Positions 1 to 54,736 of a stretch of DNA of 54,736 bases are shown here, piece after piece. A program made the translations under genes and the position numbers. The notes beneath the pieces were generated by a model. That model had not been told where the DNA came from. It did no database searches and worked only from the letters and a program-made list of their open reading frames with translations. This DNA is from Prevotella sp. Its GTDB lineage: Bacteria > Bacteroidota > Bacteroidia > Bacteroidales > Bacteroidaceae. How positions within the stretch are numbered: position 1 is the first letter of the stretch; each line of letters begins with the position of its first letter. The DNA lies in contig JAGCPV010000099.1 of the NCBI GenBank assembly GCA_017965475.1, forward strand, positions 1 through 54,736. The letters are read 5' to 3'.

Positions 1-1
1 C

Positions 2-340
2 ATCGCCAAGGAGGAGGTGCTCCGTCTGCTAGAGGATTTTCTGGTGTTCCGTCTGAACCTCGTCAATCTGTTTGCCACACAGACACAGAAGCAGATCCAC
101 CAGATCTGGCGGCGTTGTCCGCTGACACTGAGAGACCGTCTAATCCGCTTCCTGACACAGCATTGTGTCTATCCGGCTGGTTCCAAGACCTTTTATGTCC
201 TGATGGAACGACTGGCAGAGGAACTCAACGACAGTCGTCTGAACGTGTCGCGCGTCCTGAATCGCCTACAGAACGAAGGACTCCTCGAACTGCATCGTGG
301 ACGCATCGAGATCCCCCAGTTGGAGCGGCTGTTGATGTAA
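2..340 (+). CDS. Crp/Fnr-family transcriptional regulator, C-terminal part
   Basis: This is the last 112 residues of a protein whose start lies before the window. The visible part begins with a long helix like the Crp dimerisation helix. A winged helix-turn-helix follows, with the segment LAEELNDSRLNVSRVLNRLQ as the recognition region and LLELHRGRIEIPQ as the wing. This is the usual C-terminal half of cAMP-receptor/Fnr-type regulators, which bind DNA as dimers and sense a ligand or redox signal through an N-terminal cupin domain not seen here. A promoter for the next gene follows, so it is probably not co-transcribed with it. The signal it senses cannot be told. Confidence 0.8.
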   Translation: MAKEEVLRLLEDFLVFRLNLVNLFATQTQKQIHQIWRRCPLTLRDRLIRFLTQHCVYPAGSKTFYVLMERLAEELNDSRLNVSRVLNRLQNEGLLELHRGRIEIPQLERLLM

Positions 341-364
341 ATTATTTTAAAATTCACCACCATA

Positions 365-396
365 TTTGTAGGTGTATCACTTTTTTTGTATTTTTG
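365..396 (+). promoter_or_regulatory. Bacteroidetes-type promoter for the M3 peptidase gene
   Basis: A -33 TTTG (365-368) and a -7 TATTTTTG (389-396) are separated by 20 nt, which is the primary-sigma promoter layout of Bacteroidetes. Transcription would begin just upstream of the peptidase start and could run through the next three genes, which overlap each other. Confidence 0.6.
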
Positions 397-421
397 CAAT
401 CCAAAAGAGCAAGCATAGAAA

Positions 422-2533
422 ATGAACGAGCAACAAGAGAGAAAGAATCCGTTCTTCCTGCCATACAACACGCCCCATGATGTCGCCCCCTTCGACCATA
501 TCCGTCTGGAGGACTATGAGGAGGCGATGCTGGAGGGTATCCGTCGCGACGATGAGCAGATCGAGAAACTCATCAACAACCCGGAGAAGCCTACCTTCGA
601 CAATACCATCATCAATGTGGATGACGAGAAGGACAACGAGGGCTACTACGATCTGTTGAGCCGGGTTTCTTCCGTGTTCTTCAATCTGTTGTCAGCAGAG
701 ACCAACGACGAGATGGATGCGCTGGCACAGAAGATGAGTCCGATCCTGACGAAGCATGCCAATGATATCCGCCTCAATGAGAAACTCTTTGAGCGTATCA
801 AATACGTGCATCGTCATCATCGCAAACTGTCGCCAGAGGAGAAGATGCTGCTCGACAACTGCTACGACGGTTTTGTGCGCAGTGGTGCCCTGCTCGATGC
901 AGCAGGAAAAGAACGCCTGCGCCAACTGACGGAGGAAGCCTCGATGCTGGGACTTCAGTTCTCGCAGAACCTGCTCAAGGAGAACAAAGCCTTCACGCTG
1001 CATATCACGGATGAGGCCCAGCTCGATGGTCTGCCCGACAGCGCCCGTGAGGCTGCTGCCCTGGCCGCTAAGGAACAGGAGAAGGAGGGTTGGGTGTTCA
1101 CGCTCGACTTCCCTTCGTACTCTCCGTTTATGACCTATAGCACCCAGCGTGAGCTGCGTCGTCAGATGTATATGGCGAAGAATACGGAGTGTACGCACGA
1201 CAATACGGAGAACAACATCGAGATCTGTAAGCGACTCATCAACCTGCGCCGTGAGATCGCCCAGCTGCTGGGCCATAAGACCTACGCCGACTATGTGCTG
1301 AAGCACCGTATGGCTGGGAATGTGCGTAACGTCTATAAGTTGTTGAACGATCTGATGGCCGCCTATAAGCCGACAGCCAAGAAAGAGGTGAAGGCCATTG
1401 AGAAGATGGCTCGCAAACTGGAGGGTAAAGACTTCAAACTGGAACCCTGGGACTTCGGCTTCTATTCCCACAAACTGCAACTGGAGAAATACAATATTGA
1501 CGCGGAGATGCTACGCCCCTACTTCGAACTCTCGAAGGTGATCGAGGGGGTCTTTGGCCTCGCCAACCGTCTCTATGGCATAACGTTCAGGGAGAACAAG
1601 GATATTCCCGTCTATCATCCCGATGTGAAGGCCTACGAGGTGTTCGACAAGGATGGCTCCTATCTCGCCGTCTTCTATGCCGACTTCCACCCCCGTCAAG
1701 GGAAACAGGGTGGGGCCTGGATGACAGAATACCAGGGACAGTGGATGGAGCGTGTGGATAAGAAGAAACCCTTCAGTCCTGAGAACAGCAAGAATGTGCG
1801 TCCCCATGTCAGTGTGGTGATGAACCTTACGAAACCTACGGCCGAGAAGCCTGCCCTGCTGACGTTAGGTGAGGTGGAGACCTTCCTCCATGAGTTCGGC
1901 CACTCGCTGCATGGCATGTTTGCCAACACACGTTTCGAGAGCCTTTCAGGCACTAATGTCTGGTGGGACTTCGTCGAGCTACCCTCGCAGTTCATGGAGA
2001 ACTTCGCCATCGAGAAGGAGTTCCTGCGCACCTTCGCTTTCCATTACGAGACGGGCGAGCCTCTGCCTGACGAACTCATCGACCGTATCGTGAAGAGCCG
2101 TAATTTCAACGTGGCCTATGCCTGTATGCGTCAGGTCAGTTTCGGACTGCTTGATATGGCCTATTATACGAAGAAGGACGTGTTTGACGAGGAGATCATC
2201 CCCTTCGAGAAGAAAGCCTGGGAGAAGGCAATGGTGCTGCCGCAGTTGCCCGACACCTGTATGACGGTACAGTTCTCGCACATCATGGCAGGCGGCTATG
2301 CCGCTGGCTATTACAGCTATAAGTGGGCGGAAGTGCTCGATGCCGATGCTTTCGCTGTCTTCAAGAAACATGGCATCTTCAATCAGAAGACAGCCCAGAG
2401 CTTCCGCGACAATATCCTGTCGAAAGGTGGCACGGAGAATCCGATGGTACTATATAAACGGTTCAAGGGTGGGGAGCCCACCATTGACGCATTATTGAAG
2501 AGAAATGGAATCAAAACAGCAAAAACTCGATGA
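422..2533 (+). CDS. dcp: M3-family zinc metallopeptidase (peptidyl-dipeptidase Dcp-like)
   Basis: A 703-residue protein of the thimet oligopeptidase family. These enzymes degrade short peptides; Dcp members remove C-terminal dipeptides. The zinc site HEFGH lies at residues 490-494 within FLHEFGHSLHGMF, the family signature, and the length matches Dcp/OpdA (about 680-700). There is no signal peptide: the N-terminus is MNEQQERKNPFF, so it is probably cytosolic, although some Bacteroidales homologues are exported. Its 3' end overlaps the deaminase gene by 29 nt, which indicates co-transcription. Dipeptidyl-carboxypeptidase and oligopeptidase A activities cannot be separated from sequence alone. 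Confidence 0.92.
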   Translation: MNEQQERKNPFFLPYNTPHDVAPFDHIRLEDYEEAMLEGIRRDDEQIEKLINNPEKPTFDNTIINVDDEKDNEGYYDLLSRVSSVFFNLLSAETNDEMDALAQKMSPILTKHANDIRLNEKLFERIKYVHRHHRKLSPEEKMLLDNCYDGFVRSGALLDAAGKERLRQLTEEASMLGLQFSQNLLKENKAFTLHITDEAQLDGLPDSAREAAALAAKEQEKEGWVFTLDFPSYSPFMTYSTQRELRRQMYMAKNTECTHDNTENNIEICKRLINLRREIAQLLGHKTYADYVLKHRMAGNVRNVYKLLNDLMAAYKPTAKKEVKAIEKMARKLEGKDFKLEPWDFGFYSHKLQLEKYNIDAEMLRPYFELSKVIEGVFGLANRLYGITFRENKDIPVYHPDVKAYEVFDKDGSYLAVFYADFHPRQGKQGGAWMTEYQGQWMERVDKKKPFSPENSKNVRPHVSVVMNLTKPTAEKPALLTLGEVETFLHEFGHSLHGMFANTRFESLSGTNVWWDFVELPSQFMENFAIEKEFLRTFAFHYETGEPLPDELIDRIVKSRNFNVAYACMRQVSFGLLDMAYYTKKDVFDEEIIPFEKKAWEKAMVLPQLPDTCMTVQFSHIMAGGYAAGYYSYKWAEVLDADAFAVFKKHGIFNQKTAQSFRDNILSKGGTENPMVLYKRFKGGEPTIDALLKRNGIKTAKTR

Positions 2534-2945
2534 ACGCTATCTGAGGATGGCGCGCATCTGGGCAGAGAACTCCTACTGCCAGCGCCGTCAGGTGGGGGCG
2601 CTGGTGGTGAAGGACAAGATGATCATCAGCGACGGCTACAATGGTACGCCCAGTGGCTTTGAGAACGTCTGCGAGGACGACAACAACGTCACCAAACCCT
2701 ATGTGCTCCATGCTGAGGCCAATGCCATCACCAAACTGGCCCGCTCGAACAACAACAGCGACGGTGCCACGATCTATATCACGGCCTCACCTTGTATCGA
2801 GTGTGCCAAACTGATTATACAGGCCGGTATCAAACGCGTGGTCTATGGAGAGAAATATCGTCTGACTGACGGTATCGACCTCTTGGAGCGTGCAGGTATC
2901 GAGGTGGTATTTGTAGATGTAATTTCTAACACGGAAACCCTATGA
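2505..2945 (+). CDS. dCMP/cytidine deaminase-family protein
   Basis: A 146-residue zinc-dependent deaminase. It carries the HAE motif (H69, E71) and PCIEC (C97, C100), which hold the zinc and the catalytic glutamate. The closest family is dCMP deaminase (ComEB-like), which makes dUMP for thymidylate synthesis. The start is taken at MESKQQKLDERYLRMA because the conserved RYLRMA.IWAENSYC region begins immediately after it, although this overlaps the upstream peptidase gene by 29 nt. The stop overlaps the start of the S41 protease gene in an ATGA, so translational coupling is likely. Confidence 0.88.
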   Translation: MESKQQKLDERYLRMARIWAENSYCQRRQVGALVVKDKMIISDGYNGTPSGFENVCEDDNNVTKPYVLHAEANAITKLARSNNNSDGATIYITASPCIECAKLIIQAGIKRVVYGEKYRLTDGIDLLERAGIEVVFVDVISNTETL

Positions 2946-4645
2946 GTAAAGGAAAGAATTATCGTTTTACCCCACTCTGGATGGCGATCTCCGTCGTGAT
3001 CGGTATCCTGATAGGCTCGTTCTATGCCAACCATTTCTCTGGCAACAGACTGAGCATCATCAATACCAGCGGTAATAAACTCAACAATCTGCTCCACATC
3101 ATCGATGACCAGTATGTCGATACGGTGAATATCAATGACCTTGTGGAGAAGGCGATGCCCCAGATCCTGAGTGAACTGGATCCTCATTCCGTGTATATCA
3201 CGGCTCGTGAGGGTGAGATCGCCAACGACGATCTCCGTGGCTCCTTCTCCGGCATCGGCATCGAGTTCACCATCCGTCAGGACACCATCCGTGTGCAGAA
3301 CGTGATCAGCAACGGACCAGCGGAACGGGCTGGGGTACTGGCTGGCGACAAGATCGTGGAGGTCGATGACTCCGTCTTCGTGGGTAAGAAAGTGACCAAC
3401 GAGGAGGCCATGCACCGTCTGAAGGGTCCGAAGGACACGAAGGTGAAACTCGGCATCCTGCGCTATGGTGAGAAGAAGATACAGCATATCACTGTCACCC
3501 GTGGTGAGATTCCCACGAAGAGTGTCACGGCTAGTTTTATGCTCGACGATGAGAGTGGCTATATCAAGATCCGTAACTTTGGCGAGAATACCTACCCCGA
3601 GCTGCTCATCGCACTGGCGAAACTTTCCCAGAAGGGCTTCTCTAATCTGGTCATCGACCTGCGCAGTAACACAGGCGGCTATCTGGAGTCTGCCGTACAG
3701 ATCGCCAATGAGTTCCTGTCCAAGGGACAGCTCATCGTTTATACGGAGGGCCGTCGTTATCCGCGTCAGGAATATCGTGCCGACGGACGTGGCTCCTATC
3801 AGCAGATTCCGCTGGTGGTACTCGTCGATGAGATCTCTGCCTCAGCCTCCGAGATCCTCGCAGGAGCCATTCAGGACAATGACCGTGGTACTATCGTCGG
3901 ACGCCGTTCCTTTGGTAAGGGATTGGTGCAGAAGCCGATGGAGTTTACGGACCACTCGATGATCCGTCTGACCATCGCCCGTTACTATACGCCCTCTGGC
4001 CGTTGTATCCAGAAACCCTATGCCGATGGTGAGGACTATGACGGCGACTGGATGCAGCGTTACCAGCATGGTGAGTTCTTCTCGCAGGACAGCATCAAGC
4101 ATACGGGTCCTGCCTATCACACCAACAACGGCCGTACGGTCTATGGCGGTGGTGGTATCACGCCAGATATCTTCATCCCAGAGGATACCGTCGGTATGAC
4201 GTCGTATTATAAGGAGGCCTCGATGACGGGACTGATCCTGCAGTTCGCCTATAACTACACGGACGAGAACCGTGCCAAACTGAGCAGTTTCTCTGATGTG
4301 TGGGATATGGAGAAATATCTCAAGGGACAGAACACGGTGGAGAAGTTCGTCGTCTTTGCAGAGAAGAACGGGCTGAAGCGTCGTAACCTGATGATCCAGA
4401 AGTCGTACAAGCTGCTGGAGCGTTACGTCAACAGTCGTATCATCTATAATATCCTCAACGAACAGGCTTGGACGGAATATCTGAACCGTGATGATCCAGC
4501 TATCATTGAGACGCTCCGTCTGTTCCGTGATAACGAGGCTTTCCCGAAGAACGAGGCGCCCGTGGTGGAGAAAGGACGTAAGGTGGCAATGGCCTTTGAC
4601 AGCCATCACCTGCTTGCGACGAAGTCTATGATTGCCCATGCGTAA
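2942..4645 (+). CDS. S41-family C-terminal processing peptidase
   Basis: A 567-residue envelope serine protease of the CtpA/Prc type. A single hydrophobic segment (residues 12-28) anchors or exports it. A PDZ domain follows (about 100-180, with the GIGIEFT and GPAERAGVLAGD landmarks). The peptidase core has the catalytic serine in the SASAS segment (299-303) and the catalytic lysine K326 in SFGKGLVQ. The family trims or degrades periplasmic and secreted proteins at their C-termini. The last 150 residues are a helical extension common in Bacteroidetes members. It starts in an ATGA overlap with the deaminase and overlaps the folate gene by 8 nt, so it sits inside a four-gene operon. Confidence 0.92.
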   Translation: MSKGKNYRFTPLWMAISVVIGILIGSFYANHFSGNRLSIINTSGNKLNNLLHIIDDQYVDTVNINDLVEKAMPQILSELDPHSVYITAREGEIANDDLRGSFSGIGIEFTIRQDTIRVQNVISNGPAERAGVLAGDKIVEVDDSVFVGKKVTNEEAMHRLKGPKDTKVKLGILRYGEKKIQHITVTRGEIPTKSVTASFMLDDESGYIKIRNFGENTYPELLIALAKLSQKGFSNLVIDLRSNTGGYLESAVQIANEFLSKGQLIVYTEGRRYPRQEYRADGRGSYQQIPLVVLVDEISASASEILAGAIQDNDRGTIVGRRSFGKGLVQKPMEFTDHSMIRLTIARYYTPSGRCIQKPYADGEDYDGDWMQRYQHGEFFSQDSIKHTGPAYHTNNGRTVYGGGGITPDIFIPEDTVGMTSYYKEASMTGLILQFAYNYTDENRAKLSSFSDVWDMEKYLKGQNTVEKFVVFAEKNGLKRRNLMIQKSYKLLERYVNSRIIYNILNEQAWTEYLNRDDPAIIETLRLFRDNEAFPKNEAPVVEKGRKVAMAFDSHHLLATKSMIAHA

Positions 4646-5213
4646 GGACGAGCTCCGACAACAGATCCGACAACAGAAGCGACAGTTCACCCCAGAACAA
4701 CTGAGGGAACTGTCGCTTCCTGTTCTCGCCCGTCTGCGTCCTCTTCTGGCTGAGGCTTCCGTCATCATGGCCTACTATTCCCTGCCTGATGAGGTCTGCA
4801 CCCATCTGCTGATCGATGAACTGGTGGCAGAGGGGAAGACCGTCTTACTGCCGAAGGTCATCGATGGCGAGACGATGGAACTGCGCCGCTATACGGGCCG
4901 TGATGATCTGGAGGAAGGGGCCTATCATATTCTGGAACCGGTTGGGGAATTGTTTAAGGACTATGCATCGATAGATGTGGTGCTCGTGCCTGGTCTCGCC
5001 TTCGATGCTGCCGGCCATCGTCTGGGTCGTGGCCGTGGCTACTACGACCGCTTCCTAAACGGGACTGACGGGACTGACCCAAATGCCGATGTCTTCGACT
5101 CGGCAGAGGGGTCTGTCCCCAGAACAAAAACCCTCGGCCTCTGTTTCGACTTTCAGAAAGTAGATGTAGTCCCGACAGACGCCCATGACCGCGCTGTGGA
5201 TATTGTCGTCTAA
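4638..5213 (+). CDS. 5-formyltetrahydrofolate cyclo-ligase with an in-frame repeat insertion
   Basis: A 191-residue enzyme converting 5-formyl-THF plus ATP to 5,10-methenyl-THF. Family landmarks are the N-terminal MRKDELRQQIRQ helix, LVPGLAFD, and the ATP/phosphate loop GRGRGYYDRFL. The ATG at 4638 is preferred over an in-frame TTG 6 nt earlier. Between DRFL and TLGLCFDFQ the protein carries about 22 extra, low-complexity residues (NGTDGT...AEGSVPRTK, residues about 143-165). These are encoded by a dispersed repeat also found near 12.9 kb. The insertion is in frame and lies where the family has only a short loop, so the enzyme is probably functional. Its stop overlaps the convergent dciA-like stop by 4 nt. 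Confidence 0.9.
   Translation: MRKDELRQQIRQQKRQFTPEQLRELSLPVLARLRPLLAEASVIMAYYSLPDEVCTHLLIDELVAEGKTVLLPKVIDGETMELRRYTGRDDLEEGAYHILEPVGELFKDYASIDVVLVPGLAFDAAGHRLGRGRGYYDRFLNGTDGTDPNADVFDSAEGSVPRTKTLGLCFDFQKVDVVPTDAHDRAVDIVV
5091..5122 (+). repeat. Dispersed 32-bp repeat inside the cyclo-ligase gene
   Basis: This stretch matches 12876-12907 on the opposite strand at about 29 of 32 positions (GTCTYCGACTCSGCAGAGGGG, then YCTGTCCCCAG). It contains the inverted core GGGGTCTGTCCCC. It lies in frame inside a conserved enzyme, encoding VFDSAEGSVPR. Related flanking sequence (GGGACTGAC units) extends the element towards 5060. Confidence 0.75.
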
Positions 5214-5500
5214 TTGAAACGTATATCCGCGATCACCTGACTGCCAACATTCTCGTTCAGCCTTCTCACGATCTCCTGCCGTTGCATGGAGAGATCCGCC
5301 CTGAGGGCAGGATTTATCAGATGAACGAAGAGTGTCTGGTTACGGATATACAGGTTTTGGGTGTAGCCCGCTATCGTATCGCCCATCACCGTTGGCCACG
5401 CGTCGATGAGCCGTTTCTGTAATAACGGAGTCTCCAGACCCTGTGCCCGCATGTTCCTCAGGATCAAGTCCTTGATCTGTTTGACATCTCTCTTAAACAT
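5210..5500 (-). CDS. DUF721/DciA-family protein
   Basis: A 96-residue protein of the DUF721 family: an N-terminal helical part, then the motif AWPTVMGDTIAGYTQNLYIR and the strand-rich FVHLINPALRADL. DUF721 includes DciA, the ancestral loader of the replicative helicase DnaB in bacteria lacking DnaC/DnaI, so a role in replication initiation is plausible. It begins 8 nt inside the end of recF and follows it, fitting a replication/repair pair. Family assignment is firm; the helicase-loading role rests on family knowledge. Confidence 0.8.
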   Translation of the reverse strand: MFKRDVKQIKDLILRNMRAQGLETPLLQKRLIDAWPTVMGDTIAGYTQNLYIRNQTLFVHLINPALRADLSMQRQEIVRRLNENVGSQVIADIRFN

Positions 5501-6578
5501 GAATCTCTCCGTTATTGACGTGGAATATCTTGTAGTCGTGCGACGAACGGCTCAGGATGCTGTCCAGATGCTCGCGGTTGGTGTCTGTGATGAAGATCTG
5601 GCCGAACTCATCACCAGCGACGAGCCTTACGATCTGTTCTACGCGACCTGCATCCAACTTGTCGAAGATATCGTCGAGCAGGAGTAAGGGTATCGTGTGA
5701 TTGTTCGTCCGTCGGAGGAAGTCAAACTGTGCCAGTTTCAGGGAGATGACAAACGTCTTGTGCTGTCCCTGACTACCTTCCCGTTTCAAGGGATGTCCGC
5801 CCAATGAGAACACAAGGTCATCACGATGCACACCGTGCAGGGAGAACCCCATGATACGGTCTTTCTGCCTGTCGCGCTGGATCACCTCCAACAGAGGCCC
5901 CCGCTGACAGTGAGAGATATATTCGATGGCCACCTGCTCCTTGTTGTCGGAGATCTGCTCGTAGTAATGCTGGAAGATGGGCACCAGCTCCTTGACGAAC
6001 GCCTCGCGCCGCTCGAAGATCCGCTCCCCCTCGATGGCCATCTGCTCCTCCCACAGTCCTATCACCTCGGGGTCGGGCTCCTCCTCCAGCTTCAGCATCG
6101 TGTTCCGCTGTTGCAGGGCTTTGTTATAGCGGTTGATGGAGTCGATATAGCTGCGGTCGTACTGTGAGATCACCAGATCCATCAGTCGTCTGCGCTCCTC
6201 ACTGCCACCCTCGATGAGCAGTGTGTCAGAGGGCGACACCATCACCAGCGGGATCAGTCCGATATGCTCCGACAGCCGCTTATACTCCTTCTTATTGCGC
6301 TTGAAATGCTTCTTCTGGCCCCGTTTGAGTGCCGCAGTCACATTCAGGTCTTCGGAGTAGCTTCCCTCGATCATCAGGAACTCCTCGCCGTGTCGGATCA
6401 CCTGCGAGTCGATGGGGTTGCTCGAAGAGTGACAGAACGAGAGGAAGAAGATGGCATCCAGCACATTCGTCTTACCCACACCGTTCTGACCGATGAGACA
6501 ATTGATCTTCGGCGACAGCTCCAACGTGGCCGAAGGGATGTTCTTATAGTTGATGAGCGACAGTTTTTCGAGAATCAT
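5493..6578 (-). CDS. recF: DNA replication and repair protein RecF
   Basis: A 361-residue SMC-like ATPase that helps load RecA at gaps through RecFOR. The N-terminus is MILEKLSLINYKNI; Walker A is GQNGVGKTN (residues 30-38). Towards the C-terminus is the Walker B/signature region (SQGQHKTFVISLKLAQ, then LLLLDDIFDKLD). The start is chosen at MILEKL, the universal RecF N-terminus, rather than 15 codons upstream. The -7 promoter box ends 4 nt before this ATG, so the mRNA is leaderless or nearly so. It overlaps the DciA-like gene by 8 nt. Confidence 0.95.
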   Translation of the reverse strand: MILEKLSLINYKNIPSATLELSPKINCLIGQNGVGKTNVLDAIFFLSFCHSSSNPIDSQVIRHGEEFLMIEGSYSEDLNVTAALKRGQKKHFKRNKKEYKRLSEHIGLIPLVMVSPSDTLLIEGGSEERRRLMDLVISQYDRSYIDSINRYNKALQQRNTMLKLEEEPDPEVIGLWEEQMAIEGERIFERREAFVKELVPIFQHYYEQISDNKEQVAIEYISHCQRGPLLEVIQRDRQKDRIMGFSLHGVHRDDLVFSLGGHPLKREGSQGQHKTFVISLKLAQFDFLRRTNNHTIPLLLLDDIFDKLDAGRVEQIVRLVAGDEFGQIFITDTNREHLDSILSRSSHDYKIFHVNNGEIHV

Positions 6579-6582
6579 GATG

Positions 6583-6590
6583 CAAAGATA
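6583..6590 (-). promoter_or_regulatory. -7 box TATCTTTG directly before recF
   Basis: On the reverse strand TATCTTTG is followed by CATC and then the recF ATG. With initiation expected about 5-8 nt after the box, transcription would begin at or next to the start codon. Confidence 0.55.
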
Positions 6591-6633
6591 CGACTTTTTT
6601 CCCATTTTCTTTTCATTATTCACTTTTTTATTG

Positions 6634-6641
6634 TAACTTTG
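6634..6641 (+). promoter_or_regulatory. -7 box TAACTTTG for the TPR protein-ribH operon
   Basis: TAACTTTGC lies 34 nt before the TPR gene start. The -33 region is T-rich without a clear TTTG. It is back to back with the recF promoter in a 97-nt divergent intergenic region. Confidence 0.55.
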
Positions 6642-6675
6642 CAGCCGATTTTCGAAAATTAATACAAAAAATATA

Positions 6676-7356
6676 ATGGCAACAAAGAATCAACAGCAGG
6701 CAGCTCCCACGATGGAGGAGAGCCTGAACAAGAGCGAGGCCTTATTCCTGAAGTACAAGAAGGCCATCATCGCTGCCGTAGTGGCAATTGTCGTCATCAT
6801 CGGCGGTGCAGTACTTTACAAGACTTATATCTCTGAGCCCAATGAACAGAAGGCCAGCACGGCCATCGCCAAGGGTCAGGAGTATTTCGCACAGGGTCTC
6901 TTTGCACAGGCTCTGGCTGGTGACAGCACTGGTTTCAAGGGCTTCGCCAAACTCGCTGAGGAGTACAGCAGCACGGATGCTGGTAACCTGGCAAACCTCT
7001 ATGCCGGACTCTGCAACGCCCAGCTCGACAAGTGGGACGAGGCTGTGAAGTATCTGGAGAAGTATGACGGTTCCGACGATCAGATGATCACTCCTGTGGC
7101 TGAGGGTGCCCTTGGCAACGCCTACGCTCATCTGAACCAGCTCGACAAGGCCGTCTCTCATCTGAAGAAGGCTGCCGAGAAGGCTGATAACAACTCTCTG
7201 TCTCCCACCTTCCTCGTTCAGGCAGGTGAGATCCTTGAGAGCCAGGGTAAGGCCGATGAGGCTCTGAAACTCTATCAGCAGGTGAAGGAGAAGTACTTCA
7301 ACTCCATGATGTACTCTCGCATCGACGAGTATATCGAGCGCGTTTCTGCAAAATAA
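6676..7356 (+). CDS. Membrane-anchored tetratricopeptide-repeat protein
   Basis: A 226-residue protein with a short charged cytoplasmic N-terminus, one transmembrane helix (about residues 31-48, AIIAAVVAIVVIIGGAVLY), then TPR-like helical pairs outside the membrane (LANLYAGLCNAQLDKWDEAV, GALGNAYAHLNQLDKAVSHL, ADEALKLYQQVKEKY). The layout resembles the YfgM/TPR_21 group, membrane-tethered proteins that assist envelope protein folding or interact with the translocon. That role is inferred from topology only. ribH begins 3 nt after its stop, so the two are one operon. Confidence 0.8.
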   Translation: MATKNQQQAAPTMEESLNKSEALFLKYKKAIIAAVVAIVVIIGGAVLYKTYISEPNEQKASTAIAKGQEYFAQGLFAQALAGDSTGFKGFAKLAEEYSSTDAGNLANLYAGLCNAQLDKWDEAVKYLEKYDGSDDQMITPVAEGALGNAYAHLNQLDKAVSHLKKAAEKADNNSLSPTFLVQAGEILESQGKADEALKLYQQVKEKYFNSMMYSRIDEYIERVSAK

Positions 7357-7359
7357 GCG

Positions 7360-7836
7360 ATGGCCACAGCACTCCATAACCTCAGCGACTACGACTTCTC
7401 GAAGGTGCCCGATGCGTCGAACATGATCTTCGGAGTGGTCGTTGCTGAGTGGAATCCCGAGATTACGGGAGCCTTGCTTGAGGGCTGCGTCTCCACTTTG
7501 GAGAAGCACGGAGCCCTGCCTGAGAATATCCATGTGAAGACCGTTCCCGGATCCTTCGAGCTGATCTACGGTGCCCACCAGATGACGCTTAACGACGGTT
7601 ATGATGCCGTCATCATCCTGGGTTGTGTGATCCGTGGTGAGACTCCCCATTTCGACTATATCTGTCAGGGTGTCACGGAGGGCGTTGCCCGTATGAATGC
7701 CACGAGCAACATCCCCGTCATCTACGGCCTCCTCACCACCAACGATTTCCAACAGGCGAAGGATCGTGCAGGTGGCAAGTACGGCAATAAGGGTGATGAG
7801 TGCGCTGTCGTCGCCATCAAGATGGCAAAGTTCTAA
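7360..7836 (+). CDS. ribH: 6,7-dimethyl-8-ribityllumazine synthase
   Basis: A 158-residue lumazine synthase, the penultimate enzyme of riboflavin synthesis; it condenses the ribitylamino-uracil with 3,4-dihydroxy-2-butanone phosphate. Visible landmarks are [10 protein letters not shown] (substrate loop), [25 protein letters not shown] and [15 protein letters not shown]. The length is normal. It directly follows the TPR gene. No FMN riboswitch is seen upstream. Its stop codon lies at the edge of a dispersed palindromic repeat and it ends with a strong hairpin. Confidence 0.96.
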
Positions 7837-7873
7837 AACCTCCTACTGGGGCCAGGCCCCGAGATAAAGTTTT
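7837..7873 (-). repeat. Dispersed GGGG-CCTGG-CCCC element (copy after ribH)
   Basis: Read on the reverse strand this is ...CTCGGGGCCTGGCCCCAGTAGGAGGTT. The same string of core plus AGTAGGAGGTT occurs at 47392-47415, and core plus AATAGGAGGTT at 12677-12700. It abuts the ribH stop codon. Confidence 0.7.
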
Positions 7874-7910
7874 GGCAGGGAGATCAACATTTCCCTGCCA
7901 TTTTCTTTTG
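7874..7910 (+). terminator. Rho-independent terminator after ribH
   Basis: The 8-bp stem GGCAGGGA/TCCCTGCC with a 10-nt loop is followed by ATTTTCTTTT. On the other strand AAACTTT follows more weakly, so it may also serve the convergent lipase gene. Confidence 0.75.
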
Positions 7911-7936
7911 GGTTGGCTAGTCTGTGTCCATGCTTT

Positions 7937-9544
7937 TTACTCAGCGCGTGACCAGAATCTGCCACCAACTTCATCCTCGCAGGGAGCCCACTTGTTCTCG
8001 AGAATCTCATTTACATAGTCACCACAGTACCATGTGAAGAAGGCTGTGCCTGTTCCTACGTGCAGATAAGTACCTGAGTTGTATGAGAGGACCTTGATGT
8101 CGTTGCTACCCCAGCTGTTGCGTACACTCTCCAGGTTGCAGAAGGGAACCACCTCGTCGCGTGTAGAGTGGAAGAAGGTAAAGCCGCGACCGGGCTTGTA
8201 GTTGCCGTATGTGAGGGCATTCTTGGCGAGTGACTTCTCAAGAGCCTTTAGCTTGGCCTCAGGCACCTCGCCTGTAATAGTACCGTTGCGGAAGTATTCG
8301 ATCACACCAGCCTTGAGGCACTGGTCAACGGTGCAGTAGTTCGTGCCCTTACCATTCTCGAGTTCAAAGTTACGCTTTTTGCCATTGCCATCTACAAGAT
8401 TATTCTTAGTATAGGGCAGGAAACCTTCGTCGCACTTGGCCTTCATCGTGAAACCACCATTATCACCATTGTCGCGAGAGTACTCCAGCAGGGCGGCCTG
8501 AATCTGGTCGGTATTCTTCTCCTTGTTCTGAATCATATCGAAGATACCAGTCTCGTAGAACTTATCGGTCACGAAGTCTTCAACGGCGCAACCTGCCATT
8601 TCGGGATCGGTGTCGATGGCACCCTTCAGCAGCATGGCGGGGGCTACGGGCATGTAGAGCTGATCCATCTCGATATAGCGCTTCAGTGTGGCCAGCGGGT
8701 CGTAAGGACCATCACCGCATACGGCACCTTTCAGGCGGAGTGAAGTCTCGTTGTGCTCCTGGCAGTAGCGAAGTACGCTTGCAGATACGGCACCACCCTG
8801 AGAATAACCGATGGCTACACCTGACCAGTTTTTGTCCATCTTCGTCACCGTGCTCTCGAAATAGCTGAGACCGGCCTTGACACCTGTTACCACCTGTTCG
8901 GCAGTGAGCTCACGGTTGCAGTAAGGATGGGGATCACCTGCGGTAGAGCCATAACCCTCATAGTCGGGAACGATCACCAGTGCCTTCTGGCTGAATACGT
9001 GTGCAAACAGCGCCAGCATGTTGACCTCGCTTGCAGATGACATATTGGCGAAGTTGGTGGGACGCTGGTCGTTGCTGGTAATGGTACTGTGGCAACCAAT
9101 GACTAACTGATTGGGAGTGCCGTCGCCAATCCAATCGCCGTAGTAAGGCCATACGACCAACTCTGAGAGGTCCTTCATCGTGCCGTCAGCTGTCTTGCAG
9201 CGATAGAGCAGCGTTACCCATCTGTACATAGAGACTGTGCTCTTGCCATCATCACCAGCCTCGCCTGTTGTGAAGGCCTTGGCCTGTGATTCTGATACTG
9301 GAGTTATGTTGATGTCCTCGGGCTTGAGATCGTTGCCCTCGCCACGAGTGAGTGTTTTTGAATTTACCTGTGTTCTAACATAGCCAGATTCTACTACGCG
9401 TACATTAGAAAGAGAAGAATTAATTGAAACGTTTGTGTTGGCTGCCTGCTCTACATCGTCAAAATCATTTGAACAAGCTGAAAAACTGATAACAGCAAAG
9501 ATACCACTGAGTATCAAAACTACGGACTTCTTAATTGAATTCAT
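7937..9544 (-). CDS. Lipase-like alpha/beta-hydrolase lipoprotein
   Basis: A 535-residue exported hydrolase. The N-terminus is a lipoprotein signal ending in FSAC (C24), and the SNDFDD tail behind the cysteine suits an acidic export signal for the cell surface. The nucleophile elbow is GYSQGG (S248) and an oxyanion-side segment VPDYEGYGST precedes it. Asp and His of the triad are likely in STRDEVVPF and YLHVGTG near the end. The pattern is that of the secretory lipase (LIP) family, which hydrolyses acyl esters; a peptidase or other esterase role remains possible. It has its own promoter and stands alone, convergent to ribH. Confidence 0.75.
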   Translation of the reverse strand: MNSIKKSVVLILSGIFAVISFSACSNDFDDVEQAANTNVSINSSLSNVRVVESGYVRTQVNSKTLTRGEGNDLKPEDINITPVSESQAKAFTTGEAGDDGKSTVSMYRWVTLLYRCKTADGTMKDLSELVVWPYYGDWIGDGTPNQLVIGCHSTITSNDQRPTNFANMSSASEVNMLALFAHVFSQKALVIVPDYEGYGSTAGDPHPYCNRELTAEQVVTGVKAGLSYFESTVTKMDKNWSGVAIGYSQGGAVSASVLRYCQEHNETSLRLKGAVCGDGPYDPLATLKRYIEMDQLYMPVAPAMLLKGAIDTDPEMAGCAVEDFVTDKFYETGIFDMIQNKEKNTDQIQAALLEYSRDNGDNGGFTMKAKCDEGFLPYTKNNLVDGNGKKRNFELENGKGTNYCTVDQCLKAGVIEYFRNGTITGEVPEAKLKALEKSLAKNALTYGNYKPGRGFTFFHSTRDEVVPFCNLESVRNSWGSNDIKVLSYNSGTYLHVGTGTAFFTWYCGDYVNEILENKWAPCEDEVGGRFWSRAE

Positions 9545-9592
9545 AACGTCTAAATTACTTAATTAATGACTTGTTTTTAAATTTCTCTGGTG

Positions 9593-9600
9593 CAAAGATA
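9593..9600 (-). promoter_or_regulatory. -7 box TATCTTTG for the lipase gene
   Basis: TATCTTTGC on the reverse strand lies 48 nt before the lipase start codon, leaving a leader of roughly 40 nt. Confidence 0.5.
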
Positions 9601-9852
9601 CGATGGTATTCAGCCTATTTCCAAATTTTCTGCTGATTATTATTCGTGGTTGTTGCGACACCTATACCATTACGCGACAAATCAAAGACAGTGGCTTTAA
9701 ACTTGTCGCAGGCAATGCGTTCAGACCGTCATAACAAAAGTCTCCCATCACCCAGGCTCTTGTTGAGTACCGGGCTTTATTGTGGTATTGTTAAAAACGT
9801 GCCCTTTTAACACTATTTAGGGGGGGTAAACGGAGTTTAACAATTTTCTTTG

Positions 9853-9860
9853 TACCTTTG
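9853..9860 (+). promoter_or_regulatory. -7 box TACCTTTG for the leader ORF-fimbrillin operon
   Basis: TACCTTTGCGCCC lies 57 nt before the leader ORF. No good -33 TTTG at the right distance is seen; instead the upstream region has seven consecutive G and AT-rich tracts, so an activator may be needed. Confidence 0.5.
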
Positions 9861-9916
9861 CGCCCAATTATACCATTAGATATTGTTCGCGAACATATTA
9901 ATCAATCAAATAGACA

Positions 9917-10048
9917 ATGACAACAATCAACGAGAAACGAAAGTACGAGAAGCCTGCGATGCAGGTTTACGAGTTGATACAGCAGCCGCAGCTGCTGGCA
10001 GGAAGTGATCCATTAAAACAGCCAGATTATATCCCTGAGGGATGGTAA
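9917..10048 (+). CDS. Small 43-residue leader protein before the fimbrillin gene
   Basis: A 44-codon ORF sits between the promoter and the fimbrillin-like gene. It starts MTTINEKRKYEKPAMQVYEL and continues with the PQLLAGS segment and a polar C-terminus ending in EGW. It has no signal peptide or membrane helix. From memory, short proteins with this pattern (basic start, KP.M.VYEL, then LLAGS) precede exported proteins in many Prevotella and Bacteroides genomes, which argues that it is real. Its function is unknown: a leader peptide, a small regulator, or a precursor cut near the AGS segment are all possible. Confidence 0.65.
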   Translation: MTTINEKRKYEKPAMQVYELIQQPQLLAGSDPLKQPDYIPEGW

Positions 10049-10080
10049 CAGTATTAACCGATTAAGAAAGACAAGAAAAG

Positions 10081-12096
10081 ATGAAAGCATTATCCAATAT
10101 ATGGCGGACGGTAGCGCTCAGCGCTTGCGCCGCAGTGGTCGTGAGCGGGATGACAGCCTGTTCGGCCGAAGATAATATGGTGAATGAAGAACAGACTCCG
10201 GCTGCGCAGCAGGAGGAACTGAAAGTGACCCTCACCGCCACCTTCGACGATGGCGCCGGCACCCGCGGCGTCAGTTTCGGCAACGACGGCATGTCGAGCA
10301 CCTCGACCTTCGCCGATGGCGATAAGATTTATGTCTATAACGAAACTCAGGATCGTCAGGACGGAAACCACCTCACTGTGAGCAACATCAGCGCCGACGG
10401 CAAGACAGCCGACTTCACTGGCACCCTCAATGGAGGATACAATCCTGGCGACGCACTCATACTTTACTATAACGTATCCTATTACAATGAGAGCCATCGT
10501 GACCTCAGCCGTTTTAATTACCAAGACGTGTTGGATGGCAGCGCGTCGTCAGCCTCAGCCTGCGACTATGCCATCGCCAATGCCAACGTGGGCTCCGTCA
10601 GCAGCGGCACACTGACACTCGCTGCCCCTGTCACACTCCAGAAGATGCAGTCGGTGTTTCGTCAGCGTCTGACGTTCAAGAACACCAGCGATGGTGAACC
10701 CATCGCCACGCCTAACATCGTTCAACTGACGCTTAAATCTCAGGAAAACAAGCTCAACAGACGATATTTCCTAAATGGCGATGTTTACGAGATGCCCATA
10801 GCTATCCCTAATCCGACCATCGACAGCAACAAGGACATCTACCTCGCCTTGCGCTTCTCTGACGGCTCCACCAGTAGCGACGCCCTTACCTTCACAGCGA
10901 TGGCCTCTAACGGCAACGTCTATGTGGGTACGAAGACTGCTCCATCCGGAGGTTTCAAAAACGGCAAGTATTACTACGGTAACCTGACATTGGTCAAGAG
11001 TAATGACAAGGTCACGCCCACCATCAGCTGGTACAACGTACTAGAGGAAGTTATTCCCGATTCATATGATAAATATCAGATCAAACCTAAAAACGACTAT
11101 ATCGATATAGGCCTCAGTGGCATCAGCAAAGGTTACCAGTTCCATCTATTGAATTGTAGCAATGCCATCGTAAGGCTCAACAGTCTCACCGCCAAATGGA
11201 CTAGTGACATTGGCTTCCTCTATATTAATTATGGCAATATTGTCCTTGACATCACTGGAATAAATACAATTGAATGCCCGTCTCACCAATTTTGTTTTTC
11301 TACAGGAAGTAACATAAAACTTAGTGGCAGCGGTACACTCACCGTCACCGCCTCACAGTATCCTTATTGTGGCATATACGGAGAAAACTATCAAAATCTT
11401 GGTAGCAGCAGTTATCCTAATAGCAACCTATACTTTAAAGAAGGAGCTTGGGACGTTACAAATCTAATCGCTGCCGACGGCTACACCGTGATGCGCAGCG
11501 CTCGGTCAGGCTCTGGTCCATATACTTGGACTTATACCGTATCGCCCAAGTTCGAGCAGCCCACCATCACTTGGAACACCGTCGTCGAACCTGTGACACT
11601 CGACACTTATAGCAACTATAAGCAGTACCAGGTTAATCCCTCTGGCGGCGTCATCGACTTCACGCTCAGTGGCAACAGTAGCGCTTACACCTTCAACCTG
11701 CGTCCCAGCACCAGCGCGACCGTTCATCTCAACGGCCTCAATGCCCTCAACGTAGACAATTCACCATTTATCTCCAGCGAGGGCAGCGGTACGCTCACAC
11801 TCAACCTCACGGGCGATAACACCATCAACTGCCGCAATTGGGCGTTCTGCATCCTTGCTGAAGGCGACCTGAAACTCAGCGGCAACGGCACACTTACCGT
11901 GACCTCAAACACCACCGATCGCGTGGGTATCTACGCCAATAATAACTATAATATCACGAACAACAATAATGCTGTGACCGACGGCACGGCCGATGTCAGC
12001 GCCCTCGCCGCCACAGGCAGCACCGTTACCCGCAGCGCCGTGACCAACAATAACAACGGTACCTACACCTGGACCTACACCGTGACCACGCCGTAA
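10081..12096 (+). CDS. Fimbrillin-family lipoprotein with duplicated C-terminal domain
   Basis: A 671-residue surface lipoprotein. The signal peptide ends in the lipobox MTAC (C27). Residues about 45-310 look like a fimbrillin/Mfa-type beta-sandwich, with typical segments DGDKIYVYN, DGKTADFTGTL and an ALTF region. Two tandem domains of about 180 residues follow (313-493 and 494-671). Each begins PTI(S/T)W and contains L(N/T)LTG-type strands, a NTI(E/N)C step and the motif LSG(S/N)GTLTVT, giving a repetitive beta structure that recalls carbohydrate-binding beta-solenoid domains. It is likely a surface adhesin or pilus-tip component rather than the fimbrial shaft. The leader ORF lies 32 nt upstream. 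The gene shows serine-, threonine- and asparagine-rich composition. Confidence 0.75.
   Translation: MKALSNIWRTVALSACAAVVVSGMTACSAEDNMVNEEQTPAAQQEELKVTLTATFDDGAGTRGVSFGNDGMSSTSTFADGDKIYVYNETQDRQDGNHLTVSNISADGKTADFTGTLNGGYNPGDALILYYNVSYYNESHRDLSRFNYQDVLDGSASSASACDYAIANANVGSVSSGTLTLAAPVTLQKMQSVFRQRLTFKNTSDGEPIATPNIVQLTLKSQENKLNRRYFLNGDVYEMPIAIPNPTIDSNKDIYLALRFSDGSTSSDALTFTAMASNGNVYVGTKTAPSGGFKNGKYYYGNLTLVKSNDKVTPTISWYNVLEEVIPDSYDKYQIKPKNDYIDIGLSGISKGYQFHLLNCSNAIVRLNSLTAKWTSDIGFLYINYGNIVLDITGINTIECPSHQFCFSTGSNIKLSGSGTLTVTASQYPYCGIYGENYQNLGSSSYPNSNLYFKEGAWDVTNLIAADGYTVMRSARSGSGPYTWTYTVSPKFEQPTITWNTVVEPVTLDTYSNYKQYQVNPSGGVIDFTLSGNSSAYTFNLRPSTSATVHLNGLNALNVDNSPFISSEGSGTLTLNLTGDNTINCRNWAFCILAEGDLKLSGNGTLTVTSNTTDRVGIYANNNYNITNNNNAVTDGTADVSALAATGSTVTRSAVTNNNNGTYTWTYTVTTP
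11017..12093 (+). repeat. Tandem duplicated 181-codon domain in the fimbrillin-like gene
   Basis: Copy A (11017-11559) and copy B (11560-12093) encode the two C-terminal domains. Matching landmarks are PTISW/PTITW, KYQIKP/QYQVNP, IDIGLSG/IDFTLSG, LSGSGTLTVT/LSGNGTLTVT and TYTVSP/TYTVTT. Divergence is high at the nucleotide level, so the duplication is old. Confidence 0.75.
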
Positions 12097-12121
12097 ACGC
12101 TAGTCATGGGCTCTAGTCATT

Positions 12122-12180
12122 GTCACAGCGGGGTCAGGACACATTGTGACTGTCACAGATTCTCCTGACCCTCTTGTGAC
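12122..12180. repeat. Imperfect 18-bp inverted repeat after the fimbrillin gene
   Basis: GTCACAGCGGGGTCAGGA (12122-12139) pairs with 12163-12180 at 15 of 18 positions; the spacer itself holds a TGTGACTGTCACA palindrome. It contains the GGGGTCAGG half-core seen in the dispersed elements. Confidence 0.6.
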
Positions 12181-12224
12181 AAGATTTTCTGTTCAAATGT
12201 TCATTGTTCATTTGTTCATGTAAC

Positions 12225-12262
12225 ACTTAGTGTCGGGGTCAGGCCCCGACACTAAGTCTTTT
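12225..12262 (+). terminator. Perfect 14-bp hairpin with T tail, made of a dispersed-repeat core
   Basis: ACTTAGTGTCGGGG and CCCCGACACTAAGT flank the loop TCAGG, and CTTTTC follows. The core GGGGTCAGGCCCC is that of the dispersed family. It can end transcription of the fimbrillin operon. Confidence 0.65.
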
Positions 12263-12292
12263 CGTGTGGCTTTTGAAATAATCGCCAGATCG

Positions 12293-12324
12293 TTTGGTCG
12301 TTTCATAAAAAATCCGTATCTTTG
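12293..12324 (+). promoter_or_regulatory. Bacteroidetes-type promoter for the small gene pair
   Basis: -33 TTTG (12293-12296), 20-nt spacer, -7 TATCTTTG (12317-12324). This is a consensus promoter, 34 nt before the 52-residue ORF. Confidence 0.65.
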
Positions 12325-12358
12325 CCACCGTATTATTAACATTTAACCCTTTATCGAT

Positions 12359-12517
12359 ATGGAAACAGTAAAAAGAAAAAGAACACGCGAAGAGGTTAGA
12401 GCTGCCGTAAGGGAGACAATTCGACGCAAGAAAGAGTGGATTGAGCAGACCAACAAAGAGTTTGAAATGATTCGGAATGGAGAGTTGAAAGTAGAAGATC
12501 TCTACAAATTCAGTTAG
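12359..12517 (+). CDS. Small basic helical protein, 52 residues, unknown
   Basis: METVKRKRTREEVRAAVRET followed by a charged helix (IRRKKEWIEQTNKEFEMI) and the tail ELKVEDLYKFS. It is almost entirely helical and very rich in Lys, Arg and Glu. A consensus promoter stands 34 nt upstream and a second small ORF begins 25 nt downstream, so it appears to be a real gene. No family is recognised. Antitoxins and small nucleic-acid-binding proteins have this look, but there is no direct support for either. Confidence 0.55.
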   Translation: METVKRKRTREEVRAAVRETIRRKKEWIEQTNKEFEMIRNGELKVEDLYKFS

Positions 12518-12542
12518 TTTTCATCAAAAGCCTTTTATCACT

Positions 12543-12740
12543 ATGAACACATTAAATTTGAAAAACATCAACAAGCACGCTCCTTATGGAGTAAGGCACA
12601 GAGAAAACAATTGTTACTCTTTCTATTTCGAAACAGACTTTGGTCTAAAGTACACTATCAGTTTCATGTTAGTGCTGGGGTCAGGCCCCAATAGGAGGTT
12701 TTCGCGCGCGGGCGCGGTAGTAGGAAAACTTAGAAAATAA
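12543..12740 (+). CDS. Small ORF with a repeat-derived C-terminus, probably truncated
   Basis: 65 residues. The first 42 (HAPYGVRHRENNCYSFYFET, then DFGLKYTISFM) look like a genuine protein start; they faintly resemble the N-terminus of DUF6169-type proteins of about 150 residues, but this is a weak recollection. From residue about 43 the reading frame runs through a dispersed GGGGTCAGGCCCC element, giving VLGSGPNRRFSRAG. The same element, in the same frame, gives LGSGPSRRFLMSG in the MFS transporter near 47.4 kb. The gene is therefore most likely a longer gene whose 3' part was lost when repeats invaded. It follows the 52-residue ORF by 25 nt. Confidence 0.45.
   Translation: MNTLNLKNINKHAPYGVRHRENNCYSFYFETDFGLKYTISFMLVLGSGPNRRFSRAGAVVGKLRK
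12676..12705 (+). repeat. Dispersed GGGGTCAGGCCCC element at the end of a small ORF
   Basis: TGGGGTCAGGCCCCA followed by ATAGGAGGTTTT, matching 47391-47415 closely and the reverse of 7837-7861. A GC-rich GCGCGCGGGCGCGG stretch follows. Confidence 0.7.
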
Positions 12741-12808
12741 CCTACCTATCCTGCCTATCCTACACCTAACAAAAAGACCATGGGTGTAGGATGAGCAGGA
12801 TAGGTAGG
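12741..12808. repeat. Long inverted repeat, 26-bp arms
   Basis: Arms 12741-12766 and 12783-12808 pair at 24 of 26 positions around a 16-nt loop rich in A. It could act as a transcription barrier, but it has no U tract of the usual kind and its sequence family recurs at 13147-13215, so it is better seen as a palindromic repeat. Confidence 0.75.
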
Positions 12809-12875
12809 ATAAAAAGTAAATATAACAACTACAGAATGCGCGCGTATGTACGCGCACGAAAGGGAGACTTGGTTG

Positions 12876-12907
12876 CTGGGGACAGGCCCCTCTGCGGAGT
12901 CGGAGAC
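12876..12907 (-). repeat. Intergenic copy of the 32-bp element found in the cyclo-ligase gene
   Basis: The reverse complement matches 5091-5122 at about 29 of 32 positions, including the GGGG-N5-CCCC core. Translation in the corresponding frame gives SDSAEGPVPSN here and FDSAEGSVPRT in the enzyme. Confidence 0.75.
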
Positions 12908-12962
12908 AACAGGCCCAAATGCGGACCCGGTCCCAGCGTTTGTCCCAGCCATTGGGACTTTT

Positions 12963-13000
12963 CTAAAGGGCTCCTTTACGTCGCTAAAGGAGCCCTTTAG
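12963..13000. repeat. Perfect 16-bp inverted repeat
   Basis: CTAAAGGGCTCCTTTA and TAAAGGAGCCCTTTAG are separated by CGTCGC. It is strong enough to form a stable hairpin on either strand. No T tract follows. Confidence 0.75.
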
Positions 13001-13146
13001 CAGCGTAAAGGTCACCTCTACAATTCCAAAGGTTACCTCTACGGATCGGGTGTAGTTTACAATCATGATGTGACACCTATTTAGGTAAACTATTTGCCTC
13101 CTATTCGCACGCGCGTATGTATATAGTTGCTATACATACTTTTTAT

Positions 13147-13215
13147 CCTACACTTCCGACACTCCCTGCACCTTACCCCAAACAGTCTGGGTGTAGGAAG
13201 TGTAGGGAGTGTAGG
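13147..13215. repeat. Second long inverted repeat, 26-bp arms
   Basis: Arms 13147-13172 and 13190-13215 match at 22 of 26 positions (CCTACACTYCC... pattern). Both the arms and the flanking AACAACTA elements resemble the 12741-12860 unit, suggesting two insertions of one composite element. Confidence 0.65.
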
Positions 13216-13257
13216 TTGTTTTTGGCTTATAACAACTACCGTGCGCGAGGTGAAAAT

Positions 13258-15081
13258 TTACTCTGTAATCTGGTGGCCGGTGTAGAGCTGGTAGTATTTA
13301 CCCTTCATGGCGAGGAGTTCGTCGTGGGTGCCCTGTTCGATGATGTGGCCGTGATCGAGAACAATGATCTGATCGGCGTTGCGGACGGTGCTGAGACGGT
13401 GGGCGATGACGAAGGTGGTGCGTCCCTGCATCAGCGTGTCCATGCCCCGTTGCACGAGGGTCTCCGTACGGGTGTCGATGCTGCTTGTGGCCTCGTCGAG
13501 GATGAGTACAGGGGGATTGGAGACGGCGGCACGGGCGATGGCCAACAGTTGGCGCTCACCCTGCGAGAGGTTGCCTCCGTCGCCGTTGAGAAGGGTCTGG
13601 TAGCTGTTGGGCAGACGGCGGATGAAGTCATCTGCACCTACGAGCCGCGCCGCCTGCATACACTCCTCGTCTGTGGCGTTGAGTTTGCCATAGCGGATAT
13701 TGTCGAGTACGGTGCCCGTGAAGAGATGCGTCTCCTGCAGTACGATGCTCATGCCCTGGCGCAGCGACCTCTTGGAGATCTCTGTGATGGGAATACCGTC
13801 GTAGAGGATGCGACCGCCCTGAATCTCGTAGAAGCGGTTGATGAGGTTGATGATCGTGGTCTTGCCCGCACCCGTACCACCCACGAAGGCGATCTTCTGG
13901 CCGGGGTTGGTGTTGATGTCGATGTCGAAGAGCACTTGTTTCTCCTTCGTATAGCTGAAATCGACGTCCTTGAAATCGACGTCGCCCTTGGGATCCGTCA
14001 ATATGGTCTTGCCCTCATCGACCTCTGGCTCCGCATCCCCTAAGGCGAAGACACGTTCGGCACCCACGGAGGCGTTCAGCACGCTGTTGATCTGCTGGCT
14101 CACCTGTGAGATAGGCCGCGTAAAGCTCTTGTTGAGTTGCAGGAAGGCCACCACGGTACCCAACGTCACGGCAAACCCCGCATGACTGATGGCAAGGGTG
14201 GCGCCCACGACGGCCAGGAACACAAAGCCGAAGTTGCTGATGCCGCCATTCACGGGCATCACGATGTTGGCGATGCGGTTGGCGCTGCAGGCCGAGGTGC
14301 GCAGTTGTTCGTTGATAGTCTCGAACTCACGGATCGCCTCGTCCTCATGACAGAAGATCTTCACCACATTCTGTCCTGTCATCATCTCCTCGATGAAGCC
14401 GTTGACACGGGCCAGGCGCTGCTGCTGGGTGCGGAAGTAGTTACGCGAACGCTTGCCGAGTTGGGTGGTGGAGATCGCCATCACCACGGCCATGAGCACG
14501 CTCACGATTGTCAGTGGGATGCTCAGCACGATCATCGACGTGAAAGTGGCGACAATGGTGATCACGGACGAGAAGACCTGTGCCATTGCCGTCGAGATCA
14601 TCTGGCGCAGCGAATCGACGTCGTTGGTATAGACACTCATGATATCCCCGTGCGAGCGTTGGTCGAAATAACTCACGGGCAGGTGCTGCATCTTCTCGAA
14701 GATGGTCTTCCGCAGGCGCAGCATCGTACCCTGGCTGATGTGGATCATCAGACGGTTATAGGTGTAGGAGCAGACGGTGCCGAAGAAGAGGATGAGTCCT
14801 AGTTTGAACAGGGTCTGCGCCAGCGACTGGTACTGCGGGTTCTCCACCTGTGTCAGGGGCACGATATAGTCGTCGATCAGTGTCTTGGTGAACAGCGAGG
14901 AGACGAGTGAGGTGATCGAGGAGACGAACACGCAGATCAGCACGATGACGATGGCCCATTTGTAGTGCTTCATGACGAAGCCGAACATCCGCACGAGGGT
15001 GGCGCGCTGCTGTTTATCGACCTTCTGGAAACCAGCCTGTGCCCTTGGGGCCTTGGGCCCTCCGAAGTTGGGTTGTCTCAT
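13258..15081 (-). CDS. ABC exporter subunit with canonical ATPase site residues
   Basis: A 607-residue half-transporter: a soluble N-terminus, six transmembrane helices (about 35-330), then the ATPase domain. Walker A is GGTGAGKTTI, Walker B is VLILDEATSS with the catalytic glutamate, and the H-loop is VIAHRLST. The ABC signature is the non-standard LSQGERQ. Family: MsbA/MdlB-type exporters of lipids or drugs. It starts in a 4-nt overlap with the upstream partner gene and the two most likely form a heterodimer, as in TM287/TM288. The substrate cannot be predicted. Confidence 0.92.
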   Translation of the reverse strand: MRQPNFGGPKAPRAQAGFQKVDKQQRATLVRMFGFVMKHYKWAIVIVLICVFVSSITSLVSSLFTKTLIDDYIVPLTQVENPQYQSLAQTLFKLGLILFFGTVCSYTYNRLMIHISQGTMLRLRKTIFEKMQHLPVSYFDQRSHGDIMSVYTNDVDSLRQMISTAMAQVFSSVITIVATFTSMIVLSIPLTIVSVLMAVVMAISTTQLGKRSRNYFRTQQQRLARVNGFIEEMMTGQNVVKIFCHEDEAIREFETINEQLRTSACSANRIANIVMPVNGGISNFGFVFLAVVGATLAISHAGFAVTLGTVVAFLQLNKSFTRPISQVSQQINSVLNASVGAERVFALGDAEPEVDEGKTILTDPKGDVDFKDVDFSYTKEKQVLFDIDINTNPGQKIAFVGGTGAGKTTIINLINRFYEIQGGRILYDGIPITEISKRSLRQGMSIVLQETHLFTGTVLDNIRYGKLNATDEECMQAARLVGADDFIRRLPNSYQTLLNGDGGNLSQGERQLLAIARAAVSNPPVLILDEATSSIDTRTETLVQRGMDTLMQGRTTFVIAHRLSTVRNADQIIVLDHGHIIEQGTHDELLAMKGKYYQLYTGHQITE

Positions 15082-16841
15082 AGGTTGCCTCCTTTCTGAT
15101 CAAAATCTCCGTGGTCGGACTCTTGGATGGCATTGATCTCCTGATAGAGTTCGTTGGTCTTCAGGAGGTTCTCATGGGTGTCGAAGCCCGTCACCACACC
15201 GTTGTCCATCACGAGGATACGGTCACAGTCCTTCACACTGAGGATGCGTTGGGCGATGATGATCTTCGTCATCTCTGGCAGTTGGGTATGGATCGCCTCC
15301 CGGATCTTGGCATCCGTCGCCGTGTCGCAGGCCGAGGTGGAATCGTCGAGCACCAGTATCTTGGGTTTCTTCAGCAGGGCGCGGGCGATGCAGAGACGTT
15401 GTTTCTGGCCGCCGCTGACGTTCATGCCGCCCTGTTCGATATGTGTATGATAGCCCTCGGGCATCTGGTCTATGAACTCGTCGGCACAGGCCAGATGGCA
15501 GGCATGACGACATTCTTCCTCCGTCGCCTGCGGATCACCCCAGCGCAGGTTGTCGAGGATCGAGCCAGAGAAGAGGATGTTGTTCTGCAGCACCACACTC
15601 ACCGCTGTGCGCAGGGCCGTCAGGTCGTAGTCCTTCACGTTTCTGCCGCCTACGAGGATCTCGCCCTGCGTGACGTCATAGAGGCGGGAGATCAGATTGA
15701 CGAGCGAGGATTTACCAGAGCCCGTGCCGCCGATCACGCCGATGGTCTCGCCCGAGGCGATGGAGAAACTGACATTGAAGAGTGCCGAGCGGCGGGATTT
15801 CCCCGGTGTGGGGCGGGCGTAGTCGAAGCGGACGCTGCGGAACTCGACGCTGCCATCGGTGATCTCATAGACGGGCTGATCAGGGTTCACGATATCGGGC
15901 TCTTCCTCGATGATCTCTGCCACGCGCTTGGCGGAGGCCGCACTCTGGGTGAGCATCACGAACACCATCGAGAGCATCATCAGCGACATCAGGATCGACA
16001 TCACGTAGGTAAAGAGCGAGGTCAGTTCACCAGTGGTCAGCGTACCCTCCACGATATAATGGGCGCCCAACCACGACAGGGCGATGATACAGCCATAGAC
16101 CACCATGTTCATGATGGGGTGGTTCCAGGCCATCAGACTCTCGGCCTTCACATATAGACGGTATAGGTTATCAGCCGCATGGGCGAATTTCTCGTTCTCA
16201 TAGTCCTCGCGCACGAAGGCTTTCACCACGCGGATGGCACTGATATTCTCCTGTACGCTCTGGTTCAGGTTGTCGTACTTCGCGAACACCTGTTGGAACA
16301 GTCTCGCCACGCGTGAAATAATATGGTATAGCGAGAAACTCAGGATCACCAGTGCCACGAGGAATACCAGTGACAACTTGGCATCGATCACCAGACACAT
16401 CAGGATCGAGAGCACCAGTTTGAAGGGTGCCCTGACGCTGATACCCAGGATCTGCTGATAGGCACTCTGCAGCGAGTTCACATCAGTGGTCATGCGGGTG
16501 ACGAGGCCTGCCGTCGAATATTTGTCGATATCCGAGAAAGCCAGTCGCTGGATGTTGCGATACATCGCTGAGCGCAGGTTGGCTGCAAATCCCGTCGAGG
16601 CGTAGGCCGAACAGCGTCCGCCCAGCATGCCGAAGGCCAGCGAGCACAGTGCCATACCCAACATGATGGTGCCGTAGTAATACACGTTCTGCATGTCTCC
16701 AGCATTGATGCCCTTGTCGATGAGCGAGGCCGTCACGTAGGGAATCAGCACGTCCATCAGCACCTCCAAGGCTGTCCACACAGGCGTGAGGATGGAGGCA
16801 GTCCGGTATTCCTTGATCTGTCTGACGAGTGTCTTAAGCAT
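15078..16841 (-). CDS. ABC exporter subunit with degenerate ATPase site
   Basis: A 587-residue half-transporter with six transmembrane helices (about 15-310) and an ATPase domain. Walker A is GGTGSGKSSLVN and the signature is VSGGQKQR. The Walker B region is ILVLDDSTSACD, with Asp in place of the catalytic Glu, and the H-loop His is replaced (IIAQRILSV). Together with the non-standard signature of its partner this gives one dead and one active ATP site, the arrangement of asymmetric heterodimeric exporters. It is the first gene of the pair, with a -7 box 45 nt upstream. Confidence 0.92.
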   Translation of the reverse strand: MLKTLVRQIKEYRTASILTPVWTALEVLMDVLIPYVTASLIDKGINAGDMQNVYYYGTIMLGMALCSLAFGMLGGRCSAYASTGFAANLRSAMYRNIQRLAFSDIDKYSTAGLVTRMTTDVNSLQSAYQQILGISVRAPFKLVLSILMCLVIDAKLSLVFLVALVILSFSLYHIISRVARLFQQVFAKYDNLNQSVQENISAIRVVKAFVREDYENEKFAHAADNLYRLYVKAESLMAWNHPIMNMVVYGCIIALSWLGAHYIVEGTLTTGELTSLFTYVMSILMSLMMLSMVFVMLTQSAASAKRVAEIIEEEPDIVNPDQPVYEITDGSVEFRSVRFDYARPTPGKSRRSALFNVSFSIASGETIGVIGGTGSGKSSLVNLISRLYDVTQGEILVGGRNVKDYDLTALRTAVSVVLQNNILFSGSILDNLRWGDPQATEEECRHACHLACADEFIDQMPEGYHTHIEQGGMNVSGGQKQRLCIARALLKKPKILVLDDSTSACDTATDAKIREAIHTQLPEMTKIIIAQRILSVKDCDRILVMDNGVVTGFDTHENLLKTNELYQEINAIQESDHGDFDQKGGNL

Positions 16842-16885
16842 TTAGTTCTATGGTGATTTGATGACAAAACTGTTACAATTCGTTG

Positions 16886-16893
16886 CAAAGATA
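16886..16893 (-). promoter_or_regulatory. -7 box TATCTTTG for the ABC exporter operon
   Basis: On the reverse strand TATCTTTGC lies 45 nt before the exporter start. It is divergent from the exonuclease III promoter. Confidence 0.5.
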
Positions 16894-16935
16894 TAAATAA
16901 TCTGTGAGAATCATTGAAATCTGTGGCTTTTTTAT

Positions 16936-16943
16936 TACCTTTG
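16936..16943 (+). promoter_or_regulatory. -7 box TACCTTTG for exonuclease III
   Basis: TACCTTTGC is 18 nt before the chosen start, with ATTG (16913-16916) 19 nt upstream as a weak -33. Confidence 0.55.
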
Positions 16944-16960
16944 CGCTCAAATTCGTAGAA

Positions 16961-17713
16961 ATGATGAAATTTGTCAGTTGGAACGTGAACGGCCTCCGTG
17001 CCTGTGAGGGCAAGGGCTTCAGTGATATCTTCCGTCAGCTCGATGCTGATTTCTTCTGTCTGCAGGAGACCAAGATGCAGGCAGGACAGCTCGACCTTGC
17101 CTTTGAGGGATATCAGTCGTACTGGAACTACGCTGAGAAGAAAGGTTACTCAGGTACTGCCATCTTCACGAAGCACCAGCCGATCAGCGTCAGCTACGGC
17201 ATCGGCATCGATCTGCACGACCACGAGGGACGCGTGATCACGCTGGAGATGGATGACTTCTTCCTTGTCTGCTGCTATACGCCGAATTCGCAAGACGGTC
17301 TGAAGCGCCTCGAATACCGTATGTCGTGGGAGGATGCTTTCCGCAACTATCTGAAGAAGCTCGACGCGAAGAAGGCTGTCATCCTCTGTGGTGACCTGAA
17401 CGTGGCCCATGAGGAGATAGACATCAAGAATCCGAAGTCGAACCGTCATAATGCTGGCTTCACGGATGAGGAGCGCGAGCAGTTCACAGACCTGCTGGCC
17501 TGTGGTTTCACGGATACCTTCCGCTACAAATATCCTGAGGAGGTGAAATACTCGTGGTGGTCGTACCGTTTCCAGGCCCGTGAGAAGAATGCGGGTTGGC
17601 GTATCGACTATTTCGTGATCTCAGACCGTCTGCGCGAGCGCCTCGACGATGCGAAGATCCACACGGAGATCATGGGCAGCGACCACTGTCCTGTGGAACT
17701 GACCCTCCGCTAA
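16961..17713 (+). CDS. xth: Exodeoxyribonuclease III
   Basis: A 250-residue AP endonuclease/3'-5' exonuclease for base excision repair. The landmarks MKFVSWNVNGLRA, LQETKMQ, YSGTAIFTK, GDLNVAHEEIDI and the C-terminal GSDHCPVEL hold the metal and catalytic residues (Glu of LQET, Asp/Asn of GDLN, Asp-His of SDH). The start is placed at MMKFVSW, just after the promoter, rather than at an upstream in-frame ATG that lies before the -7 box. Confidence 0.95.
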   Translation: MMKFVSWNVNGLRACEGKGFSDIFRQLDADFFCLQETKMQAGQLDLAFEGYQSYWNYAEKKGYSGTAIFTKHQPISVSYGIGIDLHDHEGRVITLEMDDFFLVCCYTPNSQDGLKRLEYRMSWEDAFRNYLKKLDAKKAVILCGDLNVAHEEIDIKNPKSNRHNAGFTDEEREQFTDLLACGFTDTFRYKYPEEVKYSWWSYRFQAREKNAGWRIDYFVISDRLRERLDDAKIHTEIMGSDHCPVELTLR

Positions 17714-17722
17714 ATTAGACAC

Positions 17723-18514
17723 ATGACACTGCAAGATATTCTTATTAACTATAAGCCCATCACGCTGGAGGAGATGAAAGACATCCGGCTGATGAACCGC
17801 ATAGACACCAAGTTCGTGACGACGGTGCCTGTGCTGAAGCAGTTGCTGGAGATCGCCCAAGACGACTATTTCGTGCAGGAGACGGGTGGTCTGCGCATCT
17901 CACCTTATTATACGCTCTACTTTGACACGGCTGACTGTGCGATGTACAATCGTCATGAGGCAGGCCATCTGGTGCGCCAGAAACTGCGCATCCGCTCTTA
18001 TGTCGATGCCAAGCTGAACTTTCTGGAGGTGAAGACGAAGAACAACCACGGGCGCACGAAGAAGAAGCGCATGACGATGGAAGGCTTCGACGCCCTCAAC
18101 CCTGATCACGCCATCCGTTTCGAGCGTCAGGATGAACAGTTCGTCGCCTATGATGACTTCCTGCGTACCTATCTGCGCTATGCGCCTGAGTCGATGACAG
18201 AGCAGATCGAGAACCGCTTCGACCGTATCACCCTCGTGAATAAGGGCAAGACGGAGCGTCTTACCATCGACACCCATCTGCGATTCCATAATATCGCCAC
18301 AGGCATCGATCGCGATATGGGCGACATCGTCATCATCGAACTGAAGCGCGACGGTCTGCAGCCATCACCCATCCTGGGTAAACTGCTCCAGTTGCGCATC
18401 TTCCCCCACGGGTTCTCGAAGTACGTCATCGGCTCGGCCCTCACCAACGATGGTCTGCGCCATAACCGTATCAAACCCCGTCTGCGTAGCATTCTCAAGA
18501 AGATTAATCATTAA
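17723..18514 (+). CDS. VTC-domain (polyphosphate polymerase-like) protein
   Basis: A 263-residue cytosolic protein with the VTC/CYTH-type triphosphate tunnel fold: MNRIDTKFVT near the start (basic strand), YYTLYFDT, RQKLRIRSY, FLEVKTKNNHGRTKKKR, and VIIELKRDG near the end. In eukaryotes the Vtc4 domain makes polyphosphate from ATP; bacterial members are annotated as polyphosphate polymerase domain proteins but few are tested. It is followed after 13 nt by a DUF4956 membrane protein, the standard partner, and then a DUF2490 protein. Only 9 nt separate it from exonuclease III, so it may be read through from that promoter. Confidence 0.85.
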   Translation: MTLQDILINYKPITLEEMKDIRLMNRIDTKFVTTVPVLKQLLEIAQDDYFVQETGGLRISPYYTLYFDTADCAMYNRHEAGHLVRQKLRIRSYVDAKLNFLEVKTKNNHGRTKKKRMTMEGFDALNPDHAIRFERQDEQFVAYDDFLRTYLRYAPESMTEQIENRFDRITLVNKGKTERLTIDTHLRFHNIATGIDRDMGDIVIIELKRDGLQPSPILGKLLQLRIFPHGFSKYVIGSALTNDGLRHNRIKPRLRSILKKINH

Positions 18515-18527
18515 AACTAACAACGAT

Positions 18528-19181
18528 ATGGAATTTTTTGAATTGTCTTCCGACTTCCTGATGATGTTCATCCGCCTGCTCATCAATGTGCTGGCCACCT
18601 GGTTCATCATTGACCGTCTGTATTACCAGAAGAGCAAGCGCCGTGATTTCTACTTCACGTTCATGCTGATCTCCGTTGCCATCTTCTTCATCGTCTTCTT
18701 CATGATCTTCGTGCTGGAGGATATGAAGGGCAAGACCTCGATGGGTGTGGGTATCGGACTCTTTGGTATCTTCTCCATCATGCGTTACCGTACGGACACG
18801 ATGCCTGTGCGCGAGATGACCTATCTCTTTGTCATCATCGCCCTTTCACTGGTGAATGCCGTCTCCGTCAACGTGCCCTACTTCGAGGTGATCCTCACCA
18901 ACCTGATCATCATCATCGCTGTATGGCTCTGTGAGCTCCACCTGAAGACCAACCCCTCGCGACTTATCCAGTACGACCGTATTGAGCTCATCACTCCTGA
19001 TCGTCGTGAAGAACTGATCGCCGACCTTGAGAAGCGTCTGGGCGTGAAAGTCGTCAAGGTGGATATCGGCTCCATTGACTTCCTGCGCGACATGGCCATA
19101 ATCCGTGTCAGCTACGAAGGTGAGCCTTCTACTGTGGGCAACAATCTGAAGCTTTCCAAAGACCAACTCAAAGAATTCTGA
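18528..19181 (+). CDS. DUF4956 membrane protein
   Basis: A 217-residue protein with about four N-terminal membrane helices (residues 10-140), the motif GIGLFGIFSIMRYRTDTMPVRE and EMTYLFVIIALSLVNA typical of DUF4956, and a soluble C-terminal domain of about 70 residues with a ferredoxin-like look (VKVVKVDIGSIDFLRDMAII). The family nearly always sits beside VTC-domain genes, as here, and may be its membrane platform or channel. The start is set at MEFFELSSDF, since the upstream in-frame ATG would lie within the VTC gene. Confidence 0.85.
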   Translation: MEFFELSSDFLMMFIRLLINVLATWFIIDRLYYQKSKRRDFYFTFMLISVAIFFIVFFMIFVLEDMKGKTSMGVGIGLFGIFSIMRYRTDTMPVREMTYLFVIIALSLVNAVSVNVPYFEVILTNLIIIIAVWLCELHLKTNPSRLIQYDRIELITPDRREELIADLEKRLGVKVVKVDIGSIDFLRDMAIIRVSYEGEPSTVGNNLKLSKDQLKEF

Positions 19182-19182
19182 T

Positions 19183-19956
19183 ATGAGACGATTAGCATCC
19201 TTACTCCTCGTTCTCCTGCCGCTTGGAGCAGCAGCTCAGTCTGATGACTTCGGTCTCGACTTCTCGCTTGAAGCCCAGAAGAAGATCAATAAGCAGTGGA
19301 ACGTCAGTCTTGAGGGCGAATACCGCACGCGTGACAATACGAAGACCAGCGATCGCTGGGCCGTGGGTCTCAGTGCTGACTATAAGGCTACCAAGTGGCT
19401 CAAGGCCTCTGCTGGCTACACCCTGCTTTACGACAATTATAAGAAGACTACCTATTTTAGTGAGAATGATGAAGCCGTCATAGACGGCGACGCAGATAAG
19501 GGCGATCCCAAATTCAATTATCCTACGAGTTGGATAGCACGTCATCGCTTTAATGTCTCTTTGACTTTCGACAAGAAACTGTTTGGTGATTTCCGCTTCT
19601 CCTTACGTGAGCGTTGGCAATACACCTACCGACCAGCCCAGACTGTAGAGCGTTATTCATACCTCAGAGACAAGGATGAGGATAAGGTCGTCGATGGTAA
19701 GGGCAAGAACGTGCTCCGCAGCCGTCTTCAGGTGGAGTATGACAAGAAGGGTCTCGATCTGACGCCCTATGCAAATGTTGAATTTTTCAACGCCTGGAGT
19801 CTGCAGAAGGTACGCTATACGGCCGGGCTCGACTGGAAACTCTCCAAGCAGCACGCTGTTGGCGCTTTCTATCGCTACCAAAACGTACGTGACGATGATG
19901 ATGATAATGAGCCTAACACTCACCTCATAGGAGTAGGATATAAGTTTAAATTTTAA
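19183..19956 (+). CDS. DUF2490 outer-membrane beta-barrel-like protein
   Basis: A 257-residue protein with a clear signal peptide (MRRLASLLLVLLPLGAAAQ) and alternating aromatic/polar strands ending in a final IGVGYKFKF, typical of an outer-membrane barrel with a terminal aromatic residue. The DUF2490 pattern (WNVSLEGEYRTRDN, RFSLRERWQY, GAFYRYQ) is evident. It starts one nucleotide after the DUF4956 stop, completing a three-gene operon. Function is unknown; the context suggests the VTC/DUF4956 system has an outer-membrane component in this group. Confidence 0.8.
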   Translation: MRRLASLLLVLLPLGAAAQSDDFGLDFSLEAQKKINKQWNVSLEGEYRTRDNTKTSDRWAVGLSADYKATKWLKASAGYTLLYDNYKKTTYFSENDEAVIDGDADKGDPKFNYPTSWIARHRFNVSLTFDKKLFGDFRFSLRERWQYTYRPAQTVERYSYLRDKDEDKVVDGKGKNVLRSRLQVEYDKKGLDLTPYANVEFFNAWSLQKVRYTAGLDWKLSKQHAVGAFYRYQNVRDDDDDNEPNTHLIGVGYKFKF

Positions 19957-19984
19957 AGGGTGCCAATTGGCACCCTTTAAAATT
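19949..19984. terminator. Perfect 36-bp palindrome, bidirectional terminator
   Basis: AATTTTAAAGGGTGCCAA and its exact reverse complement, with no spacer. It carries an A run on one side and a T run on the other, so it works in both directions, and it contains the stop codons of both convergent genes. Confidence 0.85.
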
Positions 19985-21380
19985 ACTGCATGTCATAAAC
20001 AACTTGCATCAGTTGTTTGCCGAGATCGTCGGCCTGAGCCATCGTCTGGGCCTCACTATAGACGCGGATGATGGGTTCGGTATTGGACTTACGCAGGTGT
20101 ACCCAACGGTCGGGGAAGTCGATCTTCACACCGTCGATATCGTTGACCACGGCTGAGTTGTCCTTGGCGAACATCTCCTTGACCTTCACGAGAATGGCAT
20201 CAACATCAGTCTCAGGCGTGAGGTCGATGCGGTTCTTCGCAATCTGATAGTCAGGAAATGTCTTGCGCAGTTCGCTGACGGTACAACCCTTCTGGGCGAG
20301 ACTGGAGAGGAACAGGGCGATGCCTACGAGGGCGTCGCGACCGTAGTGGCTCTCGGGATAGATGACACCACCATTGCCTTCGCCGCCGATGACGGCTCCT
20401 ACTTCTTTCATCTTCGTGGTGACGTTGACCTCACCCACGGCAGCGGCAGTGTATTGGCCACCGTGTTTCTGCGTGACGTCACGCAGGGCGCGCGTACTAC
20501 TCAGATTGGAAACAGTATTACCTGGGGTATGGGTCAATACGTAGTCGGCTACGCTGACAAGCGTGTATTCCTCACCGAACATCCTGCCATCTTCACAGAT
20601 AAAGGCGAGACGATCGACATCGGGATCTACCACGATACCCAGATCGAAACCGCCCTGCTTCATCTTATCCATGATACCCTGGAGGTTCTTCTCCAGCGGC
20701 TCTGGGTTATGGGCGAAGTCACCAGTACAGTCACCGTTGAGGATCTCGTAATCGACACCCAGAGCCTGGAACAGTTCTGGGAGGATGATGCCGCCTACGG
20801 AGTTGATGGTGTCGGCACAGACGCGGAACTTGCGCTGGCGGATGGCCTCAACATCAACGAGCTTCAGGGCGAGTACGGCATCGATATGACGACGGTTAAA
20901 CGTATCGTCCATGGTCACTTTGCCGAGATGATCGACCTCGGCATAATTAAAGTCTTCGCTCTCTGCGATGCGGAGAACTTCGGCCCCGTCGGCAGCTGTC
21001 AGGAATTCACCCTCGCTGTTGAGCAGCTTCAGGGCGTTCCACTGGCGGGGGTTGTGAGAGGCTGTGATGATGATACCACCATCGGCACCAGCCATGCGGA
21101 CTGCCAGTTCGGTAGTCGGGGTGGTGGCGTAGCCGATATCAATCACATCATAGCCCATACCAGTGAGGGTGCCGCAGACCACGTCGCGCACCATGGCACC
21201 GGAGATACGGCCATCACGGCCTACTACGATCTTTCTGGCCTGACTAGAAGTACTAGCCTGACTAGCGATAAACTGGGCGTATGCAGTGGTGAACTTGACG
21301 ATATCCAGCGGGTTGAGGGTGTCACCAGTGTGGCCTCCGATGGTACCGCGGATACCGGAAATAGATTTAATCAGTGTCAT
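19983..21380 (-). CDS. glmM: Phosphohexomutase, phosphoglucosamine mutase type
   Basis: A 465-residue alpha-D-phosphohexomutase with all four domains: SISGIRGTIG at the start, the catalytic serine S108 in TASHNP, a metal loop DPDVDR, and the phosphate-binding RKSNTEPIIRVYSEA near the end. Bacteroidales proteins of this kind are usually assigned as GlmM, making glucosamine-1-phosphate for peptidoglycan and LPS; phosphomannomutase activity is also possible. Residues about 39-49 (ASQASTSSQAR) are a low-complexity insertion before the conserved KIVVGRDGR strand, encoded by a direct repeat. It is convergent with the DUF2490 operon. Confidence 0.85.
   Translation of the reverse strand: MTLIKSISGIRGTIGGHTGDTLNPLDIVKFTTAYAQFIASQASTSSQARKIVVGRDGRISGAMVRDVVCGTLTGMGYDVIDIGYATTPTTELAVRMAGADGGIIITASHNPRQWNALKLLNSEGEFLTAADGAEVLRIAESEDFNYAEVDHLGKVTMDDTFNRRHIDAVLALKLVDVEAIRQRKFRVCADTINSVGGIILPELFQALGVDYEILNGDCTGDFAHNPEPLEKNLQGIMDKMKQGGFDLGIVVDPDVDRLAFICEDGRMFGEEYTLVSVADYVLTHTPGNTVSNLSSTRALRDVTQKHGGQYTAAAVGEVNVTTKMKEVGAVIGGEGNGGVIYPESHYGRDALVGIALFLSSLAQKGCTVSELRKTFPDYQIAKNRIDLTPETDVDAILVKVKEMFAKDNSAVVNDIDGVKIDFPDRWVHLRKSNTEPIIRVYSEAQTMAQADDLGKQLMQVVYDMQ
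21238..21265. repeat. Direct repeat GCCTGACTAG inside the phosphohexomutase gene
   Basis: Two identical 10-bp units (21238-21247, 21256-21265) flank AAGTACTA, giving the extra residues SQASTSSQA in a surface loop. Confidence 0.65.
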
Positions 21381-21407
21381 TTGTTTGTGTGTATATAAAA
21401 ATCGTTA

Positions 21408-22028
21408 TTACTCTTTCTGGTACGTAATCACGTAATAATAGGGTGTCACGTAGCTGGAGGCGGTGGCATGTCCCTGTGTGTGGGGAACGATAAGCCTGAC
21501 TTTCGCGCAATCCTCATCTTCCGCCTGTGGGCGCCCGACCTTTATATAGGAGAGGGGAACGAGCCAGCCTGCGGGGACGGAGGCGGAATAATAGCTATAC
21601 ATGATACCGCTGAGGAAAGCCGCTGTATAGGTGCTACCTGTGCGAGAGACATACATGACGTCGGGGTAGGCAGCATAGGCAGCCGTGTTGTTGCGGGCCT
21701 CTATAGAGTCTGCCAAGAGGTTATACTCGGAGAAGCGGCATACGAGATTAAGCTTCTGGCCATCCTGAACCATCGAACCACAACCAGGACGCACAATCTG
21801 CATATAGACACCGTTCTTGTCGAACTTGACGAACTCGTTGCGCGAGAGGTTTGTCGTATAGCCCTGCTGTATGAATTGGTCTTCAGAGATGACCGTGATA
21901 GCGGAATCGGAGATGAACTTGGCTATGGCATTACGCTCCTTGTCCTTCTTGTCACCATACGTCTCATAGTCATTGCAACTGGCAAGGACGGCGACGACGG
22001 CTATCATGATAAATAGGAATCTCTTCAT
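21408..22028 (-). CDS. DUF4827-family lipoprotein
   Basis: A 206-residue lipoprotein: signal peptide MKRFLFIMIAVVAVLASC with the lipobox cysteine at residue 18, then a domain with the DUF4827 pattern (FISDSAITVISEDQFIQQGY, NGVYMQIVRPGCG). The family is Bacteroidetes-specific and distantly FKBP-like, so an envelope folding or binding role is possible but unproven. The start is at MKRFLF, eight codons inside the longest frame, because the -7 box lies 22 nt upstream. Confidence 0.75.
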   Translation of the reverse strand: MKRFLFIMIAVVAVLASCNDYETYGDKKDKERNAIAKFISDSAITVISEDQFIQQGYTTNLSRNEFVKFDKNGVYMQIVRPGCGSMVQDGQKLNLVCRFSEYNLLADSIEARNNTAAYAAYPDVMYVSRTGSTYTAAFLSGIMYSYYSASVPAGWLVPLSYIKVGRPQAEDEDCAKVRLIVPHTQGHATASSYVTPYYYVITYQKE

Positions 22029-22049
22029 CGTTTCTTTGAATTGATGGTG

Positions 22050-22057
22050 CAAAAGTA
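22050..22057 (-). promoter_or_regulatory. -7 box TACTTTTG for the DUF4827 lipoprotein gene
   Basis: Reverse-strand TACTTTTGC lies 22 nt before the chosen start codon. It separates this gene from the NrnA-like gene upstream. Confidence 0.45.
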
Positions 22058-22089
22058 CGAATTATTTCGCAAACGACGTCATTATTAGG

Positions 22090-23124
22090 CTACTTTAACT
22101 TGTTTTCGTATGCGACGATGGCTCTCTTGACGGTTTCGACAGCTTCTTCCATGGTACCGTTAATCCGTCCTCCAGAGGCATTGAGGTGGCCCCCACCGTT
22201 GAAGAACTCCTCGGCCATCTTGTTGCAGGGGAAGTCATCTACAGAGCGGAGACTGACCCAGACGAGACGAGGTTTCTCCGTATCCTCGCGCAGGGAGATA
22301 GAAAGCTTCAGGCCCTTGATCTGCTGGGGGATGTTCACCAGACCCTCTGCATCACCCTTGATGAAATGGAACCGTTGTTGCTCTTGTTTCGTCAGTGTGT
22401 AGAAAGCGGCGTGGTACTCAGGCAGATAGACGAGTTTCTCATACATCACATAACCCATCAGACGGATGCGATTTTCGGAATAGTTATGATACACGTTGCG
22501 GTAGATGCGATCCTTATCGATGTGTGTGGTGAGCAGCTCACTGATGATAAGATAGATCTCGGGATTCGAGGAGTTAAAGGTGAAACCGCCTGTGTCTGTC
22601 ATCATACCACAGTAAATGGGTGCCGCAAACTGCTTCCCCATCTGTTCGAAGCCGTCCAGTTGCCAGACGATGCGAAAGATGAGTTCGCTGGTGCTGGAAG
22701 CCTCGGGACGGGAGATGGTCAGTACGGCGGGGACATCGGGGTTGAGATGGTGGTCGATAAGTATGCGTGGGGCAGGAGAGGAGACGAGCGCCTGTTCCAT
22801 ATCCTCAACACGACTGGGGGTGTTGTAGTCGAGACAGAACACGAGGTCGGCAATCTTGAAAAGCATGTCGCACTTCTCACGGTGCTTATCGTAGCGCACG
22901 ATCTTCTCCGTGTTCGGCATCCAAAGCAGGAAGTCTGGATATTGGTCAGGCACGATGACAATGGCCTCCTTACCCAGTGAGCGCAGGTATTCCGCCCAGC
23001 CGAGACAGGAGCCGATGGCATCGCCGTCAGGACTTTTGTGACAGGTGATGAGAATGGTATTCGCCTCAGAAATCAGGTGGCTCAACTGAGCCACCTGATC
23101 TGCGGTCATGATATTGATGTCCAT
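22090..23124 (-). CDS. DHH-family phosphoesterase (NrnA-like nanoRNase/pAp phosphatase)
   Basis: A 344-residue protein with the DHH domain (HKSPDGDAIGS, FCLDYNTPSR, LIDHHLNPD) and a C-terminal DHHA1 domain with GGGHLNASGG, binding metal and substrate respectively. NrnA-type members degrade oligoribonucleotides and pAp. Length and motif order match. It starts directly against the stop of the nucleotidyltransferase gene, so the two are coupled. Confidence 0.88.
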   Translation of the reverse strand: MDINIMTADQVAQLSHLISEANTILITCHKSPDGDAIGSCLGWAEYLRSLGKEAIVIVPDQYPDFLLWMPNTEKIVRYDKHREKCDMLFKIADLVFCLDYNTPSRVEDMEQALVSSPAPRILIDHHLNPDVPAVLTISRPEASSTSELIFRIVWQLDGFEQMGKQFAAPIYCGMMTDTGGFTFNSSNPEIYLIISELLTTHIDKDRIYRNVYHNYSENRIRLMGYVMYEKLVYLPEYHAAFYTLTKQEQQRFHFIKGDAEGLVNIPQQIKGLKLSISLREDTEKPRLVWVSLRSVDDFPCNKMAEEFFNGGGHLNASGGRINGTMEEAVETVKRAIVAYENKLK

Positions 23125-24066
23125 TTAGAAGAGCTTGTTGGGATATACACCTTCGTCAACGAGCTGTTGGATACGGGCAACGGTCGATTCGCGATCTGCG
23201 GCATAGGTCACACCAAACCATTTGCTGGTGGTGTCGAGCACTTCGACAGTGGCCGTACCCTCGGTAATCAGTTTGTTGACCATCAGGGGGATGAAGAACT
23301 CAGCCTTCAGGTTCTCCATATTCTTCGGATCGCTGAGGAACTGTTTGAACTCAGCCTCTGAATAGTCGAAGTAGTCGGGTGTGAAGCCCCACATATTCAT
23401 GGAGACAGGGGTGTTGTCAGCCACCTCTACCCATTGGCCATTTTCATCCTTGTAACGGATAGGCTCTGTGGCAGCTCCGGCGTTGGAACCGTCAGCAGCA
23501 CAACGTACGATCTCCGTACGCTCTACGACAGTCGTCAGGTGGTTCTTCTCGTTGGTAGAGCATACGCCACGGGCGACGGTACCATTCTCTGAGAGGGTGT
23601 TACCCACGCGGAAACCTACCATCGCATACTGGTTCTTGGCTCCCTCGGGCAGATTGGCCAGGAACTTACCGATGACCATGAAGGCATCGCGGTTATAGAA
23701 GTCATCACAGTTGATGACGCAGAACGGTTCCTTGATCACGTCCTTACCCATCAGCACAGCGTGATTGGTGCCCCATGGCTTCTGGCGGCCTTCGGGTACG
23801 ATGAAGCCTTCGGGCAGGGCATTGAGACCCTGGAAGCAGAGCTCACAAGGGATATGTCCCTCGTACTTGGCGAGGATCTGCGTACGGAACTGCTCCTCGA
23901 AATCCTTACGGATCACCCATACGATCTTGCCAAAACCTGCTTGGATGGCGTCATAGATACTATAGTCCATGATGGTCTCACCGTTGGGACCCAGACCGTC
24001 GAGTTGTTTCAGACCGCCGTAGCGGCTTCCCATACCTGCTGCAAGCAGAAAAAGCGTTGGTTTCAT
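23125..24066 (-). CDS. Sugar-phosphate nucleotidyltransferase-like protein
   Basis: A 313-residue GT-A-fold protein. The N-terminus LFLLAAGMGSRYGGLKQLD is the nucleotide-binding signature of NTP transferases, INCDDFY is the metal-binding DxD-like motif, and WGTNHAVLMGKD the base-contact region. It lacks an acetyltransferase domain. Enzymes of this class join NTP and a sugar phosphate; the sugar cannot be told. It is first in an operon with the NrnA-like gene. Confidence 0.8.
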   Translation of the reverse strand: MKPTLFLLAAGMGSRYGGLKQLDGLGPNGETIMDYSIYDAIQAGFGKIVWVIRKDFEEQFRTQILAKYEGHIPCELCFQGLNALPEGFIVPEGRQKPWGTNHAVLMGKDVIKEPFCVINCDDFYNRDAFMVIGKFLANLPEGAKNQYAMVGFRVGNTLSENGTVARGVCSTNEKNHLTTVVERTEIVRCAADGSNAGAATEPIRYKDENGQWVEVADNTPVSMNMWGFTPDYFDYSEAEFKQFLSDPKNMENLKAEFFIPLMVNKLITEGTATVEVLDTTSKWFGVTYAADRESTVARIQQLVDEGVYPNKLF

Positions 24067-24099
24067 AAGTTTTATATCAGAAGTTTAAAAATTTGTCTG

Positions 24100-24107
24100 C
24101 AAAGGTA
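24100..24107 (-). promoter_or_regulatory. -7 box TACCTTTG for the nucleotidyltransferase operon
   Basis: Reverse-strand TACCTTTGC lies 34 nt before the start codon. Confidence 0.55.
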
Positions 24108-24150
24108 CTAAAAAGAATTGGATTGCGGCACGGATTAACGTGCCTTAACA

Positions 24151-26589
24151 TCAGAACGGATAGCCGATGGCGAAGTTCAGGGTATGGAGATCCTTGAAGC
24201 GCTGAGCATTGAAGAAATAGCCTGAGACACCATTGTCGCAAGGGAGGTGGAGTGCAAAGCCCCAGTCAAGGCGGATAACGAGGAATCCCATATCATAGCG
24301 CAAACCCACACCTGTGCCGAGGGCAATGTCCTTGAAGAACCGTGAGGCCTTGAAGGTCATGCCGGAAACCCATTTTTGCATGCCCTCATAGACCTCCTCA
24401 TCGGTATATTTGCGACCATCCTCGTCGATAAAGCCAGAACCAATCCAGTCTTCTTTCGATCCGAGGTCAAACGGACGGAGTCGCCATACGTTTCCCGCAT
24501 CGAGGAAGATTGCGCCTTTCAGGTTACCGAAGAGGGGAGCGCGATACTCCAGGTTCGCAACAAACTTGATATCACCGTTGCGCATCAGGTAGAAGAGTTG
24601 CTTGTCTTGGTAGCCTAAGTCGGAGAAGGAACCAGGACCGATATCGCGTACCATGAAGGCACGGATGCTGTTGGCGCCACCCACATAGAACTGTTCGGTA
24701 AGGGGCGCCTCGTCGCTATTGCCATAACTCCAGATGATGCCTGCATTGACATGACCCACCAGACTCGACTCCATGCCTACGCTCCATGTCTTTGTGAAGT
24801 CGGTCTCCAGACGCAGGTACTGGGAGTAGGGGGTCTTGTACATCTCCTTATACTTCTCATCAAACGGTTTGCCTCGGAGCCTGTCGTAGAGCGAGAGGAC
24901 GTTGCCAGACTCTTCGAAGGTGGTCTCCCAGCGGATAGGGTTGCGTAATGTAGAGGGACTGGTATAGGTATAGGTGTAGCGCATTTTGGGGATGAAATAA
25001 TCGCCCATGGTGCGTTCGAGATAGACATACTTATTGACTAATGAGTCATACTTCGCCGTGGTGGTGTTCTTATATTGGTATTTCACCGTGAGGGGTGAGA
25101 ACTCGTGCTGACTGGTGGCAGAGGATTGCCAACGGTAGGTCCACTCGCCTGAGACAACGTGCATCTTGTAGTACTCAGGACGGCGCACGATGTCTGTAGA
25201 GACCTTGGCGTAGGTCGTGGGCGTGGAATAGAAACGACGGCGACGGATACGACGTCCCTCCTTATCTCTGCGCACGCGATCACTATTATAGAAGGGGGCG
25301 ATGATACGTGGGAACTCGATGCTGACATCGGCACCATACTGGAAGGTGGAACTGTTGTCTCCGCCACCCCGTTGCCACTCGTATGAACCATGGGCGTTGA
25401 TGTCGAGTTTCTCGCCACCATGGAACAGGTTACGACGGGTGAAACCGATCTTGGCCTCAGGACCATAGCGTCCATTGGTACGTCCGATGGCGTTGCACTC
25501 GATATAAAAATCGTAGGGCTTGTCGAGTACACAGTTCAGACGCACGTCAAGGGTGTCGGTATCAGGACGGGGCGTAAACTGGAAATCTGTCGAGGAGAAG
25601 ACGCCTGTAGCATTGATCTTATTGGCGGATTCCAGATAGTTGTCGTAGCTGAATAACTGGCGAGGTCTCAGTTTCAGGTCCTTGAGGATGATCCTTGGAC
25701 GGATGGGGGGCTTCTTGCCGTTAAAGAAAATGGTGAGATGACGACGCTGGATACTGTCTGTCAACTGCTCACGGGCTGATTTGCGGAACTGGACATTGAT
25801 GTTGCCAATGTACCATTTGCTGAGTGCTTCGTCTGGCAGTCCGTCAGCCAATTGAAAGCGCAACTGAGCCTTGTCTGCCACTTGGAAAGTGTCAGCGAGA
25901 TAAGAAGCGTAGTTGCTGTTGTAATAGTAGTAGCCGTTGTTACGGAAAAGGGTACTGATGCGGCTGCGCTCACCGTCGAGTGACGTCACACTAAAGGCGT
26001 TTCCACTATGGATAAGCGTCTCGTTCTTCGTGGAGTCTATCAGTTCTTGCAGGGGCTTTGGGAAATTGGTATAGGCTACACTGTCGAGGGTGAAAAGGGA
26101 ATCCAGACGGACGGTATAGGTAATCTTGCATTTCTTGGGGTTCTTCTTTGGGATGACCTCGTAGGAGACATCACCCCGGAAGAAGCCGTTGTTCTGGAGC
26201 ACGCTTTTTGCTATGGAGGCCCGGAGGGCAGGGTTCACCTTACTCATCAGTACAGGGGACTTACCAAAGGACTTCGTCATCCATTTGGCAAATGCGGACT
26301 TCTTGCCTGAATACTTGTTATAGACCCAGAGGTGCCAGGACCAGGGTACGGTGTAGTAGCTACTGCCGAAGAGTGAACCATTGGGCTCTGTGGCGAGGGC
26401 GGCCTCTACCTCTTCTTTCGTCGTGGTGAGGTGGTCGTTATAGTCTTCATTGTCGTAGTCTTTCTCGTCGGAATAGGCAATCTTCTTCAGACCCGTGAAC
26501 AACTGATCGTCCTCAGGAATGCCTTTCGTCATCGAACACGATGTGAGAAGCACTATGGCTAATAGGTATAGGATACTATTTCGTTTCAT
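24151..26589 (-). CDS. TamA-like BamA-superfamily outer-membrane lipoprotein
   Basis: An 812-residue Omp85-type protein. It starts MKRNSILYLLAIVLLTSC, a lipoprotein signal with C18, unlike proteobacterial TamA. POTRA-like domains occupy about residues 30-370 (YEVIPKKNPKKCKITYTVRL). The 16-strand barrel follows, with the surface-antigen region PLTEQFYVGGANSIRAFMVRD and FVANLEYRAPLFGNL, and it ends FAIGYPF with a terminal Phe. It overlaps the end of tamB by 14 nt, so the two are co-translated. Together they form the TAM-like complex, linked to outer-membrane biogenesis and lipid movement. The start excludes 21 codons inside tamB. Confidence 0.88.
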   Translation of the reverse strand: MKRNSILYLLAIVLLTSCSMTKGIPEDDQLFTGLKKIAYSDEKDYDNEDYNDHLTTTKEEVEAALATEPNGSLFGSSYYTVPWSWHLWVYNKYSGKKSAFAKWMTKSFGKSPVLMSKVNPALRASIAKSVLQNNGFFRGDVSYEVIPKKNPKKCKITYTVRLDSLFTLDSVAYTNFPKPLQELIDSTKNETLIHSGNAFSVTSLDGERSRISTLFRNNGYYYYNSNYASYLADTFQVADKAQLRFQLADGLPDEALSKWYIGNINVQFRKSAREQLTDSIQRRHLTIFFNGKKPPIRPRIILKDLKLRPRQLFSYDNYLESANKINATGVFSSTDFQFTPRPDTDTLDVRLNCVLDKPYDFYIECNAIGRTNGRYGPEAKIGFTRRNLFHGGEKLDINAHGSYEWQRGGGDNSSTFQYGADVSIEFPRIIAPFYNSDRVRRDKEGRRIRRRRFYSTPTTYAKVSTDIVRRPEYYKMHVVSGEWTYRWQSSATSQHEFSPLTVKYQYKNTTTAKYDSLVNKYVYLERTMGDYFIPKMRYTYTYTSPSTLRNPIRWETTFEESGNVLSLYDRLRGKPFDEKYKEMYKTPYSQYLRLETDFTKTWSVGMESSLVGHVNAGIIWSYGNSDEAPLTEQFYVGGANSIRAFMVRDIGPGSFSDLGYQDKQLFYLMRNGDIKFVANLEYRAPLFGNLKGAIFLDAGNVWRLRPFDLGSKEDWIGSGFIDEDGRKYTDEEVYEGMQKWVSGMTFKASRFFKDIALGTGVGLRYDMGFLVIRLDWGFALHLPCDNGVSGYFFNAQRFKDLHTLNFAIGYPF

Positions 26590-29500
26590 GAGTCGTCGGA
26601 ATTGAGTCTGTTTTGATACTGTCGCGCTGTATGGTGGGCTGGCGCAGACCATTCATCGGCTGTTGCGGACGCATCGGAACTGGTTGCTGCTCTTTTTTCC
26701 AGAACCGGAAGATATCCCAGAAGTTGTCGAGCTTCCTGCGCCATACAAAACCGGCACCGTACATGCTGGTATAACCTTCGAGCCAGTCATAAACATTCTG
26801 TTGGTAGAAGATCTTTACGTTCTGCGTGGCGTTCTGGTTCAGGCGATATTCCATCGTCACATTGTCGAAGAAGGAGTTGTTCTGTCCTCCATAGTCGCTG
26901 CTGCCTGATGAAACCTTACCGCCAATCTCCACTTTCAAACGGTTGTTGAGGAAGCGCTTGGCGAACTTAAATGAATAGTCAGTATGCATGGCACCGCTGG
27001 CATCGGTCGTGTTGTCGATACCCACGCTGAGGTCAAGGGACTTCAGAGCAGAACCTGCGATATTGTTGATCTCGCTCTGCAGGAACGAACTGAGGGCGGA
27101 GTTCATCGTAAAACCGCCTGTGTTGCCATCGGCCAGATACATACCAGTGGTGAGCATGGTGACGGCAATCTTGCCACGTTCCTCAGCAGACATGGTGGCA
27201 AGTTCGCTGCTGACGTTGTTGTCTTCTGGTGCGTCGATGATAAACTCCAGCCCCATGTCATTAAGTGTCTTGGTAATGACGACGCCACAATTGAAGACCA
27301 CAATACGACTTGCACCACCCTCGTTATTCACTGAAGCCTTGGTACGCTCCGTTGCCGTGATGTTGAGTTTAGGATTCATCGGGTCGCCCGTAAATTCCAC
27401 ATAGCTGCCTTCCTTGATGGTGAAGGTCTTCAGCGGAATAACGGGCAGAGAGTATTTCATCTCGCCATTGGTGACTGTATAGCGGCCTGTGAGGTTGATG
27501 CCCTCCGAACCGTATCTCAGACGTAGGTCACCACCTCCCAATAGATCCACGTAGTTGGTCTGTTCGGCGTTGAGGTCACAGACGATATGCGCACCCTGTG
27601 ATACGTTGATTGTCAGATCGGCGTTGATACCGCTGGGCAGGGGACGGGAGATAACGGTCTGGGTGGAGTCGGTGAAGTCAGTGAATTTGACGAGGTCTTT
27701 CAGACGATTATCTGCCGAGAGGGGAGAGTCGAGCAACATATACGTCATATCCGTGGTGCCGAGCACATCAAGACGGCCTCGCATGTTCATCTGCTCCAAT
27801 GGCCCCTGCAGACGGGCGAAGAAATTTACGAAAGCCTTGCCATAGGCAATACTCTTGGCCTCTTGTTTGCTGTTGATCAATAACAGGTTACGGGCTCGCA
27901 TCCTCATGTCAATATTGATACGTTCCAAATCGCTGAAGTCGATGTCGCCCATCAGGTTCAGCGGCTCGTCGTTATAGGCATAGAGACCGAAGTTTTCCAG
28001 CAACAGGTGACTGCCCACGATACGCACGGGGTCGTTGTCGAAGCGCATGCGGATGCCGTAGGGGATACTGACGAGATAGGCTGAATCGACATAGATCTCA
28101 CCGTTCACATCAGGGTGTTTCGTGGTACCCTGAATGGTCAGCTCACCCTCACCGAAGCCTTCGAGTCCGATAATCTGATCTGGTACCATACCATTGGCGA
28201 TGGAGAGTGGCATTCGTGTCATGGTGAATGTGGCGTCGATCTTTCCCTCTCCTGTTCCTGAGTGACTCTTGTTCTGGTAGGTGCCGCTGAGCAGTCCGAC
28301 TTCCTCATCGTCAAGCATCAGTCGTGCATCGATGGCATGGGTATTGTCCTCCTTCATCAGATACACCATCTCCGTACTGATGTTGCCGATGGGTGAACCT
28401 TCGTATGTCATATTCTGGACAGCCATATCCGAGGCCACAGAGATATCCTCGTTCTGGTCCATCATGATGTGATAGTCGCCATTCAACTTACCCGTGATCT
28501 TAGGCAGGTAGGGGATTACGGAGGTCACTTCGCCGAGGTCGAGACGGTGGATACTGACGGTGAGGTCTTGTAGCATCGTTGAGTCCTGATTCTCCGTATA
28601 GAGCTTTAAGCCAGTCTTATCGTCAGCGATCAGATCGATCTTAGCTTGGATCTTCTTGCCTTTGGGGAGGAATACGAAATTGTCCTTGTTCAGGTTAAAC
28701 TCCTTGTAGCCGATGGTGGGACGGTCTGGCATGAGTTTGAGACGGATGCCGTCAGACTCCATCTCTGCGGTCGCGCCAATACGTACACCGAGTTTATCTT
28801 TGTCATCGTAATAGCGTAATCCCGCCAGTGCGCCGTGCTCATGAAAATGACCGTCGATGAGGGCATTAAACACAAACTGCGGATTTTTTCTGTTGTTGCG
28901 TATCTGTCCCTGATAGGTCAGACGTTCACCTTTTTGGGTAAGGTTCAAACGGATGGTGTCAATACGTGTGCTGTCGTAGTTGAGCGAATAGAGGAAACTT
29001 TGGCCGTTGATGCCAGTCTCTGGCGAGGTGGTTACGTCAAGCAACAATTCTTTGAAGTCGATGTTTCTGGTTTTCAACAGATTGGCGATGGGATTCTCGC
29101 GTTTGCTCTCCACGTGAAGTTTCATCCTGGGTAGCAGTCGTTTGACGGCAGGTTGGTCGATGATGTTCTGTTCATACTGAGTCATCACGGTGTCGGTGAG
29201 CATCGTCAACTGGTCGAGCACCTGTTCGTAGCCACCGCTGGCATCCACTTTCACAATGAAATCGCCACTCTGGGCTCTGACGTAGGTGGTGTCGGGATTG
29301 GTCTTCAACAGGATACCCACCTTGTCAGGATGATAGGTGCTCTTGTCATCCTGGATGTAGAGATCCGTCAGCAAGCCGCTGATATGATGGGTCTTGTTCA
29401 GGTCGGAATACACCTTGATGTCGCCGTTCAGACCGATGGTCAGAGGTTTATCGACCAACCGCATCTGGTAGAGGTCGGCCTTTAAGAGCTCAGGACAGAT

Positions 29501-31306
29501 GGTTGCCTCGATCTCCTTTGTACTGAGTAGGGCGTCGATATCGATGATGCCGTCGAAAAGTTCGTTGTGTCCACTGGCAGAGATGTGTCCGCGACCGTTT
29601 TTCAGCAATGCCTGAGCAGTGAGGTCCTTCAGGTTCCAATGGCCGTATTGCAGCTGGTGGATGGTGGCATCGGCCGTCAGATGGCTGCTGTTGTGAAGGA
29701 TGTCCGTACCAAAACCCTTGGCCTTGATGCTTGCAGAGACATTGTAGATGGAATCCTTGGGCATGAAGTGATGGAGGTTCAGGTTACTCACGTTGATGTC
29801 CGCATCGTAACTGATGTTCTCCACCACCAGTTCTCCCTTAGCATTCATGGGAATAGTGACATCACCAACCAACTTAATACTGCCACTGCCTTCACGTAGG
29901 ATCATATTGGTGGCATACTTAGGACCGTTGGCTTTCAGTGTGCCATCGAGGGTCATGCCGTTGGGGATACGGTAGTCATTCGTGAACTTCGGATCTACGA
30001 GAGCCGTCACAAAGTTCAAATCCTGTGTCTTGGCACTGAGTTTCACGTCGGCCTTCAGATGTCGCATGTCCGTGATATTCTCCGCTGTACCGTCGGCATT
30101 CATGTGAAGTGCTGTGGGCAGGTTGATATCCATACCGGTAAACTCCAACTGTTTCATGTTGCCGTTTATGGAACCCTTGATGGCTAGCGGATGGTTAGGA
30201 TAGCGTTCGATGAATTTCTGGGGCATGTTACCCATGAAGCGCATCAGATCCTGTTTGCCTAATTGCGCGTTTAAGCGCAACTTCATTTTGCCCGGATTCA
30301 GGTCGTCGGCGATGTTGAAGTCGATATCTGCCTCGGCCATGATGTCAGAGTCGGGTGTGCGCAGTTTGAATGCCGGCAATTGTACGTTGTTAAAGGTGGA
30401 GTCAAGTTTTACGCCACCTGTCAGTTCTGTGATCTCCAGTCCGCTTTTCTCTTTGAGGGCCGTTTGGCGTACGAATAGAGAGGTTCCTTGTGGCGTATAG
30501 TTGATGGAGTCGATGCCCAGACGGATATCGCTCAGCGCAAGATGGTTGTAGTCGAGACCTTTTACCTCGGGCTCCACACGGTTGTCATAGGCCAGTTTGC
30601 CATCTTGCCAGTCGAAGCTGCCTATCTGATAGATGCTGGTGCCGAGATCGATGTTAGCCTCACGGACGACAGCATGACCAAGATAAGCCTGAACGTTTAG
30701 GGTGTCGCCAGGCAGATGAAGCAAGAGGTCCGTACGCGTGATGCTGAGGCTGTCGGCATTGATCTTCCACTTCACCTCCGAGGTGGTGGTATCCACAGCA
30801 GCCGTATCGCTTAGTGCAATGTCGAGGCGGGCGTCTGAGAGTCGCGCACCGTTCACCTCCACCGTCTCTTTGTCGAGGTCGATACCTTTCGAGGAGAGCC
30901 AGAGTTCGTCGAGTTCACCCTTGATGCGCAGGTCGCTGATAAAACCGTTTGTATTGATCTTCGCCTGATGCAGTGATAGTTCGTCGATGACTACGCGCTT
31001 CTTGAATAAAGGCAGCAGCCTGACATCCACCACCAGTTTGCGCACATCGGCAATGGTGTCTTTAATCTGGGGAAGACTGTCATTCTGTTTGATAGCTCTG
31101 AAGCCCTCGATGCCTAAGTCCAATGGGAACTCCAGGTTCACATGCTCCACCGTGATCTCCATCCCCGTCTTATCCGAGGCAATGGCAGTTACCTTCTTCA
31201 CCGCCCAATTCTGAACGGGTGGCAGGTATATCAGTACGGCGAGTATGATAAACAGCAGAAAGGGTGTCAACACCGCAATCCCAATCCACTTGAGGGTTTT
31301 CTTCAT
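26576..31306 (-). CDS. Translocation and assembly module protein TamB (AsmA-like)
   Basis: A 1576-residue protein with one N-terminal membrane anchor (residues about 7-30, followed by VQNWAVKKVTAIASDKTG typical of the AsmA/TamB start). A very long beta-taco repeat region bridges the periplasm. The C-terminal DUF490 domain (LQSEINNIAGSALKSLDLSV, then FKFAKRFLNNRLKVEIGG) docks to TamA. Family members probably carry phospholipids across the periplasm. The downstream tamA overlaps it. Length is at the upper end of the usual 1200-1600. Confidence 0.9.
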   Translation of the reverse strand: MKKTLKWIGIAVLTPFLLFIILAVLIYLPPVQNWAVKKVTAIASDKTGMEITVEHVNLEFPLDLGIEGFRAIKQNDSLPQIKDTIADVRKLVVDVRLLPLFKKRVVIDELSLHQAKINTNGFISDLRIKGELDELWLSSKGIDLDKETVEVNGARLSDARLDIALSDTAAVDTTTSEVKWKINADSLSITRTDLLLHLPGDTLNVQAYLGHAVVREANIDLGTSIYQIGSFDWQDGKLAYDNRVEPEVKGLDYNHLALSDIRLGIDSINYTPQGTSLFVRQTALKEKSGLEITELTGGVKLDSTFNNVQLPAFKLRTPDSDIMAEADIDFNIADDLNPGKMKLRLNAQLGKQDLMRFMGNMPQKFIERYPNHPLAIKGSINGNMKQLEFTGMDINLPTALHMNADGTAENITDMRHLKADVKLSAKTQDLNFVTALVDPKFTNDYRIPNGMTLDGTLKANGPKYATNMILREGSGSIKLVGDVTIPMNAKGELVVENISYDADINVSNLNLHHFMPKDSIYNVSASIKAKGFGTDILHNSSHLTADATIHQLQYGHWNLKDLTAQALLKNGRGHISASGHNELFDGIIDIDALLSTKEIEATICPELLKADLYQMRLVDKPLTIGLNGDIKVYSDLNKTHHISGLLTDLYIQDDKSTYHPDKVGILLKTNPDTTYVRAQSGDFIVKVDASGGYEQVLDQLTMLTDTVMTQYEQNIIDQPAVKRLLPRMKLHVESKRENPIANLLKTRNIDFKELLLDVTTSPETGINGQSFLYSLNYDSTRIDTIRLNLTQKGERLTYQGQIRNNRKNPQFVFNALIDGHFHEHGALAGLRYYDDKDKLGVRIGATAEMESDGIRLKLMPDRPTIGYKEFNLNKDNFVFLPKGKKIQAKIDLIADDKTGLKLYTENQDSTMLQDLTVSIHRLDLGEVTSVIPYLPKITGKLNGDYHIMMDQNEDISVASDMAVQNMTYEGSPIGNISTEMVYLMKEDNTHAIDARLMLDDEEVGLLSGTYQNKSHSGTGEGKIDATFTMTRMPLSIANGMVPDQIIGLEGFGEGELTIQGTTKHPDVNGEIYVDSAYLVSIPYGIRMRFDNDPVRIVGSHLLLENFGLYAYNDEPLNLMGDIDFSDLERINIDMRMRARNLLLINSKQEAKSIAYGKAFVNFFARLQGPLEQMNMRGRLDVLGTTDMTYMLLDSPLSADNRLKDLVKFTDFTDSTQTVISRPLPSGINADLTINVSQGAHIVCDLNAEQTNYVDLLGGGDLRLRYGSEGINLTGRYTVTNGEMKYSLPVIPLKTFTIKEGSYVEFTGDPMNPKLNITATERTKASVNNEGGASRIVVFNCGVVITKTLNDMGLEFIIDAPEDNNVSSELATMSAEERGKIAVTMLTTGMYLADGNTGGFTMNSALSSFLQSEINNIAGSALKSLDLSVGIDNTTDASGAMHTDYSFKFAKRFLNNRLKVEIGGKVSSGSSDYGGQNNSFFDNVTMEYRLNQNATQNVKIFYQQNVYDWLEGYTSMYGAGFVWRRKLDNFWDIFRFWKKEQQPVPMRPQQPMNGLRQPTIQRDSIKTDSIPTTHETK

Positions 31307-31319
31307 CGTTATTGCGCTA

Positions 31320-32018
31320 TCAGTGCACGTCGATTCCGTCGAAGTACAGTTCCGAGATCACGGTGTCGGCATACTTCTCTCCAGGATATACATCGAGTAT
31401 TTCAAACCGCAAAGTCCAGTTGGGTGCATTCTCATCATGAGGTCCTAACACGCCCACGTCGAAGCACTGGAGCGTACGGCTGTTCTCCAGTTCAAGTATC
31501 GCATAGGGTTTTCCCATGTAGTACATCTTAATGGCCTTTGGACGGGAGTTCTCGCGCCAAGCCTTATCACTCTTCACATGACCGTTGAGAATATTGACGG
31601 TCGTGATACGAGGACAAGTGCCAGGAAACTCATACTCCAGCCATTCGCCGATACCTTGTCCTGTCGCACCTTCTGCCCATACACTCTCGTGGTTGAAGTC
31701 GTGGGCATGTTCTGCCTCGTAACTGAAATGTCCTTGGGGCTTCAGACAACTCGAAGCCTTCACTGACAGGATCACACCACCGCAATACCAACTACAATAG
31801 CCGGCATACAAGTCGGTATAGACAGTCAGATCACCAAGTCTCTCACGTTCTGTCTCACTTAAATCTTCTCGGTCCAGTTCCTCTGGAGAATTCTTATACT
31901 CCTCAGCACTGATCTTAGGCATCTGACAGATGCTCTTCGGCCGAATGTGCTTCACCTGCTCCTGCGCGTTGGCGCCCATCGCACAGGCAAATAGTATCAA
32001 AATCAAAAATGTTCTCAT
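31320..32018 (-). CDS. Secreted protein with a glycan-binding-like beta domain
   Basis: A 232-residue protein with signal peptide MRTFLILILFACAMGANAQ. The core has ESVWAEGATGQGIGEWLEYE and the later ILELENSRTLQCFDVG, resembling the NADase-type glycan-binding (galactose-binding-like) domain of Bacteroidetes secreted proteins. Several cysteines (CSWYCGG, SSCLKPQ, GTCPR) suggest disulfides. It ends 13 nt before tamB in the same direction, so it can be co-transcribed with tamB and tamA. The binding target is unknown. Confidence 0.6.
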   Translation of the reverse strand: MRTFLILILFACAMGANAQEQVKHIRPKSICQMPKISAEEYKNSPEELDREDLSETERERLGDLTVYTDLYAGYCSWYCGGVILSVKASSCLKPQGHFSYEAEHAHDFNHESVWAEGATGQGIGEWLEYEFPGTCPRITTVNILNGHVKSDKAWRENSRPKAIKMYYMGKPYAILELENSRTLQCFDVGVLGPHDENAPNWTLRFEILDVYPGEKYADTVISELYFDGIDVH

Positions 32019-32026
32019 ATCGGCAG

Positions 32027-32034
32027 CAAAGTTA
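32027..32034 (-). promoter_or_regulatory. -7 box TAACTTTG before the secreted glycan-binding-like gene
   Basis: Reverse-strand TAACTTTGC lies 9 nt before the ATG, leaving a leader of only a few nucleotides. It would drive this gene, tamB and tamA. Confidence 0.5.
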
Positions 32035-32063
32035 CAATTAATAACTTAAATAACCAAATCTTA

Positions 32064-32093
32064 TTTGATTATTCGAAAAAATATGTATCTTTG
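32064..32093 (+). promoter_or_regulatory. Promoter for the MFS/small-membrane-protein cassette
   Basis: TTTG (32064-32067), 18-nt spacer, TATCTTTG (32086-32093), then the MFS start 8 nt later; again a very short leader. Confidence 0.55.
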
Positions 32094-32100
32094 CAGCGGA

Positions 32101-33114
32101 ATGAGTAAGAATTATCAGTTGGTAGGCATCAGTTCGGTCATGCATTTGCTGGTGGATGGCTTGTGCATCTGCACTATGTTCCTGTTGGCAGAAGTATATG
32201 GTGTCAACTTCGGGGCGTATGGCGATAAAGTTTCCATGGGCGCTGTTTTTATATATAATGTGTTAGCATTTATGTCGCAGCCCCTGACGGGATGGATGGC
32301 TGACCGTATGGCGCATCGTCACTGGCTGTTGTTATGGTCTGCGCTTTTGCTGACATTGGCTGTAGCCTGTGCTGCACTGATACCGATGTTGGTAGCGAAT
32401 TCGCCGAATCTGATGGGAGATGTCTTTGGAGAGTGTATGCTGATATCTGTCGCGGCCCTATTGGGAGCGGGCAACTCGCTCTTCCATGTGTGGGGCGGCA
32501 AGTTGGCTGTGGTGAAGACGGGCAACGATATCCGTGCTTTGGGCGTGTTTGTGTCAACGGGTGTGCTGGGACTAGCTATTGGAATGGTCTTCCGCTCGTG
32601 GGCGCTGCTTTACGGATTGCTGTTGGCTATTGTAGGACTATCAGTGGTCTATATTCACTGTGATGATGGTGCGTCTATACCTGTCTCGGACATCAAAGAG
32701 CGTTCCAACTGGTTGACGCCTGTGAGAATCTGGACGCTCGTGGTGGCGCTGATGTTGTTTGTGGGCTACCGGTCGTTTGCCAGTGAGGTGTTCTCGGGTG
32801 GCATCACGAAGACAGAGGAGATTGTCCTGCTGATTGCCGTTGCGTCGATGGTGGGTAAGATGGCAGGCGGATGGATCGCCCGTTTCATGGGTATTCTGAA
32901 GTCGCTGATGGTGTTGCTGGGGGGCGTGATCCTGTGTTTCCTCTTCAGGGACAGTTATGAGGCTGTGTTATTGGCAGGTGTATTTCTGATGAGCTGTACG
33001 ATGCCTATTACACTCTATCTGGCGAACGTCCTGCTGCCTAAGCGCGAGGGGCTTGCCTTCGGATTGCTCGCTGCGGCACTGTTGCCAGGTTATCTTTTGG
33101 CCGTGATGTTATAA
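32101..33114 (+). CDS. MFS-type membrane transporter
   Basis: A 337-residue protein with about 10-12 hydrophobic helices and the MFS loop GWMADRMAHRHW after the second helix. It is shorter than the usual 400 residues, so some helices may be missing or short. The start is set at MSKNYQLVG because upstream in-frame ATGs lie within or before the -7 box. The substrate is unknown. Two more small membrane proteins follow (spacing 4 nt, then 22 nt). Confidence 0.75.
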   Translation: MSKNYQLVGISSVMHLLVDGLCICTMFLLAEVYGVNFGAYGDKVSMGAVFIYNVLAFMSQPLTGWMADRMAHRHWLLLWSALLLTLAVACAALIPMLVANSPNLMGDVFGECMLISVAALLGAGNSLFHVWGGKLAVVKTGNDIRALGVFVSTGVLGLAIGMVFRSWALLYGLLLAIVGLSVVYIHCDDGASIPVSDIKERSNWLTPVRIWTLVVALMLFVGYRSFASEVFSGGITKTEEIVLLIAVASMVGKMAGGWIARFMGILKSLMVLLGGVILCFLFRDSYEAVLLAGVFLMSCTMPITLYLANVLLPKREGLAFGLLAAALLPGYLLAVML

Positions 33115-33118
33115 GGAT

Positions 33119-33472
33119 ATGGAGATTCTCGTAGTGATAATACCCGCGCTGATTGCCACGATTCTCATCGAGTATGGTGTGCTGATCTTCCTCAGAGAGA
33201 GGCGGAAGAAAGTGCTGTGGTCGTCGGTGGTGGTGAATATCCTGACGAATGTGCCGTTGAACCTCTGGATGATATACCTTCCGTATCCAAACTGGACGGA
33301 TGTGCTGATGGGCGAAATCGTGGTGGTCGTGGTGGAGACATTGTGGTACTACTGGTTTGTGAGGTCACTCAAACGGGCATTCACGTATGGATTCCTCTGT
33401 AATGCCATCAGTTTCCTGACAGGACTGTTGGTCATCTTTGTCGTTGCTTATTTTGTTGTATTACTATCATAA
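33119..33472 (+). CDS. Small four-helix membrane protein, unknown
   Basis: 117 residues, nearly all hydrophobic: helices at about 1-20, 33-52, 60-80 and 92-116, with positive loops (LRERRKKVLWSS, VRSLKRAF) that suggest both ends are on the same face. No family is recognised. It begins 4 nt after the MFS stop and is therefore part of its operon; it could be an accessory subunit. Confidence 0.7.
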   Translation: MEILVVIIPALIATILIEYGVLIFLRERRKKVLWSSVVVNILTNVPLNLWMIYLPYPNWTDVLMGEIVVVVVETLWYYWFVRSLKRAFTYGFLCNAISFLTGLLVIFVVAYFVVLLS

Positions 33473-33494
33473 TAATCATTAACAGTATTAGATT

Positions 33495-33770
33495 ATGTTT
33501 TTAACAGATGTTCTTCCGATTGACCCTGATAGGGTTCGTAGGATTAGGGAAATCAAACCCGTGATTGTCGATACGATTGACACGGTACGCGATTCGATTA
33601 ATGCCACAGAGGATACCCTCGTTGATAGTGTTGCACAGTCGCAGGTGATTCTTGAGAATGCAGGACAGAGTGAGGCTTCGCTGCTGTGGCCGATTGCTGT
33701 GGTAGCCCTTGCACTGGGTGCTTGCCTGTATCTGGCTTATCTGTATAGAAGCCGTCTGGCTGCTAAGTGA
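33495..33770 (+). CDS. Small single-pass membrane protein, unknown
   Basis: 91 residues: a polar, Asp-rich N-terminal 60 residues (LPIDPDRVRRIREIKPVIVD, then VRDSINATEDTLVD), one membrane helix (about 65-85, LLWPIAVVALALGACLYLAY) and a short basic tail (RSRLAAK). Orientation would place the helical domain outside and the tail inside. It follows the four-helix protein by 22 nt and ends 1 nt from the convergent pseudouridine synthase gene. No known family recognised. Confidence 0.65.
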   Translation: MFLTDVLPIDPDRVRRIREIKPVIVDTIDTVRDSINATEDTLVDSVAQSQVILENAGQSEASLLWPIAVVALALGACLYLAYLYRSRLAAK

Positions 33771-33771
33771 C

Positions 33772-34443
33772 TTAGCTGACACCAAAAGTTTGCCAGAGTG
33801 GGTCATCGGGGAGGGGAGCCTCTGCGACGATCGGCTCTTTGGACACAGGATGGATGAACTCCACACGGCGTGACATCAGTGAGATGCTGCCGTCGGGGTT
33901 GCTTCTTGGTGCGCCGTACTTCAGGTCGCCTTTGATGGGACAGCCCATCGCTGCCAACTGGCAGCGGATCTGATGATGACGGCCTGTCATCAGTTGTATT
34001 TCTAATAAGGTGTAGTTGTCGGAATGCCCGATGACCTTGTATTTCAGGATGGCCTTCTTGGTATTCGGCTTCTCGGAATCGTAGGCATAGCTCTTGTTTT
34101 GTTTCTCATTGCGCACGAGCCAGTGGGTGAGCATCCCCTCGGACTCGCGAGGCGTGTTTTTCACGATGGCCCAATAGGTCTTGTGCACCTCACCCTCAGC
34201 AAACATCTTATTAAGTCGGGAGAGGGCTTTCGAGGTACGTGCAAAGACAACGAGACCGCTGACAGGACGATCCAGACGATGCACCACTCCCAGGAATACG
34301 GCCCCGGGCTTCGCGTACTTCTCCTTGATATAGTCCTTTACAATATCAGAGAGGGGGCGATCGCCAGTCTTGTCGCCCTGCACGATCTCCCCACTCTGTT
34401 TGTTGACGATGATAATATGGTTGTCCTCGTAAACGACTTGCAT
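33772..34443 (-). CDS. RluA-family RNA pseudouridine synthase
   Basis: A 223-residue enzyme isomerising uridine to pseudouridine in rRNA or tRNA. The catalytic aspartate is D58 in VHRLDRPVSGLVVF; later motifs are LTGRHHQIRCQLA and GCPIKGDLKYG. It has no S4 domain and is of the short RluA/TruC-like size. The gene ends 1 nt before the fabG stop... that is, it starts 1 nt after fabG ends, so both are in one operon. The exact RNA target cannot be told. Confidence 0.88.
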   Translation of the reverse strand: MQVVYEDNHIIIVNKQSGEIVQGDKTGDRPLSDIVKDYIKEKYAKPGAVFLGVVHRLDRPVSGLVVFARTSKALSRLNKMFAEGEVHKTYWAIVKNTPRESEGMLTHWLVRNEKQNKSYAYDSEKPNTKKAILKYKVIGHSDNYTLLEIQLMTGRHHQIRCQLAAMGCPIKGDLKYGAPRSNPDGSISLMSRRVEFIHPVSKEPIVAEAPLPDDPLWQTFGVS

Positions 34444-34444
34444 A

Positions 34445-35182
34445 TTACATGTTCATACCACCATCGACCTGAATCACCTGACCACTCACGTAGCTCGACA
34501 TGTCGCTGGCGAGGAACGTAGCCACGTTGGCGATATCCTCGACCTGACCACCACGGCGCAGGGGGATCTTGTTGCACCACTCCTTGCGCACCTCCTCAGG
34601 AAGGGCTGCAGTCATCGCTGTCTCAATGAAACCCGGGGCGATGGCGTTGGCACGGATACCCTTGGGACCCATCTCCTGGGCGATACTCTTGGCAAGTGCG
34701 ATCAATCCAGCTTTTGAAGCGGCATAGTTAGCCTGTCCGGCATTTCCGTGAACACCTACCACAGAGGCCATGTTGATGATCGAACCACCACGCTGACGCA
34801 TCATCACAGGCACACAGGCGTGGATGAAGTTGAAGGCTGACTTCAGGTTGACGGCAATCACAGCGTCCCACTGCTGCTCAGTCATACGAAGCATCAGACC
34901 GTCCTTCGTGATACCTGCATTGTTCACCAGAATATCGATGCTGCCAAACTCTTCCTTCACAGCCTTCACCACTTCCTCTGTCTGAGCGAAGTCTGCGGCG
35001 TTCGAAGCGTAGCTCTTGGCCTTCACGCCCAGGGCGGCGATTTCCTTCTCAGTCTCTAAGTTCACCTCGAGGTCGGTGAATGCGATGTTAGCGCCCTCAG
35101 AGGCGTACTTCAGTGCGATAGCCTTTCCGATACCGCGTGCAGCACCTGTAATCAGCGCTGTCTTACCTTCTAATAATCCCAT
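34445..35182 (-). CDS. fabG: 3-oxoacyl-[acyl-carrier-protein] reductase
   Basis: A 245-residue short-chain dehydrogenase: TGAARGIGKAIA (NADPH site), NNAGI, the catalytic Ser in INMASVVG, YAASK (Tyr and Lys), and the C-terminal SSYVSGQVIQVDGGMNM typical of FabG. It reduces 3-ketoacyl-ACP in fatty-acid synthesis. The start at MGLLEGKTALITG excludes 54 upstream codons that overlap the TetR gene. It lies 35 nt after the TetR gene in the same direction. Confidence 0.92.
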   Translation of the reverse strand: MGLLEGKTALITGAARGIGKAIALKYASEGANIAFTDLEVNLETEKEIAALGVKAKSYASNAADFAQTEEVVKAVKEEFGSIDILVNNAGITKDGLMLRMTEQQWDAVIAVNLKSAFNFIHACVPVMMRQRGGSIINMASVVGVHGNAGQANYAASKAGLIALAKSIAQEMGPKGIRANAIAPGFIETAMTAALPEEVRKEWCNKIPLRRGGQVEDIANVATFLASDMSSYVSGQVIQVDGGMNM

Positions 35183-35217
35183 AATTCTTAATTCTAAATT
35201 ATATTTTATGATCTCAG

Positions 35218-35811
35218 TTACTTTCTCTGGAACTTTCCAAGTGCACCATAGACGACCTTCGCCACCTGGGGCTTGGTGTCTTCTTCCTTCATACCGTGGG
35301 CGATACGGCCATAGATATAAGGCACCTCCAGACCCTTGATACAATAGTGCGTGATGTCGGCCACGAGGTCGATGTTGTCGATGTCGAACTCACCGTCCTC
35401 CTTACCTTCCGTATAGACTTTGCGGAAGAGCTCGATCTCCGCATCATCGAAGTGTTTGCGCACCTTCTCCACCATCCAGATGTTACGGAAGAACTCGGCA
35501 CGCAGGTTACCATTGCGCACCACCGTCTCACGGATCATACTCAGATGGGTGTAGATCAGTTCGATAATCTTGTCCTGCGGACGGATCCTACGGGCTGCCA
35601 CCTCGTCGAGTTTGTCGCTCAGACGCTCCAGCTCACCTTCAATGACGGCATAATAGATCTCCTCCTTTGACTTAAAGTAGGTGTAAAGGGTGCGACGACC
35701 TTTTCCGGACTGCAGGGCGATATCGTTCATCGTCGTGTTCTCCAGACCGTTCTTGGCGAACAGCTGGCGCGCTACATCTACCAGTTTTTGTCTTGTTTTA
35801 GAGATGGACAT
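35218..35811 (-). CDS. TetR/AcrR-family transcriptional regulator
   Basis: A 197-residue regulator. The N-terminal helix-turn-helix is standard (LVDVARQLFAKNGLENTTMN, then GRRTLYTYFKSKEEI); the C-terminal ligand domain is all helical. The start is at MSISKTRQK, 27 codons inside the longest frame. It heads a transcript with fabG and the pseudouridine synthase, so control of fatty-acid synthesis (as FapR/FabR-like regulators do elsewhere) is a reasonable guess; nothing in the sequence proves it. Confidence 0.85.
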   Translation of the reverse strand: MSISKTRQKLVDVARQLFAKNGLENTTMNDIALQSGKGRRTLYTYFKSKEEIYYAVIEGELERLSDKLDEVAARRIRPQDKIIELIYTHLSMIRETVVRNGNLRAEFFRNIWMVEKVRKHFDDAEIELFRKVYTEGKEDGEFDIDNIDLVADITHYCIKGLEVPYIYGRIAHGMKEEDTKPQVAKVVYGALGKFQRK

Positions 35812-35861
35812 GTTTGCTTCCTCCTTATGATTAAATAATTGCACACAACTATTACGGTGTG

Positions 35862-35869
35862 CAAAATTA
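35862..35869 (-). promoter_or_regulatory. -7 box TAATTTTG for the TetR-fabG operon
   Basis: Reverse-strand TAATTTTGC lies 51 nt before the regulator start; the region between contains TTGTGTGCAATTATTT, a possible operator. Confidence 0.45.
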
Positions 35870-35949
35870 AGGGTTTTCTTTGAATTGAGCAAGAAAACTG
35901 ACGGAAAAAGTTGAGAAAAATGACATTTTTCAAAAAAATCGCATAATTA

Positions 35950-35981
35950 TTTGCGTATGTCGGAAAAAAGTTGTACCTTTG
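35950..35981 (+). promoter_or_regulatory. Consensus promoter of the initiator tRNA gene
   Basis: TTTG (35950-35953), 20-nt spacer, TACCTTTG (35974-35981), about 24 nt before the mature tRNA 5' end. Confidence 0.7.
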
Positions 35982-36004
35982 CACCCGCTTAAGAAAAATG
36001 ACAT

Positions 36005-36077
36005 CGCGGAGTGGAGCAGTTGGTAGCTCGCCAGGCTCATAACCTGGAGGTCGCACGTTCGAATCCTGCCTCCGCAA
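36005..36077 (+). tRNA. Initiator tRNA-Met (CAT)
   Basis: A 73-nt cloverleaf: acceptor CGCGGAG/CTCCGCA with the C1-A72 mismatch that marks bacterial initiator tRNA, D arm GAGC/GCTC, anticodon arm CCAGG-CTCATAA-CCTGG, variable loop AGGTC, T arm GCACG-TTCGAAT-CCTGC. CCA is not encoded. The T stem has one C-C mismatch (C52/C62), which is unusual; the normal Bacteroidales form, from memory, has G here. A strong terminator follows 5 nt later. Confidence 0.92.
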
Positions 36078-36081
36078 CTAA

Positions 36082-36124
36082 GAGAGAAGCGCTAACCATT
36101 TCGGTTAGCGCTTCTCTCGTTTTA
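36082..36124. terminator. Perfect 16-bp hairpin between the tRNA and the lactate oxidase gene
   Basis: GAGAGAAGCGCTAACC and GGTTAGCGCTTCTCTC flank ATTTC, followed by GTTTTATC. It ends the tRNA transcript and may also serve the convergent gene, whose stop is next to it. Confidence 0.85.
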
Positions 36125-39100
36125 TCAGCCTTCCTTCTTCGTCGTACACTCGTTGACGAGATAGACGATGCTCATGTACGGGATGCCTGTGTTCGTCTCG
36201 AGACCGATCTCACAGGTACGGCTATTGGAGTAGCCCACCTCGATATGGTTGGCCTCGATCTGTGGACGGAGTTTGCGCAGACCATATTTGTTGAGTTCTG
36301 GGAAGGTGAAGCCCCTGTCGCCAGCGAAGCCGCAACAGCCTACGCCCTCTGGCAGATAAACCTTCGTGGAACACATCTTGGCAAGATTGATGAGATCATC
36401 AGCCACACCCATCTGTCGTGTAGAACAGGTGATATGCAGGGCGATAGGACGGCCGATGGGATGGAAGTCGAGACGATCCACGAGATATTTCATAATAAAC
36501 TCGGCGGGCTCGTAGAGTTTCATCTTCTTCATGACCTTCTTCATACGGTGCAGACAGGGACTCTGGGCACAGAGCACGGGATATTTGCCCTCCTTGGAGG
36601 CTTTCCACAGTGCCAGCTCCAGTTCAGCACTCTTACGGTCGGCGATGTCGAGCATACCCTTCGACTCCCAGATCTGGCCACAGCACATCTTCTCCATACC
36701 CTCTGGGAAGATCACCTCGTAGCCAGCCTTTGCCATCAGTTGGATGACCTCATCCACAAGGTCGTGAATCTTGCCACCATGCTTCGACTGACCCATCGTT
36801 TGATTGATACAACTGGGGAAATAGACCACCTTCAAGGGGTTCTCCTCCGTAGGCTGGTTATGGGGCAGCGAACGGTCGATGATAAACTGTGTGAGGTCGG
36901 ACTTCTTGGGCTGGCGGTGCTTCTTCGGCATGGCCGTCGTCCAGAGGGGCATACCCATCTTGTTCATCGTACGACAGACCGTTGTCATCAGTTTCGGACC
37001 GAGGGTGACGTGGGCGGCATGGGCCACATCGAGTACCACGCGCAATCCAGACTTGATGCCTGCCATGTGGTTGGCGGCAAACTCACCAACCTGATAGCCT
37101 ATGGTACTGTTGTTCATATCCATCTGACGGATCAGGTGTGTCAGTTCGCCCGTGTTGATCTTCATCGGACAGGAGGTAGAGCAGAGACCATCCGTCGCAC
37201 AGGTCTGGTCACCAAAGTACTTGTATTGTTTCTTTAGGGTTGCCACACGCTTGGGATCCTTTCCTGTGGCCTCCAGTTCACGGATCTCGCGCTGTACGGC
37301 GATACGCATACGACTCGACAGCGTCAGACCGCATGACATACAGTTCACCTCACAGAAGCCGCACTCGATACACTTGTTGGCACGCTTCACCTGTTCGATG
37401 GTCTCTTTGGCCGTCGAGAGTTTGGGATCCATCAGGTAATGGCCGCCATCAGGCACACTCTTGAAGTCGAAATCTAATACGGGCAATGGCTTCAGACACT
37501 TGATGAAGCACTCAGGATCGTCGTTGAAGATCACGCCCTGGTTCAGCAGTCCCTCAGGATCGAAGATGGCCTTGAGTTCCTTCATGGCCTCGTAGGCCTT
37601 GTCGCGCCACTCGTACTTCACGAACGGTGCCATATTACGGCCCGTGCCGTGTTCAGCCTTCAGCGAACCGTCGTATTCCTCGACAACGAGTTTTGCCACA
37701 TCGCGCATCATCTCTGCATAGCGGGCCACCTCGTGCTCATCAGCGAAACTCTGGTTCAGGATGAAGTGGTAGTTGCCCTCGAAGGCATGACCATAGATAC
37801 AGGCGTCATCGTAGCCGTGATCGGCGATGAGTTTCTGCAGTTTCACCGTTGCCTCTGGCAGCGACTCGATGGGGAAGGCTACATCCTCGATGAGACACGA
37901 GGTACCGATGGGACGCGTACCGCCCACGCTGGGGAAGATACCTGAGCGGATGGCCCAGTACTTGCCATAGACCTTCGGATCTTCCGTGAACTCGGCAGGG
38001 ATATAGAGACGGAACTTACCCAGACACTCTTTGATCTTTTCGATCTTTTCGAGGAGTTGCTCGTGGGTGATACCCTTCGTCTCCGTGAGGATAGCCGTCA
38101 GGTTGTGATAGTCGCCAGGTTCCACACCTTCGATCTTACCAGCATCCACATCCTGCTTATATTGCAGGAACACGGGATCATCGACGGAGTTCAGCGACAT
38201 ATAGTCGAGCATCTCAGCACTCTTCACCATCAGGTTCTCAGCACTCATCTTCAGATCCTCGTCGCCAGCTTTCAGTTTCTTCATGGCCACCACGGCCTCG
38301 CAACTCTCCTTCATCGTCATGAAATAGACCATCGCCGAGGCTTTGTACTTATAATCGTAGAGTGTCTTCATTGTCACCTCTGAAAGGAAGGCGAGCGTAC
38401 CCTCAGAACCCACCATCGAGTGGGCGATGATGTCGAAGGGATCGTCGTAGGCGATGAGCGGACGGAGGTTCAGACCCGTCACGTTCTTAATACTATATTT
38501 GGTACGTATGCGCGCGGCCAGTTCTTCGTCGGCTCGCACCTTGTCGCGCAGGGCCTCAATCTTGGCGATAAACTCAGGATGACTCTTGCGGAAGGCCTCC
38601 TTGCTCTCTTCTGAGCCTGTATCCAATACCGTACCATCAGTGAGGATGATACGTGCCGATACCATCATACGGTCGCTGTTGGCATGCACACCACAGTTCA
38701 TACCTGAGGCATTGTTGATGACGATACCACCAACCATCGCACTACCTATTGAGGCAGGATCAGGCGGGAACACCCGACCGTAGGGCTTCAGGATCTCATT
38801 CACCCTGGCACCCACGATACCAGGCTGTAACTTGATGGTGTCCTGGTTTTCGCCAATCTCGTATTTCTCCCAGTGCTTACCTGCTACGATCAGCACGGAG
38901 TCGGTACAACTCTGTCCAGAGAGCGAGGTACCGGCAGCACGGAAGGTAAACGGCAATTTATGCTTCTGGCATGTTTTGACGATTTTAGAGATTTCCTCCT
39001 CGCCATCACTACGGATGACAACCTTTGGAATCTGGCGGTAGAAACTGGCGTCCGTTCCCCAGCCGAGGGTGCGGAGCTCATCGGTATAAATACGGTCAGA

Positions 39101-39142
39101 CGGTAGGAATTGTCTGAGGTCGGAAAGGAATTGTTGAATCAT
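36125..39142 (-). CDS. FAD-linked oxidase/Fe-S protein fusion, probable D-lactate dehydrogenase
   Basis: A 1005-residue flavin and iron-sulfur fusion (GlcD-GlpC type). The FAD-binding domain is about 30-250 (FRAAGTSLSGQS is the flavin loop; GSAMVGGIVINNASG follows). Next come the FAD-oxidase C-terminal domain, two ferredoxin clusters (CIECGFCEVNC and CATDGLCSTSCP) and CCG cysteine-rich domains (CCGQIWESKG and GCCGFAGDRG). Such proteins oxidise D-lactate or 2-hydroxyglutarate-type acids and pass electrons to quinone or flavodoxin. The divergent lactate permease gene strongly favours D-lactate. It lacks membrane helices. Confidence 0.85.
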   Translation of the reverse strand: MIQQFLSDLRQFLPSDRIYTDELRTLGWGTDASFYRQIPKVVIRSDGEEEISKIVKTCQKHKLPFTFRAAGTSLSGQSCTDSVLIVAGKHWEKYEIGENQDTIKLQPGIVGARVNEILKPYGRVFPPDPASIGSAMVGGIVINNASGMNCGVHANSDRMMVSARIILTDGTVLDTGSEESKEAFRKSHPEFIAKIEALRDKVRADEELAARIRTKYSIKNVTGLNLRPLIAYDDPFDIIAHSMVGSEGTLAFLSEVTMKTLYDYKYKASAMVYFMTMKESCEAVVAMKKLKAGDEDLKMSAENLMVKSAEMLDYMSLNSVDDPVFLQYKQDVDAGKIEGVEPGDYHNLTAILTETKGITHEQLLEKIEKIKECLGKFRLYIPAEFTEDPKVYGKYWAIRSGIFPSVGGTRPIGTSCLIEDVAFPIESLPEATVKLQKLIADHGYDDACIYGHAFEGNYHFILNQSFADEHEVARYAEMMRDVAKLVVEEYDGSLKAEHGTGRNMAPFVKYEWRDKAYEAMKELKAIFDPEGLLNQGVIFNDDPECFIKCLKPLPVLDFDFKSVPDGGHYLMDPKLSTAKETIEQVKRANKCIECGFCEVNCMSCGLTLSSRMRIAVQREIRELEATGKDPKRVATLKKQYKYFGDQTCATDGLCSTSCPMKINTGELTHLIRQMDMNNSTIGYQVGEFAANHMAGIKSGLRVVLDVAHAAHVTLGPKLMTTVCRTMNKMGMPLWTTAMPKKHRQPKKSDLTQFIIDRSLPHNQPTEENPLKVVYFPSCINQTMGQSKHGGKIHDLVDEVIQLMAKAGYEVIFPEGMEKMCCGQIWESKGMLDIADRKSAELELALWKASKEGKYPVLCAQSPCLHRMKKVMKKMKLYEPAEFIMKYLVDRLDFHPIGRPIALHITCSTRQMGVADDLINLAKMCSTKVYLPEGVGCCGFAGDRGFTFPELNKYGLRKLRPQIEANHIEVGYSNSRTCEIGLETNTGIPYMSIVYLVNECTTKKEG

Positions 39143-39180
39143 AGGTCGTTATTGGTTTTTAGCGTGTATTACTTTTGGGG

Positions 39181-39188
39181 CAAAGATA
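39181..39188 (-). promoter_or_regulatory. -7 box TATCTTTG for the lactate oxidase
   Basis: Reverse-strand TATCTTTGC lies 39 nt before the start codon, in the divergent region shared with the permease promoter. Confidence 0.5.
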
Positions 39189-39259
39189 CAAAAAAGAAAT
39201 GAAAAGTGACTGGTAATTCGGGGATTGTTTTCCTCCGTTTTTATTTTTTTCACTAAATT

Positions 39260-39293
39260 ATTGTGGAAATCTCGCAAAAAGTTCGTACATTTG
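39260..39293 (+). promoter_or_regulatory. Promoter of the lactate permease
   Basis: ATTG (39260-39263), 22-nt spacer and TACATTTG (39286-39293), leaving a leader of about 50 nt. Confidence 0.45.
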
Positions 39294-39351
39294 GCCTCAA
39301 ATTGCAGTATTGCGGACAACAACTTATATAATAACAAATAACTAAAAACCT

Positions 39352-40956
39352 ATGTCAGCATTAGTATCTGTCATTCCTATTCTATTGCTCATTGTCCTGA
39401 TGATGGGCTTTAAAGTATCTGGTTACAAGAGTGCCATGATCACTCTGGTTGTAACAATCATCCTGGCCTTGTTCGCGGCTCCCGCTATGGGTATCGTGCC
39501 AGAGAAGTATGCCAATGTGTCTATCTATGGTGTGACGCTCTGGTCTGTCGTCGAGGGATTCCTCAAGGCCTGCTTCCCGATCATTCTGATTATCATCTGT
39601 GCGATCTTCAGCTACAACATCCTCTGTGAGACGAAGGAGATTGAGACCATCAAGACGCAGTTTATCCAGATGACCTCCGACAAGGGTCTGCTGGTGTTGC
39701 TCCTGACTTGGGGTCTTGGTGGTGTGCTCGAAGGTATGGCCGGTTTCGGAACGGCTGTGGCTATCCCTGCAGCTATCCTCATTGGACTGGGCTTCAAACC
39801 GATGTTCTCTGCTGTGATCTGTCTGGTGGCTAATACAGTGGCTGTAGGTTTTGGTGCTGTAGGTCTGCCAGCCACGACACTCGCCAACCAGGTGGCTGCC
39901 AGTGGCGTGGCTACGCCTGAGGAACTCTGTGAGGTGGCTACGTTTATCATCCTTCAGCTTTCGCTGATGTTCTTCATCACACCGTTCCTCATCTTGATGA
40001 TGACTGATAAGACGAAGATCGTGAAGAATATCTCCATCGCCCTTTTTGTGGGTACGTTCTCTATCATCGTGCAGTTTTGCTGTGCTCATTTCATTGGTCC
40101 TGAGACGCCTGCCATCCTCGGTTCTGTGGCTGCCATCATCGCCATGCTGATCTACAACAAACTGTTCATTAAGAAGGAAAGTGCCGCTGATACCGTTCAG
40201 GTGGAGCATCAGAAGTTTGGCCTTGCCAAGACCCTCAAGGCATGGAGTGTCTATGGCCTGATCATCTTCTTCATCCTGATTTCAAGTAAGATCGTTCCTC
40301 CTGTCAACGAACTGCTCAACAACACGTTGGTGACCAAGTTTGACATGCCCGTCATTGGCAACACCTTTAAGTTCGGCTGGCTCTCCAATGCGGGTCTGAT
40401 GATTTTCTTGGGTGCCGTCATTGGTGGTCTAATTCAGGGTATGAGCTTTGGCAGTCTGATGAAGTTGCTTGGCAAGACTACGCTTAACCTCCAGAAGACG
40501 GTGGTGACCATCTGCTGTCTGGTGGCTATGGCCATGCTGATGAACAATACGGGTATGACCAACGATATCGCCAAGGGTCTTGTACTCTTGACAGGTTCCG
40601 CCTTCCCGTTCTTTGCTCCTCTCATTGGTTCTATTGGTACCTTCGTGACGGGTAGTGCCACTAACGCCAACATCCTCTTCGGTAAACTGCAGGCTACAGC
40701 CGCCAGCGACCTGGGATTGGTGAACCAGGGTACGTTCTTTGGTGTGACTGGTAACGAGACCAACTGGCTCGCCGCTGCCAACTGTGCAGGTTCTGAAGGT
40801 GGAAAGTTGCTCTCGCCACAGAGTATCGCCATCGCTACGGCCGCCTGTGATATGGAGGGTCAGGACGGAGATATCATGCGCAAGACGATGCCGTTCGCTA
40901 TCTTCTGGATCCTGATGAACGGTCTGATGGTCTTCCTTGGCCTCCATGTCATCTAA
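39352..40956 (+). CDS. L-lactate permease family (LctP) transporter
   Basis: A 534-residue protein with about 12-14 membrane helices and LctP landmarks: GGVLEGMAGFGTAVAIPAAI, NTVAVGFGAVGLPATTLANQ and the end motif NCAGSEGGKLLSPQSIAIA. The family carries D- or L-lactate and glycolate with protons. It is divergent from the D-lactate dehydrogenase-like gene, giving an uptake-and-oxidation (or export) pair. The downstream TPR-like gene lies 30 nt away. Confidence 0.9.
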   Translation: MSALVSVIPILLLIVLMMGFKVSGYKSAMITLVVTIILALFAAPAMGIVPEKYANVSIYGVTLWSVVEGFLKACFPIILIIICAIFSYNILCETKEIETIKTQFIQMTSDKGLLVLLLTWGLGGVLEGMAGFGTAVAIPAAILIGLGFKPMFSAVICLVANTVAVGFGAVGLPATTLANQVAASGVATPEELCEVATFIILQLSLMFFITPFLILMMTDKTKIVKNISIALFVGTFSIIVQFCCAHFIGPETPAILGSVAAIIAMLIYNKLFIKKESAADTVQVEHQKFGLAKTLKAWSVYGLIIFFILISSKIVPPVNELLNNTLVTKFDMPVIGNTFKFGWLSNAGLMIFLGAVIGGLIQGMSFGSLMKLLGKTTLNLQKTVVTICCLVAMAMLMNNTGMTNDIAKGLVLLTGSAFPFFAPLIGSIGTFVTGSATNANILFGKLQATAASDLGLVNQGTFFGVTGNETNWLAAANCAGSEGGKLLSPQSIAIATAACDMEGQDGDIMRKTMPFAIFWILMNGLMVFLGLHVI

Positions 40957-40986
40957 AACATAAGATAGATTGTAAAACAAACAACG

Positions 40987-41934
40987 ATGAAAAGGGTATT
41001 AACTATCGTGGCGCTGATGTGCGCCGTGGCATTCCAGGCGAATGCACAGGAGAGTCCGGAAGAGGCTTTAAAGTATGCTGAAGACAAAGCCAAGTTAGCC
41101 GATGAGAACCCCACAAACGGCAAGATGCAGTATCAGGCCGCCATGGCATTCCTTAACGAAAATCTTGGAGATAAGATTGACGTTGATCGTGCCCTGCCTT
41201 ACGCAGAGCGCGCTCTGAAGATTGCCCAAGAGCAAACCGTACCCCAAGACACGCTGATGGGCCTTACTTGTCAAAGTCTCGGAACCATTTATATGAGGAA
41301 ACAAGACATAGTCAAAAGCTTAGCCTACTACGAGATGGCGACTAACGCGTTTGAACAGGAACTGGGCAAGTACGATCCCGTCACTAACGGTCTCAAACTT
41401 ATCTATGGTTATTTTTTAGGTGCTGTCGATCCTACACAAGCCTTTAGTGTCGTTTCGGATGCCTTCAAAAACAATTCCATGGCTCAATACGACAAGCGAA
41501 TCCAGAACATCGACGAGGCAACCATTATGGCCGAGTTAGCCCTGGAGACGCTTATTAACCAACAGACTCAGGTTTACCGTTATGCTGTGCCCCAGATTAC
41601 TTACAATGGCAAGAGGCAGTTCCTCGTGCAGGTGCCCACCTGGAATATCGAGAGACCGCTTGTGGGGTGGATGCAGCAAAACTATCTGGAAGATGAAGAG
41701 GATGAGGCAACACCCCAGGACGATATCATACTCTGCGATGATAACTTTCAGTTCACCGTTATACCCTATGCAGACAAGAGTGAAATCAAATTGAACTTCA
41801 ATTTTAGGTATTTCCCCTCTAATCCTAACCAGTTGACTGTCAACCCCGACGATACCCGCATCTGGTTCTTCAAACCCGAGTACTTCAAGAAGCTACTCTC
41901 CCAGTACCGCGAGTTTAAGGCAGCAAAGAAATAG
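40987..41934 (+). CDS. Secreted helical (TPR-like) protein, unknown
   Basis: 315 residues with a signal peptide (MKRVLTIVALMCAVAFQANAQ). Residues 25-190 form helical pairs like TPRs (ALPYAERALKIAQEQT, LTCQSLGTIYMRKQDIVKSL). The rest, 195-315, is a beta-rich part with an acidic loop (EDEEDEATPQDD) and ends in a basic helix. It lies 30 nt after the lactate permease, so it may share its transcript; a terminator follows. No named family recognised. Confidence 0.65.
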   Translation: MKRVLTIVALMCAVAFQANAQESPEEALKYAEDKAKLADENPTNGKMQYQAAMAFLNENLGDKIDVDRALPYAERALKIAQEQTVPQDTLMGLTCQSLGTIYMRKQDIVKSLAYYEMATNAFEQELGKYDPVTNGLKLIYGYFLGAVDPTQAFSVVSDAFKNNSMAQYDKRIQNIDEATIMAELALETLINQQTQVYRYAVPQITYNGKRQFLVQVPTWNIERPLVGWMQQNYLEDEEDEATPQDDIILCDDNFQFTVIPYADKSEIKLNFNFRYFPSNPNQLTVNPDDTRIWFFKPEYFKKLLSQYREFKAAKK

Positions 41935-41947
41935 GAGTATCTATAAC

Positions 41948-41976
41948 GGGGAGCCACGCACGAGGCTCCCCGATGT
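41948..41976 (+). terminator. Rho-independent terminator after the TPR-like gene
   Basis: GGGGAGCC/GGCTCCCC stem, 8-nt loop, then GATGTTTTG. A short T run makes it moderate. Confidence 0.65.
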
Positions 41977-41996
41977 TTTGTTGGCAGGGACCCCGA

Positions 41997-44333
41997 TTAT
42001 TTGATGGTTTGACGGACGCTCTTGAGGAGTTGCTTGTTGGGGGTCAGCTCACCATCGTAGGGGAGGAGAAACCAGCGTACGGTCCAGTCTAACTCTTCCT
42101 GGGGCTTCAGGGTGGTGTAAGCGCCCTGGCTCTCCAGTTCGATGTGGGCCTTGCCACGGTTGACGTAGATCTGTACCTCGGCCTCGTCGGGGGCTGGATC
42201 GGTGGGTTTCAGGTCGTCGAACTTCTTGATCATGAGGAGACCCTTGTTCGCGTAGGCCAGCCAACCCTTGCCATCGGCGTTGATCTTGCGGTTCTCATTG
42301 GTCTCATCGGTCTTGTACCATACGGCACCGTACTCGGCCTTGAAGTTCATCAGACCAGCGGGCGTGATACCATCGAGGGGCGCATCGAAGAAGATGAGGC
42401 CACCATCGTTCGTTACACGGGTGATCTCCCAGGGAGCCACCTGGCGCTCTTGGTTACTCTCATTAATAATGGAATAGGTGACGACGATGGCCCCATCCTT
42501 AGCATCCGTAGAGAAGTCCTTGCGCACACGGAAGCCCAGACGATCGTTGACAGGACTGGTCATGACGAGGTGACCGTCTTTCTCCTCCACGGTGTAAGGC
42601 TGTTTGTCGAACTCAGGCACTGGCGGCCAGTTCCACTCCTTCTGAGGACTGGTCCAGAAAGTGCTTCCGAAGGCTTCTGGCATGGTGAGTTGCGAGATGG
42701 CCTCCTGATCCTTGTATTTCAGTGACATGATCTTGCCGCCCTTCGTGGGATAGATGGTCATGGTGACATCACCCACCTTCAACTGACGGCTGCTCTGACG
42801 GTCGCGGAACTCGTCGAGCTGCTGGAAACAGTGCTTGTCGATAATCTCGGCCAACTTGCGGTCGTGATTATGGTGGAACTGCAACTTCTCGCCCAACTCC
42901 AGAAGTTCGCCATTCTCCTTCGTGTAGGGATGCCAAGTGTCTGGCAAACAATCTGTATTAGGATTACCTGTTGTAGCAAACTTCGCCCAGATGCTACTCA
43001 TCTCATCAGCCAACTTGGCAGAGGGGTGTTCTTCGCTGTTCTCATTGATATTGTTAAAGCAGTATTTCAACTCTGCTCCGTGCACACTGGCGTTATTAGC
43101 CTTCGAACGCTGGGTAAACATATACATATAGGTAGGCGCCTGACGCGTCTCTGCGATCTCGTCGGCGGTGATGATCGTCTTCGGACGGAAGAGCCAGTCG
43201 ATGCTCAACAGATCCTGTGGCGTATAGTCGGGATAAGCCTCTGCAAAGGCCTTGATATAAGCCTGCGTATCCCAGCCGAAGGTCTTCATCAGTTCGCGAC
43301 GGGCCTCGTCCATCGTCATCTCCTTGTCGTAGCGCAGAGGCTGGAGTTCATTGAACGTGGTACCGATCATGATGGGGATATTGTCGGAGATCTTCGCAAA
43401 ACCGTTCTGGAAAGGCTGCTGGAGCAGTACCTCACCATCGGGCGTAGGACCGAAGCCCCACATCATCGGGGTACCAGGCTTACGGGTGCCGATGCTGGCC
43501 GCCATCGCGCGCTGTCCGGCAGCATAGAGCTCCTCGTAGGGCACGTCCTTGATCTTGTCGATATCCTTCTTGTCGATGTTCAGTTCCTTCATCACGGCCT
43601 GACCCAGTTCCTCCGTCATCTGCTTGGTGTTGACGTTGAGGATGGTTCCGCTCATGATGATGGCCTTGTGGAACAGTCCTTTGGCGGGGGGCATACAGAG
43701 TAGGGTACCCACCTTACCACCACCGCCCGACTCACCGAAGATGGTGACGTTCGAGGGATCGCCGCCAAACTGGCTGATGTTCTTCTGTACCCACTGTAGC
43801 GCCTGTACCACGTCTAGCATACCCACGTTGCCAGAGTATTTGTATTTCTCACTACAAGCCGAAAGGTCGAGGAATCCGAGGATGTTCAGACGATGGTTCA
43901 CACTGACTACGACCACATCGCGCTGGGCCAGTTTCATACCAGGATCCCAGGCTGAGGTGCCTGAGTCGAAACCGCCACCATGGAGCCATACCATCACGGG
44001 TTTCTTAGCCTTTGTGTCGGTGGTCCATACGTTCAGCACGCAGCACTGCTCTGACATCTCTGCCTCACTCAGTTGCTTGCCCCAGGTATTCTGCATAGCC
44101 TGAGGTCCCCAGTGGTCGCACACGCGGATGGTGTCCCACTTGGCCACGGGCTGTGGGGGCATGAATCGCTCCACCTTGGCGTAGGGGATGCCGAGGAAGC
44201 CCATCGATCCCTCATGATCAAAACCTTTCACTAGTCCAGACTCGGTGCTCACCACCATCTGGGCATCATCTTGTGCCATGTTGCCCATAGCGCATAGCAT
44301 GACCAGCGTAGATAATAATATAGTTCGTTTCAT
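41997..44333 (-). CDS. Secreted type-B carboxylesterase fused to a DUF4380 domain
   Basis: A 778-residue secreted protein. Signal peptide: MKRTILLSTLVMLCAMGNMAQ. Residues 25-510 form a carboxylesterase (GIPYAKVERFMPP, the oxyanion HGGGFDSG, the nucleophile S202 in FGESGGGG, the His near VHGAELKYCF). Residues about 520-778 form a DUF4380 domain (KVGDVTMTIYPTKGGKIMSL; later APWEITRV), an aldose-epimerase-like sugar-binding fold. The fusion suggests de-esterification of acetylated or feruloylated plant glycans. The start is at MKRTILL, 19 codons inside the longest frame. It is divergent from the GH3-MFS operon, which supports a shared substrate. Confidence 0.85.
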   Translation of the reverse strand: MKRTILLSTLVMLCAMGNMAQDDAQMVVSTESGLVKGFDHEGSMGFLGIPYAKVERFMPPQPVAKWDTIRVCDHWGPQAMQNTWGKQLSEAEMSEQCCVLNVWTTDTKAKKPVMVWLHGGGFDSGTSAWDPGMKLAQRDVVVVSVNHRLNILGFLDLSACSEKYKYSGNVGMLDVVQALQWVQKNISQFGGDPSNVTIFGESGGGGKVGTLLCMPPAKGLFHKAIIMSGTILNVNTKQMTEELGQAVMKELNIDKKDIDKIKDVPYEELYAAGQRAMAASIGTRKPGTPMMWGFGPTPDGEVLLQQPFQNGFAKISDNIPIMIGTTFNELQPLRYDKEMTMDEARRELMKTFGWDTQAYIKAFAEAYPDYTPQDLLSIDWLFRPKTIITADEIAETRQAPTYMYMFTQRSKANNASVHGAELKYCFNNINENSEEHPSAKLADEMSSIWAKFATTGNPNTDCLPDTWHPYTKENGELLELGEKLQFHHNHDRKLAEIIDKHCFQQLDEFRDRQSSRQLKVGDVTMTIYPTKGGKIMSLKYKDQEAISQLTMPEAFGSTFWTSPQKEWNWPPVPEFDKQPYTVEEKDGHLVMTSPVNDRLGFRVRKDFSTDAKDGAIVVTYSIINESNQERQVAPWEITRVTNDGGLIFFDAPLDGITPAGLMNFKAEYGAVWYKTDETNENRKINADGKGWLAYANKGLLMIKKFDDLKPTDPAPDEAEVQIYVNRGKAHIELESQGAYTTLKPQEELDWTVRWFLLPYDGELTPNKQLLKSVRQTIK

Positions 44334-44445
44334 ACAGTTGATAATTATCACTTCTCTGACGTATAAGATGGAGAAAGGTAAAATCGCCACCTAATTAATT
44401 ATAGAACATTAACATGCTTCGCTTCCGTGAATCAGATGTTTTTTG

Positions 44446-44453
44446 TAACTTTG
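44446..44453 (+). promoter_or_regulatory. -7 box TAACTTTG for the GH3-MFS operon
   Basis: TAACTTTGC is 18 nt before the GH3 start; no convincing -33 is seen. Confidence 0.5.
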
Positions 44454-44471
44454 CAGAAAATCTGAAACAAT

Positions 44472-46814
44472 ATGGTTAAATACTTTCAAACAGGGATGAC
44501 CCTTCTTTGTGGTGTGGTCATGACGAGCCTGACCATTCTGATGGCAGGGTGTAACACAAAAGCAGATATGGAACAGCAGGTTGATGAACTTTATGGCAAG
44601 ATGTCGCAGGAGGAGCGCATCGCCCAGTTGAAGAGCATGTATATGGATGATCTCTTCGATGAACAGGGGAATCTGGATACGGCCAAGTGTCGCGAACTGA
44701 TCCCCTATGGTGTTGGACACTTCTCGCAGTTCTGTCTGCAGCAGCCCCGTAATCCGAATGAGTTGCGCGACCGTGCGGCAGCCGTACAGGACTGGCTCAT
44801 CCACAACACGCCCAACGGTATTCCTGCGCTCATGCACGAGGAGGTACTCTCGGGTGTTAACACCGTGGGCTCCACGATCTATCCACAGCAGATCGGACAG
44901 GCCTGTTCCTTCAATCCCGAACTGGCTGAGTTGAAGACCCGCCAGACGAGTACGGCACTGAGGAAGATGGGTGGTATCTTCGCCCTCTCGCCGATGGTCG
45001 ATGTGTGTCGCATACCGTCGTTCAACCGTCTGGAGGAGTCCTATGGCGAGGACGGCTATCTGTCGGCGGTGATGGGTACGGCCTTCGTGAAGGGTCTCCA
45101 GCAGGATGACCTGAAGAAGGGTGTGGGTGCCTGTTCGAAGCATTACCTCGGTTATGGCGGTGGGGGTGATGCCGACGAGAAGGAACTGATGGAGGAGATC
45201 CTGCTGCCCCACGAGACGATGATCCGTCTGGCTGGCAGTAAGGCTGTCATGCCTGGCTATCATGATGTTCACGGTACGAAGTGCGTGGCTAACAGTGAGA
45301 TCCTGCTGGATATCCTGCGCGACTATCTCGGCTTCGACGGTATGGTGGTGAGCGACTATACGGCCATCGACCAGATTCCTGACCTCGACGATGTGGTGAA
45401 GAAGGCCGCTGCTGCCATCAATGGGGGTAATGATGTCGATTTCCCCTTCGGCGCCAACTATCAGCATCTGCAGCAGGCCATCGACCAGGGGCTGATGAAG
45501 CCAGAGGTGCTGGAGCGTGCCGTGAAGGACGTGCTCCGCTTTAAGTTCCGTGCTGGTCTCTTCGATGAGGATGCCTATCTCTACACGGCAGGGGAGATCG
45601 TCCTTGATTCGAAGGAGGAGCGTCAGACGGCCTACGACATCGCCACGCAGTCGGTGGTGCTGTTGGAGAACAATGGGGTGCTGCCGTTGAAGGATGTTAA
45701 GAATATCCTGCTCACTGGTCCTAACGCGAACTCTTTCTGGGCTATGTGCGGCGACTATACCTATCCCGCCATGTCGTATTTCTGGAAGAAGAAGGAGGAT
45801 GTGCCTGATAATCCACATATCGTGAATCTGCTGGAGGGTATGACGAAGAGCAAGCCAGAGGGCGTCAACCTGATGTACTCTCGTGGCTGTGACTGGACGG
45901 AAGAGATTGAGACGAAATACAGCGAACTGGGTGACGAACGTGCTTGGGAGTACGAGATCCTGCACCGTAAGGTGGATTCGGGCGAGAAGGCCGACAAGGC
46001 TGAGGCTCTTCGTATGGCGAAGCAGGCTGATGTGATTGTAGCTGCCATGGGTGAGAACGTGATGCTCTGTGGTGAGAACCGCGATCGTCAGACGCTCCGT
46101 CTGCCAGGTAAGCAGGAGCAGTTTGTCGAAGAACTGATCAAGACGGGCAAGCCCGTGGTACTCGTGATGTTCGGAGGTAGGGCACAGGTGGTGTCTGGTC
46201 TGGCAGAGAAATGTGCTGCTGTTATCCAGGCCTGGTATCCGGGTGAGGAAGGTGGTGACGCTGTGGCCGATATCCTGTATGGTAAGGTGTCGCCATCCGC
46301 TAAACTCTCAGTCAGCTATCCTAATATGGAGATCAATGAGGCTATTTGCTATAACCGTTCTATCGAGAAGGATCCGCGTGTGGCATGGCCCTTTGGATAC
46401 GGTCTGACCTACACCACGTTTGAATACAGCAACCTGAAGACCACAGTCACTGAACAGGGTGTCAACCTGACGTTTGAGGTGAAGAATACCGGCAAAGTGG
46501 CTGCCGATGAGATTGCGCAAATCTATCTGTCGCCGACTTCCACAGATCAGCCTCTGCGCCCCATCCAGTTGCAGGGCTTTACCCGCGTGTCTCTGAAACC
46601 GGGTGAGAGCAAGACGGTGAAGGCGACACTGTATATCGAACAGTTCGGCTTCTACAGTCATGAGGGTGAACGCCGCTGGAACATCCTGCCGGGAGCGTAT
46701 ATCGTGAAGGTGGGTGCATCATCGACAGATATCAGACTGCAGGAGACGGTCACACTCAACGGCGAACCCTTCAGTATGTCGTTGCGTGAACACTATTTCG
46801 CTGTCTGCCAATAA
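44472..46814 (+). CDS. Glycoside hydrolase family 3 lipoprotein
   Basis: A 780-residue exo-glycosidase. Signal peptide with lipobox MAGC (C27). GH3 N-terminal barrel about 50-350 with KHYLGYGGGG and the nucleophile D295 in GMVVSDYTAID; GH3 C-terminal domain about 390-620 with the acid/base region (AAMGENVMLCGENRDRQTL); fibronectin-III-like domain about 660-760. Beta-glucosidase or beta-xylosidase are the usual activities. The stop overlaps the MFS start (TAATG), so the sugar released is probably imported by that transporter. Confidence 0.9.
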   Translation: MVKYFQTGMTLLCGVVMTSLTILMAGCNTKADMEQQVDELYGKMSQEERIAQLKSMYMDDLFDEQGNLDTAKCRELIPYGVGHFSQFCLQQPRNPNELRDRAAAVQDWLIHNTPNGIPALMHEEVLSGVNTVGSTIYPQQIGQACSFNPELAELKTRQTSTALRKMGGIFALSPMVDVCRIPSFNRLEESYGEDGYLSAVMGTAFVKGLQQDDLKKGVGACSKHYLGYGGGGDADEKELMEEILLPHETMIRLAGSKAVMPGYHDVHGTKCVANSEILLDILRDYLGFDGMVVSDYTAIDQIPDLDDVVKKAAAAINGGNDVDFPFGANYQHLQQAIDQGLMKPEVLERAVKDVLRFKFRAGLFDEDAYLYTAGEIVLDSKEERQTAYDIATQSVVLLENNGVLPLKDVKNILLTGPNANSFWAMCGDYTYPAMSYFWKKKEDVPDNPHIVNLLEGMTKSKPEGVNLMYSRGCDWTEEIETKYSELGDERAWEYEILHRKVDSGEKADKAEALRMAKQADVIVAAMGENVMLCGENRDRQTLRLPGKQEQFVEELIKTGKPVVLVMFGGRAQVVSGLAEKCAAVIQAWYPGEEGGDAVADILYGKVSPSAKLSVSYPNMEINEAICYNRSIEKDPRVAWPFGYGLTYTTFEYSNLKTTVTEQGVNLTFEVKNTGKVAADEIAQIYLSPTSTDQPLRPIQLQGFTRVSLKPGESKTVKATLYIEQFGFYSHEGERRWNILPGAYIVKVGASSTDIRLQETVTLNGEPFSMSLREHYFAVCQ

Positions 46815-48085
46815 TGGACAGGCTCTGGAACAGGAACTATTGTAAGGTGATGACAGCGAATTTTACGCTGTTTTTCGCCTTCTATGTGCTGACGCCTCTG
46901 CTGCCGCTCTATCTGAGTGAGCATTTCGGGGCGACGAAGGATGTTATTGGCTTGGTGCTTTCAGGCTATACGATCACGGCTCTGCTGTTCCGTCCGTTCA
47001 GCGGTTATGTGGTCGATTCCTTTCCGCGAAAGACGGTGCTGATGATCGCCTTCGGGGCTTTTGCCATCTTCTTCGCGGGTTATCTCGCCGCTTCCACCTT
47101 GTTGTTGTTTATGATCGTGAGAACACTTCACGGTGGTCCCTTTGGTGCACTCACGGTGGCTAACTCCACAGCGGCCATCGATGTTCTGCCATCCAGTCGT
47201 CGTACGGAGGGTATCGGGTATTACGGTCTGAGTAACAACCTCGCTATGGCCATTGCTCCGACCATTGGTATCTTCATCTACCAACTCACTGACAGTTTCG
47301 AGTTCCTCTTCTGGCTGGCACTTATCGTGGCCTGCGCAGGCTGGCTCGTCGATGCCACAGTGAGCATTGGGGACAGGTCTGACTTTAACTTGGGGTCAGG
47401 CCCCAGTAGGAGGTTCTTGATGTCGGGGCCTGGCCCCAAGATAAAAAAACTGTCGTGGGACAGGTTCTTTCTGGTGCGTGGGTGGCTGATAGGTGTCAAC
47501 ATGGTGGCCTTTGGCTTTAGCTTTGGTGTGCTCAGTAACTACCTCGCAATCTATGGGAAGGAGGTGATGGGTATCATGGGGGGTACGGGCACCTATTTTA
47601 TGCTCTGCTCCGTCGGCCTGATCCTCTCGCGCCTGCAGGGAGGCAAAGCACTGCGCAATGGTCGTGTCACCCATAATGCAGGAGAGGGAATGGTCATCTC
47701 GTTGGTGGGATATACCTTATTCATCCTGATGCCCACGTTGGCAGAATGTTCAATGGTCAATGTTCAATGGTCAATGGCTCTCGGCTATTACGGTTCTGCC
47801 CTGCTCATCGGCTTGGGCAACGGTCATATGTGGCCCGCCTTCCAGAACATGACCATCAACGTGGCCCGTAACAACCAGCGCGGCACTGCCAACTCCACCA
47901 TCCTTATCTCGTGGGATATCGGTATGGGTCTTGGTATCCTTGTGGGAGGTATCGTTTCAGAACTCTTAGGCTATGGTGCTGCTTTCTGGACTGTCGTCCT
48001 CGTCAATGCCTCTGGTGTCGCCTGTTTCTTCCTTGCTACCAAGGCCTTCTTCCTCCGCAGGAACTTGAATGAGTCCGTGTATTGA
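46814..48085 (+). CDS. MFS sugar/drug-type transporter carrying repeat insertions
   Basis: A 423-residue protein with 12 membrane helices; the first loop is YVVDSFPRKTV and the third region RTLHGGPFGALTV. It overlaps the GH3 stop by 1 nt and likely moves the product of that enzyme. The loop between helices 6 and 7 has about 28 extra residues (185-212, including LGSGPSRRFLMSGPGPK) encoded by two dispersed GGGG-CCCC palindromes, kept in frame. A second oddity, at residues about 311-322 (ECSMVNVQWSM), is a perfect 14-bp tandem repeat. Both lie in loops, so the carrier is probably functional. Confidence 0.85.
   Translation: MDRLWNRNYCKVMTANFTLFFAFYVLTPLLPLYLSEHFGATKDVIGLVLSGYTITALLFRPFSGYVVDSFPRKTVLMIAFGAFAIFFAGYLAASTLLLFMIVRTLHGGPFGALTVANSTAAIDVLPSSRRTEGIGYYGLSNNLAMAIAPTIGIFIYQLTDSFEFLFWLALIVACAGWLVDATVSIGDRSDFNLGSGPSRRFLMSGPGPKIKKLSWDRFFLVRGWLIGVNMVAFGFSFGVLSNYLAIYGKEVMGIMGGTGTYFMLCSVGLILSRLQGGKALRNGRVTHNAGEGMVISLVGYTLFILMPTLAECSMVNVQWSMALGYYGSALLIGLGNGHMWPAFQNMTINVARNNQRGTANSTILISWDIGMGLGILVGGIVSELLGYGAAFWTVVLVNASGVACFFLATKAFFLRRNLNESVY
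47364..47445 (+). repeat. Double dispersed palindromic element in the MFS gene
   Basis: Core 1 GGGGTCAGGCCCC (47392-47404), then AGTAGGAGGTTCTTGATGTC, then core 2 GGGGCCTGGCCCC (47425-47437) and AAGATAAAAAAA. Core 1 with its right flank matches the copies at 12677 and (reversed) 7837; a partial GGGGACAGG stands at 47369. The insertion keeps the reading frame. Confidence 0.8.
47747..47774 (+). repeat. Perfect 14-bp tandem duplication in the MFS gene
   Basis: TGTTCAATGGTCAA occurs twice head to tail. Because 14 is not a multiple of three, gain or loss of one copy would shift the frame of the transporter. Confidence 0.8.
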
Positions 48086-48098
48086 TTTTTTACTTTTG

Positions 48099-48173
48099 GC
48101 GTAGGTTGAAACCCTGAAAAACGTAGCTAGGGGGTAGCAAGGAGCTAGCTAGGGCGTAGAAAGGGCGTAGGTT
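48099..48173. repeat. Intergenic GTAGCTAGGG-type repeat cluster
   Basis: GGCGTAGGTT begins (48099-48108) and closes (48164-48173) the stretch; between lie three degenerate GTAGCTAGGG/AGCTAGCTAGGGCGTAG units. It fills the convergent gap between the MFS and pantothenate kinase genes and covers the kinase stop codon. Confidence 0.6.
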
Positions 48174-49011
48174 AAATGCACTCTTTGTTGGAATTTATTA
48201 CGTAATCAAGTGCAGCGCCGATAGCAGTGCAGAATTCCGAATATTTGGGAATGTGGAAATGTACGTCGTATAACTTCTCCAGCATGGGATATACTTCCTT
48301 ACATTCGGGGTAGAGCGTCAGGTTTCCAATCAGCACAAAGTCCTTGATGCCTGTGTTCAGGGCAGACAAGATGGTTGCTGACCCGATGGCCTGCAGCACC
48401 ATGACAATAATACCTAGGGCGATGTCCTCTTTGGGGGCGTCATACTGGGCCTTAGAGAAGAGGGAAGCTGTGGCATCCATTGGCAGTCCTGGCAGCGGAT
48501 GGGTGGTGATGTCGCCGATGAGCAGGTTGATATTGTGGATGTCTCCCTGTTTGGCAAGACTCTGGATCTGTTTCGGATCACGGGTGTTCAGCATCACGCG
48601 GGCCAGTCCTTGTAGCGTTCCACCACCAATACCGATACCACCGATATGGCGGATGTCGTCACCACAGCACTGTACAAAACTGGTTCCTGTTCCCATGGAT
48701 ACAACGATGGCTTTGGTCAGTCCGCTCTCAAATCGTGCACCAAGTCCGTCGGCAATAAACTCATCGGTCTTGCCCGTTGGCAGTCCATAGACAGGCTCAT
48801 TGATATAGGCGGATCCAACGCCCGTTACCATCACCTGTTCCACATCCTTCAACTTGATGTTGTTATCGTGCAGATACTTGCCGAATGCACCATAGAGAGA
48901 GGTAACAGGATCGGTAGCAGTGATACGGATGGGTGCGGAGATCTTTCCGTTTTTGATACCAACGATCTTTGTAGTGGAGATGCCCACGTCAATGCCAATG
49001 ACTATTCCCAT
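48172..49011 (-). CDS. Type II pantothenate kinase (CoaW-like)
   Basis: A 279-residue ASKHA-fold kinase: GIDVGISTTKIVGIKNGKI at the start (phosphate loop 1), VSMGTGTSFVQ (phosphate loop 2), GGIGIGGGTLQGLAR (glycine-rich hinge) and the end IGAALDYV. It phosphorylates pantothenate in CoA synthesis. Type II PanK is less common in bacteria than type I/III but is known in Bacteroidetes and staphylococci. A tRNA-Phe gene lies upstream in the same direction, with a terminator in between. Confidence 0.85.
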   Translation of the reverse strand: MGIVIGIDVGISTTKIVGIKNGKISAPIRITATDPVTSLYGAFGKYLHDNNIKLKDVEQVMVTGVGSAYINEPVYGLPTGKTDEFIADGLGARFESGLTKAIVVSMGTGTSFVQCCGDDIRHIGGIGIGGGTLQGLARVMLNTRDPKQIQSLAKQGDIHNINLLIGDITTHPLPGLPMDATASLFSKAQYDAPKEDIALGIIVMVLQAIGSATILSALNTGIKDFVLIGNLTLYPECKEVYPMLEKLYDVHFHIPKYSEFCTAIGAALDYVINSNKECI

Positions 49012-49031
49012 GACTTTTTAGTTGTTTAGGT

Positions 49032-49070
49032 TATAAAAAGAAACCCGGCCGCCATAACGCGAAACCGGGC
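49032..49070 (-). terminator. Terminator of the tRNA-Phe gene
   Basis: On the reverse strand CCCGG...CCGGG with an inner CGC/GCG pairing, followed by GTTTCTTTTTATAA. Confidence 0.7.
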
Positions 49071-49085
49071 TAATGAAAGGAGGAG

Positions 49086-49158
49086 TGGTACCTCCAGGAA
49101 TCGAACCGGGGACACACGGATTTTCAGTCCGATGCTCTACCAACTGAGCTAAGGCACC
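49086..49158 (-). tRNA. tRNA-Phe (GAA)
   Basis: A 73-nt cloverleaf on the reverse strand: acceptor GGTGCCT/AGGTACC (one G-T pair), D loop AGTTGGTA, anticodon loop CTGAAAA with GAA, T loop TTCGATT. CCA is not encoded. A TACCTTTG box is about 35 nt upstream and a hairpin terminator follows. Confidence 0.95.
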
Positions 49159-49192
49159 ATGCGGTTTCTACAATCCTTTCGTTTTGCGGGTG

Positions 49193-49200
49193 CAAAGGTA
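49193..49200 (-). promoter_or_regulatory. -7 box TACCTTTG for tRNA-Phe
   Basis: Reverse-strand TACCTTTGC lies 34 nt upstream of the mature 5' end of the tRNA. Confidence 0.55.
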
Positions 49201-49251
49201 CGAACATTTTTTGAACCTACCAAACTTTTTGGGAAATATTTTTAGAAAAAG

Positions 49252-50358
49252 TTATTCAGAGAGATGTATCCAACCTTGCGCCTTGAGTTCAAACTCCTGA
49301 TTGTCACGGGTTACGAGCACCTTGCCGAATTTCTCCTCGGTGATGTGTCCGATCAGCTTGATACCCTCAATCTGTTCGATCTTCTCGTGGTCGCCGATGG
49401 GCACGGTGAACAGTAGTTCATAGTCTTCGCCACCGTTGAGGGCACAGGTCGTGACGTTCATGTTCATCTCCTCTGCCATGACGGCTGTCTGGTAGTCGAT
49501 GGGGAGATTCTTCTCATAGATACGGCAGCCGACACCTGACTGTTTGCAGATATGCATCAATTCCGACGACAGTCCATCGCTGATGTCCATCATGGCTGTG
49601 GGTTTGATGCCTGCCTCACGGAGTTTCACGATGATGTCGCCACGGGCCTCCGTCTGCAGTTGGCGTTGCAGCAGGTATTCCTTGCCACTGAAGTCGGGTT
49701 GGAAGTCGAGATGGGATAGTTGATAGTTAAGAGCTGATAGCTTCTTCTCATCACCAGCGGCTTTGGCCTCAGCGATCTTCTTCTGGAGGTCATTGACCTG
49801 TCCGTAATAGACGCTCTTCTCGCGCTCCAGCAACTGGAGTCCCATATAGGCGGCGCCAAGGTCACCACTCACGCAGACCAGATCCGTATTCTTTGCACCG
49901 TTGCGATAGACAATCTCCTCTTTCTTGGCTTCACCGATACATGTGATACTGATAGCCAGACCCGTATAGGAAGAGGTGATGTCGCCACCGATGATATCCA
50001 CGCCCCACTTGTCGCAGGCGAGTTTTAAACCAGCGTAGAACTCATCCATATCCTCTACAGAGAACCGTTTACTGATGGCCAGTGAGACGGTGATCTGACG
50101 AGGGGTGCCATTCATGGCAAACACGTCGCTGATATTCACCATGGCTGACTTGTAACCCAGATGTTTCAGGTCTATATAAGTCAGGTCGAAGTGCACACCT
50201 TCCATCAACAGGTCGGTGGTCACCAGTACTTCTTTGTTGGGGTAGGAGAGTACGGCGCAGTCATCACCAACACCGTATTTCGTACTCTCGTTCTTGATCT
50301 CTATGTCTTTCGTGAGACGGTCTATTAGACCAAATTCTCCTAATTTTGCTATCTCCAT
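49252..50358 (-). CDS. thiL: Thiamine-monophosphate kinase
   Basis: A 368-residue AIR-synthase-fold kinase making thiamine diphosphate from the monophosphate. Landmarks are VGDDCAVLSYP, VTTDLLMEGVHFDL, IIGGDITSS (Mg and ATP), MMDISDGLSSEL and NGGEDYELLF. The middle (about residues 185-220, with a charged coil AEAKAAGDEKKLSALNYQL) is longer than usual; part comes from a TGATAGTT-type repeat. Starts directly after the purine nucleoside phosphorylase stop. Confidence 0.92.
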   Translation of the reverse strand: MEIAKLGEFGLIDRLTKDIEIKNESTKYGVGDDCAVLSYPNKEVLVTTDLLMEGVHFDLTYIDLKHLGYKSAMVNISDVFAMNGTPRQITVSLAISKRFSVEDMDEFYAGLKLACDKWGVDIIGGDITSSYTGLAISITCIGEAKKEEIVYRNGAKNTDLVCVSGDLGAAYMGLQLLEREKSVYYGQVNDLQKKIAEAKAAGDEKKLSALNYQLSHLDFQPDFSGKEYLLQRQLQTEARGDIIVKLREAGIKPTAMMDISDGLSSELMHICKQSGVGCRIYEKNLPIDYQTAVMAEEMNMNVTTCALNGGEDYELLFTVPIGDHEKIEQIEGIKLIGHITEEKFGKVLVTRDNQEFELKAQGWIHLSE

Positions 50359-51171
50359 TTATTTACTACGTTTAATCATCTCACGCATGATCTCTGTCAT
50401 CAGTGGCTGAGCCATGTTGGCAGCCTCCTGTACTTCCTCGTGGCTGACCTCTACAGGATCGTCGAAGCCACCAAGGTCGGTGATAACGGAAATACCAAAG
50501 GTGCGGATGCCACAATGATGGGCTACGATAACCTCTGGTACAGTGGACATGCCGACGGCATCACCACCCAGCAGACGGTACATCCTATATTCCGCAGGGG
50601 TCTCGAAGGTAGGACCCTGAACACCGACATATACGCCGTGCTGCACTTTGATGCCTTTCTCCTCTGCAATCTTGTCGGCAAGTGCCACCAACGACAAGTC
50701 GTAGGTCTCGTGCATATCAGGGAATCGCGGTCCCGTAGGGAAATTCTTGCCGCGCAATGGATGCTCAGGGAAGAAATTGATATGGTCGGTGATAATCATC
50801 AGATCGCCAATCTGGAATTGCGGGTTCATACCACCAGCGGCATTGGAGACAAAGAGCGTCTTGATGCCCAACTCGTACATCACCCGCACGGGGAAGGTCA
50901 CTTCCTTCATCGAGTAACCCTCGTAGAAGTGGAAACGGCCCTGCATGGCCATGATGTCAATACCTCCGAGCTTGCCGAAGATCAGTTTCCCAGAATGCCC
51001 CTCTACCGTTGATACAGGGAAGTTTGGGATGTCCTGATAAGGAAATTCGTAGGTGTCAGATATTTCTGAAGCTAATTGTCCGAGGCCTGTCCCCAGTACG
51101 ATGGCTGTCTTGGGGCTTGTGGTCATCCTTTGTTTTAGCCAAGATGCTGTTTCTTGAATTCTTTCGTACAT
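50359..51171 (-). CDS. Purine-nucleoside phosphorylase (trimeric type)
   Basis: A 270-residue enzyme cleaving purine nucleosides with phosphate. Motifs: VLGTGLGQLASEI (phosphate site), VEGHSGKLIFG, MQGRFHFYEGYSM, VSNAAGGMNPQFQIGDLMII (the PNP signature), VQGPTFETPAEYR and SVITDLGG. The start MYERIQETASW is the normal family N-terminus; the frame is open 30 codons further upstream, all within lpxK. It lies inside the last 116 nt of lpxK and joins thiL without a gap. Confidence 0.92.
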   Translation of the reverse strand: MYERIQETASWLKQRMTTSPKTAIVLGTGLGQLASEISDTYEFPYQDIPNFPVSTVEGHSGKLIFGKLGGIDIMAMQGRFHFYEGYSMKEVTFPVRVMYELGIKTLFVSNAAGGMNPQFQIGDLMIITDHINFFPEHPLRGKNFPTGPRFPDMHETYDLSLVALADKIAEEKGIKVQHGVYVGVQGPTFETPAEYRMYRLLGGDAVGMSTVPEVIVAHHCGIRTFGISVITDLGGFDDPVEVSHEEVQEAANMAQPLMTEIMREMIKRSK

Positions 51172-52252
51172 ATCCGAATATCTTTTGATGGAATAAATCT
51201 TCTTGATCCTGCAGGATCTTGACGTGGATGGGCAGCACGTAGAGAGCCTTTTTGACCTCATCGCTTAATCCCTCAGCAACCGTTAGACGACAAGCATCTT
51301 TCTCTGTTGTGATGATCAGCTTTGGTGACGGGAGAGCATTGAAAGTTTCGTTAATGCGCTCGACATCCTTGTGCTTGAAATGATGATGATCGCTGAATGT
51401 CAGGGGATGAATCTTGTCGGTGTATGCCTGTAGATCATGTTGCATCTGCTCGGGTGAGGCGATGCCCGTCAAGAGGAGGATGTTCTTGCCTGCCAGATTA
51501 TCTAGCCTATCTGGATTATCTGGTCTGGCTAAATCAGGGAAGACAGGCTTGAGGTCGTCGTACTCATGCGTGGAGAAGAAGAGTTGTTGATACGGGTAGA
51601 GGGCCATCGCCTTGGTGATCACTCGGAATTCCATGGGCTTCAGGTCTGTCGGACATTTGGTGACGATCACGATATCCGCTCTGTCCTTACCCTTGACGGG
51701 CTCACGGAGCCGGCCTGCGGGTAACAATTCGTCGTAGATGACCAGTCGGTGGTAATCGACGAGTAGGATGTTGATACCTGGTTTGACATATCGGTGCTGG
51801 AAGGCATCATCCAGCAGGATGACGTCGATGCCGTCAACAAATTCACCATTGGTCAGTTTCTCAATGCCCCTCGTACGTTTCTTGTCAACTGCCACGGTGA
51901 TGTCCGGGAATTTCTGCAACATCTGGAACGGTTCGTCGCCGATGTCACTCATGGTTGTTTCCTTATTGGCGATCACGAAACCGTGACTCTTCCGTTTGTA
52001 GCCCCGGCTCAGCACAGCCACCTTCGCCTTGTCCTTCAACAGACGGATCAGATACTCCACATGAGGTGTCTTTCCCGTGCCACCAACGGTGATATTTCCG
52101 ACGGAAATGACGGGCACAGTGAAGGAACGGCTCTTCAAGACACCCATCTCGAAGAGCATGTTCCTACATCCGACCACCAAACCATACAACCAACTTAGCG
52201 GGCGCAACGGCTTGTTGATACTGATGAGATCACCTTCCACTCTGTCGTTCAT
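51056..52252 (-). CDS. lpxK: Tetraacyldisaccharide 4'-kinase
   Basis: A 398-residue inner-membrane-associated kinase adding the 4'-phosphate of lipid A. It has the N-terminal amphipathic part (KPLRPLSWLYGLVVGCRN), the P-loop ITVGGTGKTPHVEYL, the RGYKRKSHG and LLDDAFQHRYVKPG motifs. The ATG at 52252 is preferred over an adjacent GTG. An insertion LARPDNPDRLDNLAGK in the middle is encoded by TATCTGGATTATCTGG-type repeats. The last 30 or so residues (after YVRKNSRN) are encoded in the overlap with the phosphorylase gene, are basic and look unlike the family, so they are probably a read-on extension. Confidence 0.88.
   Translation of the reverse strand: MNDRVEGDLISINKPLRPLSWLYGLVVGCRNMLFEMGVLKSRSFTVPVISVGNITVGGTGKTPHVEYLIRLLKDKAKVAVLSRGYKRKSHGFVIANKETTMSDIGDEPFQMLQKFPDITVAVDKKRTRGIEKLTNGEFVDGIDVILLDDAFQHRYVKPGINILLVDYHRLVIYDELLPAGRLREPVKGKDRADIVIVTKCPTDLKPMEFRVITKAMALYPYQQLFFSTHEYDDLKPVFPDLARPDNPDRLDNLAGKNILLLTGIASPEQMQHDLQAYTDKIHPLTFSDHHHFKHKDVERINETFNALPSPKLIITTEKDACRLTVAEGLSDEVKKALYVLPIHVKILQDQEDLFHQKIFGYVRKNSRNSILAKTKDDHKPQDSHRTGDRPRTISFRNI
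51494..51535. repeat. Short ATTATCT(G/A)G repeats inside lpxK
   Basis: The units GATTATCTAG, CCTATCTGG, ATTATCTGG and TCTGGCT follow each other, giving the low-complexity residues ARPDNPDRLDNLAG between conserved parts of the kinase. Confidence 0.6.
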
Positions 52253-52264
52253 CACGCGTTGTTT

Positions 52265-54073
52265 TTATTTCACTCTGACATCGTCCAACATTCTGGCCTG
52301 GATATGACTGCCGTCCTTGACGGTCTGGCGGATCTCCATGAGTGGCTCGTAGAGGTCACCGAGGAAGGCCTTTAGCTCTTCCTGTAACTTACTGTCGAGG
52401 TAGGTTCCCTTGTCTCCCTTCGGCATGAAGCTGTCAAGCCAACTGCCCTTGCCGGGGTAGGATTCTGTATAGTAGTCCTTGATCTTAGCCAGTTCGGCGG
52501 CTTTCTTCACTGCTTCGTCGAGACTACCCAACTTATCCACGAGTTTGATGTTCAGTGCATCGGTAGCGAGCCATACGCGACCCTGTCCGATGGAATCCAC
52601 CTGATCCGGCTTCATCCCGCGGCCCTCGGACACGATGCTGAGGAAGTCCTGATAGCCGTGTTCGATATAAGTCTGCATGTGCTTCATGATCTCGTCTGTG
52701 TTCTTGGCGAGGATCATATCCTGCTCATAGTCGGTGAACTTATGGGTAGTCACACCGTCGAAGGTGACACCGAGTTTGTCGGTAACCAGTCCGCTGAAGT
52801 TCGGAATAAGTCCGAAGATGCCGATGCTACCCGTGATTGTCGTCGGCTCAGCGAAGATATAGTTGGCAGGTGAACTGATCCAGTAACCGCCTGATGCAGC
52901 CATACCACCCATGGATACTACAACAGGTTTCTTGGCCTTCAACAGTTTGATGGCATGACGGATCTGTTCAGAAGCCACGGCACTACCACCACCAGAGTTC
53001 ACGCGGAACACCACAGCCTTTACGTCGTCATCGTCAGCCAGTTCGCGCAGGTCTTTTGCTGTGCTTTTACCCACGATACAGTGTCCACCACCTGAAAGCA
53101 GGTTCATGGTCTCACTATCGACAATGCTGCCGTAGGCGTAGTAGATGGCCACCTTCTCACCGTCCTTGTTCTTGTCCGACTTCACGTTGAGCATGTCGGA
53201 GAGCGTCAGTTGTGGGATATCATCATCTTTGTCGAGTTTTAGACGATTCTTGATCTCTGCTTTGATCTCCTCTGGGAACATGACCTTGTCGATGAGTTTG
53301 GCCGTCATATAATCCTTCGTGTCGGCGAAGGCCATGATGCTGTCGTTGGCGAGCTGGTTCAGGTCTTCCACCTTCACCTTACGGCCCTCAGCGATCTCTT
53401 TCACCCAATAGTTCCAGATACCGTTCAGATAGGCTTCACGCTGCTCACGGTCGTAATTGCTCATACCCGTCAGAGTATTGCTCTCTACATAACTCTTATA
53501 TTTACCCACCTTGGCCACCTGATACTTGATGCCGAGTTTGTCGTACAATCCCTTCATATACTCGCCTTTTCCACCGAGACCCTTGAAGTCGATCATACCA
53601 TGGTCGTTCAGGTAGATATTGTCAGCCACCGAGGCTACGTAGTAGGAGGCTTGGTAGTATTGATCTGCATAAGCTACGATCCACTTGCCGCTCTGTTTGA
53701 AGTCTTTCAAGGCGTCGCGCAACTGCTGGGCTGTGGCGGGAGCGTCGAAAGAGAGTGCACCTCCCTCCAGATAGATGCCCTTGATGTCGTCGTTGTTCTT
53801 AGCTTTACGGATACTGGTAATCAGGTCGTCCAATCCCATGGCACTCATGTCACCCATGCCCATGATGGCGTTCAATGGAGAGTCTTCCTCAGCCCGTTCA
53901 CTGATGGTTCCATTGAGTTTAATGACAAACACGGAGTTTTCCTTCACTTTGGTCGATGCCGAGTCGCTGGCAAGCATACCTGCTAAGGAGATAACCAGGA
54001 AGAAACAGGTTATCAGCAGAAAGATGGCAATACCACAGACCGTGGCAAGTGTCATTTTAAAGAATTGTTTCAT
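52265..54073 (-). CDS. sppA: Signal peptide peptidase SppA, long form
   Basis: A 602-residue membrane serine protease (67-kDa type). One N-terminal membrane helix (about residues 7-35), then two homologous S49 domains. The N-terminal one carries the catalytic lysine region (GGKGEYMKGLYDKLGIKY). The C-terminal one has VFRVNSGGGSAVASEQIRHA and the catalytic serine in GGMAASGGYWIS. It digests cleaved signal peptides in the membrane. It lies 12 nt before lpxK and heads the sppA-lpxK-PNP-thiL operon. A TACCTTTG box stands 33 nt upstream. Confidence 0.93.
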   Translation of the reverse strand: MKQFFKMTLATVCGIAIFLLITCFFLVISLAGMLASDSASTKVKENSVFVIKLNGTISERAEEDSPLNAIMGMGDMSAMGLDDLITSIRKAKNNDDIKGIYLEGGALSFDAPATAQQLRDALKDFKQSGKWIVAYADQYYQASYYVASVADNIYLNDHGMIDFKGLGGKGEYMKGLYDKLGIKYQVAKVGKYKSYVESNTLTGMSNYDREQREAYLNGIWNYWVKEIAEGRKVKVEDLNQLANDSIMAFADTKDYMTAKLIDKVMFPEEIKAEIKNRLKLDKDDDIPQLTLSDMLNVKSDKNKDGEKVAIYYAYGSIVDSETMNLLSGGGHCIVGKSTAKDLRELADDDDVKAVVFRVNSGGGSAVASEQIRHAIKLLKAKKPVVVSMGGMAASGGYWISSPANYIFAEPTTITGSIGIFGLIPNFSGLVTDKLGVTFDGVTTHKFTDYEQDMILAKNTDEIMKHMQTYIEHGYQDFLSIVSEGRGMKPDQVDSIGQGRVWLATDALNIKLVDKLGSLDEAVKKAAELAKIKDYYTESYPGKGSWLDSFMPKGDKGTYLDSKLQEELKAFLGDLYEPLMEIRQTVKDGSHIQARMLDDVRVK

Positions 54074-54106
54074 AAATAAGTTGGTTTATTGTTACGTAAC
54101 TGTCTG

Positions 54107-54114
54107 CAAAGGTA
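54107..54114 (-). promoter_or_regulatory. -7 box TACCTTTG for the sppA operon
   Basis: Reverse-strand TACCTTTGC lies 33 nt before the sppA start; it would drive sppA, lpxK, PNP and thiL. Confidence 0.55.
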
Positions 54115-54165
54115 CGAATTATTTCTGAACAAAGACATAAGTTGGACAATTTTTTTTCGTAACGC

Positions 54166-54178
54166 TGACAAGTTGTCA
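54166..54178. promoter_or_regulatory. Palindrome TGACAA-G-TTGTCA upstream of groES
   Basis: A perfect 6-bp inverted repeat with a one-base centre, 12 nt upstream of a sigma-54-like -24/-12 element. A possible operator or activator site; not a CIRCE (HrcA) element. Confidence 0.4.
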
Positions 54179-54190
54179 CAACTCATGGAG

Positions 54191-54207
54191 TTGGCATGGT
54201 TTTGGCA
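54191..54207 (+). promoter_or_regulatory. Sigma-54-like -24/-12 element for groESL
   Basis: TTGGCATGGTTTTGGCA matches the sigma-54 consensus TTGGCACGN4TTGCA at all fixed positions but two, and the GG and GC pairs are exactly 12 nt apart as required. No TAnnTTTG box is visible before groES. Initiation would be near 54219, giving a leader of about 65 nt. Confidence 0.45.
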
Positions 54208-54284
54208 GAATGATAGGCGGAACAGTCGTAAGACTGTGTTTACACATTATATATAATATAGTATCATTCAAAAATAAAAGCATT

Positions 54285-54557
54285 ATGAACATCAAACCAT
54301 TAGCAGATCGTGTGCTGGTATTGCCAGCCCCTGCAGAAGAGAAGATTGGCGGTATTATTATTCCTGACACCGCAAAGGAAAAGCCCTTGCATGGCAAGAT
54401 TGTAGCCACAGGTAAGGGAACCAAAGACGAGGAAATGATTTTGAAAGCTGGTGACGAAGTGCTTTATGGTAAGTACTCTGGCACAGAACTCGAATTCGAG
54501 GGTGAGAAGTATCTGATGATGCGTCAGTCTGACGTCCTCGCAGTGATTGAGAAATGA
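54285..54557 (+). CDS. groES: Co-chaperonin GroES
   Basis: A 90-residue Hsp10: [20 protein letters not shown], the mobile loop [36 protein letters not shown] and the end SDVLAVIE. It caps GroEL in ATP-dependent folding. The start MNIKPLAD is the universal one; 25 upstream codons are rejected. groEL follows after 80 nt that hold a tandem repeat. Confidence 0.97.
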
Positions 54558-54596
54558 TTTCATTTGACAATTGAACCATTTCACAATTGCACAATT

Positions 54597-54736
<140 letters not shown>

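Follow-up and report, generated by a model that had tools for sequence, protein, structure and literature searches.

Dispersed bacterial palindromes have been linked to Y1 tyrosine transposases in more than one form. In E. coli and Pseudomonas, REPINs are inverted pairs of palindromes found with RAYTs, Y1 transposases which are encoded by a single-copy gene, act in trans and are bracketed by repeats in a REPtron-like manner. In TIRtrons, the Y1 gene (TIRYT) encodes a long protein and is flanked by inverted repeats instead of GTAG REPs, some of these repeats being dispersed (accessible text of PMC3733652). According to the part of PMC6006769 available to us, 20 of 26 TIRYTs belong to TnpAY1 subclass 2.1, and REP-like sequences were not reported near the genes of this subclass.

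Palindromes that lie in frame within conserved genes are known from the Rickettsia palindromic elements and from the intragenic GTAG and CGTC REPs of Opitutus, Xanthomonas and others. In the accessible text of PMC3733652, intragenic REPs including dimers and REPs supplying stop codons are already described, different REPs occur at about the same recB site in two Xanthomonas species, and no associated transposase is reported for the CGTC repeats, including RPE-4 and RPE-6 of R. conorii. No case of coding palindromes in Prevotella or other Bacteroidales was found in the open-licence literature searched. The original prediction regarded a Bacteroidales counterpart of the Rickettsia elements as new. 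This claim has to be narrowed, since coding palindromes are already known outside Rickettsia as GTAG/CGTC REPs of several phyla (same accessible text), and what is new is a TIRYT-like case in Bacteroidales.

Here we describe GGGG-N5-CCCC palindromes of a Prevotella draft genome which, judged by their sequence, are REP/REPIN-like and come closest to the TIRYT type. We propose, with a probability of roughly 0.83, that they are non-autonomous elements which owe their spread to a Y1 (HUH) tyrosine transposase of RAYT/TIRYT kind, acting in trans and encoded by a single-copy gene.

The palindrome family in the window and in its genome

The window is a stretch of 54,736 nucleotides from contig JAGCPV010000099.1 of the Prevotella sp. 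assembly GCA_017965475.1. Five cores had been located in it beforehand and all are present (7848-7860, 12235-12247, 12677-12689, 47392-47404 and 47425-47437), together with a sixth exact core at 12878-12890. When up to one mismatch was allowed on both strands, 16 core matches were counted in the window, compared with 0.74 on average and never more than 3 in 100 shuffles. The window contains the following features:

46814..48085, + strand: MFS transporter gene, 423 aa, with the element in one loop (open reading frame; Pfam MFS_1, 145 bits; 80 homologues aligned)
47364..47450, + strand: composite in-frame insert, made of a partial third hairpin TTGGGGACAGGTCTGACTTTAACTT and then two cores 33 bp apart (sequence; DNA fold)
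47392..47404, + strand: core GGGGTCAGGCCCC, read G-S-G-P (sequence match)
47425..47437, + strand: core GGGGCCTGGCCCC, read G-P-G-P (sequence match)
7835..7873, + strand: single element right after the stop codon of a gene which we take to be lumazine-synthase-like, core at 7848-7860 (model match, E 9e-11; overlap with the stop)
12223..12259, + strand: single intergenic element, a near-perfect palindrome, core at 12235-12247 (model match, E 6e-10; DNA fold)
12668..12701, + strand: single element in the 3' part of the small open reading frame 12543-12740 (GSGPNRRF), core at 12677-12689 (model match, E 4e-9; open reading frame)
12872..12900, + strand: type C element, a core followed by TCTGCGGAGTCGGAGAC... 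(model match, E 9e-6; the same type lies in the DegT-like gene of locus L158)
12122..12180, + strand: member of a second family, GTCACA..GGGTCAGGA.. (pattern match at 12122-12142; remainder by eye)
5098..5129, - strand: possible degenerate element (weak model match, E 0.0024)
51084..51101, - strand: possible degenerate element (weak model match, E 0.0014)

The element forms a real dispersed family in the draft genome that holds the window (2.8 Mb in 189 contigs, completeness 85%, contamination 2.5%). Exact core matches amount to 77 on the forward and 77 on the reverse strand, compared with 0 and 0 for the reversed pattern used as a control, which bears out the suggestion that the core is dispersed above chance. 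Self-complementary cores score on both strands, hence distinct sites are fewer than these strand matches; at least 139 distinct exact-core sites were identified (95 and 44 more), grouped in 104 clusters. The core is GGGGTCAGGCCCC at 107 of the 139 sites and GGGGACAGGCCCC at 15, while 15 have a self-complementary centre and 2 another core. A sequence model of 39 positions, built from 48 copies, matched 147 of 150 scored candidates at E<=0.001; as 855 candidates were obtained at first look, the family comprises at least 147 matches and the true total may exceed this number. Most copies examined fall outside Pfam-supported genes, and many directly follow stop codons.

The unit consists of the 13-bp core flanked by two arms of 12 to 13 nt; outwards, conservation drops almost to zero past about 14 nt. 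The arms are of a few kinds (AGTAGGAGGTTTT, [AG][AG]NACTAAGTTTTT and GAGATAAA...), and in a third kind of unit, type C, the core runs on into TCTGCGGAGTCGGAGAC. Units are found singly or, at many sites, in inverted pairs as in REPINs. The two cores of a pair are spaced at 34 bp (21-nt spacer) or 57 bp, the 57-bp pairs enclosing a partial third hairpin. Unlike in REPIN/RAYT systems, no 5' GT[AG]G tetranucleotide is conserved at the foot of the hairpin: the arms vary, AGTAGGAGG is present in 22 of 190 arms, and the tetranucleotide is absent as a conserved end in 48 aligned copies. Neither do these 48 copies have a conserved CGTC tag at one end, so that the units differ from the GTAG and CGTC REPs of other phyla in being without either tag. 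Membership of the canonical GTAG REPs was rejected, the tag being unconserved. Read by hand, the common unit is free of stops in four of its six frames, and the frame used most often gives NLxLGSGPxx, a short turn rich in Gly, Pro and Ser.

When folded as single-stranded DNA, the MFS insert is predicted to form one long hairpin (-19.3 kcal/mol, z -4.0), and two other pairs gave z-scores of -6.9 (L003) and -9.2 (L006). The single copy folded at 12212-12270 also reached a z-score of -6.9, and the one at 7830-7880, which has unlike arms, folded no better than shuffles (z 0.06).

Other repeats are present in the same regions. A mosaic block of about 530 bp at 12669-13200 contains two elements, CGCGCG stretches and GGAGCCCTTTA repeats, and recurs piecewise in many of the other loci examined in the same genome (for example L321, with 80% over 555 bp, L296, L002, L316 and L022). 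The GTCACA..GGGTCAGGA family, with one copy at 12122-12180, is also found in G031, another member of the genus, where it lies in mnmA and beside a transposase gene. The MFS gene holds a second repeat-like stretch, TTCAATGGTCAATGTTCAATGGTCAATGG, which is in frame at 47749-47777 (MVNVQWSM), and short AGCTAGGGGGTAGC / GGGCGTAGG repeats lie just 3' of the gene at 48120-48172.

A candidate transposase and its distribution in the genus

The absence of a transposase from the window had led to the guess that a RAYT-type enzyme is encoded elsewhere in the genome. A search of the draft genome with Pfam Y1_Tnp (PF01797) indeed returned one intact gene on contig C118 (52.5 bits, against a cut-off of 23), which has elements on both sides and whose product may move them, and one degenerate match on contig C6. 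The intact gene is located as follows:

L026 1090-1920 (G000:C118, outside the window), - strand: intact Y1/HUH transposase gene, 276 aa (PF01797)

Cores bracket this open reading frame at positions 1041 and 1098 of the locus on one side, a pair which overlaps the 3' end of the gene, and at 1987, 2030 and 2087 on the other side. With one intact and one degenerate gene in an 85%-complete draft, there is about one full-length gene per repeat family and no IS-like amplification. The match on contig C6 (L027) contains two internal stops and is probably a decayed copy.

The motifs NHVH and YIHQNP are invariant in eight aligned relatives of the transposase. A C-terminal helix-turn-helix, which is a feature of TIRYTs and subclass 2.1, was matched weakly (HTH_58) in three of eight transposase proteins (best E 0.0018), with no helix-turn-helix match in the protein of the window's own genome at E<=1, and no solved structure related by sequence was found in the PDB at E<=0.01. 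A further difference from the REPIN/RAYT systems is that the protein scores 60.7 bits against NCBIfam NF047646 (REP_Tyr_transpos), under the curated cut-off of 80. In the available part of PMC6006769, subclass 2.1 is characterized by NHVH, FQ and Y[IV]HLNP; the protein described here has NHVH and FQ but YIHQNP. The same source describes TnpAY1 subclass 2.6 (RAYT group 5), which resembles the present case in its presence in Bacteroidetes, in its motifs NH[LIV]H and YIH[QN]NP and in atypical structures that lie at the gene and recur elsewhere. Assignment to this group was ruled out, as the protein has FQ rather than WQ and 276 aa compared with a median of 179 (same source). On its motifs, the putative enzyme thus combines features of subclasses 2.1 and 2.6. 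The GGGGWSAS motif reported for TIRYTs in the accessible text of PMC3733652 fits the half-core GGGGTCAG/GGGGACAG, and GGGGTCAG half-cores flank the gene on both sides. A long protein is a further point in common with TIRYTs. In contrast to them, the repeat is here a composite palindrome which is strongly amplified and many of whose copies lie in frame within genes.

In a genus sample of 150 genomes, a transposase match at E<=1e-10 was present in 30, including the genome of the window. One locus was taken per genome, and four were dropped (two with short flanks and two with partial genes), leaving 26 loci. An inverted match of at least 11 nt is shared by both flanks at 17 of these (own locus included), compared with 41 of 650 swapped pairs (Fisher p 1e-13), and is missing at the nine others. 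The palindromes at the transposase genes differ from locus to locus. The exact core was matched in 29 of the 150 genomes, with counts ranging from 0 (121 genomes) to 154 in the genome of the window. Five genomes have at least 8 core matches, four of which have the transposase (p 0.006, own genome included), and the fifth, G066, combines 8 core matches with the lack of any transposase match at E<=1e-10. Of the 30 transposase-bearing genomes, 10 had any core match, compared with 19 of the 120 others (p 0.04). Across 26 transposase-bearing genomes other than that of the window, the correlation between transposase identity and core count was weak and not significant (rho 0.31, p 0.12). In G088, which has the closest relative of the transposase (71% identity), GGGGCC[AT]GGCCCC forms lie at the gene, and this form accounts for almost all of the listed core matches of the genome. 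The sequence model, with up to 150 candidates scored in each genome, found 15 matches in G088, 14 in G031, 8 in G090, 7 in G066 and 1 in G119, and none in 14 further members of the genus.

In-frame copies within conserved genes

As the original prediction had noted, the element is read in the same frame in the MFS gene (GSGPSRRF) and in the open reading frame starting at 12543 (GSGPNRRF). That prediction places the MFS copy in the loop between helices 6 and 7. Its estimate of about 28 added residues agrees with the extent of the visible repeat in the MFS loop, which covers about 87 nt at 47364-47450, or 29 codons. The net gain, at 16 residues (37 in the window compared with 21 in L058, the best homologue listed), is below this estimate because the loop, to judge from the sequences compared, is a variable linker which is home to other repeats in other species. 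The best 80 of 300 homologues found were aligned, and the element is absent from all of them. These homologues come from Prevotella, Xylanibacter ruminicola and others, mostly from rumen assemblies, some genomes giving more than one row. The loop DNA of 16 homologues was inspected by eye, and in several of them other inverted repeats occupy the same loop in frame: AATCATGGGGACTGG...CCTGTCCCCGTGATTC or close variants in L060, L061, L073 and L074, CCCCCTAAGTTAGGGGG pairs in L075 and L084, and longer inverted repeats in L064, L072, L090 and L121.

In the draft genome as a whole, 14 in-frame insertions were found in 13 Pfam-supported genes, encoding the MFS transporter, MurB, MnmA, SufS, CobJ-CbiC, a U32 peptidase, a DegT aminotransferase (two insertions), GH97, GT2, PrmC, RimO, RsmF and a double ABC ATPase. 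In-frame open reading frames lacking a Pfam match (L160, L153) and short or uninformative ones were left out of the 13, and CobJ, present on two contig ends (L020 and L308), was counted once. The two cobJ elements, on contigs C30 and C141 respectively, differ slightly (NRR compared with SKR), which suggests strain variants within the draft genome. Eleven of the host genes were compared with relatives and all eleven have relatives without the element; GH97 and GT2 were identified from the open reading frame and the Pfam match alone, and in GT2 the Glycos_transf_2 match ends near the insert.

The relatives of MurB and MnmA were the 19 best other loci, and those of the genes added later were loci above a shared-word threshold. 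For MurB, which has matches in 135 other genomes, the element is missing in all 19 aligned relatives and the length of the linker is constant. It is missing in the eight alignable relatives of CobJ, and L212 has another, longer insert. Among eight relatives of SufS, five have no palindrome at this place, G031 has the same element, and G136 and G119 have other palindromes. The 19 MnmA relatives are without this element, and the same linker holds a different palindrome in G090 and G031 and short ones in G025 and G131. The mnmA palindrome of G031, which belongs to the GTCACA..GGGTCAGGA family, is matched 13 times in that genome when both strands are counted; two of these matches are the mnmA pair itself and one adjoins a transposase gene. 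Relatives of DegT (eight rows, two being pieces of one contig), U32, PrmC, RimO, RsmF and ABC are likewise without the element, although their linkers vary in length, and the linker of one PrmC relative (L337) is longer than that of the genome studied here. For U32, PrmC, RimO, RsmF and ABC, an in-frame copy is seen but a clean empty site is not. Tandem or inverted repeats of several kinds lie in frame in the U32, RsmF and ABC linkers of other genus genomes (L237, L238, L344, L349 and L351). In the ABC linker of G103 (L351), these are GGGGAC..GTCCCC palindromes, which by eye are like those at the transposase gene of G103 itself (L032).

Relatives of known structure in the PDB are shorter at the place of the insert by 6 residues for MurB, 7-8 for SufS and 9 for the relative of PrmC. 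The RimO relative 4jc0 aligned through the insert place and is not shorter, its linker being about equal in length, and the alignment of MnmA with its PDB relative stops short of the insert.

The genes murB and mnmA are usually essential. The draft genome has a single match to each at E<=1e-60, both with the element; if the two genes are essential here, the inserted forms must therefore work, although a second copy is possible in an incomplete draft. The cores are read as GSGP, GPDP or similar in 10 of the 13 genes. Other frames are found in GT2 and in the first core of PrmC (GVRP), and in the second core of PrmC and the ABC gene (third frame). A preference for the GSGP/GPDP frame is suggestive at best, with p 0.046 against one half and 0.0016 against one third, the null being of our own choosing.

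In genes whose empty linker is short and varies little, the gain was smaller than the element: MurB gained 18 nt for about 36, CobJ 21 for about 33, and SufS about 18 to 24 for about 36. Either insertion removes some of the target or linkers shrink later.

Possible origin and spread of the elements

The position of the elements relative to genes allows for a different origin. In 31 of 72 clusters, the cluster ends between -9 and +15 nt from a stop codon, compared with 8.9% when 2880 placements were drawn at random within these loci, and seven of these ends are stops within the element's own arm. The clusters came from the first 95 sites, and open frames of at least 80 codons were considered, or 50 when running off the locus. 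Since many arms also have the form of a hairpin followed by a T-run, the elements could be mainly functional RNA or DNA signals, such as bidirectional intrinsic terminators, selected at gene ends, with a transposase nearby by chance and in-gene copies as accidents. However, the random placements took in coding as well as intergenic DNA, so the enrichment at stop codons partly mirrors intergenic location. A role as terminators, which we hold to be quite unlikely, also has to contend with the elements found to either side of the transposase gene, with the many related genes having palindromes of their own, with exact core counts that vary widely across the genus (154 here, 0 in 121 of the 150 genomes), and with in-frame copies in 13 genes.

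The in-frame copies themselves could be read in two other ways. Loops might be ancestral, or have grown by slippage or recombination at hypervariable linkers, the element being a by-product of local repeat growth; the MFS, U32, PrmC, RimO, RsmF and ABC linkers do vary among homologues, often with tandem or inverted repeats, and the RimO linker of 4jc0 is about as long. Such growth is nonetheless very unlikely, as the same 39-nt unit lies at unrelated loci and relatives of MurB, SufS and CobJ without a palindrome have short, near-constant linkers. Alternatively, the copies may be beneficial and kept by selection, as mRNA hairpins or adaptive loops, rather than tolerated as passengers. It is consistent with a benefit that the same linkers (MnmA, SufS and ABC) hold different palindromes in different species, and that the only MurB and MnmA matches in the draft have the element; yet neutral tolerance equally predicts recurrence at permissive linkers, the palindromes differ, and most relatives examined have none, which leaves a selected benefit unlikely.

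We therefore favour spread by the Y1 transposase. One strand of an element would form a hairpin, and a longer hairpin would arise from two inverted copies; presumably the transposase would recognise this single strand, cut it and rejoin it. Copies landing in surface loops or domain linkers would survive because four of the six frames of the unit are free of stops and the commonest of these gives a Gly/Pro/Ser-rich turn, and such inserts may be neutral. As far as sequence comparison allows, the system would work like a REPIN-RAYT pair acting in trans, with TIRtrons as its nearest likeness. The gain in the host genes, being smaller than the element, counts against this explanation, as plain insertion without loss does not account for it. 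Further points against it are G066 with its core matches but no transposase match, the weak correlation of transposase identity with core count, the nine transposase loci that share no inverted flank match, the length variation of many host linkers and the 85% completeness of the draft. Our confidence is also slightly reduced by linkers that are long without the element, as in the RimO structure and in relatives of PrmC.

Coding palindromes are here tied to a candidate enzyme in the same genome, whereas the accessible text of PMC3733652 found none for the CGTC repeats, those of Rickettsia included. The family also adds a non-GTAG case from Bacteroidales, in which the host genes are numerous and can be set against element-free relatives. 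Prevotella and Xylanibacter ruminicola are represented among the relatives by named strains, and if these bear the elements or the transposase, movement and the neutrality of the loops become testable. A more tentative idea, which may well prove wrong, is that in Prevotella-like rumen bacteria, families of transposase-linked palindromes have become translatable, with a stop-free main frame that gives a harmless turn rich in Gly, Pro and Ser, and so can colonise coding sequence, the same housekeeping linkers being refilled by different families across species. If this is true, RAYT/TIRYT enzymes would continually generate diversity among the protein loops of the genus.
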